DNA of 42,624 nucleotides. Source: Longimicrobium sp. (GTDB lineage Bacteria; Gemmatimonadota; Gemmatimonadetes; Longimicrobiales; Longimicrobiaceae). Every line of letters begins with the position of its first letter. The first letter of the stretch is position 1. Position numbers and translations under genes: made by a program. The notes below the pieces were generated by a model. The model searched no databases. It was not told the origin of the DNA and saw only the letters and a program-made list of their open reading frames with translations. Positions 1 through 42,624 of the stretch are shown piece by piece. The DNA is taken from positions 1-42,624 of the forward strand of contig NZ_DATIND010000142.1 in the NCBI RefSeq assembly GCF_035474595.1. The letters are read 5' to 3'.

Positions 1-50
1 GGATGAAAGGAGATTGGTCGTGAGCGCTGATGCCACAGAATGAGCGGATC

Positions 51-107
51 AGCCTCGCGCAGTTTGCGAGGCTTCCCGTAGTTGTTGCTGCGACTTCAGT
101 CGCCGGT
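51..107 (-). repeat. Dispersed two-hairpin element A, copy 1
   Basis: Reverse-oriented copy. One stem-loop has arms AGCCTCGC (51-58) and GCGAGGCT (66-73). A linker that on this strand reads TTCCCGTAGTTGTTGCT follows, then a second stem GCGAC (90-94) with loop TTCA and GTCGC (99-103). Other copies lie at 381-460 and 9325-9405. Confidence 0.75.
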
Positions 108-130
108 GACCGGCTGCGCGCGGAACTTTC

Positions 131-218
131 TATTCAGGCCGGCCACGCCACAAGCGGTTTACGCGCAGAACGTCGCAGGCCGAAGGATCTATACCCTGTC
201 CAGCACGTCAGCCGGGGA
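131..218 (+). repeat. Dispersed element B, copy 1
   Basis: About 88 nt that closely match, in reverse orientation, the copy at 13751-13846. Shared words include GCGCAGAACGT, GCAGGCCGAAGGATC and CCCTGTCCAGCACGTCAGCC. The left end is degenerate (TATTCAGGCC in place of CATCCTGAGGCC). Confidence 0.7.
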
Positions 219-380
219 CCACAACCGAGACTTCTCCGGTGTTGATATCCAAGCACGTGCAAGATAGGGAGATTGGCGCGCCACGTCGACTCGGTGTCAG
301 GACCGGCGACAGATCTTCGGCCGCAATGGTTCGTGCGAGGCAACGACGGTGTGGGGCGGCTTGAGACGATCGTTCGCGGG

Positions 381-460
381 GCTGGCTCCTCACCGGCGAC
401 TGAAGTCGCAGCAACAACTACGAGAAGCCTCGCAAACTGCGCGAGGCTGTTCGGGGTCGG
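381..460 (+). repeat. Dispersed two-hairpin element A, copy 2
   Basis: Stem 1 is GCGAC (396-400), loop TGAA, GTCGC (405-409). Stem 2 is AGCCTCGC (426-433), loop AAACTGC, GCGAGGCT (441-448). The linker GCAACAACTACGAGA between the stems is nearly identical in the copy at 9325-9405. Flanking similarity extends leftwards to the word GCTGGCT. Confidence 0.75.
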
Positions 461-553
461 AAGCTGGTTTCGGCTGCGGAGGATAAACGCTTCATCCTCC
501 CCCTGGGTCGACTCACCATGACGTCGAAGAGGGCGCGGTTCGATGCCCCAGCT

Positions 554-2455
554 TCAGTGCGAGGCAGGGGTTTGCGTCGCGAATGGGTCGAGGGAGCGGA
601 AGGCGGCGCGGATCTGGGCGTCGGTGAGGAGCGGGGCCTGCGGGAGGAGGGGGCGCGCTGCGTCCAGGGCGGGGATCTCGCGCGCGTGGGCGCGCATCCA
701 TGCCTCCAGGCCGCGGAGCGCGCGGGCGTTGGCCTGGCCGTGCGGCGTGCGGTCGCCCGCGGAGGGCTGAAGGATGGCGGTGAGCGCCAGCCGCGGCACC
801 GGCGCGAAGGCGATCTCGGACAGCTTGGCGCGGTACTCCAGGTCGGCCGCCGTCAGCGCCAGCCCAAGCCGGTGGTCGATGGCGTGCCGGCCTTCGTGCG
901 CGAAGATGCCGCTCCGCACCGCGGCGGCGTCGTACGCGGCGATGAACGCGCGCTGCAGTTCCGCGCCCGCGAGGCCGCGCGCCCGCAGGCTGTCGGCGAT
1001 CTGCCGCGTGCCGTCGCGCTGGAGGCGGTCGAGCACGCCGGGGAGAAAGCCGTACGGTGCCCGGGCCGCGCGCCCCCAGTCGTCCGCGCTGTCGGCGGGA
1101 AGGCGGCGGGCGCGCTCGTCGCCGGGGCGCGGCTCGACCCAGCGCGCCCACGCCTGGAGCGCACCGCCGGCGCGCGCGGGGCGGACCTCGTAGATGGCCG
1201 CCGTGTCCGCCCAGCCGCCGTGCGCCGCCTCGCCGTCCCACGCCCAGGTCTGGAACCCGTCGGACGCCAGCTCGTCGAGCACCACGTAGCGCAGCCGCGC
1301 GGCGTGGCCGTACTGCTCCACCGTCTCGGCGCGGTCCAGCACGGCGTGGCCCAGGTGCAGGTCGAAGTATCCCGCCGTGTTGCCGAGCCCCGCGTAGGTG
1401 CCGAACCGCTCGTGGACCGCCGACTGGAACGCCGCCCAGCCGAACGCGGGCGCGGCGCCGGCGGGGAAGAGCGCCGGCCACAGGCGCCGCGCCCCGGCGT
1501 CCAGGTCGCGGCGGAAGGCGCGCGAGTCGCCCTTCCCCAGCGCGGTCAGCCGGTAGTACTCGTCGGTGGTGGCGCGGACGCGGCGCAGGAAGGCGGCGTA
1601 CGCGCCGACCTCGGCGATCTCGGGCGACGCGGGAAGGCCGGCGCCCACCGCCGCCGCCTCGTCGAACATCCGCGACGCGGCGAGGGCGCGGAAGAGGGCG
1701 AGGTGCTCGGCACGCACCGAATCGCCCCCCACCCAGCGGGGAAGGAGCGTGGAGAGGGTGGAGTCCGCGCCGCCCAGCTCGTTGCCGGGCTGGCCGAGGG
1801 TGGTGAGGAAGTAGGACTTCCACCCGGCCAGCGCCGCGGGCCCGTCGCCCGACAGAACGGCGGTGGTGACGAGCTGGCGCGCGGGGCGCAGCATGCCGGG
1901 CCCCGCGCTCACCACCGGCTGCAGCATGGCGACGGCGAGATGGAGCGCGCTCTCGTCGCGGCGGGAGGGCGCTCGCCCGGCCAGGCGCGCCTCCAGCACC
2001 GGCTGGGTGGCGGCGGCGCCGAACTGGGTGGCGGCCTCGGCCGAATCGTCGAGCGATTCCGCCATCTCCATCGCCTTGCGGGCCGCCTCGCGCGCGTCGG
2101 CGAAGCGGCGGCGGGCGGTCTCCATCCGCGCGAGCCCGGCCCACGCCTGCGACGCCAGGGCGCCGGCGTTCAGCGCGGCCGAGTAGTGCGCTCGCCCCGC
2201 GTTCACGTCGCCGCGGTAGCGCCAGGCGAGCAGCGCCAGCATCTGCTCGGCCCGCGAGCGGTCGCGCGGGGCGGCGCCGGGGAGGTGGGCGGCGGAGTCG
2301 AGCAGCGCTTCCGCATCTCCCAGGCGGTGCTGGATGAACGCCTCGGCGCCGCGCACCACCAGCCGCTCCGCGCGCGCCTCAGCCGCAGGGTCGCTCGGGC
2401 GGGCGCAGGTCGCGGCGATGCAGAAGACCAGCAGCGGTGCGGGGAAGCGGCGCAT
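554..2455 (-). CDS. Exported or lipoprotein-like protein with helical repeats and an HExxH motif
   Basis: A 633-residue protein. The chosen ATG at 2455 begins MRRFPAPLLVFCIAATCARP, a short basic plus hydrophobic segment ending in a cysteine, so it is probably a secreted or lipid-anchored protein, although the lipobox (AATC) is not ideal. The first half is rich in alanine and arginine with helical-repeat (TPR-like) spacing around residues 30-150. The C-terminal third contains HEGRH beginning at residue 520, preceded by hydrophobic IFA and followed about 24 residues later by LSEIAF, a possible third metal ligand. This is the arrangement of a gluzincin-type zinc peptidase, but I do not recognise a named family. 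An in-frame upstream extension to 2515 lacks signal-peptide character. It lies downstream of the DUF5916 gene on the same strand, separated by a long hairpin. Function unknown; peptidase activity is inference from one motif. Confidence 0.8.
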   Translation of the reverse strand: MRRFPAPLLVFCIAATCARPSDPAAEARAERLVVRGAEAFIQHRLGDAEALLDSAAHLPGAAPRDRSRAEQMLALLAWRYRGDVNAGRAHYSAALNAGALASQAWAGLARMETARRRFADAREAARKAMEMAESLDDSAEAATQFGAAATQPVLEARLAGRAPSRRDESALHLAVAMLQPVVSAGPGMLRPARQLVTTAVLSGDGPAALAGWKSYFLTTLGQPGNELGGADSTLSTLLPRWVGGDSVRAEHLALFRALAASRMFDEAAAVGAGLPASPEIAEVGAYAAFLRRVRATTDEYYRLTALGKGDSRAFRRDLDAGARRLWPALFPAGAAPAFGWAAFQSAVHERFGTYAGLGNTAGYFDLHLGHAVLDRAETVEQYGHAARLRYVVLDELASDGFQTWAWDGEAAHGGWADTAAIYEVRPARAGGALQAWARWVEPRPGDERARRLPADSADDWGRAARAPYGFLPGVLDRLQRDGTRQIADSLRARGLAGAELQRAFIAAYDAAAVRSGIFAHEGRHAIDHRLGLALTAADLEYRAKLSEIAFAPVPRLALTAILQPSAGDRTPHGQANARALRGLEAWMRAHAREIPALDAARPLLPQAPLLTDAQIRAAFRSLDPFATQTPASH

Positions 2456-2546
2456 CGTCGGGGGATGGAAGACCGGAAGGCGGCAAGCGGTGCATCCCGA
2501 CGTAAATCCCCGCATCCCCTCTCGTCAATGATCCTGAACAGATGAA

Positions 2547-2628
2547 TCTCACACGGAGGGAACGGAGGTAACGGAGAACTCACCGCGAGCGCGGTTTTCC
2601 TCCGTTTCCTCCGTTCCCTCGCGTGAAA
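2547..2628. repeat. Long hairpin repeat, family D, copy 1
   Basis: Imperfect inverted repeat. The left arm begins TCTCACACGGAGGGAACGG and the right arm ends CCGTTCCCTCGCGTGAAA, with a GC-rich loop. It lies between two minus-strand genes and could act as a transcription stop for the DUF5916 gene, but no U-tract follows. It is a diverged member of the family seen at 16317-16396, 39348-39415, 40205-40283 and the right window edge. Confidence 0.65.
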
Positions 2629-2643
2629 CCGATCTTTCGGTAT

Positions 2644-5349
2644 CTACAGGTTCAACCAGTAGTTGAACTTCACGAGCAGGACGTTGGTGCTGGGCGAGCG
2701 GTCGCCGTCGAACAGGCGGCCGAAGTCGCGCGCGAAGCGGAACTGGCCGTTCGGCTCGAAGTTCTCGCGCCCCTGGCTCCACACCACGAACAGCGTCGAC
2801 CCCGGCCGGTACTCCCAGCGCAGCACCGTGTTGGTGCGCAGCGCCTTGAAGTTGAAGTCCGGCCGTCCGAACGAGAACTCCGGTGTCCCGTCGCCGTCGC
2901 GGTCCACCGAGTACAGCCCGTCCTCGAGCGAGAGCGCGTTGCCGAAGTGGCTGAAGCGCGAATCGAAGCTCTTCGCGTGCGGGTCCACCACCTCCTTCAG
3001 TCCCCCGTACTCGCCCGTGGCCACGAACGGCTGCGCGTAGAAGTCCAGCGTGAGGCGCGGGGTGAAGGCGTAGCTCGCGCGCGTGGTCAGCGACACCGAG
3101 CGCTGGCGGATGTCGGCGAACACGTAGTGCGGCTGCCCCGCCGCATCCCGCGGCGCCGAGACGAAGATCCACGGGTCGCGGCCGACGGTGAGGCTGGGCC
3201 CCGCCGTCAGGCGCAGCCGCGCGCCGGCCCGCAGCGTGGCGTCGGTCCCCACGCTCCAGCTGTGCCCCACCGTGCTCCACTCGTTGTAGCCGTCGGCCCA
3301 GATGTCGCCCGAAAGGCGGCGGCGCGGGTCGCTGTTGATCCCCGCGTCGTAGTGCGTGTACGCCGGGCCGATGAACGACGGCCCGCCGCGCAGGATGTCG
3401 GTGCGCAGCGCCGGGAACTCGGTGTCGCTGCCGAAGTAGCCGCTCCAGTTGTTCCGCAGGTCGGCCGAGCCGTTCACGTTCATTCCCGTGGTCAGCCGCT
3501 CGCCCGCGAAGTTGTAGCCGTTCCACGCGTTGAAGTTGGCGTCCCAGCGCAGGAAGCGCTTCGTGGGCTCGAAGTGGTTGTAGCCGATCCATCCCCCCTG
3601 CAGGAACCAGTCGGTGCTGCGCTGGAACCCCAGGTCGTTCATCTCCAGCCCCGGCGAGCGGGCGTGCGCGTACAGGCCGCCGCGCATGTGGCCGCCGCCG
3701 GTCTTCTCCACCTTCACGTCGGCCAGCCACCCGCTCAGCGAGGTGCGCGTGGGGTCGAACTCCACGTCGGCCGCGTCGGGGCGCTGGAAGTAGTGGCCGG
3801 GGCCCAGCTGGATGCGCGAGATGGCGGCGGTGCTCCCGCGCACCAGCGAGCCCAGCGCCGACGCGCGCAGCTCGTAGTTGCCGCCCCAGAAGCGGTGCCG
3901 CCCGTCTACCCCCGCCAGGAAGGCGTCGCGGGTGAGCAGCGAGAGCCGCGGATCGCCGGCGTCCAGGTCGCGCACGGTGGCGCTGGCGATGGCGCCGATG
4001 GCGCTCTGGCCGCCGCGGAAGTCCTGGATCACGCGGCCCACGAAGTAGTTGGTGAGCGGCTCCACCGTGGCCGCGCGGCGGACGCCCGACGGGTCGATGT
4101 ACTCCGTCTGCTCGCGCGCGGTCAGCGCGTCCAGGATCCCCACCGAGAGCCCGCCCGCCGTCTTCCCGCTGACCTTGGCGGCGCCCAGGATGGTGGTGTT
4201 CTGCGGGCGCTCGGCGAAGTCGCTGGCCGGGTCCGAGGCCTGCGGCTCGCGCCCCAGCCGGCGCGAGTAGAAGGGCTGGTCGTTGCCGAAGCCGCCGCTG
4301 CGCACGAAGTACGGAAAGCTCACGCCGAAGCGGAAGATGTCGGCCCCCTCGGTGAAGAACGGCCGCCGCTCGGAGAAGAAGGTCTCGAACGCGGTCAGGT
4401 TCACCTGGCTGGGGTCGGCCTCCACCTGCCCGAAGTCGGGGTTGATGGTGGCGGTAAGGGTGAGGTTGGAGGTCAGCCCGTAGCGCACGTCGGCGCCGAC
4501 GCCGCCCACCGCGTCGTTGGGCGAGAAGAAGGGGTCGCCCGGGCGGTTGGGCGCGCGGGTGAGGCGGGCCAGGGTGTAGGGGATCACCTCCAGCCGCCGC
4601 CCCGAGCTCACCCCGCGGATGCCGTGCAGCTCGCCGAACTGCGAGACGAAGCCGTTGCGGTCCGGCCGGATGTTGGACCAGTCGTCGCGCTCGTTGCGCC
4701 GGGCGATGTCGCGCCCCACGTCGAACCCCCACGTCTGCCCGGCGGAGTCCGCGCGGGTGCTGAAGCGCAGCTGCGACAGCGGGATGCGGTACTCGGCCAC
4801 CCACCCGGCGCTGTCCACCTTCGTCTCCGACTCCCACACCGCGTCCCACCCCACGTCCTCGCTGGTGTCGTTGGAGTGGAAGACGTCCTTCTGCACGTTG
4901 GCCGGGTTCACCGAGAAGCGGAATGCCGTGCGCTTGTCGTTGTAGCTGTCGATGGTCACGTGGATCCACTCGCTCGTGACCCCGCTCATGTCGCGCCGGC
5001 CCACGGGGGCGACGATGGAGTCGGGCGACGGGTCGAAGGCGCGGACGCCCACGTAGATGGCCGCGTCGTCGTACACCACGCGCGCCTCGGTGCGGAGCGA
5101 GGCGGCCGAGCCGGGGTTGGGCACCCGCTGCACGAAGTCGGCGAGCGGCTGCGCCTGCGCCCACGCGGCGTCGTCCAGCACGCCGTCCAGCTTCGGGGCC
5201 GCGCCGGTGATGCGCACCGCCGTTCCCGGGCGGCGTGCCTCCGCCGCCGCGGCGCGCGCGGGCGGGGCGGACTGCTGCGACTGCGCCAGGGCGACGGCCG
5301 GATGGAAGGAGACGAGGAGCAGCGCGGGAAGGGTGATGCGTGACCGCAT
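2644..5349 (-). CDS. DUF5916 protein: CBM9-like N-terminus and predicted outer-membrane barrel
   Basis: A 901-residue protein starting at ATG 5349, with GGAG 8 nt upstream (5358-5361). Residues 1-22 are a signal peptide (MRSRITLPALLLVSFH, cleavage near ALAQ). Residues about 45-220 resemble a carbohydrate-binding family 9 type domain (PKLDGVLDDAAWAQA, AIYVGVRAFD, WVAEYRIPLSQLRF), which is the usual start of DUF5916 proteins. The rest is a long series of alternating aromatic and polar strands ending in aromatic LVKFNYWLNL, typical of a C-terminal outer-membrane barrel. The motif FFSERRPFFTEGADIFRFG is characteristic of this family. The substrate is unknown; the family often accompanies polymer breakdown or uptake genes, but none is adjacent. 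The upstream in-frame extension to 5448 is rejected because it would bury the signal peptide. Confidence 0.9.
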   Translation of the reverse strand: MRSRITLPALLLVSFHPAVALAQSQQSAPPARAAAAEARRPGTAVRITGAAPKLDGVLDDAAWAQAQPLADFVQRVPNPGSAASLRTEARVVYDDAAIYVGVRAFDPSPDSIVAPVGRRDMSGVTSEWIHVTIDSYNDKRTAFRFSVNPANVQKDVFHSNDTSEDVGWDAVWESETKVDSAGWVAEYRIPLSQLRFSTRADSAGQTWGFDVGRDIARRNERDDWSNIRPDRNGFVSQFGELHGIRGVSSGRRLEVIPYTLARLTRAPNRPGDPFFSPNDAVGGVGADVRYGLTSNLTLTATINPDFGQVEADPSQVNLTAFETFFSERRPFFTEGADIFRFGVSFPYFVRSGGFGNDQPFYSRRLGREPQASDPASDFAERPQNTTILGAAKVSGKTAGGLSVGILDALTAREQTEYIDPSGVRRAATVEPLTNYFVGRVIQDFRGGQSAIGAIASATVRDLDAGDPRLSLLTRDAFLAGVDGRHRFWGGNYELRASALGSLVRGSTAAISRIQLGPGHYFQRPDAADVEFDPTRTSLSGWLADVKVEKTGGGHMRGGLYAHARSPGLEMNDLGFQRSTDWFLQGGWIGYNHFEPTKRFLRWDANFNAWNGYNFAGERLTTGMNVNGSADLRNNWSGYFGSDTEFPALRTDILRGGPSFIGPAYTHYDAGINSDPRRRLSGDIWADGYNEWSTVGHSWSVGTDATLRAGARLRLTAGPSLTVGRDPWIFVSAPRDAAGQPHYVFADIRQRSVSLTTRASYAFTPRLTLDFYAQPFVATGEYGGLKEVVDPHAKSFDSRFSHFGNALSLEDGLYSVDRDGDGTPEFSFGRPDFNFKALRTNTVLRWEYRPGSTLFVVWSQGRENFEPNGQFRFARDFGRLFDGDRSPSTNVLLVKFNYWLNL

Positions 5350-5496
5350 GGTCGGGTCTCCGACGCTCGGGAGGGGGCAGCCGGATCCGCGGTGCGCGGA
5401 GGAGCGGCTGTCGTGTGCGGGATACCACCTGGTTCGTCTTGGATGCACGCCGCGCGCGAAGGGTTGGAAGCGATCGCGGCGACGTCGTGGACAGGC

Positions 5497-5514
5497 ATGC
5501 TAATTATCTAGCAT
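5497..5514. promoter_or_regulatory. AT-rich palindrome in a divergent intergenic region
   Basis: ATGCTA (5497-5502) and TAGCAT (5509-5514) flank ATTATC. It is an AT-rich island in a GC-rich gap between the minus-strand DUF5916 gene and the plus-strand DUF1540 gene. The minus strand reads GATAAT, a -10-like word, across it. It may be a promoter or operator; no clear -35 is seen. Confidence 0.3.
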
Positions 5515-5665
5515 TAAGGACGCAAGAGTTTTCTGCTGGGATTCCAGCATCTGAACCCACCCGCGGCTGGTCTCCAGCCAAGTGTTTGCCAAACCTGCGT
5601 TTACGGCCGCAATGGTCCGGATGTTGCTCTTCTCCCGGGCGAACCCTGAACCGAGGAGGCGCAGG

Positions 5666-5848
5666 ATGCAGAACCCCCAGGAACGTCCGCAGGCCCAGCT
5701 TTCCGTGGTGGGCGCGTGCACGGTGACGGACTGCAAGTTCAACGAGGCCCACGAGTGCCACGCCGGGCAGATCGAGGTTCGCGTGGGGCAGGACGGCGCC
5801 CACTGCGCCACCTACACCCCCGAGGCCTCCACCCGCCCGCGCCCGTAG
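5666..5848 (+). CDS. DUF1540 domain small cysteine-rich protein
   Basis: A 60-residue protein. The ATG at 5666 is chosen because GAGGAGG (5653-5659) sits 6 nt upstream; the longer frame from 5582 has no ribosome site. The pattern CTVTDCKFNEAHECHAGQI, then a cysteine in HCATY, matches the DUF1540 family (CxVxxCxxNxxxxCxAxxI), small four-cysteine proteins probably binding a metal. Their role is not established. It is monocistronic, with its own promoter region to the left and a strong terminator 22 nt after the stop. Confidence 0.88.
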   Translation: MQNPQERPQAQLSVVGACTVTDCKFNEAHECHAGQIEVRVGQDGAHCATYTPEASTRPRP

Positions 5849-5870
5849 CGGCCGGCCGGATCAGCGGACC

Positions 5871-5899
5871 AGGGGCCCCTCGCCGGGGCCCCTTTTTTT
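5871..5899 (+). terminator. Intrinsic terminator after the DUF1540 gene
   Basis: Perfect 9-bp stem AGGGGCCCC (5871-5879) and GGGGCCCCT (5885-5893) with loop TCGCC, followed by a run of T to 5899. Confidence 0.92.
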
Positions 5900-5995
5900 C
5901 GTTCCGCACCATCCTCTGTGAGATGCCTGTTGTATCTCTTCGTCCCGCGGGATCTATTCAGGGACTCGCGGGACGGATTCGGCAGAGGAGATGAA

Positions 5996-6925
5996 GTGAC
6001 GGAGACGGGATCGTTGGCGCAGCCAAACATCTTTGCGGGCGCGCGGTTCGACCGCGCGGCGCTGCTGCGGCGGGACGGGGACTGGATCGGCGAGCGGCTG
6101 CGCGACCCGGCCAGCCGCTTCGCGCCCGTGTGGCAGCTGAAGAACCTGTTCGCGGCGGACGGCGAGCCGCGCGTCCGCTGGCTTACCGCCGACGAGGCGG
6201 CGCCGCTGCTGGGCGCGGGGACGGCGGTGTTCCTGGGGATGGACGACGGCGCGGCGCACTTCGCGGTCGAGGTGGGGCACGAGGACCCGGCCGACGTGGC
6301 GCTCGCGGCCGGCGGCGAGTTCGAGGAGCTGCGCCGCCACGGCTCCATCCTGCCGCCGCGCGACGCCGGGATGCTGGCCTTCGCGCGGGGGATGATGCAC
6401 TGGCACGCGCGCCACCGCTTCTGCGGCGTGTGCGGCGAGCCCACCGAGGTGCGCGACGCGGGGCACGTGCGCGCCTGCACCGCGCCCGCCTGCGGCGCCG
6501 TCCACTTCCCGCGCACCGACCCCGCCGTGATCATGCTGGTGACGCACGAGGATCGCGCCCTGCTCGGCCGCCAGTCGAGCTGGGACGCGGGGCGCTACTC
6601 CACCCTCGCGGGCTTCGTGGAGCCCGGCGAGAGCCTGGAGGACGCGGTCGCGCGCGAGGTGTGGGAGGAAGCGGGCGTGCGGCTGGGCGAAGTCCGCTAC
6701 CACTCGTCGCAGCCGTGGCCCTTCCCGTCGTCGCTGATGGTGGGCTTCACCGCCGAAGCCGCGGACGAGCGCATCGAAGTCGACCACGACGAGCTGGAAG
6801 ACGCGCGCTGGTTCACCCGTGACGACCTTCGCCGCGGCCTGGCCGGCGGCACGCTCCTTCTCCCCTCCCCCATCTCCATCTCCCACCGTCTGGTGACCGG
6901 GTGGCTGGAGGGGGGAGTGAGGTAA
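5996..6925 (+). CDS. nudC: NAD(+) diphosphatase / RNA NAD-decapping Nudix hydrolase, NudC type
   Basis: A 309-residue protein. GTG at 5996 is preferred because AGAGGAG (5984-5990) lies 5 nt upstream; the longer frame from 5918 starts inside the preceding terminator region. Zinc ribbon cysteines are C143 and C146 (FCGVCG), C161 and C166. The Nudix box starts at about residue 206 (GFVEPGESLEDAVAREV, then WEEAG). The NudC-specific SQPWPFPSSLM motif follows. NudC enzymes cleave NAD(H) to NMN(H) and AMP and remove NAD caps from RNA. The length is a little above the family norm, due to a longer N-terminal domain. It stands alone between the terminator and a repeat-bearing gap. Confidence 0.93.
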   Translation: MTETGSLAQPNIFAGARFDRAALLRRDGDWIGERLRDPASRFAPVWQLKNLFAADGEPRVRWLTADEAAPLLGAGTAVFLGMDDGAAHFAVEVGHEDPADVALAAGGEFEELRRHGSILPPRDAGMLAFARGMMHWHARHRFCGVCGEPTEVRDAGHVRACTAPACGAVHFPRTDPAVIMLVTHEDRALLGRQSSWDAGRYSTLAGFVEPGESLEDAVAREVWEEAGVRLGEVRYHSSQPWPFPSSLMVGFTAEAADERIEVDHDELEDARWFTRDDLRRGLAGGTLLLPSPISISHRLVTGWLEGGVR

Positions 6926-7050
6926 AGTGCGGGGGATGGAGATGTGATCGCGGCGAGAGGAGAGGCATCGGCGCGCGTCCGCGGCTGGCTCCCTCCCCCG
7001 GCCCCTCCGCCCGCTCCGCGGGGGAGGGGAGAAGTGCAACTTCGGGATGT

Positions 7051-7153
7051 AAACCGCACAGAGACGTCATCCTGAGGCCGACCATGACGGACTTGTCCTG
7101 CACAACAGGCGGCAGGCCGAAGGATCTATAGCCGGCATCGCACGTCGAATGCG
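7051..7153 (+). repeat. Dispersed element B, copy 2
   Basis: Starts with CGCACAGAGACGTCATCCTG, followed by AGGCCGACCA. The inner word is GGCAGGCCGAAGGATCTAT and the end resembles GCATCGCACGTCGAATG. It matches the copy at 13609-13715 at both ends, with a divergent middle. Confidence 0.65.
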
Positions 7154-7230
7154 GTATCGCATGTCTGTTCCCGATCAAGGTAGCTTTCGAGAAAAGAAAA
7201 GCCCCGCCGCCGCTATACCTCGAAAGGCTA

Positions 7231-7249
7231 CCCCAAGCGGAACTTGGGG
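7231..7249 (-). terminator. Possible terminator hairpin for the MFS gene
   Basis: CCCCAAG (7231-7237) pairs with CTTGGGG (7243-7249) around a 5-nt loop, 47 nt past the MFS stop codon. On the minus strand the next U-rich word (CTTTTCTTTTC) comes only about 30 nt later, so this is a weak call. Confidence 0.4.
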
Positions 7250-7296
7250 CTTCGCGGAACGACAGGGCTTCTGCGATGATGTAAATCGCGTCCGCG

Positions 7297-8538
7297 TCAC
7301 AGCGGAACCGGTTTTGGCGGAACCACCAGCGGCAGCAGCACCGCCGCCGCCAGCGCCAGCGCGGCGCCGGTGAGGAACGCCGCCGCGGAGCCGAACGCAT
7401 CCCAGACCAGGCCGAAGAGGATGCTGGCGAAAAGGACGGAGACGCCGGTGACCGCGTGGTACCAGCCGAACGCGCTTCCCCGCACCGCGGCGGGGGCGAG
7501 TGCGGCCACCAGCGCCTTCTCCGGCGCCTCCGTCAGCCCGAAGAACAGGCCGTAGGCGACGAAGAGCGCCCACGCGTGCCACTCCACCCCGGCGAACGCG
7601 AACCCCGCGTACACCGCGGCGTAGACCACCCATCCCCCCACGATCGCCGCGCGCGGGCCCGTGCGGTCGCTCATCCGCCCGCCGATGACGCTCCACACCA
7701 TCTTGCTCACGTGCAGCGCCGCCCAGAGCAGCGGGATCAGCGCCACCGCCACGCCCAGCTGCCGCGCGCGCAGCAGCAGGAACGCGTCCGACGAGTTGCC
7801 GAGCGCGAACAGCACCAGCACGCCCAGGTAGCGCGGCATCACCGGCCCCATCTCCGCCAGCGGCGGGAGGATGCGGCGGCCGGGCGCGGCGGGCCCGGCG
7901 GCGACGGCGCGCGGCGTCTCGCGCACCTTCGCCATCACCACCAGGAAGGTGAGGATGCCGGGAACGAGCGCCAGGGCGAACACCACGCGCAGGCGGTGCG
8001 GCTGGTCGCCCACCACCACCAGCAGGAGCGCGCTGGCCAGCAGCGGCCCGATCACCGCGCCCGCGTGGTCGGCCGCGCGGTGGATGCCGAACGCGGCGCC
8101 GCGCACCTCGGGCGCCACCGACTCGGCCAGCATGGCATCGCGCGGCGCGGTGCGCAGCCCCTTCCCCACGCGGTCGGCGAAGCGGATGCCGAGCACCTGC
8201 CACGCGCCCGTCGCCAGCGCGATCAGCGGCCGCCCCGCCGCGGCGATCCCGTATCCCCATGCCACCAGCGCCTTCCGCTTCCCGAAGCGGTCGGCCACCA
8301 CGCCGCTGGCCAGCTTCAGCAGGCTGCTGCTGGCCTCGGCCACCCCCTCGATCACCCCCAGGAACGCGGGGCCGGCGCCCAGCACGCCGGTCAGGAAGAG
8401 CGGGAGGAGCGGGTAGATCATCTCGCTGGCCGAGTCGTTCAGCAGCGAGACCACGCTCAGCCAGAGCAGGTTGCCGCGCAGCAGCGAAGCCTTGCGCGGC
8501 GGCAGGGCTTCGGCGGCCGCGGGGGGATCGCCAGGCAT
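7297..8538 (-). CDS. Major facilitator superfamily (MFS) transporter
   Basis: A 413-residue integral membrane protein with about 12 hydrophobic segments in two halves and a longer central loop near residues 195-215 (ETPRAVAAGPAAPGRR). Between helices 2 and 3 is the MFS signature-like ADRFGKRKALVAWGYG. The segment RVGKGLRTAPRDAMLAE is typical of an MFS subgroup often labelled YfcJ/YwoG-like or multidrug resistance-like. ATG at 8538 is used; GTG at 8541 is directly adjacent and equally possible, and neither has a clear ribosome site. The substrate cannot be read from the sequence. It may be cotranscribed with the small gene at 8693, but a strong hairpin separates them. Confidence 0.88.
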   Translation of the reverse strand: MPGDPPAAAEALPPRKASLLRGNLLWLSVVSLLNDSASEMIYPLLPLFLTGVLGAGPAFLGVIEGVAEASSSLLKLASGVVADRFGKRKALVAWGYGIAAAGRPLIALATGAWQVLGIRFADRVGKGLRTAPRDAMLAESVAPEVRGAAFGIHRAADHAGAVIGPLLASALLLVVVGDQPHRLRVVFALALVPGILTFLVVMAKVRETPRAVAAGPAAPGRRILPPLAEMGPVMPRYLGVLVLFALGNSSDAFLLLRARQLGVAVALIPLLWAALHVSKMVWSVIGGRMSDRTGPRAAIVGGWVVYAAVYAGFAFAGVEWHAWALFVAYGLFFGLTEAPEKALVAALAPAAVRGSAFGWYHAVTGVSVLFASILFGLVWDAFGSAAAFLTGAALALAAAVLLPLVVPPKPVPL

Positions 8539-8638
8539 CACGGCGTCCGCCGCCGCGAGCGGGCGGACGCGCGGCGGGGCCCGGCGCGAGGCGAGAGCGG
8601 GGAGAGGGTCATCCGGTCCGGCGGATTGGGAGATGGAC

Positions 8639-8681
8639 GCGCGAAGCCCCGCCGTGGACCTTCCGCGGCGGGGCTTCGCGC
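8639..8681 (-). terminator. Strong 16-bp hairpin between two minus-strand genes
   Basis: Perfect arms at 8639-8654 and 8666-8681 (core GCGAAGCCCCGCCG) with an 11-nt loop, 12 nt after the stop of the 8693-8974 gene. There is no T-run on the minus strand, so it may be a Rho-type or mRNA-stabilising hairpin. Confidence 0.6.
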
Positions 8682-8692
8682 ATCTCCGCGCG

Positions 8693-8974
8693 CTATCCGA
8701 GGAGAACGACGGCGATGATGACGCCGACCGCGACGGCGGCCACCAGGTACCACCAGTCCTTGCTTCCCATCGGCGCCACGCGCTTCGACTCCGCGGCGGC
8801 CACCTGGCTGCGCACCTCGTCGGTCGACGGGTAGAGCGACGGCGTGCGAACCGCCTGTGGCTGGGCCAGCTGCGTGGCGGGCGCGGCGTCGCTGTGGCTG
8901 GCCACGGCCTGCTGCGCGTGCACGGGAGCCGCGCACAGCATCAGCGCGGCGGCGGTGTAGAGCACCTTCCGCAT
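8693..8974 (-). CDS. Small exported protein with a C-terminal membrane anchor
   Basis: A 93-residue protein starting at ATG 8974, with AGGAGG about 6 nt upstream. An N-terminal signal peptide (MRKVLYTAAALMLCAAPVHA, cleavage before QQ) is followed by a polar linker of about 45 residues containing YPSTDEVRSQVAAAESKR, then a C-terminal transmembrane helix (WWYLVAAVAVGVIIAVVLLG). I do not recognise a family. The architecture suggests a small periplasmic segment held at the inner membrane by its C-terminus. An upstream hydrophobic-free extension to 9076 is rejected because of the ribosome site and signal peptide. Confidence 0.8.
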   Translation of the reverse strand: MRKVLYTAAALMLCAAPVHAQQAVASHSDAAPATQLAQPQAVRTPSLYPSTDEVRSQVAAAESKRVAPMGSKDWWYLVAAVAVGVIIAVVLLG

Positions 8975-9324
8975 ACGAACCTCCTGAAACGGGGATACGT
9001 CCCTGGGTTGTGGGATGTGTCCGGTGCTGATGCAAACTCCGTGCGGGGACCCCGCAGCGCGTTGCGGACGCAGCACTTCCGCGGGGGATGGAACCGCGTG
9101 CCGCTACCGCAATCTGCGGCCGGACCCCGCACTCCGCGGCTGGGCGATTCACGCCGGGAGGACGACGAGAGTGTGAATCATCTCGCGGGCCGGACAGGCA
9201 TAAGTCATCATCTCACAAGTACTTGCAGGCCGGATGATCCACGCTCGTCCTGCGCGTCCGCGTCTGTATCGCATTCGGCTCATCGATTGCCATCATGGGA
9301 TGGTGCGTAATGGAAAGCTCGCGA

Positions 9325-9405
9325 GCTGGCTTCCGCACCGGCGGCTGAAGCCGCAGCAACAACTACGGGAAGCCTCGCAAACTGCGCGAGGCTGTTCGGC
9401 TCGGC
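9325..9405 (+). repeat. Dispersed two-hairpin element A, copy 3
   Basis: Stem 1 is GCGGC (9341-9345), loop TGAA, GCCGC (9350-9354). In the other two copies this stem is GCGAC/GTCGC, so the change A to G is matched by T to C on the partner arm. Stem 2 is AGCCTCGC (9371-9378), loop AAACTGC, GCGAGGCT (9386-9393), identical to copy 2. Confidence 0.78.
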
Positions 9406-9516
9406 AGCCGGTTCCCGTTCCGGAGGACGCCTCCATTCCGTCTATCGTCGTCGCGAATTGCGGTGTTCGACTCAAGGAGGCGCCGTGGGGTGACGAAGCG
9501 CGGTGGCGTTTGCCCT

Positions 9517-9549
9517 CGCTCTCCGCGCCTCCGCGTCTCCGCGTGAGAT
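9517..9549 (+). repeat. Hairpin repeat family D, half copy
   Basis: CTCTCCGCGCCTCCGCGTCT followed by CCGCGTGAGAT is one arm of the family D inverted repeat. I see no matching left arm nearby, so this is a solo arm. Confidence 0.6.
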
Positions 9550-9820
9550 CCCGCGATGCATGGAGCCGCGCACCGGTGTGGCGGACGCGGCCCCGCCCGC
9601 GGATGGATCGGCGCGGAAAATTTTGCGCGGCAAGGAGTTGTGGTCCGCGCGGCTGCGGGGGACGAGGTGAGCGCGGCTCGGTTGACGAAACTCTCCGCCC
9701 GTGCGATACTCCGGGTGAGCGCCGTTCGGACGCTCGTTCCCGTTCCCGCCGGCTGGCATGCCCGGCGGGAATTGCTTTCCCGGTGTTCCGCCGCGGGCCT
9801 CTCCCAATCCACCGCTCCTG

Positions 9821-10417
9821 ATGATCGCCGGGATCGTGCTGGCCGCCGGGCGCTCGCGCCGCATGGGGCAGCCCAAGGCGTTCCTGCGGCTGGGCGGGGC
9901 CACCTTCCTGGAGCGCACCGTCGCCGCACTGCGGGAGGGGGGATGCGGCGAGATCGTGGTCGTCACCGGCCCGCCGGACGAGGCGCCCGCGGCCGAGACC
10001 GCGGTCGCGGCGGAGCGGCTGGGCGCGCGCGTGGCGGTCAATCCCCATACCGGCTCGGAGCAGGTGGACTCGCTCCGGGCCGGACTGCGTGCGCTGGGGG
10101 AGGGGATCGCCGCCGCCGCCGTCGTCCCCGTGGACGTCCCCGGCATCGCCGCGGCGACGGTGCGGGCGGTGATCGACGCGTTCGAGGGCGATCCCCATCC
10201 CCCCATCGTGCAGCCGTGCGACGGGGAGCGGCACGGGCACCCGGTGCTCTTCGCCCGCGCCCTCTGGCCGGAGCTGATGGCGGACCCGCTCCCCGACGGC
10301 GCGCGCACGGTGATCCACGCGCACGCCGCGCAGCGCGCCGAGGTCCGCGTCCCCCACCTCGCGGCGGACGTGGACACCCCCGAGGACTACCGCCGGCTGC
10401 TGGAGATGGAGGGGTGA
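9821..10417 (+). CDS. MobA/MocA-like nucleotidyltransferase for molybdenum cofactor
   Basis: A 198-residue protein starting at ATG 9821 (MIAGIVLAAGRSRRMGQPK). It has the family's nucleotide-binding loop LAAGxSxRMGxPK at residues 6-17, a mid-protein VVPVDVPGI corresponding to the metal-binding D-x-P region, and GHPVLF near residue 137. Members transfer CMP or GMP to molybdopterin or are general NTP transferases; next to XdhC the MocA-like role (making the cytidylated cofactor for xanthine dehydrogenase or CO dehydrogenase relatives) is most likely. Its stop overlaps the start of XdhC by 4 nt, so the two are translationally coupled. No molybdo-enzyme structural gene is in the window. Confidence 0.87.
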   Translation: MIAGIVLAAGRSRRMGQPKAFLRLGGATFLERTVAALREGGCGEIVVVTGPPDEAPAAETAVAAERLGARVAVNPHTGSEQVDSLRAGLRALGEGIAAAAVVPVDVPGIAAATVRAVIDAFEGDPHPPIVQPCDGERHGHPVLFARALWPELMADPLPDGARTVIHAHAAQRAEVRVPHLAADVDTPEDYRRLLEMEG

Positions 10418-11280
10418 CGGAGGGAGACGGGGCGCCGCTCGCGCTGGCCGAGGCCGTGCGCCTGGCCCGCGAGGCGCTGGACGGCGGCGAGCCGATGGTG
10501 AGCCTGGCGGTGATCGACTCGCGCGGGGATGGCGCGCCGCCACCGGGGACGCGGATGGCGGTGTGGGCGGACCGCCACCGCGGCACGCTGGGCGACCCGC
10601 GGCTGGACGCGCAGGCGATTGCCTTCGCGCGCGAGGCGCTGGTGCCGGGCGCGCGGCTGGGGACGCGCGAGATCTCCGCCGGGGGAGTCGTCGCCGAGGT
10701 CTACGCGGAGCCGCACCACGCGCCGCCGGAGCTGGTGATCGTGGGCGCGGGGCACATCGCCCGGCCGCTGTGCCGCATCGGCGCGCTGCTGGGCTTCCGC
10801 GTCACCGTGCTGGACGACCGCCCCGATTTCGCCACCCGCGAGCGCTTTCCCGAGGCGGAGGTGGTGCGCCGCGCCGACTTCTCGGACCCGTTCGCCGGCG
10901 TCTCCATCTCCCCCCGCACTCACCTGGTGCTGGTGACGCGCGGACACAAGTACGACTTCGAGGCGCTGCGCGACGTCCTCCGCCGTCCCCAACGGCCCGC
11001 GTACATCGGGATGGTGGGAAGCCGCCGCCGCACCCGCGCCGCGCTGGAGCAGCTGGCGCGCGAGGGGCTGGACGCGGAGCGCATCGCCGCCGTCCGCGCG
11101 CCGGTGGGGCTGGACGTGCACGCCGAGACGCCCGAGGAGATCGCCGTGGCCATCGCCGCCGAGATGGTGCTGCTGCGCCGCGGCGGAACCGGCCGCCCGC
11201 TGCGCGAAACCGAGCGCGTGTGGGAGCGCTGGGTGGCGCCGCGAGGTGAGTCTCGCAACCCGGACGAGGGCGCCCCGTAG
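10414..11280 (+). CDS. XdhC family protein (molybdo-enzyme maturation), degenerate N-terminal CoxI domain
   Basis: A 288-residue protein. The GTG start at 10414 overlaps the previous stop as GTGA, with GGAG a few bases upstream. The C-terminal Rossmann-type XdhC_C domain is clear (LVIVGAGHIARPLCRIGALL at about residues 108-127; later PAYIGMVGSRRRTRAAL and VGLDVHAETPEEIAVAIAAE). The N-terminal CoxI-like domain is recognisable only by position: the usual RxxGSTPRxxGxKM is replaced by IDSRGDGAPPPGTRMAVWAD. XdhC proteins bind molybdenum cofactor, stabilise it and help insert its sulphurated form into xanthine dehydrogenase family enzymes. A separate canonical CoxI domain is encoded at 14123, and may supply the missing N-terminal function. 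Confidence 0.88.
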   Translation: MTEGDGAPLALAEAVRLAREALDGGEPMVSLAVIDSRGDGAPPPGTRMAVWADRHRGTLGDPRLDAQAIAFAREALVPGARLGTREISAGGVVAEVYAEPHHAPPELVIVGAGHIARPLCRIGALLGFRVTVLDDRPDFATRERFPEAEVVRRADFSDPFAGVSISPRTHLVLVTRGHKYDFEALRDVLRRPQRPAYIGMVGSRRRTRAALEQLAREGLDAERIAAVRAPVGLDVHAETPEEIAVAIAAEMVLLRRGGTGRPLRETERVWERWVAPRGESRNPDEGAP

Positions 11281-11339
11281 TATCTCCCCGAGGCGGGCGA
11301 AGCGGCCCGCAACAGGGAACCCGCGACCACGGAAGGACC

Positions 11340-12371
11340 GTGTACCGCACCTGCATCTTCTGCTCGGCGGACCTGGGGACGAACGACTCGCTGGAGGCGT
11401 TCCCCGTGTCGAAGAGCATTGCGTTCGACGGCTGGAAGGGCCGCCTCTGGGCTATCTGCCCCAAGTGCGCGCGCTGGAACCTGGCGCCGCTGGAGGAGCG
11501 CTGGGAGGCGGTGGAGGCCGCCGACCGGCTGTTCACCGACGCGCGGCTGCGCGTGCAGAGCGAGAACGTGGGGCTGGCCAGGCTGCGCGACGGCACGCGG
11601 CTGATCCGCATCGGCCAGGCGCTGCCGGGCGAGATGGCGGCCTGGCGCTACGGCGACCAGCTGGTGAAGCGCCGCCGCCACTACCTGCTGGTCACCGGCG
11701 CCGCCGCGGCCGCAGGGATGGCGATCCTGGGCGGGTTCGCGTGGCTGACCGCCACGGGCGGCTTCTACTCGCTGGTGAACGTCGGCGCCTCGCTGTACCG
11801 GCAGAAGAAGCAGCGCAAGGTGGTGTACCGCCTTCCCGCCGAGCGCAGCCCCACCGGGCGCGAGGTGCTGCTGCGCCGCTGGCACGCCGCGGGATCGGTG
11901 CTCCGCCCCGGCGTGGTGGACGGGATCGCGCTGGTGGTGCCCGACGCGGCGCGGAAGGACCCCAGGACCGACGGGTGGGGGAAGCCGAAGTACGTGGCCG
12001 AGCCGCTGGTGCTGCCCGACGTGGACGCGCGCGCCTTCCTGAACCGCGCGATGGTGCACCTGAACGAGAGCGGCGCCTCGCGCAGGCGGCTGGAGGGCGC
12101 CGTGTCGCTGCTGGGGCAGGCCGGCTCGGCCGAGGACTTCCTGCGCCGCACCGCCGCGCAGGGGCGCTCGCTGGGCAAGCGCCGCGACATGCCCGACCGC
12201 GCGCTGGCGGCCGAGGGCGCGCTGGCGCTGGAGATGGCGCTGCACGAGGAGCAGGAGCGCCGGGTGATGGCCGGCGAGCTGTCGCTGCTGGAGTCGGCCT
12301 GGCGCGAGGCCGAGGAGATCGCCTCGATCGCCGACAAGCTGGCGCTTTCCGCGGGCGCCGAGCTGGGGTGA
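11340..12371 (+). CDS. Unrecognised zinc-ribbon plus transmembrane protein, paralogue 1
   Basis: A 343-residue protein starting at GTG 11340, with GGAAGGA just upstream. Two CxxC pairs (C5/C8 in CIFCSADLGTN; C40/C43 in CPKCARWNLAP) suggest a zinc ribbon. Conserved EERWEAVE, then DGTRLIRIG and AAWRYGDQL follow at residues 52-108. Residues about 115-142 form one or two membrane-spanning segments; the remainder is a soluble region ending in an acidic/basic amphipathic stretch (LALEMALHEEQERR, ELSLLESAWREAEE). The second copy at 12480 shares all of these. I do not recognise a named family. It sits 59 nt after XdhC on the same strand. Function unknown; a cytosolic metal-binding head on a membrane anchor is inference. 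Confidence 0.85.
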   Translation: MYRTCIFCSADLGTNDSLEAFPVSKSIAFDGWKGRLWAICPKCARWNLAPLEERWEAVEAADRLFTDARLRVQSENVGLARLRDGTRLIRIGQALPGEMAAWRYGDQLVKRRRHYLLVTGAAAAAGMAILGGFAWLTATGGFYSLVNVGASLYRQKKQRKVVYRLPAERSPTGREVLLRRWHAAGSVLRPGVVDGIALVVPDAARKDPRTDGWGKPKYVAEPLVLPDVDARAFLNRAMVHLNESGASRRRLEGAVSLLGQAGSAEDFLRRTAAQGRSLGKRRDMPDRALAAEGALALEMALHEEQERRVMAGELSLLESAWREAEEIASIADKLALSAGAELG

Positions 12372-12479
12372 TGCGGAGACCGGAGTCGTCTCGCTCTCCC
12401 TTGGACAGGGAGACGGGTGGGAGATCGTTTGATCTCTGGCCAAAATGCCCGACGCACCCGCGGAGGAGGTGACGGGGTG

Positions 12480-13496
12480 ATGTACCGCCACTGCATCTAC
12501 TGCTCGGCCGACCTGGGGACGAACCAGGAGCTGGAGGCGTTTCCGGTCGGCCGCACCGTCGCGTTCGATGCGGCGAAGGGGCGGCTCTGGGCCGTGTGCC
12601 GCAAGTGCGCGCGCTGGAACCTGGCGCCCATCGAGGAGCGCTGGGAGGCGGTGGAGGACGCCGAGCGGCGCTTCGTGGGGTCGCGCCTGCGCGTGCAGGC
12701 GGAGAGCATCGGGGTGGCGAAGGCGCCGGACGGGACGCGGCTGGTGCGCATCGGCACCGCGCCGCCGGGGGAGCTGGCCGCCTGGCGCTACGGCTCGGAG
12801 CTGCGGCGGCGGCACCGCTGGTTCTGGCCCGCCGTAGCCGTCGGCGTGGGGGCGGCGCTCGTCCACGTGCTGCCGTTCGGGATGGCGGCGGCGTTCGCGC
12901 CCGGAGTCTACTTCGGCGTGGCGCAGTACGTGGGCTCCACGCGCCGGGTGATCCGCATCCCCGCGCCCGAGTCGCCCACCGGCGAGGCGCTGGACCTGCG
13001 CGGCGTGAACGTCTCCGGCGCGGTGGTGCGCCCCGGCGCCGGGCCCGGCGACATCCGGCTGGAGGTGCCGACGGACGGGCTCTGGGACCGCATCCGCGGC
13101 TCCGGCGCGCGGCCGGACCGGCCGGTGGTGACGCTGCACGGCGACGCCGCCCGGCGTACGGTGGAGCGCGCGATGCCGCTGGTGAACGCGTTCGGCGGGA
13201 GCCGCGCCACGGTGGGCCAGGCCGTCACCGAGCTGACCCGCCACGAGAGCGCGGCCGCGGTGCTGGACAGCCTGGCGCGCAACGGCGCCCGGCTGGGGGT
13301 GACGATGGTGACGGGGAGCCACCGCACCGGCGGCGCGCCCCTCACCGGCGCCCGCGCGCTGGCCTTCGAGATGGCCCTGCACGACGAGACCGAGCGCCGC
13401 GCCCTGCACGGCGAGCTGAAGCTGCTGGAGAGCGCCTGGCGCGAGGCGGAGAGCCTGGCGGCGATCGCGGATCGGCTGGCGGCGCCGGGGGACTGA
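12480..13496 (+). CDS. Unrecognised zinc-ribbon plus transmembrane protein, paralogue 2
   Basis: A 338-residue protein. ATG at 12480 is chosen because it is preceded by GGAGGAGGTGA (12462-12472) and gives the same MYR-x-C start as paralogue 1; the longer frame from 12417 is rejected. C5/C8 and C40/C43 pairs are conserved (CIYCSADLGTN, CRKCARWNLAP), as are EERWEAVE, DGTRLVRIG and AAWRYGSEL. A hydrophobic segment covers residues about 115-145, then a soluble domain differs from paralogue 1 in its middle (residues 170-250) but returns to close similarity at the C-terminus (EMALHDETERRALHGELKLL). The divergent centre with conserved ends suggests related proteins with different partners or ligands. 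The stop codon is followed immediately by a heptamer array. Confidence 0.85.
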   Translation: MYRHCIYCSADLGTNQELEAFPVGRTVAFDAAKGRLWAVCRKCARWNLAPIEERWEAVEDAERRFVGSRLRVQAESIGVAKAPDGTRLVRIGTAPPGELAAWRYGSELRRRHRWFWPAVAVGVGAALVHVLPFGMAAAFAPGVYFGVAQYVGSTRRVIRIPAPESPTGEALDLRGVNVSGAVVRPGAGPGDIRLEVPTDGLWDRIRGSGARPDRPVVTLHGDAARRTVERAMPLVNAFGGSRATVGQAVTELTRHESAAAVLDSLARNGARLGVTMVTGSHRTGGAPLTGARALAFEMALHDETERRALHGELKLLESAWREAESLAAIADRLAAPGD

Positions 13497-13500
13497 AGTG

Positions 13501-13604
13501 CCAAGTGCCAAGTGCCAAGTGCCAAGTGCCAAGTGCCAAGTGCCAAGTGCCAAGTGCCAAGTGCCAAGTGCCAAGTGCCAAGTGCCAAGTGCCAAGTGCC
13601 AAGT
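13501..13604 (+). repeat. Heptamer tandem array, CCAAGTG, about 15 units
   Basis: Uninterrupted 7-nt repeats (CCAAGTG) beginning 4 nt after the stop codon of the preceding gene. All units I can read are identical. Because 7 is not a multiple of 3, all frames stay open and create long artificial open frames with repeated peptides on the minus strand. Related arrays lie at 33395-33497 and 34040-34074. Confidence 0.95.
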
Positions 13605-13608
13605 CCTG

Positions 13609-13715
13609 AAACGCACAGAGAGACGTCATCCTGAGGCCGGCCACACCGTCGTTGTCCCAGCATGAGCGGTTGCAGGCCGAAGGATCTGTGGGCGAGGTCG
13701 CACGTGCGCTTCCGG
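13609..13715 (+). repeat. Dispersed element B, copy 3
   Basis: Begins AACGCACAGAGAGACGTCAT with CCTGAGGCCGGCCA next, contains TTGCAGGCCGAAGGATCTGT and ends with a GTCGCACGTGCG-like word. It is paired tail to tail with copy 4, making a composite of about 240 nt. Confidence 0.68.
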
Positions 13716-13750
13716 ATTGCACGATCGGCTGTACCGAAAGCCTTGATGTG

Positions 13751-13846
13751 CTTCCCGGCTGACGTGCTGGACAGGGTATGGATCCTTCGGCCTGCAACGT
13801 TCTGCGCGGAACCCCGATGCGGCGTGGTCGGCCTCAGGATGACGTC
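13751..13846 (-). repeat. Dispersed element B, copy 4 (inverted)
   Basis: Reads on the minus strand from GACGTCATCCTGAGGCCGAC to a GTCCAGCACGTCAGCCGGG end; it is the best match to copy 1 at 131-218. The region 13847-14069 that follows holds no gene I can support. Confidence 0.7.
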
Positions 13847-14069
13847 AGGCGAATGGGGCGGAAGGCCCCGCTCTCAGGACGCATCGGGATGCAGTCGCAG
13901 CAGCTTGGGTGTTCGCGAGCCGCGGCACCTGCGTGAGGGATGCGCGCCCGGAGGGCCGGGACGGCGCCGCGCCGGGATGATGCCGGGAAATCCGCGCGGA
14001 TGCGTGGCGCGGCGGTGGCCCGGCGCGGTTGGCAACGGTCGTATCGTTGCCTACCGCGCGCGCAGCCCG

Positions 14070-14091
14070 GTTTGGCGCCTGGGCGCCAAAC
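14070..14091. promoter_or_regulatory. Perfect 10-bp inverted repeat upstream of the CoxI-domain gene
   Basis: GTTTGGCGCC (14070-14079) and GGCGCCAAAC (14082-14091) separated by TG. The spacing is too tight for a good full-length RNA hairpin, so a dimeric repressor or activator site is the simpler reading. It ends 31 nt before the GTG start at 14123. Confidence 0.45.
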
Positions 14092-14122
14092 ACGCCCAGA
14101 ACCCGTAGTTCAAAGGCAGTAC

Positions 14123-14473
14123 GTGACCGAAGACCTGGCCGTCTACACCGCCGCGGAAATGGCCGCGAGAGAAGGGCGCGCCGCCGTGCTCGCCACTATC
14201 GTGCGCTGCCGCGGCTCCACGCCGCGCGGGTGCGGGAGCAAGATGCTGGTGGACCCCGAGCGCGGCCTGACCGGCACCGTGGGCGGCGGCTGCGGTGAGG
14301 GCGAGGTGATCGAGGCCGCGCGCGAGGTGCTGGCCACCGGCACCCCCCGCCTGGTGCACGTGGACCTGACCGAGGACCTGTTCTCGTGGAGCCCCGCCGT
14401 GTGCGGCGGCACCTTCGACGTTTTCCTGGAGCGGGTGGACCCCGCCGCAACCGCGCACGCAGGAGCCCGATGA
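14123..14473 (+). CDS. Stand-alone XdhC/CoxI N-terminal domain protein
   Basis: A 116-residue protein from GTG 14123 (weak AAAGG upstream). It carries the canonical CoxI motif missing from the XdhC at 10414: RCRGSTPRGCGSKMLVD, then GLTGTVGGGCGEGEVI and a SPAVCGGTFDVFLE end. It has no Rossmann domain. Members of this family take part in maturation of molybdenum hydroxylases. Its stop overlaps the start of the dehydrogenase gene (ATGA), so the two are translationally coupled. With 10414-11280 it could form a split XdhC; that is inference. Confidence 0.85.
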   Translation: MTEDLAVYTAAEMAAREGRAAVLATIVRCRGSTPRGCGSKMLVDPERGLTGTVGGGCGEGEVIEAAREVLATGTPRLVHVDLTEDLFSWSPAVCGGTFDVFLERVDPAATAHAGAR

Positions 14474-15756
14474 CCACGACGGCCGCCCCGCCGGAAGACG
14501 CCGTCCACGCCGCCACGCCCGGGGTGTGGAAGCGCTACGGCGCCTACCTCCGCCGCCCGCCGCAGCTGGTGGTGGAGTGGAACGACGCGGAGACGCCGGC
14601 GCGCGGATGGCTGGTGATCAACTCGCTGCGCGGCGGCGCGGCCGGCGGCGGCACCCGCATGCGCGCGGGGCTCACCCGGCGCGAGGTGACGTACCTGGCC
14701 AAGACCATGGAGCTGAAGTTCTCGTTCAGCGGCCCCCCTATCGGCGGGGCCAAGAGCGGGATCGACTTCGACCCCGCCGACCCGCGCCGCGACGGGGTGC
14801 TGCGCCGCTGGTTCCGCGCGGTGGCGCCCTACCTGGGCGCCTTCTACGGCACCGGCGGCGACCTGAACGTGGACGAGCTGCGCGACGTGATCCCCTGCTG
14901 CCACGAGGCCGGACTGCAGCACCCGCAGGAGGGGGTCATCCGCGGCCACCTGCGCCCCGACGCGGAGGGGATGCGCCGCGCCTTCCATCACCTGGACCGC
15001 GGCGTCTGCGCCCCCGTTCCCGGCGAGCTGGGGGTCCGCGGGACGGAGCTGACCGTGGCGGACCTGATCACCGGCTACGGGCTGGCGCGCTCCATCATCC
15101 GCCTGTACGAGGAGCAGGGGCGCTCGGTGCGCGGCGAGCGCGTGCTGGTCGAGGGCTTCGGCGCGGTGGGCGGGCCGTGCGCGCTGTACCTGGCCCGCGA
15201 GGGGGCGCTGATCGTGGGCGTCAGCGACCGCGACAAGGCGCTCGTCGTTCCCGCCGGGCTGGACGCGGAGGAGACCGAGGCGCTGCTGGCGGCGCGCGAC
15301 GACAAGGACCTTTCCTCCGCCGACCCGCGGATGCTGTACGGCGACGCACGGCGCGCCTTCGGGCGGGTGGAGGCGGAGATCTTCGTGGCCGCGGCCGCAT
15401 CGGAGACGCTGGACGAGGCGGCGCTGGACGCGCTGCAGCGGCAGGGGGTGCGGACCATCGCCTGCGGCGCCAACACGCCGTTCCGCGAGACGGAGCTGGG
15501 GGCGACCTCGGTGACGCGGCACGCCGACGCCACCTTCTCCATCGTCCCCGACGTGATCGCCAACTGCGGGATGGCGCGCGCCTTCGGCTTCCTGATGGCC
15601 GAGGCCGGGGGGATCGAGGCGGAGCCGGTGTTCCGCGCGGTGGACCGCACCATCACCGACGAGCTGCACGAGACCTTCGAGCGCAACCAGCGGCGCCCCA
15701 CCGGCCTGCTGGGCGCCGCGCTGGACCTGGCCATGGAGCGGGTTTCTCTCCCGTGA
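14470..15756 (+). CDS. Glu/Leu/Phe/Val family amino acid dehydrogenase
   Basis: A 428-residue protein starting at ATG 14470, overlapping the previous stop by 4 nt. The N-terminal dimerisation/substrate domain has the active-site lysine segment GPPIGGAKSGIDFDP near residue 90 and TGGDLNVDEL near residue 130. The NAD(P)-binding domain follows with VEGFGAVGGPCALYLAREGA near residue 225. The family oxidatively deaminates glutamate, leucine, valine or phenylalanine with NAD(P). Exact substrate cannot be fixed from the sequence, and the residues around the substrate pocket are not typical enough of hexameric glutamate dehydrogenase to name it gdhA. The coupling to a CoxI domain gene is unusual. Confidence 0.88.
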   Translation: MTTTAAPPEDAVHAATPGVWKRYGAYLRRPPQLVVEWNDAETPARGWLVINSLRGGAAGGGTRMRAGLTRREVTYLAKTMELKFSFSGPPIGGAKSGIDFDPADPRRDGVLRRWFRAVAPYLGAFYGTGGDLNVDELRDVIPCCHEAGLQHPQEGVIRGHLRPDAEGMRRAFHHLDRGVCAPVPGELGVRGTELTVADLITGYGLARSIIRLYEEQGRSVRGERVLVEGFGAVGGPCALYLAREGALIVGVSDRDKALVVPAGLDAEETEALLAARDDKDLSSADPRMLYGDARRAFGRVEAEIFVAAAASETLDEAALDALQRQGVRTIACGANTPFRETELGATSVTRHADATFSIVPDVIANCGMARAFGFLMAEAGGIEAEPVFRAVDRTITDELHETFERNQRRPTGLLGAALDLAMERVSLP

Positions 15757-15838
15757 CCGGCCGCGGCACTACCCCGAATCCGGTTCACTACATTAGTTTC
15801 CCTGTGGCCCACCCTTTCACTCCCCGGATGGAAGACGC

Positions 15839-16201
15839 ATGACGGCAGTCCAGACCCCGCTCCGAGCGGACCAGATCGCCATGGTCCGCAGCGAGCTGCT
15901 GCGCTCGCTGAACAAGCTGGAGCGCAGCCTGAAGATCAGCGGCGAGAGCGCGCGCCCGCGAGACCTGGAGCAGGACACGGTGGGGCGGCTGTCGCGCATC
16001 GACGCCATCCAGAACGCGGGGCTCACCGCCAACCTGGAAGAGCGCGAGCGCCAGCAGCTGGGGCAGGTGGTGGACGCGCTGCGCCGCATCGAGGACGGCA
16101 CCTACGGGGCCTGCAACGGCTGCGGCGCCGTGATCCCCTTCGAGCGGCTGATGGTGTTCCCCGAGACGCTGGCCTGCGCCGCCTGCACGCGCGGCAGCTG
16201 A
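15839..16201 (+). CDS. DksA/TraR family C4 zinc-finger protein
   Basis: A 120-residue protein with an N-terminal coiled coil (residues about 10-85, with a turn near RIDAIQNAGLTA) and a C-terminal four-cysteine zinc finger: C92, C95 (CNGC), C113, C116 (CAAC). This is the DksA/TraR plan, in which the coiled coil enters the RNA polymerase secondary channel. The turn lacks the exact acidic pair of E. coli DksA (DxxDxA), so the ppGpp-linked role is uncertain. Start at ATG 15839; the upstream gap has an AT-rich word (CACTACATTAGTTTCC) that may be promoter. Confidence 0.86.
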   Translation: MTAVQTPLRADQIAMVRSELLRSLNKLERSLKISGESARPRDLEQDTVGRLSRIDAIQNAGLTANLEERERQQLGQVVDALRRIEDGTYGACNGCGAVIPFERLMVFPETLACAACTRGS

Positions 16202-16316
16202 CCGACCCTCCCCGCCGTTCCCGAATCCAGACGGACAAACGCGGATGACGAGCCGCCCGGAGCCCCGTGCTCCCGGGCGGCGTCCGTCGTGATCGCCCCG
16301 CACCCTCAACCGATGG

Positions 16317-16396
16317 ATCTCACGCGGAGACGCGGAGACGCAGAGAACTCATCGCCGCCGCGGAACCCCCCGCGTCTCCGCGTCTCCGCGTGAGAT
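16317..16396. repeat. Long hairpin repeat, family D, 25-bp perfect stem
   Basis: Left arm 16317-16341 and right arm 16372-16396 are exact reverse complements. Each is made of tandem CGGAGACG-type words ending in ATCTCACG. The loop is 30 nt. It lies 115 nt after the DksA-family gene and may work as a bidirectional terminator in this convergent gap. Confidence 0.85.
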
Positions 16397-17082
16397 CGAC
16401 GGGAGCCCGGCGTGGCGCGCGGCGATCCGTCCCGCGATTCCCGCGGTTCATCTTTTCCCGTCCACCGCTCGCCCCATCTCCGCACCGTCGGCGGATGCGC
16501 GGATGTTTCGTGTCAGCAGCGCCGTCGCCGGTGAAAACGTCCGTAGTCGCACCGGCCGGGCGTTCTCCGGTAAAGGATGAGGAAGCGGCGTGCGCGCCGC
16601 CCGCACCCACCGCGCGGCCGGGAGGGGCGAGGATGATGGCTGAAGCGTGAGATGAAGGACGTGGAAGGCTGAGCACCAATGCCGCGCCGGGCTTCATGCC
16701 CGGGTGCGATGCGGAACGGGCCCGAGGCGGAAGCGCCGGCGGGCCGCGTCGCCCCGCGCGGGGCGATTCCTGAAGCCGCACAGCGGGCATGCGGACGCGG
16801 AGCGCAGCACCGGCCCCGACGCACACCAGCCCGGCGGCTCGGCCCCCGGCCCGCGGGGGAACGGTCGGTTTCGCACGGCGGCCAGGGCACGCCGCGCAAA
16901 AGGTTCGGACGGGCGCTGAACCGCGTGGAGCCGGAAGCGTTCGCCCGCACCTCTCCGGACCACGGCCCCGCCGTGCCGCTGTCGGGCATGGCGGGGCCGC
17001 TTCTTTTCTCCGTGACGGGGAAAACGAAAGGGGGCGCACCGGATTCGCGGCGCGCCCCTCGTCCATCATCCCCCGATGTCGC
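16397..17082. other. GC-rich gap with possible structured RNA, no confident gene
   Basis: No open frame here has a ribosome site plus family resemblance. Several nested frames exist on both strands (for example a 71-codon frame at 16704-16919) but they look like GC-bias artefacts. The part 16680-17000 contains multiple potential stems and ends in a strong hairpin at 16964-16998, so an untranslated RNA on the plus strand is possible. I found no RNase P, SRP, 6S or tmRNA signature. Confidence 0.4.
16964..16998 (+). terminator. 14-bp hairpin followed by a T-rich stretch
   Basis: GGCCCCGCCGTGCC (16964-16977) pairs with GGCATGGCGGGGCC (16985-16998) with one G-T wobble, then GCTTCTTTTCTCC. No gene on the plus strand is recognised immediately upstream. 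It could also serve as the end of the convergent HTH gene, which stops at 17083. Confidence 0.6.
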
Positions 17083-17465
17083 CTACGATTCGGGGCCGCC
17101 GCGGAGGGCGGTGAGCCACGCGGGCGGCTGCGAGCCGAACTGGCGGTGCGTGCGCCACAGGTCCTCCACGATCAGCGCCACGGCCTCGTCGCGCCCCGCC
17201 TCGGAGTCCCGTCCACCAGCAGCGTCAGCGCGGCGCGGGCCGCGTCTTCCGAGAAGCCCTGCTGCTCCAGCGCGTGCGCCACGAACCACACGTTCAGCTT
17301 GCGCAGGGTGGCGCTGTATGGGCGGCGGCCGTCCAGGAAGTGCTTCAGCCCCATCGGGCTCATCCCCACCGCGCGCGCCACGGCACGCAGCGAGGTGGCC
17401 TCGGTGGCCAGCCGCGCCGCCTGCCGGATGGCCTCCACGGGCGTGCGGCGGTCAGGCTGAGGCAT
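17083..17465 (-). pseudogene. HTH-domain regulator with an apparent one-base frameshift
   Basis: The gene starts at ATG 17465 with AGGAGGG a few nt upstream. The first part reads MPQPDRRTPVEAIRQAARLA and contains an HTH (SLRAVARAVGMSPMGLKHFL). In that frame translation ends at 17172 with a low-complexity tail (DGTPRRGATRPWR). In another frame the sequence continues smoothly from the same point as DSEAGRDEAVALIVEDLW, RTHRQFGSQPPAWLTALRG, stopping at 17083. One extra base in the short G run (C run at 17208-17210 on the plus strand) would join them into a 127-residue protein. Either a true inactivating or programmed frameshift, or a sequencing error. The DNA-binding role is inferred; a 23-bp inverted repeat upstream could be its operator. 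Confidence 0.7.
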
Positions 17466-17507
17466 GCGCCCCCTCCTGTCCGCAGCGGCCCGCGGGCCGT
17501 AAAAACT

Positions 17508-17530
17508 GTGTAACTCTGGTTGGATTACAC
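17508..17530. promoter_or_regulatory. Inverted repeat GTGTAA/TTACAC upstream of the HTH gene
   Basis: GTGTAA (17508-17513) and TTACAC (17525-17530) with an 11-nt spacer, 43 nt upstream of the HTH start and in an AT-richer patch than its surroundings. It is a plausible self-binding operator. Confidence 0.4.
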
Positions 17531-17815
17531 TGGGTAGACTACGCCGCGCCGCCGCTCGCCACAAGTAGGGCGCCGCAAGATCTGCAAAGTTAACGCGGCA
17601 AAGCGCACAGGTGGACGACGGAGATGGAGGCCGGTGCGGATCGTCCCCTGCGGTGCTGTGCCCCGCCGCGAACCTTCCGGTGTATCAGCCCGCGGCCGCC
17701 CGGACCTTCGTACTACCGTACTTCCGTACTTCGTACTCGAAGAGGTTTGCCCGGCCGGGGCGGATTCTCTAGATTCCGCGCCTCTCGCCCCGCACCCCGA
17801 ACAGGAACGCACGCT
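17531..17815 (+). other. Leader region of gcvP with an octamer array
   Basis: Non-coding stretch before gcvP. It holds the 8-nt array at 17707-17737. I looked for the paired glycine riboswitch cores and did not see them. No clear promoter hexamers were found. Confidence 0.4.
17707..17737 (-). repeat. Octamer tandem array, about 4 units
   Basis: On the plus strand: TTCGTACT, ACCGTACT, TCCGTACT, then a 7-nt TCGTACT. Read on the minus strand the units are AGTACGGA-like, the same word as the array at 38131-38180. Confidence 0.75.
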
Positions 17816-20692
<2,877 letters not shown>

Positions 20693-20716
20693 CTACTGCT
20701 GAAGCATCATCCCACG

Positions 20717-20757
20717 GCAACGGGGCGCCCTCTCCACGCGAGAGGGCGCCCCGTTGC
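20717..20757. terminator. 17-bp perfect hairpin, convergent terminator
   Basis: Arms 20717-20733 and 20741-20757 (core ACGGGGCGCCCTCT) with a 7-nt loop, between gcvP (+) and vapC (-). Its convergent position suggests it stops transcription from both sides, though T-runs are short. Confidence 0.82.
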
Positions 20758-20772
20758 GTCTGCTCCACGAAA

Positions 20773-21174
20773 CTACCAGCGCTCGACCTGCAGGCCCGGC
20801 ACTCTCTCGAACTCGCGCACGTTCACCGTCGCGATCCGGAACCCGTGCGCGATGCAGGTCGCGGCGATCCAGAGGTCGTGGGGACCGATGGCGCGGCCGC
20901 TCGCCTTCTGCTCCGCCCAGAGCTGCGCGTGGATCCGCGCGACCGCGAGGTCGATGTCGATCACCGGCAGCTCCCTCAGGAGCCCTTCGACGAACGCCGT
21001 CCTGCGAGCACGTACCGCCTGGTCGACGGCACGCCAGATTCCATGCAGCAGCTCGCTGGCCGTGATGACCGAGAGGTAGGCCACATCCGAGCCGCCATCG
21101 CGAATGCGCTGCACGACATCGAGTTGAGCGCGCTCGTGGGCGATGAGCACGCTCATGTCGATCAGGATTCCCAC
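20773..21174 (-). CDS. vapC: VapC-like PIN-domain toxin
   Basis: A 133-residue PIN-domain protein. Acidic residues expected at the RNase centre are visible: D6 (MGILIDMSVLI), E41 (TASELLHG), D100 (GPHDLWIAAT), with N118 in TVNVREFERVPGL at the last site. VapC toxins cut specific RNAs, often tRNA or rRNA, and are neutralised by a partner antitoxin. The start overlaps the antitoxin stop by 13 nt, the usual antitoxin-first arrangement. The RNA target cannot be told from sequence. Confidence 0.92.
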   Translation of the reverse strand: MGILIDMSVLIAHERAQLDVVQRIRDGGSDVAYLSVITASELLHGIWRAVDQAVRARRTAFVEGLLRELPVIDIDLAVARIHAQLWAEQKASGRAIGPHDLWIAATCIAHGFRIATVNVREFERVPGLQVERW

Positions 21175-21440
21175 GGATCGTAATCGGCGGCGCGAGCCAG
21201 CTCCTCGCGCGCCGCGTCGATGTCCTGCCCGAACGCGGCCGCGTCCTCCTCTCCCAGCCGAGGGAGCGAGGCGAGGATGCCGGGCAGCTCGCTCAGCTTT
21301 CGCCCCGCGGGAACCGGACGCAGCTCGGCGACCGCCTTGCCGCCGCGAGTGAGGATGAAGTGCTCGCCGCGGTGAGACACGCGGTTCACGTACTCCGAGA
21401 AGTTGCGGGCCACATCGGTCACGGATGCAGTCTTTTGCAT
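21162..21440 (-). CDS. Phd/YefM-type antitoxin of the VapC toxin
   Basis: A 92-residue protein starting at ATG 21440, with GGAGGAG just upstream (complement of 21441-21450). The N-terminus MQKTASVTDVARNFSEYVNR and then LTRGGKAVAELRPV is the Phd/YefM DNA-binding fold; the C-terminal half (LGEEDAAAFGQDIDAAREEL) should wrap the toxin. A longer frame to 21881 runs through the MqsR region on the opposite strand and is rejected. A 17-bp palindrome 18 nt upstream is the probable operator for repression by the toxin-antitoxin complex. Confidence 0.9.
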   Translation of the reverse strand: MQKTASVTDVARNFSEYVNRVSHRGEHFILTRGGKAVAELRPVPAGRKLSELPGILASLPRLGEEDAAAFGQDIDAAREELARAADYDPWES

Positions 21441-21457
21441 GGACTCCTCCCTTCTTG

Positions 21458-21474
21458 AATCAGAATATCTGATT
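21458..21474 (-). promoter_or_regulatory. Palindromic operator of the Phd/VapC operon
   Basis: AATCAGA (21458-21464) and TCTGATT (21468-21474) around ATA, in an AT-rich patch 18 nt upstream of the antitoxin start. The position fits autoregulation. Confidence 0.65.
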
Positions 21475-21688
21475 TTCTTCTCCATGTCTACCCTATGGTC
21501 GTTCAGACGGGTGCGCGGAACCCGCCGAACTGTTCCGCCGCTGGCCGCCAACGCGCGCCAGTATTCCGCCACCGCTACGTCTGGCGAAAACGCTGGTATC
21601 GGCTGAGATTCCTGCCTTCCAAAAGCGAGCAGAATAATCCTTGCCGAAAGGCGGTCCAGCAATGCGACAGACGGATCAACCACTTGAA

Positions 21689-21715
21689 CGTATGGTAGCA
21701 TGATGCTACCATACG
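21689..21715 (+). promoter_or_regulatory. 27-nt palindrome spanning the mqsR start codon
   Basis: CGTATGGTAGCA (21689-21700) and TGCTACCATACG (21704-21715) flank TGA. The arms are perfect. Both candidate ATGs (21700 and 21703) lie inside it, and there is no ribosome site upstream. It may be the operator bound by MqsA, and if transcribed it would also fold into a start-codon hairpin. Confidence 0.7.
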
Positions 21716-22029
21716 ATCCACACGGCCCTGACACGCCTGCATACGATCTGGAGCGCATCCAGCAACTCGTCGGGCAGGGTGAGCTGTCGAGAGTAATCAC
21801 GGGAGCCTCACGACAGGGCGCCGACCAGCTCGGTTTCGAAGAACCCGATATCGTGGCGGCGGTGCTGGGGCTCACGCCCACGTGCTTCTACAAGAGCATG
21901 GAGGCGGAGAAGCGGCCCGGGCTGTGGCAGGACGTCTATCACCTGCATTTTCGGGCGATGGACCTCTACATCAAGCTGCAGATTGATCCGGACGGGTTCG
22001 CGATCGTCGTTCAGTTCAAGAAGAGGTGA
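21700..22029 (+). CDS. mqsR: MqsR-family toxin
   Basis: A 109-residue protein. The C-terminal half is the family hallmark: FYKSMEAEKRPGLWQDVYHL, then LYIKLQI and IVVQFKKR, paralleling the E. coli MqsR FYKSM, WQDVY, YLKI and VSFKEK segments. The N-terminal YDLERIQQLVGQGE matches the first helix. MqsR is an RNase that cleaves mRNA, in E. coli at GCU/GCA. ATG at 21700 or 21703 both fit; the start lies inside a palindrome and lacks a ribosome site. Toxin-first gene order with MqsA downstream is the standard arrangement. Confidence 0.92.
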   Translation: MMLPYDPHGPDTPAYDLERIQQLVGQGELSRVITGASRQGADQLGFEEPDIVAAVLGLTPTCFYKSMEAEKRPGLWQDVYHLHFRAMDLYIKLQIDPDGFAIVVQFKKR

Positions 22030-22032
22030 ATC

Positions 22033-22518
22033 GTGCTGCCACCAACATTCAAGTGCTATCTCTGCGGAACCGCGGCCAAGCTCGTCACCGAGCCGCGGGA
22101 AGTCGGCGTCGGGCAGCGCAAGGTCGTGATCGAAGACACCTTCTACCGGTGCGGTAACTGCGACGAGACGTTCTATCTCGGCGGGATGGCGGACGAGAGC
22201 TTTCGCCGGGGCGCCGCGGCGGTCCGGAAGGCGGAGGGGCTGCTCGAGCCCGACGCGATCCGCGCTCTCCGCGCGAAGTACGGGCTGTCGCAGGCAGAAC
22301 TGGAGAAGCTGATCGGCGCGGGGGAGAAGACGGTGGTGCGGTGGGAGCGCGGCACCGTGGCGCAGAACGCCACCGCGGACACACTGCTCCGCGTCCTCCG
22401 CGCTCTGCCGGAGGCGGTCGCGCTGCTGGCGAAGGAGCGCGGCGTGAAGGTGACGCTCCCGCCGGCGGAGAACGCACCGCTCGAAAGCGACGCGTCACCT
22501 GTAGAGAAGGCGGCGTAG
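22033..22518 (+). CDS. mqsA: MqsA-family antitoxin with zinc-binding and HTH domains
   Basis: A 161-residue protein starting at GTG 22033, with GAGGTG 4 nt upstream and only 3 nt after mqsR. Zinc ligands are C8/C11 (CYLCG) and C40/C43 (CGNC). An XRE-type HTH spans about residues 79-130 (LRAKYGLSQAELEKLIGAGE, TVVRWERGTVAQN). In E. coli the N-terminal zinc domain binds the toxin and the C-terminal HTH binds the operator palindrome. A 30-residue tail after the HTH (TLPPAENAPLESDASPVEK) is longer than in E. coli. Confidence 0.93.
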   Translation: MLPPTFKCYLCGTAAKLVTEPREVGVGQRKVVIEDTFYRCGNCDETFYLGGMADESFRRGAAAVRKAEGLLEPDAIRALRAKYGLSQAELEKLIGAGEKTVVRWERGTVAQNATADTLLRVLRALPEAVALLAKERGVKVTLPPAENAPLESDASPVEKAA

Positions 22519-22542
22519 TTCCCTTCGTTCGCTGAACGCACC

Positions 22543-22568
22543 AAGCGCCCGCCGAGGCGCGGGCGCTT
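22543..22568. terminator. 10-bp hairpin between convergent genes
   Basis: AAGCGCCCGC (22543-22552), loop CGAGGC, GCGGGCGCTT (22559-22568), 24 nt after mqsA and before the end of the minus-strand DUF4390 gene. Confidence 0.7.
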
Positions 22569-22601
22569 CGTCATCTCCCACCTGCTGTCGATCCCCTTTC
22601 T

Positions 22602-23228
22602 TCACCGCACCTCGAAGACGTCGGTGCGGACGTCGTAGCGGCGGGTGGGGAGGCCGAGGAGGCGCACGAAGAAGCGGCGCAGCCCCGTTTCCACCGCCTG
22701 GCCCACGGGCTTGCTGCCGGTGACCGCGGGGCGCGCCTCGCCGCGCAGCCAGCGGCGCAGCTCCTCCAGATCGCTCATCGACAGCGTTTCCACGTTCATC
22801 ACCGCGATGTAGTAGTAGCGGCCGCGGCCCGGTGGGCGGATGGGAGGCTGGAAGGCGCGCTCCAGCGCCGCCTCGCACTCCGTCACGGTGGCGAAGGCGC
22901 GCTGCGTCCGTCCGTCGTCCAGCGTGTACCCCTCGTCCAGCGGCGAGCGGAGCATGGCGCGGGCGTTCTCGCGCGCGGTGACCAGGCGGTCCACGCCCGA
23001 GCCGCGGCGCCACAGCTCCACGCGGAAGTGGAAGCGGAGCGGCAGCCCCGAGCGCAGCGCATCCAGCAGCGCGGCGTCGCGCAGCACGCCCTGCATTCGC
23101 ACCACCGGGCGCCACTCGCCCGCGGCGCCGGCCACGGCGAGCGTGACCGGCCGGTCCTGCGCGCGCGCCGGCGCCGCCAGCAGCGCGGCGCCCAGCAGCG
23201 CGAGGGCGATGCGGCGCAGCGGCTTCAA
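22602..23228 (-). CDS. DUF4390-like exported protein
   Basis: A 208-residue protein. TTG at 23228 is used: it overlaps the stop of the upstream barrel gene as TTGA and is followed by a signal peptide (LKPLRRIALALLGAALLAAP, then ARAQ). The body resembles DUF4390: LLDALRSGLPLRFHFRVELW, later FATVTECEAALERAF and YYYIAVMNVETLSMSDLEEL. In many proteobacteria DUF4390 genes sit directly beside NtrY/NtrX genes; here the NtrX-like gene is two genes upstream, so the neighbourhood agrees. The molecular role of the family is not known to me. The start is uncertain because AGGA sits only 1-2 nt from the TTG. Confidence 0.78.
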   Translation of the reverse strand: MKPLRRIALALLGAALLAAPARAQDRPVTLAVAGAAGEWRPVVRMQGVLRDAALLDALRSGLPLRFHFRVELWRRGSGVDRLVTARENARAMLRSPLDEGYTLDDGRTQRAFATVTECEAALERAFQPPIRPPGRGRYYYIAVMNVETLSMSDLEELRRWLRGEARPAVTGSKPVGQAVETGLRRFFVRLLGLPTRRYDVRTDVFEVR

Positions 23229-25129
23229 ATCCTGGGGCTCAGGCGGATGAACAGGTTGAAGCTTCCCCCAGTGCTCACCGGCACGGCGCCGTACACGCCC
23301 AGCCGCCCCAGCAGCACGCCGGCGCCCACGTCCACCGACGTCCGGGTGTCCACCAGCCGGTCGCCCAGCGCCCAGCCGTGCCCCGCGTCGGCGAAGAGCA
23401 CCCAGCCGAAGTCGGTGTTCAGCCCGTGGCGCAGGGAGCGCGGCCAGCTTTCGGTCTCGCCCGCGTCCTCGTCGTCGCCGTTCCAGCGCAGGTGCAGGCT
23501 CAGCTCGCCGCGGTACTCGGCCTGGAACAGGGCGAAGCGGTCGCACCCGTAGTTCAGGAAGTAGCTGGGCACCGCCCTCGTCCCGCCCGCGGCGCGCGCC
23601 ACCTCGTCGGCGCGGCGGACCTCGAAGCGGCGCGCGCCGCAGTCCACCGAGAACAGCGCGAAGCCGGGGAGCGACCCCTCGCCGCCCAGCGCGTGCTGGC
23701 GCTGCGGCGGGAGCGGCGAGCCGTCCATCGATCCGCCCGCGGTGACGCGGAAGTTCAGCCGCGACCAGGGGCCGATGCGGTTGTAGCGCCGCACGTCGAT
23801 CGTTCCCGACGTGAAGGCGCCGTACTCCGCGCCGGGGAGGATGACGGGTGCGGGGGGCGAGACGTCGCTCCCGTTCACCGGCTGCCAGTCGGGCTGGCGG
23901 AGCGACGAGCCGAGCCCCTGCTCCACCTCGCCGCTCACGTACCAGCCGCTGGACGGGTCCACGGCGCTGCTGCGCGTGTCGATCATCCCGTTCAGCACGA
24001 GCGAGCTCAGGCGCCCCTGTGCGGCCAGTGGCTGCGCGCGCCACGGGTCGTTGTTGTTGAAGAGGGTGAACGGGCTTCCGGCCGGCTCGCTGCGCTCCCG
24101 CTCGCTGCGGAAGCCGAGCGACGCCTGCGCCGGGAAGGCGCGCGGCGTGACCATGGCGTACGCCGTCCACCCCTCGCGCTCGAAGTGGTCGCGGTAGTCG
24201 CGGTGCAGGAAGAAGGTGGAGAGGCCGTTCTCCAGCTTGCTCAGGTGCCAGTCCTCGATGGGGTCGATGCGCCGGAAGACGCCGCCGCCCACGCGGAGCT
24301 CGCGCCGCCCGCCGATGAACTGCTCCAGCCGCGCCTCGTAGCCCCAGCGCCCGGGCCCCAGCTCCGGCCCGGCCTCGGTGCGGAAGATCCCCATCGCCCG
24401 CAGCCGCAGCGGGTTGTGGCCGCCGGTCTCCAGCAGCGGCCCGAAGGTGATGGGGAGCCCTTCCACGCGGTTGTAGCTCTGCCCCGTGGCCACGATGAAG
24501 TCCGCGCGCCCCTGCCCGCTGCGGCCCCGGCGCACCGCGGACCATCCCCCCTCGTCCCAGTCGTCGTGCTCGCGCTGGCGCTCGGTGCGCCCCGCCGCGG
24601 CGGTGTCCTCGCTCCACGGGCGCTCGGCGTCGCGCACGGTGTCGGGCTCCGCGGCGGCCACGCGCGCGGCGGTGTCGGGGGGCGGCGCGTCGATGGCGCC
24701 ACCGATGTCGGCGTAGATGCGGCCACCGCGGCGCAGGTAGTCCAGGTGCTCGGCGTAGGCGATCGCCTGGCCGCCGAGCTCCGCGGTGCTTTCGCGGTGG
24801 ATGGCGCCGCCGACCACCGTCAGGCTCCCGGTGACGGAGCCGCCGTCGGCGAGCGTGGCGTCGCCGTTGATCACCACCACGTCGCCCTCGATGCGCCCGG
24901 CCACGGTGAGATTGCCGTCGAGCACCGCGACGTTCCCGGCGACGCTGCTCCCCGGCGCGATCCGCCACTCGCCCGCGAAGTGGACGGTGCGCGGGTCGTT
25001 GTAGAACTCTACGATGCGGCGCGCGGCGTCGGGCGGAAGCTGCGCGCGCGTTTCCTGCGCGGCGGCGCGCACGGCCAGCGCGGGCGGGGCGATCAGGGCG
25101 AGCAGGACGGCGAGGGCGTGCCTGCGCAT
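23225..25129 (-). CDS. Fusion of bactofilin-like repeats with an Omp85/BamA-type barrel
   Basis: A 634-residue protein starting at ATG 25129, with GGAGG about 6 nt upstream. Residues 1-25 are a signal peptide (MRRHALAVLLALIAPPALA). Residues about 55-105 form a regular hydrophobic repeat (SVAGNVAVLDGNLTVAGRIE, then GDVVVINGDATLADGG and SVTGSLTVVGGAIHR) like the right-handed beta-helix of polymer-forming bactofilins. A charged, low-complexity linker follows (about 130-180). The rest is a surface-antigen (Omp85-like) barrel with a GGEGSLPGF element at the position of the conserved barrel loop and a final FNLFIRLSPRI strand. POTRA domains are not apparent. It lies between the NtrX-like gene and DUF4390. 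The export substrate is unknown; the fusion is stated from what I see, its job is inference. Confidence 0.82.
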   Translation of the reverse strand: MRRHALAVLLALIAPPALAVRAAAQETRAQLPPDAARRIVEFYNDPRTVHFAGEWRIAPGSSVAGNVAVLDGNLTVAGRIEGDVVVINGDATLADGGSVTGSLTVVGGAIHRESTAELGGQAIAYAEHLDYLRRGGRIYADIGGAIDAPPPDTAARVAAAEPDTVRDAERPWSEDTAAAGRTERQREHDDWDEGGWSAVRRGRSGQGRADFIVATGQSYNRVEGLPITFGPLLETGGHNPLRLRAMGIFRTEAGPELGPGRWGYEARLEQFIGGRRELRVGGGVFRRIDPIEDWHLSKLENGLSTFFLHRDYRDHFEREGWTAYAMVTPRAFPAQASLGFRSERERSEPAGSPFTLFNNNDPWRAQPLAAQGRLSSLVLNGMIDTRSSAVDPSSGWYVSGEVEQGLGSSLRQPDWQPVNGSDVSPPAPVILPGAEYGAFTSGTIDVRRYNRIGPWSRLNFRVTAGGSMDGSPLPPQRQHALGGEGSLPGFALFSVDCGARRFEVRRADEVARAAGGTRAVPSYFLNYGCDRFALFQAEYRGELSLHLRWNGDDEDAGETESWPRSLRHGLNTDFGWVLFADAGHGWALGDRLVDTRTSVDVGAGVLLGRLGVYGAVPVSTGGSFNLFIRLSPRI

Positions 25130-25387
25130 GGTTCCTCCAGGGGCGGGACGATGCAGCGGATGCGGGATGGGCATCAGGATCGAAGGCAGGCGCCATGCCT
25201 GGTCGCGGATCTGCCGCATCATCCTGCAAGCAAACGATTTGGAGATTCGGGGCGATTCATGTCCCCGCATCGGACGTGTCGGAGTGACGCGCCGGCGTGA
25301 CCTCCGGATGCGATGCATCCGAGGTCGTGGGGGGATGATCCCGACCTCACCTTCATCCCTGTCCTGATCTCCGTCTCCCAAAACGAC

Positions 25388-26755
<1,368 letters not shown>

Positions 26756-26927
26756 GTGGGAGCGGGGGAGGGAGGAAGACCGTCAGCGGTGCGGCAGATG
26801 GGGCGTTCTACGCCGGTGACGAGGCAGGGTTTCACCAGACCGGCCATCACCCACCGATCGGGCGGGCTACCCGGATTACGCCAAGTGCCTCATAATACGG
26901 TGCGTTTCGTCCATTCCCGCATTCCGG

Positions 26928-27638
26928 ATGCGCATGCGCCGCTCTTCCCTCTACAACGGACGCGATCCGCGCGAGCTGCCGGCGTACTCGGTCGCGGATG
27001 CCGCGCGGTATCTGCACGTGCCGTCCGCGACGCTGCGTTCCTGGTTCGCGGGACGCACGTACCCGCGGCAGCAGGGTGGACCCGGCTCGTTCAAGCCGCT
27101 CCTCTCGCCCGCGGACGCGCAGACCGGCCGCCTCTCGTTCCTCAACCTGGTCGAAGCGCACGTGCTCCGCGCGCTGCGGACGCAGTACGGCGTTCCCATC
27201 CGCGCCGTGCGCCCGGCGCTGGACCACGCGGGCAAGGTGCTCGGCATCCCCCACGTGCTGCTGAGCGACGCGCTGCTCACCAGCGCGGGAGAGATCTTCC
27301 TGGAGCACTACGGCCAGCTGATCAACCTCAGCCGCTCCGGGCAGTTCGCCATGCGCCGGGTGCTGGAGGCGTATCTCCGCCGCGTGGAGCGCGACGACCG
27401 GCACATCCCCATCCGCCTCTATCCGTTCCTCACCGGGCGAGACGAGTCCGACGTCCGCTCCGTGGTGATCGACCCCAGCGTCTCGTTCGGGCGGCCGGTG
27501 GTCACCGGGTCGGGGATCACCACCTCCATCCTCGCGCAGCGCGTGGATGCCGGCGAGAGCATCGAGCACCTGGCACACGACTACGGCATCGACCGCGCGA
27601 TGATCGAAGACGCGATCGTCTTCGAAAAAGCGGCCTGA
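26928..27638 (+). CDS. VapB45-like antitoxin: MerR-like HTH plus DUF433
   Basis: A 236-residue protein (ATG 26928; ATG 26934 is equally possible). The N-terminal part is a MerR-like HTH (YSVADAARYLHVPSATLRSW). The C-terminal 70 residues are a DUF433 domain (VIDPSVSFGRPVVTGSGITT, then IEHLAHDYGIDRAMIEDAI). This two-part plan is that of VapB45-type antitoxins. A -10-like CATAAT occurs at 26891-26896 but its -35 is not clear. It is on the opposite strand to the kinase and regulator genes on either side, which points to insertion of a complete cassette. Confidence 0.82.
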   Translation: MRMRRSSLYNGRDPRELPAYSVADAARYLHVPSATLRSWFAGRTYPRQQGGPGSFKPLLSPADAQTGRLSFLNLVEAHVLRALRTQYGVPIRAVRPALDHAGKVLGIPHVLLSDALLTSAGEIFLEHYGQLINLSRSGQFAMRRVLEAYLRRVERDDRHIPIRLYPFLTGRDESDVRSVVIDPSVSFGRPVVTGSGITTSILAQRVDAGESIEHLAHDYGIDRAMIEDAIVFEKAA

Positions 27639-27643
27639 CGGCG

Positions 27644-28102
27644 GTGGAGTTCTTCGCGGACCGCAACCTGGGGCGGTACGACTTCCCCGAGTACCTGCGC
27701 TCCGCGGGGTTGACGGTGCACATCCACGACGACCATTTCGCGCAGAACGAGCCCGACACGACGTGGCTTCCCGAGGTCGCCGCGCGCGGATGGCTGGTGC
27801 TGAGCGCGGACCGGGTGATCACGCGCGATCCGTTCGAGCTGGCCGCGGTGATGCTCTCCGGCGCCGGGATGTTCTGCCTGGTGGGCGGGATGGCGAAGGC
27901 GGAGGAGCTTGCCCGCAACTTCGTGAACACGCGGGGGCGCATCGCCGAGTTCATCGCCGGCAATCGTCCGCCATACGTGGCGAAGGTCTATCGCCCCTCG
28001 CCGCTTACCGACATCGACCGCGGCGTGCCCGGGTCCGTGAAGCTGCAGATGGACTACGCGGGATGGCTGGCGAGCCGGCGTTCGCTCGGGTTCAGGCCAT
28101 AG
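27644..28102 (+). CDS. VapC45-like PIN-fold toxin
   Basis: A 152-residue protein. GTG at 27644 is taken as the start, 5 nt after the antitoxin stop (a CTG at 27635 overlapping that stop is the alternative); no clear ribosome site is seen. The start VEFFADRNLGRYDFPEYLRS, then IHDDHF and VLSADRVITRDPFE carry the acidic residues expected of the VapC45/DUF5615-like PIN fold. It should be an RNase toxin neutralised by the preceding gene; the target is unknown. It ends 18 nt from the convergent end of the kinase gene. Confidence 0.8.
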   Translation: MEFFADRNLGRYDFPEYLRSAGLTVHIHDDHFAQNEPDTTWLPEVAARGWLVLSADRVITRDPFELAAVMLSGAGMFCLVGGMAKAEELARNFVNTRGRIAEFIAGNRPPYVAKVYRPSPLTDIDRGVPGSVKLQMDYAGWLASRRSLGFRP

Positions 28103-28120
28103 GGAGCGCCTGGGATCATC

Positions 28121-29347
28121 TCAGCCCTGCGTGGGGAGTGCGGCGGCGAGCGGCTCCACCGGCAGCAGCACGCGGAACTCGGCGCCGCCTTCGGGGCGGT
28201 TGCGGGCGGCGACCTTGCCGCCGTGCGCCTGCACCGTCTGGCGGACGAGCGCCAGGCCAAGGCCCGTGCCGCGCGACTTGGTGGTGAAGTCCGGCTCCCA
28301 GATGCGCTCCACGTGCTCCGCCGGGATGCCGGGGCCGCTGTCCAGCACGCGCACCTCCACGAAGCCGTTGGCCGCGCGCGCCACCACCTCGATGGCGCCG
28401 GTGCCGTCCACCGCGTCGGCGGCGTTCAGCAGCAGGTTGGCGAAGGCGCGGGAGAGCGCGTCCGGGTGGCCGCGGACGGAGGGGAGCCCCATCGGGATCC
28501 GCAGCCGCGAGGTCACGCCGGCCGGAAGGTGGCTCCGCAGCAGGTATTCCAGCATCTCCCGCAGGTCCACCTCGGCCGCCGGGCCCTCCGGCAGCCGCCC
28601 CAGCTGCGCGAACGCCCGCGCCAGCTCCTCCAGCCTTCCGCTCTCCGCCTCGATCACCTCCAGCGCCTCGCGGCCGGGCTCCGTTTCCGTCCCCGCGCGG
28701 TGCAGCGTGCGCACGGCCAGGCGCATGGGCGTCAGCGGGTTCTTCAGCTCGTGCGCCACGCGGCGCGCCATCCCGATCCACGTGCGCATCCGCTCGGCCT
28801 CCAGCTCGCGGGCGCGGCTCTCGGCCAGCTCGGCGGCCATGTCGCGGAAGGCGGTGCGGAGGATGCCGAACTCGCCCATCCGCGCCTCGTCGCCCTTCGC
28901 GGGCGGGAGCGCCTCGCCGCGCGCGACCAGCCCCGCCCACCCGGCCAGCTCCTCCACCGGGCGCGAAAGGCGGCGCCCCATCCGGCGCGAGAAGCGGACG
29001 GCGAGCGCGAAGAGCAGCGCGGCGGCGAGGAGCGCGGCGACGGGGATGAGGACCAGCGCGCGGCGCAGCAGGTACTCCCACCGCCGCGCGTGCGTCACCG
29101 AATCGCCCAGCTCGCCGCGGTGGACGCGGGCGGCGCGCGCCAGCTCGGGGTCGCCCGAGGCCTCGGCGCGGCGGATGAGCTCGCTGCCGCTGGCGGCCAC
29201 GCGGTCCCACGCGCCGGCGGGGTCGGCGAGCGCCACCGCGCGCCACACGGCGTACGCCCCCGCCGCCAGCATCAGCAGCGTGGGGACCAGGGAGAAGAGG
29301 ATCAGCGCGCGCCGGATCCGGCGCTCGAACGGCCGCCGCGGTTGCAT
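28121..29347 (-). CDS. NtrY-like membrane sensor histidine kinase
   Basis: A 408-residue protein from ATG 29347. Two transmembrane helices (about residues 13-36 and 96-118) enclose a small periplasmic loop of about 58 residues; a HAMP-like linker follows (FSRRMGRRLSRPVEELAG). The phosphoacceptor is H199 in RRVAHELKNPLTPMRLA, an NtrY-type H-box. The ATPase domain shows NLLLNAADAV (N-box), DSGPGIP and GTGLGLAL. There is no PAS domain. It should phosphorylate the regulator encoded at 25388, from which it is separated by the VapBC45-like pair on the opposite strand. The signal sensed is unknown; the barrel and DUF4390 neighbours suggest envelope state. Confidence 0.92.
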   Translation of the reverse strand: MQPRRPFERRIRRALILFSLVPTLLMLAAGAYAVWRAVALADPAGAWDRVAASGSELIRRAEASGDPELARAARVHRGELGDSVTHARRWEYLLRRALVLIPVAALLAAALLFALAVRFSRRMGRRLSRPVEELAGWAGLVARGEALPPAKGDEARMGEFGILRTAFRDMAAELAESRARELEAERMRTWIGMARRVAHELKNPLTPMRLAVRTLHRAGTETEPGREALEVIEAESGRLEELARAFAQLGRLPEGPAAEVDLREMLEYLLRSHLPAGVTSRLRIPMGLPSVRGHPDALSRAFANLLLNAADAVDGTGAIEVVARAANGFVEVRVLDSGPGIPAEHVERIWEPDFTTKSRGTGLGLALVRQTVQAHGGKVAARNRPEGGAEFRVLLPVEPLAAALPTQG

Positions 29348-29475
29348 CGGACTGGGGTGGCGCGGGAGCGGGCGGGGGGTTGACGGGCCGCCGCGCGGGC
29401 GAGAGCGTGGGCGGCGGGATTGCCGCCGGGAAAGTTACCGGGCGGCGCGGGGCACGGGCAAGCGGAAAGGCGCGG

Positions 29476-30171
29476 ATGGAGCCGGAACGGACCGGGGGCG
29501 GGGGATTGGAGGCGGCGCTGCGGGCGGAGTTCGACACGCGGGTCGAGCGGTTCGCGCACGCGACGTTCGAGGTGGACGTCCTCCTCCCCCGCGCGGCGGA
29601 CGAGCTGATCGACGAGGCCGAGTTCGAGGCGGACGAGCGGCTGCCGTACTGGGCGGACCTGTGGCCCAGCGCGCGCGGCCTCACCCGCCACCTGCTCGAC
29701 CGTCCCCCGCCCGAGCGGCGCATCGTGGAGCTGGGGTGCGGCGTCGCGCTCCCCTCGCTGGCCCTGCGCTCGCAGGGCGCCGACCCGCTGGCGACGGACT
29801 ACTACGCCGACGCGCTCCGCTTCGCCGGGGCGAACGCCGTGCGCAACGGCCTGCCCCCGCTGCGCACCGCCATGCTGGACTGGCGCCACCCGCCCCCGGG
29901 CGAGCGGTGGGAGCTGGTCGTCGCCGCCGACGTGCTGTACGAGCAGCGCAACGCCGAGGCGCTGTCGGTGCTCCTCCCGCGCATCCTGGCGGAGGGCGGG
30001 CGCGCGCTGCTGGCGGACCCTGGCCGCGTGTACTTCGGCGAGTTCCGCGACCTGATGGAGGAGATGGACTGGGCCGTGGACGAGATCGACGTGCGCAGGG
30101 AGACGAGCGATCCCGTCACCGGCGCGACGAGCACGGTGCGGATCTGGAGGGTGGCGGTGGAGGGGGTTTGA
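29476..30171 (+). CDS. Class I SAM-dependent methyltransferase
   Basis: A 231-residue protein. ATG 29476 is chosen for its GGAAAGG upstream; the extension from 29380 is basic and low in complexity. SAM motif I is VELGCGVALPSLALRSQGAD (about residue 80), followed by acidic ATDYYADAL and the post-motif VVAADVLYEQRN. This pattern resembles the METTL21/ETFBKMT-type protein lysine methyltransferase group (motif I followed by LPSLAL and a DVLYE), so a protein substrate is possible. It is divergent from the kinase gene, with starts 128 nt apart. Confidence 0.85.
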   Translation: MEPERTGGGGLEAALRAEFDTRVERFAHATFEVDVLLPRAADELIDEAEFEADERLPYWADLWPSARGLTRHLLDRPPPERRIVELGCGVALPSLALRSQGADPLATDYYADALRFAGANAVRNGLPPLRTAMLDWRHPPPGERWELVVAADVLYEQRNAEALSVLLPRILAEGGRALLADPGRVYFGEFRDLMEEMDWAVDEIDVRRETSDPVTGATSTVRIWRVAVEGV

Positions 30172-30194
30172 TGCGGTGAGCCGCGTTCCCGACG

Positions 30195-30420
30195 CATCGC
30201 GCCCTCTCCGGCCGGCTCAGGCCGTCTACCTCTCCCGTACCGGGAGAGGTAGCTGGATGGCATCCGCGCCAGGACGACGAGCATCGTGCCCACCCGGCTG
30301 AGGCCCGCTCACGCATCCGTGCGAGGGAGGTTCGGAAAGCGCGAGGATGCTGGATAGCCACCCTCTCCCGGGACGGGAGAGGGTCGCGCCCTCCGGCGCG
30401 GGGTGAGGGCGGCGCGAGGC
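30195..30420. repeat. REP-like palindromes, family C, two copies
   Basis: Copy 1 has CTACCTCTCCCG (30226-30237) and CGGGAGAGGTAG (30241-30252) around TAC. Copy 2 (about 30358-30415) has CCCTCTCCCG and CGGGAGAGGG. The same palindrome family, with the shared word GCGCCCTCTCCGGCCGGC, recurs at 35420-35565 and 38278-38470. No gene is seen in this 317-nt gap. Confidence 0.8.
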
Positions 30421-30488
30421 TGAGGACGTGCGCCAGACACGCCCGAACCCCGCAGTTCCGCCGTTCAGCGGCTCATCCGTTCATCCGC

Positions 30489-31694
30489 TCACGGCGCCGC
30501 GCGGAGCTGGGCGATGCGCTGCTGCGCCCACTCGTACTGCGGGTTGGTGCGGGCGGCGTGCGCCAGGAAGGCCTCGTAGTAGCGCAGCGCGTCGGCGGTC
30601 AGGCTGCTGGCGTCGTGCAGGCGCCCCAGCATCACGTACGGGTCGGCGTACGCGGGGTCGAGCTCCACGGCCTTCTTCAGGTGCTCTACCGCCTCCTCCA
30701 CGTGGCCGGTGGCGGCCAGGATGGTGGCGGCGTCCACACGCAGGCCGGGGTCGCCGGGGCGGATCTGCACCGCCAGCGCGAACTCGCCCAGCGCGCCGGC
30801 GGTGTCGCCCGCGGCCAGCGAGAGCGCGGCCAGGTGCGCGTGCGCGTAGGCGAACGACAGGTCCTCCTGCAGCGCCGCGCCGTACGCCGCGCGCGCCGAG
30901 TCCGCATGCCCCAGCCGCTCGTGCAGCGCGGCCACGGTGGCCTGGTACTGCGCCTTGGACTGGTAGAGGAAGACCAGCCGCCGGTTCTGCTCGGCCGCGC
31001 GCGCGGCCACGGCCGACTGGAGCGCCGAGAGCGCCCCCGCCAGGTCGCCGCGCAATGCCAGGACGCGCCCCTTGTCGGCGTACAGGTCGCTCTTGTAGCG
31101 CGCGTCGTGGATGGCCTGGTCGTAGAAGCGCAGCGCCTCGTCCAGGTCGCCGTCGGCGGCGGCCAGCCAGGCGCGCGTGGCGGGCGTCTGGTTGGCCAGG
31201 ATGAGGGCGGACAGGTGCGCGCGCTCGACCTCGGTCAGCTGGTCGCGCGTCTCGCCGCCGCGGGTGTCGCGCTCGATGGCGGCGTTCAGGAAGGCGCGCG
31301 CCAGCTCGCCCTCGAGGTTGCGGTTCAGGAACGGGTCCATCTCCAGCGCGTGCGCGGCCAGCGAGTCGGCCGGCTGGGCCTGGCGCCACGCGGTCTCCGA
31401 GCCGCTGTAGTAGCCCAGCAGCACGGTGCGGTTGGCCATCAGCAGCGCGGCGCGGCGCGCGTACAGCGGGTCGGCCCAGTGCGGGTCCAGCCGCGACGCC
31501 CACCTGAACGCGTCGGCCGCCGCGCGCGGGTCGTCGCCCAGCCGCGAGATGCCCAGGCGATACCAGGCGCGCGCGTCGTTGCTGTCGGCGCCGGCGGGGA
31601 GCGCGGGGCGGCGCGGGCCGCTCTGCGCGGCGGCGGGATGGGCTGCGGCGGCCAGCAGCGCGGCCAGCCCGAGGGCGCGGAGTCGAATCGTCAT
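30489..31694 (-). CDS. Exported TPR-repeat protein
   Basis: A 401-residue protein from ATG 31694 with a signal peptide (MTIRLRALGLAALLAAAAHP, cleavage near AAAQ). The mature part is a series of about eight TPR-like units, clearest at residues 180-225, 270-345 (AYAHAHLAALSLAAGDTAGA, and AVELDPAYADPYVMLGRLHD). It is probably a periplasmic scaffold for protein interactions; the partner is unknown. It follows the S41 protease gene at 75 nt on the same strand, so the two may be cotranscribed. There is no strong ribosome site. Confidence 0.85.
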   Translation of the reverse strand: MTIRLRALGLAALLAAAAHPAAAQSGPRRPALPAGADSNDARAWYRLGISRLGDDPRAAADAFRWASRLDPHWADPLYARRAALLMANRTVLLGYYSGSETAWRQAQPADSLAAHALEMDPFLNRNLEGELARAFLNAAIERDTRGGETRDQLTEVERAHLSALILANQTPATRAWLAAADGDLDEALRFYDQAIHDARYKSDLYADKGRVLALRGDLAGALSALQSAVAARAAEQNRRLVFLYQSKAQYQATVAALHERLGHADSARAAYGAALQEDLSFAYAHAHLAALSLAAGDTAGALGEFALAVQIRPGDPGLRVDAATILAATGHVEEAVEHLKKAVELDPAYADPYVMLGRLHDASSLTADALRYYEAFLAHAARTNPQYEWAQQRIAQLRAAP

Positions 31695-31769
31695 TTCAAA
31701 AGCGGGGAGATGAAGGGGCTGCGGCGGCCCGGCGGCGAAGATGCGCCGGGCCGTGGGGAATGATGGGGC

Positions 31770-33359
31770 TTACTGCCCGGCCAGGATCTGCGTGGCGCGC
31801 GGGAACTGGGCGACGCCCTGCCGCACCTGCGGGTCCAGGACGGCGGAGAGGCGATAGTAGCCCGCCGCGCCCCACTTCGTCCCCGCCAGCGCGGGGACGA
31901 GCTCGTGCTGCAGCCGCGCGTCGACCTCCGCGCCCTCGGGCACGCGGTGGCCGTTGCGCTGCGCGAAGGCGCGGAAGTCGGCCAGCGCCCCGGCGGGGAG
32001 GACCGGGTTGCCGGCGAGCGCCTCCACCGTCCCCAGCCCGTCGGGGTGCGCGGCCAGCCACGCGTTCATCCAGCGGGTGATCACCTCTTCCTCGCCCAGC
32101 CGCGCGAGCCAGACGGGGGCGCCGTCCTGCGGCTCCAGCACCACGTCGGGGTAGATGCCGCCGCCGCCGTAGACGGTGCGCCCGTGGTCGGTGCGGCAGC
32201 TGGGGCGCCCCGCCGTGTCGCGCGCGGCGTGGGCCAGGCGGAAGTACTCGCCGCGCGCCATCCCGCGGTACTGGCGCTGGATCACGCGGCCACAGGGCGT
32301 GCTCACGTGCCCGATCACCAACTCGATGATGGAGCCGTCGGTCATCGGAAAGCCCTGCATCAGCAGCGACTTGCCGAACGTCGGCCGGCCGACGACGAGG
32401 GCGCGGTCGTGGTCCTGCAGCGCGCCGGCCACGATCTCCGACGCGCTGGCCGTCCCCCCGTCCACCAGCACGACCACCGGGTACTGGCGGCCGCCGGGGC
32501 TCAGGAACGAGTGGGTGACGCGCTGCGTCTTCGCGATCTCGGGCTTGCGGCCGGCGGAGCTGTAGATGACGGCGCCGGAGGGGAGGAACTCGCTGGCCAC
32601 GCGGGCCGCCTCGTCCACCATCCCGCCGCCGTTGTCGCGCAGGTCCAGCACCAGGCGCTGCATCCCCTGGCGCTCCAGCTGCCCCAGCGCGGCGTGCATG
32701 TCGTCGGCCGCCTTCTGGTTGGCGAAGGTGGTCACGCGCACGTAGCCGGTCGTCGCGTCCAGCATGAACGCGGCGGGCACGGCGGTGCCCTCTTCCACCT
32801 TCTCGCGCTTCACCACGCGGTCCAGCTCCACGGTCGACCCGTCCACCCGCTCGCGCTCGAAGCGGAGCCGCGCGGTGCTCCCGCGCGCGCCGGCCAGGGT
32901 GACCTCGAGCTCGAACGGGCTCTCGGCCTGCACCGCGCGCCCGTCGATGGAGACCAGCACGTCGCCGGGGAGGATGTCCTGCCGCGCGGCCTCCGATCCC
33001 GCGCTGACGCTGGCCACCACCGGCTGGTCGCCCACGAAGCGGAAGTCGATGGGGATGGGGTACATGCGCCCTTCCCGGTAGTCGCGCTGCTTCTCCGGCG
33101 ACAGCCGCGCGCCCTGGATGACGAACGAGTGCGGGTCGGCGGCGTGCACCATTCCCTGGATGGCCGCCATGAACAGCTCGTGGGTGTCGATGCTGTCGGG
33201 GTGGTTCACCCGGATCTGGTTCAGGACCTGGCTGAACATCTGCAGGTCCTCGTAGGTGGTGCGCGGGCGCACCGCGCGGCCGGGCTCGTCCTGGGCGGCG
33301 AGCGGCGCCGCGGCGGCCAGCGCGAGCACCGCGGCGGCGGCGAGATGGCGGTGGGTCAT
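31770..33359 (-). CDS. S41 family carboxyl-terminal processing protease with PDZ domain
   Basis: A 529-residue protein from ATG 33359, with GGAG about 7 nt upstream. A signal peptide (MTHRHLAAAAVLALAAAAPL) is followed by an N-terminal helical region, a PDZ domain at about residues 100-175 (DILPGDVLVSIDGRAV), and the S41 core: RLVLDLRDNGGGMVDEA, then catalytic S305 (GGTASASEIVAGAL) and K330 (TFGKSLLMQG), spaced 25 residues as in tail-specific proteases. It should cleave periplasmic proteins at their C-termini. The C-terminal 120 residues (after VYGGGGIYPDV) are an extension with helical character. Its leader region starts the heptamer-array gap. Confidence 0.92.
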   Translation of the reverse strand: MTHRHLAAAAVLALAAAAPLAAQDEPGRAVRPRTTYEDLQMFSQVLNQIRVNHPDSIDTHELFMAAIQGMVHAADPHSFVIQGARLSPEKQRDYREGRMYPIPIDFRFVGDQPVVASVSAGSEAARQDILPGDVLVSIDGRAVQAESPFELEVTLAGARGSTARLRFERERVDGSTVELDRVVKREKVEEGTAVPAAFMLDATTGYVRVTTFANQKAADDMHAALGQLERQGMQRLVLDLRDNGGGMVDEAARVASEFLPSGAVIYSSAGRKPEIAKTQRVTHSFLSPGGRQYPVVVLVDGGTASASEIVAGALQDHDRALVVGRPTFGKSLLMQGFPMTDGSIIELVIGHVSTPCGRVIQRQYRGMARGEYFRLAHAARDTAGRPSCRTDHGRTVYGGGGIYPDVVLEPQDGAPVWLARLGEEEVITRWMNAWLAAHPDGLGTVEALAGNPVLPAGALADFRAFAQRNGHRVPEGAEVDARLQHELVPALAGTKWGAAGYYRLSAVLDPQVRQGVAQFPRATQILAGQ

Positions 33360-33394
33360 GGTTGGCTCCGGGGAAATCGGACGGCGAAGAACAG

Positions 33395-33497
33395 AAGTCC
33401 TAAGTCCTAAGTCCTAAGTGCTGAGTGCTGAGTGCTGAGTGCTGAGTGCTGAGTGCTGAGTGCTGAGTGCTGAGTGCTGAGTGCTGAGTGCTGAGTG
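33395..33497 (+). repeat. Heptamer array with unit drift: AAGTCCT then GAGTGCT
   Basis: Three AAGTCCT units (33395-33415), one hybrid AAGTGCT (33416-33422), then about ten GAGTGCT units to 33497. The hybrid unit at the border shows one word turning into the other. It begins about 35 nt upstream of the S41 protease start. Confidence 0.93.
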
Positions 33498-34039
33498 GGG
33501 GATCTTCGTGGCCGCGGCATCTGCGGGGGCGCTTCGCGCCGGGCTGGCCCTCATCCCCTCCGGCCCCCCTTCTCTCTCGACAGCAGGAGAAGAGGGGAGA
33601 ACTCAGCGCGCGCACTGGTTTCAACTCGCTCCGGAACTCCCCACTTGGGGCTTAGGACTCAGGACTTAGGACGCAGGAGATCTACGCACGGTTGTTCGGA
33701 TGGAGCTCGAAAGGTGGGGAAAGACGGGTCGGGATGAAGATGCCGGCGGGAGCGCGGACCTGTCTCCGCGCACGGACGGCCAAGCCAGGGATGCGGCCGG
33801 CGCGACGCCAGATGTTTTGTCACCCCGCATGCGACTGGGTGGACGCGCGGGCGCTCACGAAGGTCACATCCTAAACGCCGGGATCGTCCTCGTCCAGAGT
33901 TTTGGCGATTGCAATACGCTATTCCGTGCTTCTCCCGACGCCATCGTCAGGAGTTTGCCCGACGCGCCGCGACCCGTCGACGCGGGAGGGCTTTCCCCTT
34001 CTCACCCCGCCGTTCCACCGTCACATCGATCTTCAACTC
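33498..34039. other. Gene-free segment flanked by inverted heptamer arrays
   Basis: Open frames here (for example a 120-codon frame from 33700) lack a ribosome site and end in repeat sequence, so I do not call a gene. A short reverse heptamer stretch (AGGACTC, AGGACTT) lies at 33654-33672. The base composition of 33870-33930 is lower in GC than the surroundings. Confidence 0.5.
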
Positions 34040-34074
34040 AGGACTTAGGACTTAGGACTTAGGACTTAGGACTT
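34040..34074 (-). repeat. Heptamer array, five AGGACTT units
   Basis: Exactly five AGGACTT units, the reverse complement of AAGTCCT at 33395-33415, ending 10 nt before the stop of the rhomboid gene. With the 33395 array it forms a 21-nt or longer inverted pair around the gene-free segment. Confidence 0.9.
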
Positions 34075-34083
34075 CTTCCGATC

Positions 34084-35313
34084 TCATCCATGCGGATAGA
34101 GAAAGATCCGCCACACCAGCAGCCCGATCGTCGCCAGCGCGGCCAGCAGGAGGATGCCGAGCGACACGTCGCCGATGATGCGGATGGGGCGCGACGGCTC
34201 CCAGTACGGCGTGGTCCTGCCGCCGCGGACGCGCGGGATCATCAGCCACCCCAGCAGCGCGCCGGAGATGAATCCCCCCGCGTGCGCCGAGTTGTCGATG
34301 TATCCCCATCCGAAGATCCCCATCGCCGCGATCACGCTGATGTCGGCCAGGATGGCGCGGCCGAACCCGGGCGGCATCACGTCGCGCCGCACGCGGGCGA
34401 GCACGGCCAGGAACCCGAACAGCCCCAGGATCCCCCCCGACGCCCCGACCGACGCGTCCACGTGGGTGACGGGCGACCAGAAGTAGCTGGTGTAGCTGGC
34501 CGCCAGCGCGGTGAGCAGGAAGACGATGGGAACGTAGGCGCGGTGGGCGAACGCCTCCAGGAAGCGGCCGATGGCCAGCAGCGCCATGGTGTTCATCCCG
34601 AAGTGCAGCAGCCCGTCGTGCAGGAAGGCGCCGGAGAGCAGCCGCCAGTACTCGTGATGGTCCAGGATGCGCTCCATCACGATCCCCGCCGCCTCGATGC
34701 TGGGCTGGTTCTGGATCAGCCCGGGGAGGATGGGGATGTGGATGCCGTTCCCCTGCCAGAGCGAGCCGAGCGCCTGCACCAGCATCACCGCGGCGATGCC
34801 GGCGGCCAGCGCCTGCGTGTAGCGCGCGGGCCCGCGGCGCGGGGGAAGACGCTCGCGCACCTCCTTCACCTGCGTGGAGAGGCGGCCGGTGGTGAGCCGC
34901 CGGAAGCGCCCGAACTCCAGCCACGAGTAGAACGACAGCGCGGCGGCCGCGAACCCGCCGATGACGAAGCCGTTGGTGAAGCGGAAGTTGTGCGACGCGA
35001 AGGCGTACGACAGCAGCGCCGCGCTCACCAGCGCCCAGAAGAGCGCGGTGTTGCGCGCCTTGGACTTGCCGCGCTCGCGGTACGCCTCGAACAGGTACGG
35101 CACCGCCCACACGTGGACGACGCCTTCCGTCTCCGGCGTCCACACGTACGGCGTGGGGCGCCCCTCGCGGATGCGGGCGATCAGCTCCTCGCGCGTGCAG
35201 GCGTGGCCCTGCTGCTCCACGTAGCCGTACTCGGCCTCGGGAGGCTTGGGGGCCAGCACCATGGGCCCGTCGTGGCTGGGAACGGTCCGCGCCTGGGGAT
35301 TCGGTTCGCTCAA
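34084..35313 (-). CDS. Rhomboid-family intramembrane serine protease with N-terminal domain
   Basis: A 409-residue protein. TTG at 35313 is used because GGAGAAGG lies just upstream. The N-terminal 85 residues are soluble (YGYVEQQGHACTREELIARI). Two helices (about 90-135), a basic loop, then a rhomboid core of about six helices follow: WRLLSGAFLHDGLLHFGMNT, catalytic S292 in DASVGASGGILGLFG, and H344 in YIDNSAHAGGFISGALLG. Ser-His dyad proteases of this type cut substrates within membranes. The last helix is at the C-terminus (SLGILLLAALATIGLLVWRI). Substrate unknown. Confidence 0.92.
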   Translation of the reverse strand: MSEPNPQARTVPSHDGPMVLAPKPPEAEYGYVEQQGHACTREELIARIREGRPTPYVWTPETEGVVHVWAVPYLFEAYRERGKSKARNTALFWALVSAALLSYAFASHNFRFTNGFVIGGFAAAALSFYSWLEFGRFRRLTTGRLSTQVKEVRERLPPRRGPARYTQALAAGIAAVMLVQALGSLWQGNGIHIPILPGLIQNQPSIEAAGIVMERILDHHEYWRLLSGAFLHDGLLHFGMNTMALLAIGRFLEAFAHRAYVPIVFLLTALAASYTSYFWSPVTHVDASVGASGGILGLFGFLAVLARVRRDVMPPGFGRAILADISVIAAMGIFGWGYIDNSAHAGGFISGALLGWLMIPRVRGGRTTPYWEPSRPIRIIGDVSLGILLLAALATIGLLVWRIFLYPHG

Positions 35314-35419
35314 CGGCCTTCTCCGGTGTCCACCCTGAAACGTACGGCGACCAATGTATGGCGGTACGGCGCCCCGTGCACGCGGGTTCCAGATGACGTT
35401 TGTCCGGCGACGGCGCGCG

Positions 35420-35565
35420 CCCGACGCCTCGCGCCCTCTCCCCGCGCCTGAGAGCGCTCGCCCTCTCCCGTACCGGGTGATGCCGGATGGCTACCTCTCC
35501 CGGTACGGGAGAGGTGGACGGCCTCGGCCGGCCGGAGAGGGCGCGGCGCCGCGGGCGCGCCACGA
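35420..35565. repeat. REP-like palindromes, family C
   Basis: Contains GCCCTCTCCC words, a GCTCGCCCTCTCCCGTACCG half and a full palindrome CTCTCCCG/CGGGAGAG (about 35496-35514), then GGCCTCGGCCGGCCGGAGAG, the reverse of the flank seen in other copies. It looks like two copies facing each other. Confidence 0.75.
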
Positions 35566-35650
35566 AGCTCGTCCCATCCCCCATCCCCCCTCCCCCGTCC
35601 CTATCCCCTGTCTCCTGTCCCCTCGGCGTGCGCGGGACCGCTGCGGCGTG

Positions 35651-35656
35651 TATACT
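35651..35656 (+). promoter_or_regulatory. Possible -10 element of the ALDH gene
   Basis: TATACT at 35651-35656, about 50 nt before the ATG and in an otherwise GC-rich leader. No convincing -35 was found at the proper spacing. Confidence 0.3.
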
Positions 35657-35705
35657 TACGCGCTACCGACCCATCGCCCCAGGGCAGCACACAGGACGCA
35701 CGCAG

Positions 35706-38120
35706 ATGAGCATCGCCGAGATCTTCGAGACGCTGGAGTACGGGCCCGCGCCCGAGAGCGCATCGCCCGCCACGCGCTGGCTCGACGACCACGACCGCAC
35801 CACGCGGATGTACATCGGCGGCGAGTGGCGCGGGCCGGGCGAGGGCGAGTACTTCGACACCGTGAACCCCGCGAACAACAAGCCGCTCGCCCGCGTCGCG
35901 CAGGCGGGTAAGGCGGACGTAGACGCGGCGGTCGCCGCCGCGCGCGGGGCGCTGGAGGGGTGGCAGGCGCTGGGCGGGCACGGGCGCGCGCGCTACCTGT
36001 ACGCCATCGCCCGGCAGGTGCAGAAGCATTCGCGCCTCTTCGCCGTGCTCGAGTCGATGGACAACGGCAAGCCCATCCGCGAGTCGCGCGACATCGACAT
36101 CCCCCTGGTGGCCCGGCATTTCTACCACCACGCCGGGTGGGCGCAGCTGATGGAGACCGACCCCGAGCTGCGCGACTGCGGAGCGCTCGGCGTCGTCGGC
36201 CAGATCATCCCCTGGAACTTCCCGCTCCTGATGCTGAGCTGGAAGATCGCCCCCGCGCTGGCGATGGGGAACACGGTGGTGCTGAAGCCCGCCGAGTTCA
36301 CGCCGCTGACCGCCATCCTCTTCGCCGAGATCTGCGACGAGGCGGGGCTGCCGCCGGGCGTGGTCAACATCATCACCGGCGACGGGCGCACGGGGGCGCT
36401 GCTGGTGGAGCACCCCGACGTGGACAAGGTCGCCTTCACCGGCTCCACCGAGGTCGGCCGCATCATCCGCGTGGCGACGGCGGGGAGCGGGAAGAAGCTG
36501 TCGCTGGAGCTGGGCGGGAAGAGCCCCTTCATCGTGTTCGACGACGCGGACATCGACTCGGTGGTCGAGGGCGTGGTCGACGCGATCTGGTTCAACCAGG
36601 GGCAGGTGTGCTGCGCGGGAAGCCGCATCCTGGCGCAGGAGGGCATCTCCCGGAAGCTCACGGAGAAGCTGCGCGCGCGGATGGAGACGCTGCGCGTGGG
36701 CGACCCGCTGGACAAGTCGGTGGACATCGGCGCCATCGTGGCGCCCGTGCAGCTGCAGAAGATCCAGCAGCTGGTGCAGCAGGGCGTGGAGGAGGGCGCC
36801 ACCATGTGGCAGCCGTCGTGGAGCTGCCCGCAGGAGGGGTGCTTCTTCCCGCCCACGCTCTTCACCGACGTCTCGCCGTCGTCCACCATCGCGCAGGTGG
36901 AGATCTTCGGCCCCGTGGTCGTGTCCATGACCTTCCGCACGCCGGGCGAGGCGGTGGAGCTGGCCAACAACACGCCGTACGGGCTAGCCGCCAGCGTGTG
37001 GACGGAGAACATCAACCTGGCGCTCGACATCGCCCCCAAGGTGAAGGCGGGAACGGTGTGGGTGAACAGCACCAACGTGTTCGACGCCGCCAGCGGCTTC
37101 GGCGGCTACCGCGAGAGCGGCTACGGGCGCGAGGGCGGCCGCGAGGGGCTGTACGAGTACGTGAAGGCGAAGTGGGAGAAGGAGATGGGGAAGGCGAAGG
37201 GCGATGCTTCCCAGCAGACGAAGACCAAGGCGGCGAAGGCGGATGCGGCCGCGAAGACAAAGGGGCCCACGCTGCCGCCGATCGACCGGACCGCGAAGCT
37301 GTACGTGGGCGGGAAGCAGGCGCGGCCGGACAGCGGCTACTCGATGCCGGTGCACGGCGCGGGCGGGCGGCTGATCGCGGAAGTCGGCCTGGGGAACCGC
37401 AAGGACGTGCGCAACGCGGTGGAGGCGGCGCACAAGGCCGCGGGGTGGGGGAAGCAGACCGGGCACAACCGCGCGCAGGTGCTCTACTACCTGGCCGAGA
37501 ACCTGGCCGCCCGCACCGACGAGTTCGCCCGCCGCATCGCCACGCTCACCGGCGACGAGGCCGGCGCCGCGCGCGAGGTGGACGCCACCATCCGCCGCCT
37601 GTACGTCTACGCCGCGTGGGCCGACAAGTACGACGGCGACGTGCACGCCACCCCCGTGCGCATGGTTACGCTTGCGATGAAGGAGCCCATCGGCGTGATC
37701 GGCGCCGCCTGCCCGGACGAGGCGCCGCTGCTGGGCTTCGTCTCGCTCGTGGCACCGGCCATCGCGATGGGGAACTCCGTCGTGGTCATCCCCAGCGAGC
37801 GCTGGCCGCTGGCGGCGACGGACTTCTACCAGGTGCTGGACACCAGCGATGTCCCCGGCGGCGTGGTGAACATCGTCACCGGCAAGCGCGACGAACTGGC
37901 GCAGACGCTGGCCGCGCACGACGACGTGGACGCGATGTGGTACTTCGGCGGGGCGGAGGGGAGCGAGATGGTGGAGCGCCTCTCGGCCGGCAACATGAAG
38001 CGCACCTTCGTGGGCTACGGCCGCCCGCGCGACTGGTTCGACCCCGCGCAGGGCGAGGGCGCCGAGTTCCTGCGCCAGGCCACGAACGTGAAGAACATCT
38101 GGGTACCGTACGGGGAGTGA
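35706..38120 (+). CDS. Two-domain aldehyde dehydrogenase, ALDH16-like
   Basis: An 804-residue protein: an active-looking ALDH domain (about residues 25-490), a charged linker (KAKGDASQQTKTKAAKAD, about 495-520) and a second, degenerate ALDH domain (about 525-800). In domain 1 the general base E268 (LELGGKSP) and nucleophile C302 (GQVCCAGSR) fall at the same numbers as in ALDH2. Domain 2 keeps fold motifs (EPIGVIGAACPDEAPLLGFV, GGVVNIVTGKRDELAQ) but has no visible catalytic cysteine. This is the plan of ALDH16 proteins, whose second domain is structural. It oxidises an unknown aldehyde with NAD(P). Monocistronic, with an octamer array just after its stop codon. The ribosome site (AGGA about 10 nt upstream) is weak. 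Confidence 0.92.
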   Translation: MSIAEIFETLEYGPAPESASPATRWLDDHDRTTRMYIGGEWRGPGEGEYFDTVNPANNKPLARVAQAGKADVDAAVAAARGALEGWQALGGHGRARYLYAIARQVQKHSRLFAVLESMDNGKPIRESRDIDIPLVARHFYHHAGWAQLMETDPELRDCGALGVVGQIIPWNFPLLMLSWKIAPALAMGNTVVLKPAEFTPLTAILFAEICDEAGLPPGVVNIITGDGRTGALLVEHPDVDKVAFTGSTEVGRIIRVATAGSGKKLSLELGGKSPFIVFDDADIDSVVEGVVDAIWFNQGQVCCAGSRILAQEGISRKLTEKLRARMETLRVGDPLDKSVDIGAIVAPVQLQKIQQLVQQGVEEGATMWQPSWSCPQEGCFFPPTLFTDVSPSSTIAQVEIFGPVVVSMTFRTPGEAVELANNTPYGLAASVWTENINLALDIAPKVKAGTVWVNSTNVFDAASGFGGYRESGYGREGGREGLYEYVKAKWEKEMGKAKGDASQQTKTKAAKADAAAKTKGPTLPPIDRTAKLYVGGKQARPDSGYSMPVHGAGGRLIAEVGLGNRKDVRNAVEAAHKAAGWGKQTGHNRAQVLYYLAENLAARTDEFARRIATLTGDEAGAAREVDATIRRLYVYAAWADKYDGDVHATPVRMVTLAMKEPIGVIGAACPDEAPLLGFVSLVAPAIAMGNSVVVIPSERWPLAATDFYQVLDTSDVPGGVVNIVTGKRDELAQTLAAHDDVDAMWYFGGAEGSEMVERLSAGNMKRTFVGYGRPRDWFDPAQGEGAEFLRQATNVKNIWVPYGE

Positions 38121-38130
38121 CGAAGTAGGG

Positions 38131-38180
38131 GAAAGTACGAGAGCACGAGAGTACGAAAGTACGGAAGTACGGAAGTACGG
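38131..38180 (+). repeat. Octamer tandem array, six units
   Basis: GAAAGTAC, GAGAGCAC, GAGAGTAC, GAAAGTAC, then two GGAAGTAC units, starting 11 nt after the ALDH stop codon. Units share the GxxAGTAC core with the arrays at 17707 and 41511. Confidence 0.85.
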
Positions 38181-38277
38181 CGTGACGATGAACCGGCGCC
38201 TCCGCATCGCAGCGGGGCGCCGGTTTCGTCTGTGTGGATGGAGGAGGCGAGACGAGCTTCTTAGCGCTTCCGCCGGC

Positions 38278-38470
38278 ATCGCGCCCTCTCCGGCCGGCCG
38301 AGGCCGTCCACCTCTCCCGTACCGGGAGAGGTAGCTTCCACACCATCACCGACACGTGGAACTATCGGCGCGACCAGAGGTTGCAGGCCGCGCCGATGGC
38401 GTGGCAGCCCCCCTCGCCCGGTACGGGAGAGGGCGAGCGCTCTAAGGCGCGGGGAGAGGGCGGCGCGGAT
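38278..38470. repeat. REP-like palindromes, family C, two copies
   Basis: Copy 1: CCTCTCCCG (38311-38319) and CGGGAGAGG (38323-38331) around TAC, preceded by GCCCTCTCCGGCCGGCCGAG. Copy 2 (about 38399-38470): CTCGCCCGGTACGGGAGAGG then GCGCGGGGAGAGGGCGGCGC. No gene is seen from 38121 to 38498. Confidence 0.78.
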
Positions 38471-38498
38471 GCCGCGGACGCGCGCTGGATTGGCTGCG

Positions 38499-39008
38499 TT
38501 ACTGCCTGCGCTCCACCCGCCACGTGCCCGTCACCGGATCGCCCGAAGGGGAGCCGCGGGTGGTGAAGGTGCCCTCGATCCGGTTCCCCGCCACCGTCCC
38601 CTCGAACGTGGTGCTCACCGGGCAGTGGCAGTCGGGATCGGTGTACGGGTCCCTCATCCCCGTCACCCGCTCGCCCTGGAAGCGCGCGAAGCGGATGGTC
38701 AGCTCCTGCGGCTGCACCGGCTGCGTCCCGGGCTGGCCGGTGTAGACGGCGCGGCGCAGCGGCGCGCCCGTGCCGCGCGGCACCATGACCACGTCGCCGT
38801 GCGCAGAGTCGGCGGTGGCGGTCAGGTGGAAGACGATGCTCCCGCTGCGCCCGGTCGCCGGGCTGCTGTACTCGCCCGTCCACTCGCCGCCCAGCCGCGA
38901 CAGGTCCGCCGGGCTGATGCTCACCGGCACCCGCGGCTCCCGCGCCGGCGCGCACGCCGCGATCCCCATCGCCAGCGCCGCGCCCGCCATCCAGCGCCAT
39001 CCCTTCAT
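38499..39008 (-). CDS. Small lipoprotein of unknown function
   Basis: A 169-residue protein from ATG 39008 with GGAGGTG just upstream. The N-terminus MKGWRWMAGAALAMGIAACA ends in a lipobox (IAAC), so it should be lipid-anchored. The mature part has short beta-rich repeats with Gly-Thr-Trp ends (GGEWTGEYSSPATGRSGSIV; IEGTFTTRGSPSGDPVTGTW), like lipocalin-type or DUF-type small barrels. A CHC pair (DPDCHCP) is present. No named family recognised. Frames extending upstream to 39533 are artefacts through the repeat gap. Confidence 0.8.
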   Translation of the reverse strand: MKGWRWMAGAALAMGIAACAPAREPRVPVSISPADLSRLGGEWTGEYSSPATGRSGSIVFHLTATADSAHGDVVMVPRGTGAPLRRAVYTGQPGTQPVQPQELTIRFARFQGERVTGMRDPYTDPDCHCPVSTTFEGTVAGNRIEGTFTTRGSPSGDPVTGTWRVERRQ

Positions 39009-39429
39009 CGCCCACCTCCGCTTCCTGATGTGGCCGGACGGACCCGCCTCTCTCCGCAAGGTGCTCCGGAGGCCCTCACCGCGCCAGAACTTCGTCCACC
39101 GCGCGGCGCGGTGTCGGCCGGGAATCATCGTGGGGATAATCCAAGGGGCGGCGGCCAAGGTGGTCATGGCGGACGGCTCCGGGTCGCTGCGTTTCCATCC
39201 GCGGGAGGCGCATCCCTCCGCTCGTGAACCAAGATGCGCGTCCGCCGCGCCGCGCTCTGTCGGGCCACCACGGAAATGCGCGTCGTCGATTGTGCACGCT
39301 CGCCGTGGGGCGACCCCCCACCATGCCGTGAGAACGGAAAGACAGGTTTTACGCAGAGCACCAGAGGGGCAGAGAACGACTCCCGGCTCTCTGCTCCTCC
39401 AGACGCACACTTCAGGCACTTGACGGATC
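39009..39429. other. Intergenic region, no gene seen
   Basis: Gap between the lipoprotein (-) and the NYN leader (+). It contains hairpin family D copy 4 (39348-39415) and otherwise nothing I can identify. Two divergent promoters should lie here. Confidence 0.55.
39348..39415. repeat. Hairpin repeat, family D, copy 4 (diverged)
   Basis: Begins TTTTACGCAGAGCACCAGAG and has a core GGGGCAGAGAACG pairing imperfectly with CTCTCTGCTCCTC, then GACGCACAC. It resembles the copy at 40205-40283 on the other side of the NYN gene. Confidence 0.6.
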
Positions 39430-39515
39430 AGGTTACGTTGCGTAACCTTGATGTGCATCATCCCCGAGGGTAGAACCTCGGGCCCCCCTGGTCTGCGGAC
39501 CAGGGGTTTTTTTTT
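39430..39515 (+). ncRNA. Three-hairpin leader or small RNA upstream of the NYN gene
   Basis: Hairpin 1 is AGGTTACG (39430-39437), loop TTG, CGTAACCT (39441-39448). Hairpin 2 is CCCGAGG (39463-39469), loop of 6, CCTCGGG (39476-39482). Hairpin 3 is the terminator at 39485-39515. No plus-strand gene lies upstream for over 1.3 kb, so the terminator must end either a small RNA or a leader that controls the NYN gene. Hairpin 1 could alternatively be a DNA operator. Which of these is right cannot be read from one sequence. Confidence 0.5.
39485..39515 (+). terminator. Intrinsic terminator or attenuator before the NYN gene
   Basis: CCCCTGGTC (39485-39493), loop TGCG, GACCAGGGG (39498-39506), then nine T residues to 39515. 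It lies 17 nt before the ATG of the NYN-domain gene on the same strand. Confidence 0.93.
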
Positions 39516-39532
39516 CTCTCGCGGGAGCGCCA

Positions 39533-40186
39533 ATGAACAAGAGGATCAGCTTTCTTGTCGATGGCTTCAACGTCTACCACTCCCTGCGCCAGGTGGAGCA
39601 GATCAGTGGCCAACGCGTGAAATGGCTCGACCTCGACAAGCTGCTGACCGGGTATTTGAGCGCCATCCGCGGGAAGCTCGGCGGCGGGCGAGTCGAACTG
39701 GGCGGCATCTACTACTTCTCGGCACTAGCGACCCACCTGACCGGAACCGACCGGGGGGTCGTGAATCGCCACGCGACGTATATCTCGGCCCTGGAAAGCA
39801 CGGGTGTTTCGGTCGTCCTCTCCAAGTTCAAGGTGAAGGACTTCGTCTGCCCGGCGTGCAAGCACAGGTACAAACGCCATGAGGAGAAGGAGACGGACGT
39901 GGCCATCGGCCTCAAGCTGGTCGAGGCGTTCGTCAGGGACGAGGCGGATGCAGTCGTGATCGTGTCGGGAGATTCGGATCTGATGCCGGCGGTTCGCACC
40001 GCGCGCGGCCTGTTTCCGCACGGGAAGATCGGCGTCGCGTTTCCGTTCAACCGCCACACGACGGAGCTCGAGCAGGCCACCGACTTCTCCTGGAACATCT
40101 CGCAACGCGACATCCAGCGAGCCCAGTTCCCGCTCCAGGTGAAGCTCGCGGACGGTACCCTTGTCGAGAAGCCGGCTTCCTGGTGA
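39533..40186 (+). CDS. NYN-domain (LabA/DUF88-type) putative RNase
   Basis: A 217-residue protein from ATG 39533 with GGGAG about 7 nt upstream. PIN-like NYN motifs are clear: D10 and N13 (FLVDGFNVYHS), D122 (EEKETDVAIGLKLV), D147 and D149 (VIVSGDSDLMPAV). A CxxC (C106, C109; VCPACKHRYKRH) forms half of a possible zinc site. NYN proteins are metal-dependent nucleases acting on RNA, some in toxin or defence settings. The gene reads less GC-rich than its neighbours and is bracketed by two copies of hairpin family D and a terminator-bearing leader, signs compatible with horizontal arrival. No partner antitoxin gene is seen. Confidence 0.88.
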   Translation: MNKRISFLVDGFNVYHSLRQVEQISGQRVKWLDLDKLLTGYLSAIRGKLGGGRVELGGIYYFSALATHLTGTDRGVVNRHATYISALESTGVSVVLSKFKVKDFVCPACKHRYKRHEEKETDVAIGLKLVEAFVRDEADAVVIVSGDSDLMPAVRTARGLFPHGKIGVAFPFNRHTTELEQATDFSWNISQRDIQRAQFPLQVKLADGTLVEKPASW

Positions 40187-40204
40187 TGCAAAAGAAGGAT
40201 TGTA

Positions 40205-40283
40205 CGCAGCGGCACGCGAACACGAAGGCGCAGAGAACCACTCGCGGTTCTCTGCGCCTCCGTGGCTTTGTGTGAAACCGTCT
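40205..40283. repeat. Hairpin repeat, family D, copy 5, convergent terminator
   Basis: GGCGCAGAGAACC (40227-40239) pairs perfectly with GGTTCTCTGCGCC (40246-40258) around ACTCGC. The stem extends after one mismatch with CACG (40221-40224) and CGTG (40261-40264). It separates the convergent NYN and AAA genes. Confidence 0.82.
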
Positions 40284-40290
40284 TTTCAGA

Positions 40291-41502
40291 TTATCGCACC
40301 AGCGCGAGGGCGATGGCGATCACGGCGAGGACGATGGAGACGGCGCTGGCGGCGAGGACCAGGTTCAGCCGCCGCTCCCACGCGGCCTGGTGCTGGGCGA
40401 TGACGGAGCGCGCGCCCTCGCGGTCCTGCTCCGCCGACGCGACCAGCTGCTCGATGCGCCGCTGCGCCTCGCCGCGCTGGCCCTCGAGGCGCTGCAGGGC
40501 CTCGGGGATGGCCACGAGGGTGTCCTCGACCTCCACCAGCCGCGCGGCCAGCGCCGACACGTCGTCGCGCAGCTCGTCGCCCGGCGTCGCGGCGCCGTCG
40601 CCGTTCCACGGCAGGGGGAGGTTGGGCGCGGCGGCGCCGAAGAGCGACTGGTCCATCACCCGCTTGGCCCCGATCACCTCCTCCATCGCGTCGGCGAAGT
40701 GCCGCTGGCCGATGCGCTTGTCCGCGTCCTCGCCGGGCTCGGCGATGGCGGCCTGCGCGGCCTTCAGCACCGCGTTCTTGATGTCGCCGCCGCTGCCGGG
40801 GTAGCGCTCGGCCAGCGCGCGGAAGTCCACGTCCTCGGCCAGCGGCGTCTTCCGCGCGTGGAGCTGGGTGCGCCAGATCTTCTCGCGCTCCTCGGGCCCC
40901 GGCATCTCGAACAGGATGTGCGTGCGAATGCGCCGCTCGAAGGCCGGGTCGAAGTTGGCCGCCAGGTTGGTGGCGAAGATCACCACCCCCTGGAACTCCT
41001 CCACCTCGCGCAGCAGCACGTTCACCACCGAGTTGGCCTCGCGCTGGTACCCCTGGTCCATCTGCGTGAAGCGGCGGCTGGCGATCGCGTCGGCCTCGTC
41101 GAAGAAGAGCACCGCGTCCTGCTCCTTGGCCGCCTCGAACACCGCGGACACGTTCTTCGACGTCATGCCCGCCCACTGGCTCTCCAGCTCGGCGTAGCGG
41201 ACGACGAGCAGGCGCTTGCCCAGCGCGTGGGCGATGGCCTCGGCGCAGATCGTCTTCCCGGTCCCCGGCGGCCCGGCGAAGTTGAACGCCAGCCCCAGCC
41301 CGGTGTCGTGCCGCTCGCCCAGCCCCCAGTCGCCGAACAGCATGTCGTGCTTCTTGATCTGCACCAGCGCCTGGTCCAGCTGCCGCCGGGTGCTGGGCGG
41401 AAGGATCACGTCCGCGAAGGTCCGCCGCGGAACCAGGGGCTCCACCATTCCCGCGCGCTCGGGCTGCGGACCGAAGAACAGCTCGCGCCAACCGGTTGCC
41501 AT
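40291..41502 (-). CDS. AAA+ ATPase with C-terminal coiled coil and membrane anchor
   Basis: A 403-residue protein from ATG 41502 (weak ribosome site). Walker A is G77 to T84 (GPPGTGKT), Walker B is residues 131-137 (VLFFDEAD), sensor 1 is VVIFATNLAAN and the arginine fingers are in FERRIR, as in classic AAA unfoldases and microtubule-severing-type ATPases. After the AAA lid (to about residue 285) come a linker, a coiled coil (about 305-375, LRDDVSALAARLVEVEDTLV) and one transmembrane helix (about 380-402). It is therefore predicted to sit on the inner membrane by its tail, with the ring in the cytosol. No protease domain is present, so it is not FtsH. Client proteins unknown. Confidence 0.9.
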   Translation of the reverse strand: MATGWRELFFGPQPERAGMVEPLVPRRTFADVILPPSTRRQLDQALVQIKKHDMLFGDWGLGERHDTGLGLAFNFAGPPGTGKTICAEAIAHALGKRLLVVRYAELESQWAGMTSKNVSAVFEAAKEQDAVLFFDEADAIASRRFTQMDQGYQREANSVVNVLLREVEEFQGVVIFATNLAANFDPAFERRIRTHILFEMPGPEEREKIWRTQLHARKTPLAEDVDFRALAERYPGSGGDIKNAVLKAAQAAIAEPGEDADKRIGQRHFADAMEEVIGAKRVMDQSLFGAAAPNLPLPWNGDGAATPGDELRDDVSALAARLVEVEDTLVAIPEALQRLEGQRGEAQRRIEQLVASAEQDREGARSVIAQHQAAWERRLNLVLAASAVSIVLAVIAIALALVR

Positions 41503-41510
41503 CGAGATCG

Positions 41511-41550
41511 GGTGCGAAAGTGCGAGGGTGCGAAAGTGCGAGAGTGTTGA
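41511..41550 (+). repeat. Octamer tandem array, five units
   Basis: GGTGCGAA, AGTGCGAG, GGTGCGAA, AGTGCGAG, AGTGTTGA, starting 8 nt upstream of the AAA gene start codon (on the opposite strand to that gene). Confidence 0.82.
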
Positions 41551-41882
41551 TTACCCCCGAAGCGGCCTGATGGACTACGGAGATTCTCGCTCCGCGGTTT
41601 TCAACGCCGCCGCGCGCACTGAACGCAAGAGCTTCGCCGGACGGCGGGGGATGGAGAAGATCGGGCGATGCGGGGGATCGGCAGCACGCCGCGAGACCCG
41701 TCGCACGATGCGATGATGGCTATTCCGCCGCCGCGCGTTTGGACGCATGTTGAGATTCGCCCGGCGCGTCCCCGGCCGGTCCCCACCCGCCCGCGGATGC
41801 GCGTCTCCGCCGCCCGCGCGGGGACGGGGCTATCTCCCTTCCGCTCCCCATCCCCCGATCCTCTCATCCCCTGGAGAACACC
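41551..41882. other. Divergent intergenic region, no gene seen
   Basis: Between the AAA gene (-) and the L,D-transpeptidase-like gene (+). Open frames on both strands are shadows. I see no recognisable promoter hexamers. Confidence 0.5.
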
Positions 41883-42554
41883 ATGGAAATCCTTCCCGAT
41901 CCGCTCGACCAGCTCGACGGGGGCGACCTCGAGGGCGAGTCCGTCGAGAGCCTGGCCGCCGCCGCGCAGCTGCCGGAGCAGTTCCCCGCCGCCGCCGTGG
42001 GGATCACCGAGATCGCGGCCACCCCGTTCGCGCATCTCGATCCCGACCGTGTGGTGCCGCAGAACCTGCTCGCCGAGGCGCTCGCCTTCTTCCAGGCGCA
42101 CAAGGAGAAGTTCAGCAACACGGGGCACATCTCCGTGCTGGACTACTCGCTGCGCTCCAGCGAGCCGCGCTTCCACGTGATCGACATGCAGACGGGCCAG
42201 GTGCAGTCGTTCCGCATGGCCAACGGCGTGGGCTCGGAGCCGGCGCACGACGGGTTCGCGCACAAGTTCAGCAACGTGCCGGGCTCCAACATGAGCTCGC
42301 TCGGCTTCGTGCGCACCGCCGAGACCTACCAGGGAAAGCACGGCTTCTCGCTGCGCCTGGACGGCCTGTCGGACACCAACTCGAAGATGCGGACGCGCGC
42401 GGTGGTGGTGCACGGCGCCGACTACGTGCACGACAAGCCGGTGATCCAGGGCCGCAGCAACGGCTGCCCCGCGCTGCCGATGGACCAGCGCACCAAGGTC
42501 ATCAACCTGATCAAGGAAGGCAGCCTGATGTACTTCGCGCGCAGCCAGGCCTGA
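41883..42554 (+). CDS. Murein L,D-transpeptidase catalytic domain protein (YkuD_2 type)
   Basis: A 223-residue protein from ATG 41883 with GGAG about 7 nt upstream. Catalytic motifs of the YkuD_2 family are present: H177 (RAVVVHGADYV) and C195 (GRSNGCPALPMD), preceded by FAHKFSNVPGSNMSSLGFVR and ETYQGKHGFSLRLDGL. L,D-transpeptidases cross-link peptidoglycan or attach proteins to it in the periplasm. The N-terminus (MEILPDPLDQLDGGDLEGES) is acidic and not hydrophobic, so no Sec signal peptide is visible and no better upstream start was found. Either export is by another route or the true start is elsewhere. Confidence 0.88.
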   Translation: MEILPDPLDQLDGGDLEGESVESLAAAAQLPEQFPAAAVGITEIAATPFAHLDPDRVVPQNLLAEALAFFQAHKEKFSNTGHISVLDYSLRSSEPRFHVIDMQTGQVQSFRMANGVGSEPAHDGFAHKFSNVPGSNMSSLGFVRTAETYQGKHGFSLRLDGLSDTNSKMRTRAVVVHGADYVHDKPVIQGRSNGCPALPMDQRTKVINLIKEGSLMYFARSQA

Positions 42555-42579
42555 CGCGCGCAACGAACAGAAGATCGGC

Positions 42580-42624
42580 CTCACGCGGAGACGCGGAGCC
42601 GCGGAGAAACCTCTCTCCGCGGCT
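42580..42624. repeat. Hairpin repeat, family D, cut by the window edge
   Basis: CTCACGCGGAGACGCGGAGC then AGCCGCGGAG (42597-42606) pairing with CTCCGCGGCT (42615-42624). The outer arm would continue past the window. It lies just after the L,D-transpeptidase-like gene. Confidence 0.75.

Follow-up and report, generated by a model that had tools for sequence, protein, structure and literature searches.

PH domains are known in bacteria from the PF08000/DUF1696 and DUF304-type families (PMC2817789), and XdhC/CoxI genes are described as maturation genes of molybdo-enzymes (PMC2997495). The protein family reported here weakly resembles the former in the predicted fold of its variable domain, with 3dcx (DUF1696) and 3hsa (a PH structure from Shewanella) among the structural matches, but it adds a Cys4 head and a long C-terminal helix, and the match scores are low. 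The XdhC/CoxI genes adjoin family members in Longimicrobiaceae; they nevertheless encode different proteins, the adjacency is absent from the other families sampled and the slot can be empty. With zinc-ribbon heads in general, the family shares an N-terminal beta-rich segment in which 31 residues separate two CxxC knuckles, yet no Pfam zinc-ribbon model matches it consistently and its head runs on into a conserved alpha/beta part (~95 residues). We tentatively read its members as inner-membrane adaptors or receptors combining a shared head and tail with a diversified PH-like recognition domain.

The analyzed window, a stretch of 42,624 nucleotides from the Longimicrobium sp. assembly GCF_035474595.1, contains two such genes (Table 1), the sole family copies of this assembly. 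An initial annotation had noticed two adjacent genes for proteins of about 340 residues built on the same plan, and all of its motifs were located on the forward strand in both: MYR(T/H)CI(F/Y)CSADLGTN, C(P/R)KCARWNLAP, EERWEAVE and AAWRYG, together with a hydrophobic stretch and a helix at the C-terminus. For member 2 the ORF caller puts a longer start at 12417, and relatives begin at MY. With 49% identity over 335 aa (E 2.1e-79), a similarity far above chance, both sequences qualify as genuine tandem paralogues, as had been proposed. Member 1 is 86-87% identical to its orthologue in genome G008 and represents the first-position copy of the G008 and G001 arrays; the first copy in G002 and that in G009 come next in similarity. 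Member 2 has a clear orthologue in G008 only (76% identity).

Table 1. Positions of the two family members, their parts and the neighboring genes in the window
Feature	Position	Strand	Remark
MobA-like NTP transferase gene (NTP_transf_3)	9821..10417	+	neighbor, context only
XdhC gene (XdhC_CoxI + XdhC_C)	10414..11280	+	neighbor; stop 59 bases ahead of member 1
Family member 1	11340..12371	+	343 aa, GTG start; orthologous to the first-position copies of arrays
Member 1, conserved head, residues 1-108 (putative Cys4 zinc ribbon + alpha/beta part)	11340..11663	+	alignment with member 2 model
Member 1, Gly-rich hydrophobic stretch, 40 uncharged residues (114-153)	11679..11798	+	probable membrane hairpin
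Member 1, variable PH-like domain	11811..12074	+	borders approximate, by alignment
Member 1, conserved C-terminal helix	12202..12342	+	approximate
Family member 2	12480..13496	+	338 aa, ATG start
Member 2, conserved head, residues 1-108	12480..12803	+	model and conservation
Member 2, putative zinc-ribbon cysteines C5 (12492), C8 (12501), C40 (12597), C43 (12606)	12492..12608	+	
Member 2, hydrophobic stretch of 41 uncharged residues (114-154)	12819..12941	+	probable hairpin; model helices to 130 and 140-154
Member 2, variable PH-like domain, residues 155-240	12942..13199	+	model
Member 2, two short helices (242-254, 258-267) and variable loop	13200..13346	+	model
Member 2, conserved C-terminal helix, residues 290-334	13347..13481	+	model, conservation
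Short CoxI-domain gene (XdhC_CoxI only)	14138..14473	+	neighbor; part kept among relatives, open frame from 13940

Several further elements were observed in the window. Starting at the final base of the member 2 stop codon, the 7-base unit AAGTGCC is repeated perfectly in tandem (13496-13604, 15.6 copies), and comparable 7-base arrays lie at 33396-33497 and 34036-34074. Just past this repeat, at about 13625-13850, copies of GTCATCCTGAGGCC / GGCCTCAGGATGAC and of a GGCCGAAGGATC-type stretch that face each other were recognized by eye, which suggests an inverted element 3' of member 2. An Rfam match to the DUF3800-VIII RNA (54.4 bits, above gathering) lies at 7198-7271 on the reverse strand.

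Searches of the family libraries returned no consistent match to 99 members in Pfam and NCBIfam and no matching model in PHROGs, and sequence comparison with PDB chains gave no meaningful match. The PDB match 'Mussoc' (E 0.001-0.007), which we take to be a designed protein, was put aside as chance. For the whole protein, no confident fold match was obtained and Foldseek found none at E 0.001. Literature searches returned nothing relevant. Having no entry in the searched libraries and none in the papers found, the family is undescribed, in line with its initial description as an unrecognized zinc-ribbon/transmembrane family.

Predicted architecture of the family

The AlphaFold model of member 2, calculated with 99 sequences (pLDDT 85.9, pTM 0.82), predicts a beta-rich Cys4 head, after which come one helix, three strands and a second helix spanning residues 96-130. 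An amphipathic helix is placed between head and membrane hairpin. Conserved ends around a diverged center, as claimed from the two sequences at the outset, were found in the window pair with identities of 70% (residues 1-108), 27-28% (109-290) and 65% (291-end). Column entropies over 99 members follow the same pattern, amounting to 0.4-1.3 bits (1-100), 1.8-2.95 bits (121-300) and 0.7-1.0 bits (301-338). Except for N236, G239 and A248, all 41 invariant columns are located in the head, in helix 96-111 and in the C-terminal part.

Within the head, C5, C8 and C40 are invariant and C43 is conserved in at least 90% of the 99 members. The resulting near-invariant CxxC-x31-CxxC pattern, offering four ligand cysteines in two CxxC knuckles, suggests that the head binds zinc. 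The alpha/beta part drew halves of glyoxalase folds as its best matches (Z <3), which were not taken as kin.

The main rival explanation, which we regard as rather unlikely, starts from these cysteines: the proteins would be zinc- or redox-responsive regulators, with the Cys4 head sensing zinc, oxidants or membrane state, the PH-like/hairpin part setting the location and the paralogues being tuned to different signals. The near-invariance of the motif speaks for this reading, as do the small, dispersed and often monocistronic genes outside Longimicrobiaceae. However, conservation covers the whole head beyond the cysteines (W46, N47, L48, R54, W55, E56 and others), which points to a binding surface, the domain-library search recognized no DNA-binding or catalytic domain in the family, and nothing convincing stood out as a shared upstream motif.

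The initial annotation had also listed a membrane segment. Its hydrophobic character is confirmed, but a hairpin made of two short segments is the better reading. Between the head and the following domain lies an uncharged, Gly-rich stretch with a median length of 39 residues (160 members), and the net charge within ten residues is +3.4 before and +2.0 after this stretch. Since its length allows for two short membrane helices and it is positively flanked, it probably forms a hairpin with both ends in the cytoplasm (N-in/C-in). The strongest mutual-information pair inside it (118-147) fits this predicted topology.

Residues 155-240 of member 2 are modeled as five strands and a closing helix, and the domain predicted alone reached a pLDDT of 82. 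Among the 50 entries listed by VIA-align, nearly all belong to the PH superfamily by title (FERM F3, PTB, PH, GRAM and bacterial DUF1696), the best being 4tkn (Z 4.7, 68 residues, 3.2 A) in a range of only Z 2.7-4.7. Foldseek returned nothing below E 0.1 for the domain predicted alone, and the Pfam PH families (bPH_1-6, YcxB and others) matched none of the 99 members at E 0.1. Owing to the low Z-scores and the empty Foldseek result, we call this domain PH-like rather than a proven PH domain; in the model it looks like a PH fold, a beta-sandwich/barrel with a closing C-terminal helix, and it is not filed as a PH member. In YdbS (DUF304) and YcxB, too, a membrane hairpin precedes a PH-like domain.

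Co-variation between head and tail was rejected, being dominated by subfamily signal: 23 of the top 150 mutual-information pairs connect both parts versus 16.8 expected, which is not clearly above background.

Distribution and divergence of the paralogues

Of 298 sampled Gemmatimonadota genomes, 213 contained the family in a profile search, representing 89 of 119 genera; copy numbers from this search are lower bounds, as only seven candidates were scored per genome. Protein searches detected members in 48 of 61 relatives, frequently in tandem, and the largest count was 18 matches listed in one genome (G022, complete chromosome OX639991). From the 439 relatives in the named genome collection, the best 80 were read and belong to Gemmatimonadota by title or synteny, except for those not firmly assignable, namely L120 (labeled Chloroflexota) and a few labeled only 'uncultured bacterium'. 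L088, labeled Gammaproteobacteria, has a gene order in common with L118 and was counted as Gemmatimonadota. This is a large membrane-protein family found across Gemmatimonadota, the phylum within which the genomes were sampled. A mobile or phage origin was rejected, as searches of plasmids, phages and viral contigs (IMG/VR) gave no homologue.

Pairs with heads 90-95% identical show a bimodal middle identity with peaks in the 30s and 60s, so that paralogues hold the head constant while their middles drift apart. Purifying selection acts on close orthologues, most strongly on head and tail, and their dN/dS is mostly <1 (0.78-0.83 in the PH-like part of the window proteins). Given these values and the saturation of dS in distant pairs, positive selection in the middle was rejected. 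Within loci, the fourfold-site identity of the heads is mostly near background; hence purifying selection and not recent conversion explains most pairs. Gene conversion was dismissed as a general explanation for the conserved ends, with only L124, L083, L072 and two pairs in L038 looking converted. The clearest exception is the tandem pair L124:941-1960 and 1975-3036, with heads 97% and middles 36% identical and fourfold sites agreeing by 90% (head) versus 38% (middle), as if the head had undergone gene conversion or the middle had been replaced. Truncated, frame-broken or stop-interrupted members (L064:6498-7172, identical with L131:1948-2622; L180:4675-5675; L106:8001-9011) reflect either a turnover of copies by birth and death or errors in assembly.

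Amplified paralogues with constant ends and a fast-diverging middle could also constitute a recognition or self/non-self repertoire acting in defense, kin or phage recognition, a reading we consider improbable. The 1-18 copies, the tandem arrays with bimodal middle identity, the conversion-like head identity of a few tandem pairs such as L124 and the truncated or frameshifted copies would fit, this positive support being limited to amplification and divergence. Against it, no PADLOC family exceeded chance for the window proteins (DruM2 only, E 0.005 over 54 residues in the variable middle of one paralogue, none in the other), phages, plasmids and viral contigs yielded no homologue, the chromosomal slots are stable and close orthologues mostly remain below a dN/dS of 1.

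Genomic neighborhoods

The flanks of the window pair, a MobA-like/XdhC pair and a second CoxI domain gene, agree with those initially described (Table 1); XdhC_CoxI and XdhC_C domains are absent from the two members themselves. In Longimicrobiaceae the order is mobA-like, xdhC, one to five members, short coxI, sometimes an ELFV dehydrogenase, and a dksA/traR-type gene, and 13 of 16 xdhC orthologues are followed by one to five members on the same strand. The other three (G012, G017 and G019; loci L177, L178 and L179) carry coxI ~36, 126 and 157 bases after xdhC, leaving the family's slot empty; in G012 and G019 the whole genome lacks members.

Outside Longimicrobiaceae, no mobA/xdhC/coxI cluster occurred in the fetched loci, and among the matches listed in the other families sampled there was no xdhC within 15 kb of a member, the nearest lying ~17 kb away (G060). 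Members outside the mobA-xdhC slot adjoin DUF819 (22 loci), recF (a slot within Longimicrobiaceae), Ku/LigD, a Gfo/Idh-like gene and others, mostly in a clade-specific manner, with all names except DUF819 and DUF3500 assigned by reading the sequences. The DUF819 membrane gene (L051, L057-L059, L061, L065, L067, L081, L088, L091, L097 and others) is the most constant partner outside Longimicrobiaceae, and about half of its loci have a DUF3500 gene near. Adjoining the members of the DUF819 slot is a gene for a small unannotated membrane protein (cluster c3, 13 loci, no Pfam match), which in L051 encodes 239 aa and lies between the two members. Mapped on a FastTree phylogeny with long branches, the slot labels are strongly clustered, changing 11 times versus 49.9 times when shuffled.

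The restriction of the xdhC position to 13 of 16 loci in Longimicrobiaceae, the empty slots and the absence elsewhere mark it as lineage-bound synteny and not as a functional signature. The functional tie to molybdo-enzyme maturation drawn initially, for which a survey of homologous neighborhoods for xdhC/mocA had been proposed, was rejected on this synteny; the place beside molybdenum-enzyme genes appears to be a local accident of Longimicrobiaceae and is not supported as the function of the family. Of the two roles suggested with it, sensors with different ligands are possible, and the chaperone was argued from the neighborhood alone. Accessory factors that dock XdhC/MobA to the membrane are, correspondingly, very improbable: the same-strand place between xdhC and coxI would suit them, but the link is missing in every other family sampled and in the three Longimicrobiaceae genomes described above, and the molybdenum-hydroxylase genes of this genome are on other contigs.

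Least probable of all are membrane PH-pair-like transport or immunity proteins analogous to YdbS/YdbT-type proteins implicated in bacteriocin transport, for which the hairpin and PH-like domain noted above and the PH proteins implicated in enterocin DD14 transport (PMC8657885) would speak, but no bacterial PH family of Pfam matched the 99 members and no bacteriocin or peptide gene was among the recurrent neighbor clusters.

Proposed working

Returning to the adaptor/receptor reading, the architecture is fairly secure and the function is what we infer from it. The Gly-rich hairpin would hold a cytoplasmic zinc-ribbon/alpha-beta head and the long C-terminal helix at the inner membrane, with the strongly diverged PH-like domain placed between hairpin and C-terminal helix. 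Head and tail, being constant, would bind a common partner or one another and thereby provide a common output, while the PH-like domain of each paralogue may recognize a different protein or inner-leaflet ligand, so that duplication would yield a repertoire. That the heads have one partner in common is a guess, as no constant genomic partner was found across the neighborhoods.

Extended to the phylum, the constant zinc head and the C-terminal helix might represent one signaling or docking platform of a membrane-anchored receptor repertoire of Gemmatimonadota, its PH-like domain being diversified for different partners by duplication and by occasional gene conversion of the constant part; we regard this as doubtful. 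The family is present in about seven of ten genomes sampled from a phylum common in soil and sea. A name, an anatomy and the removal of the misleading molybdenum link direct annotators and experimenters to the right question, namely what the constant head binds and what the variable PH-like domains see.
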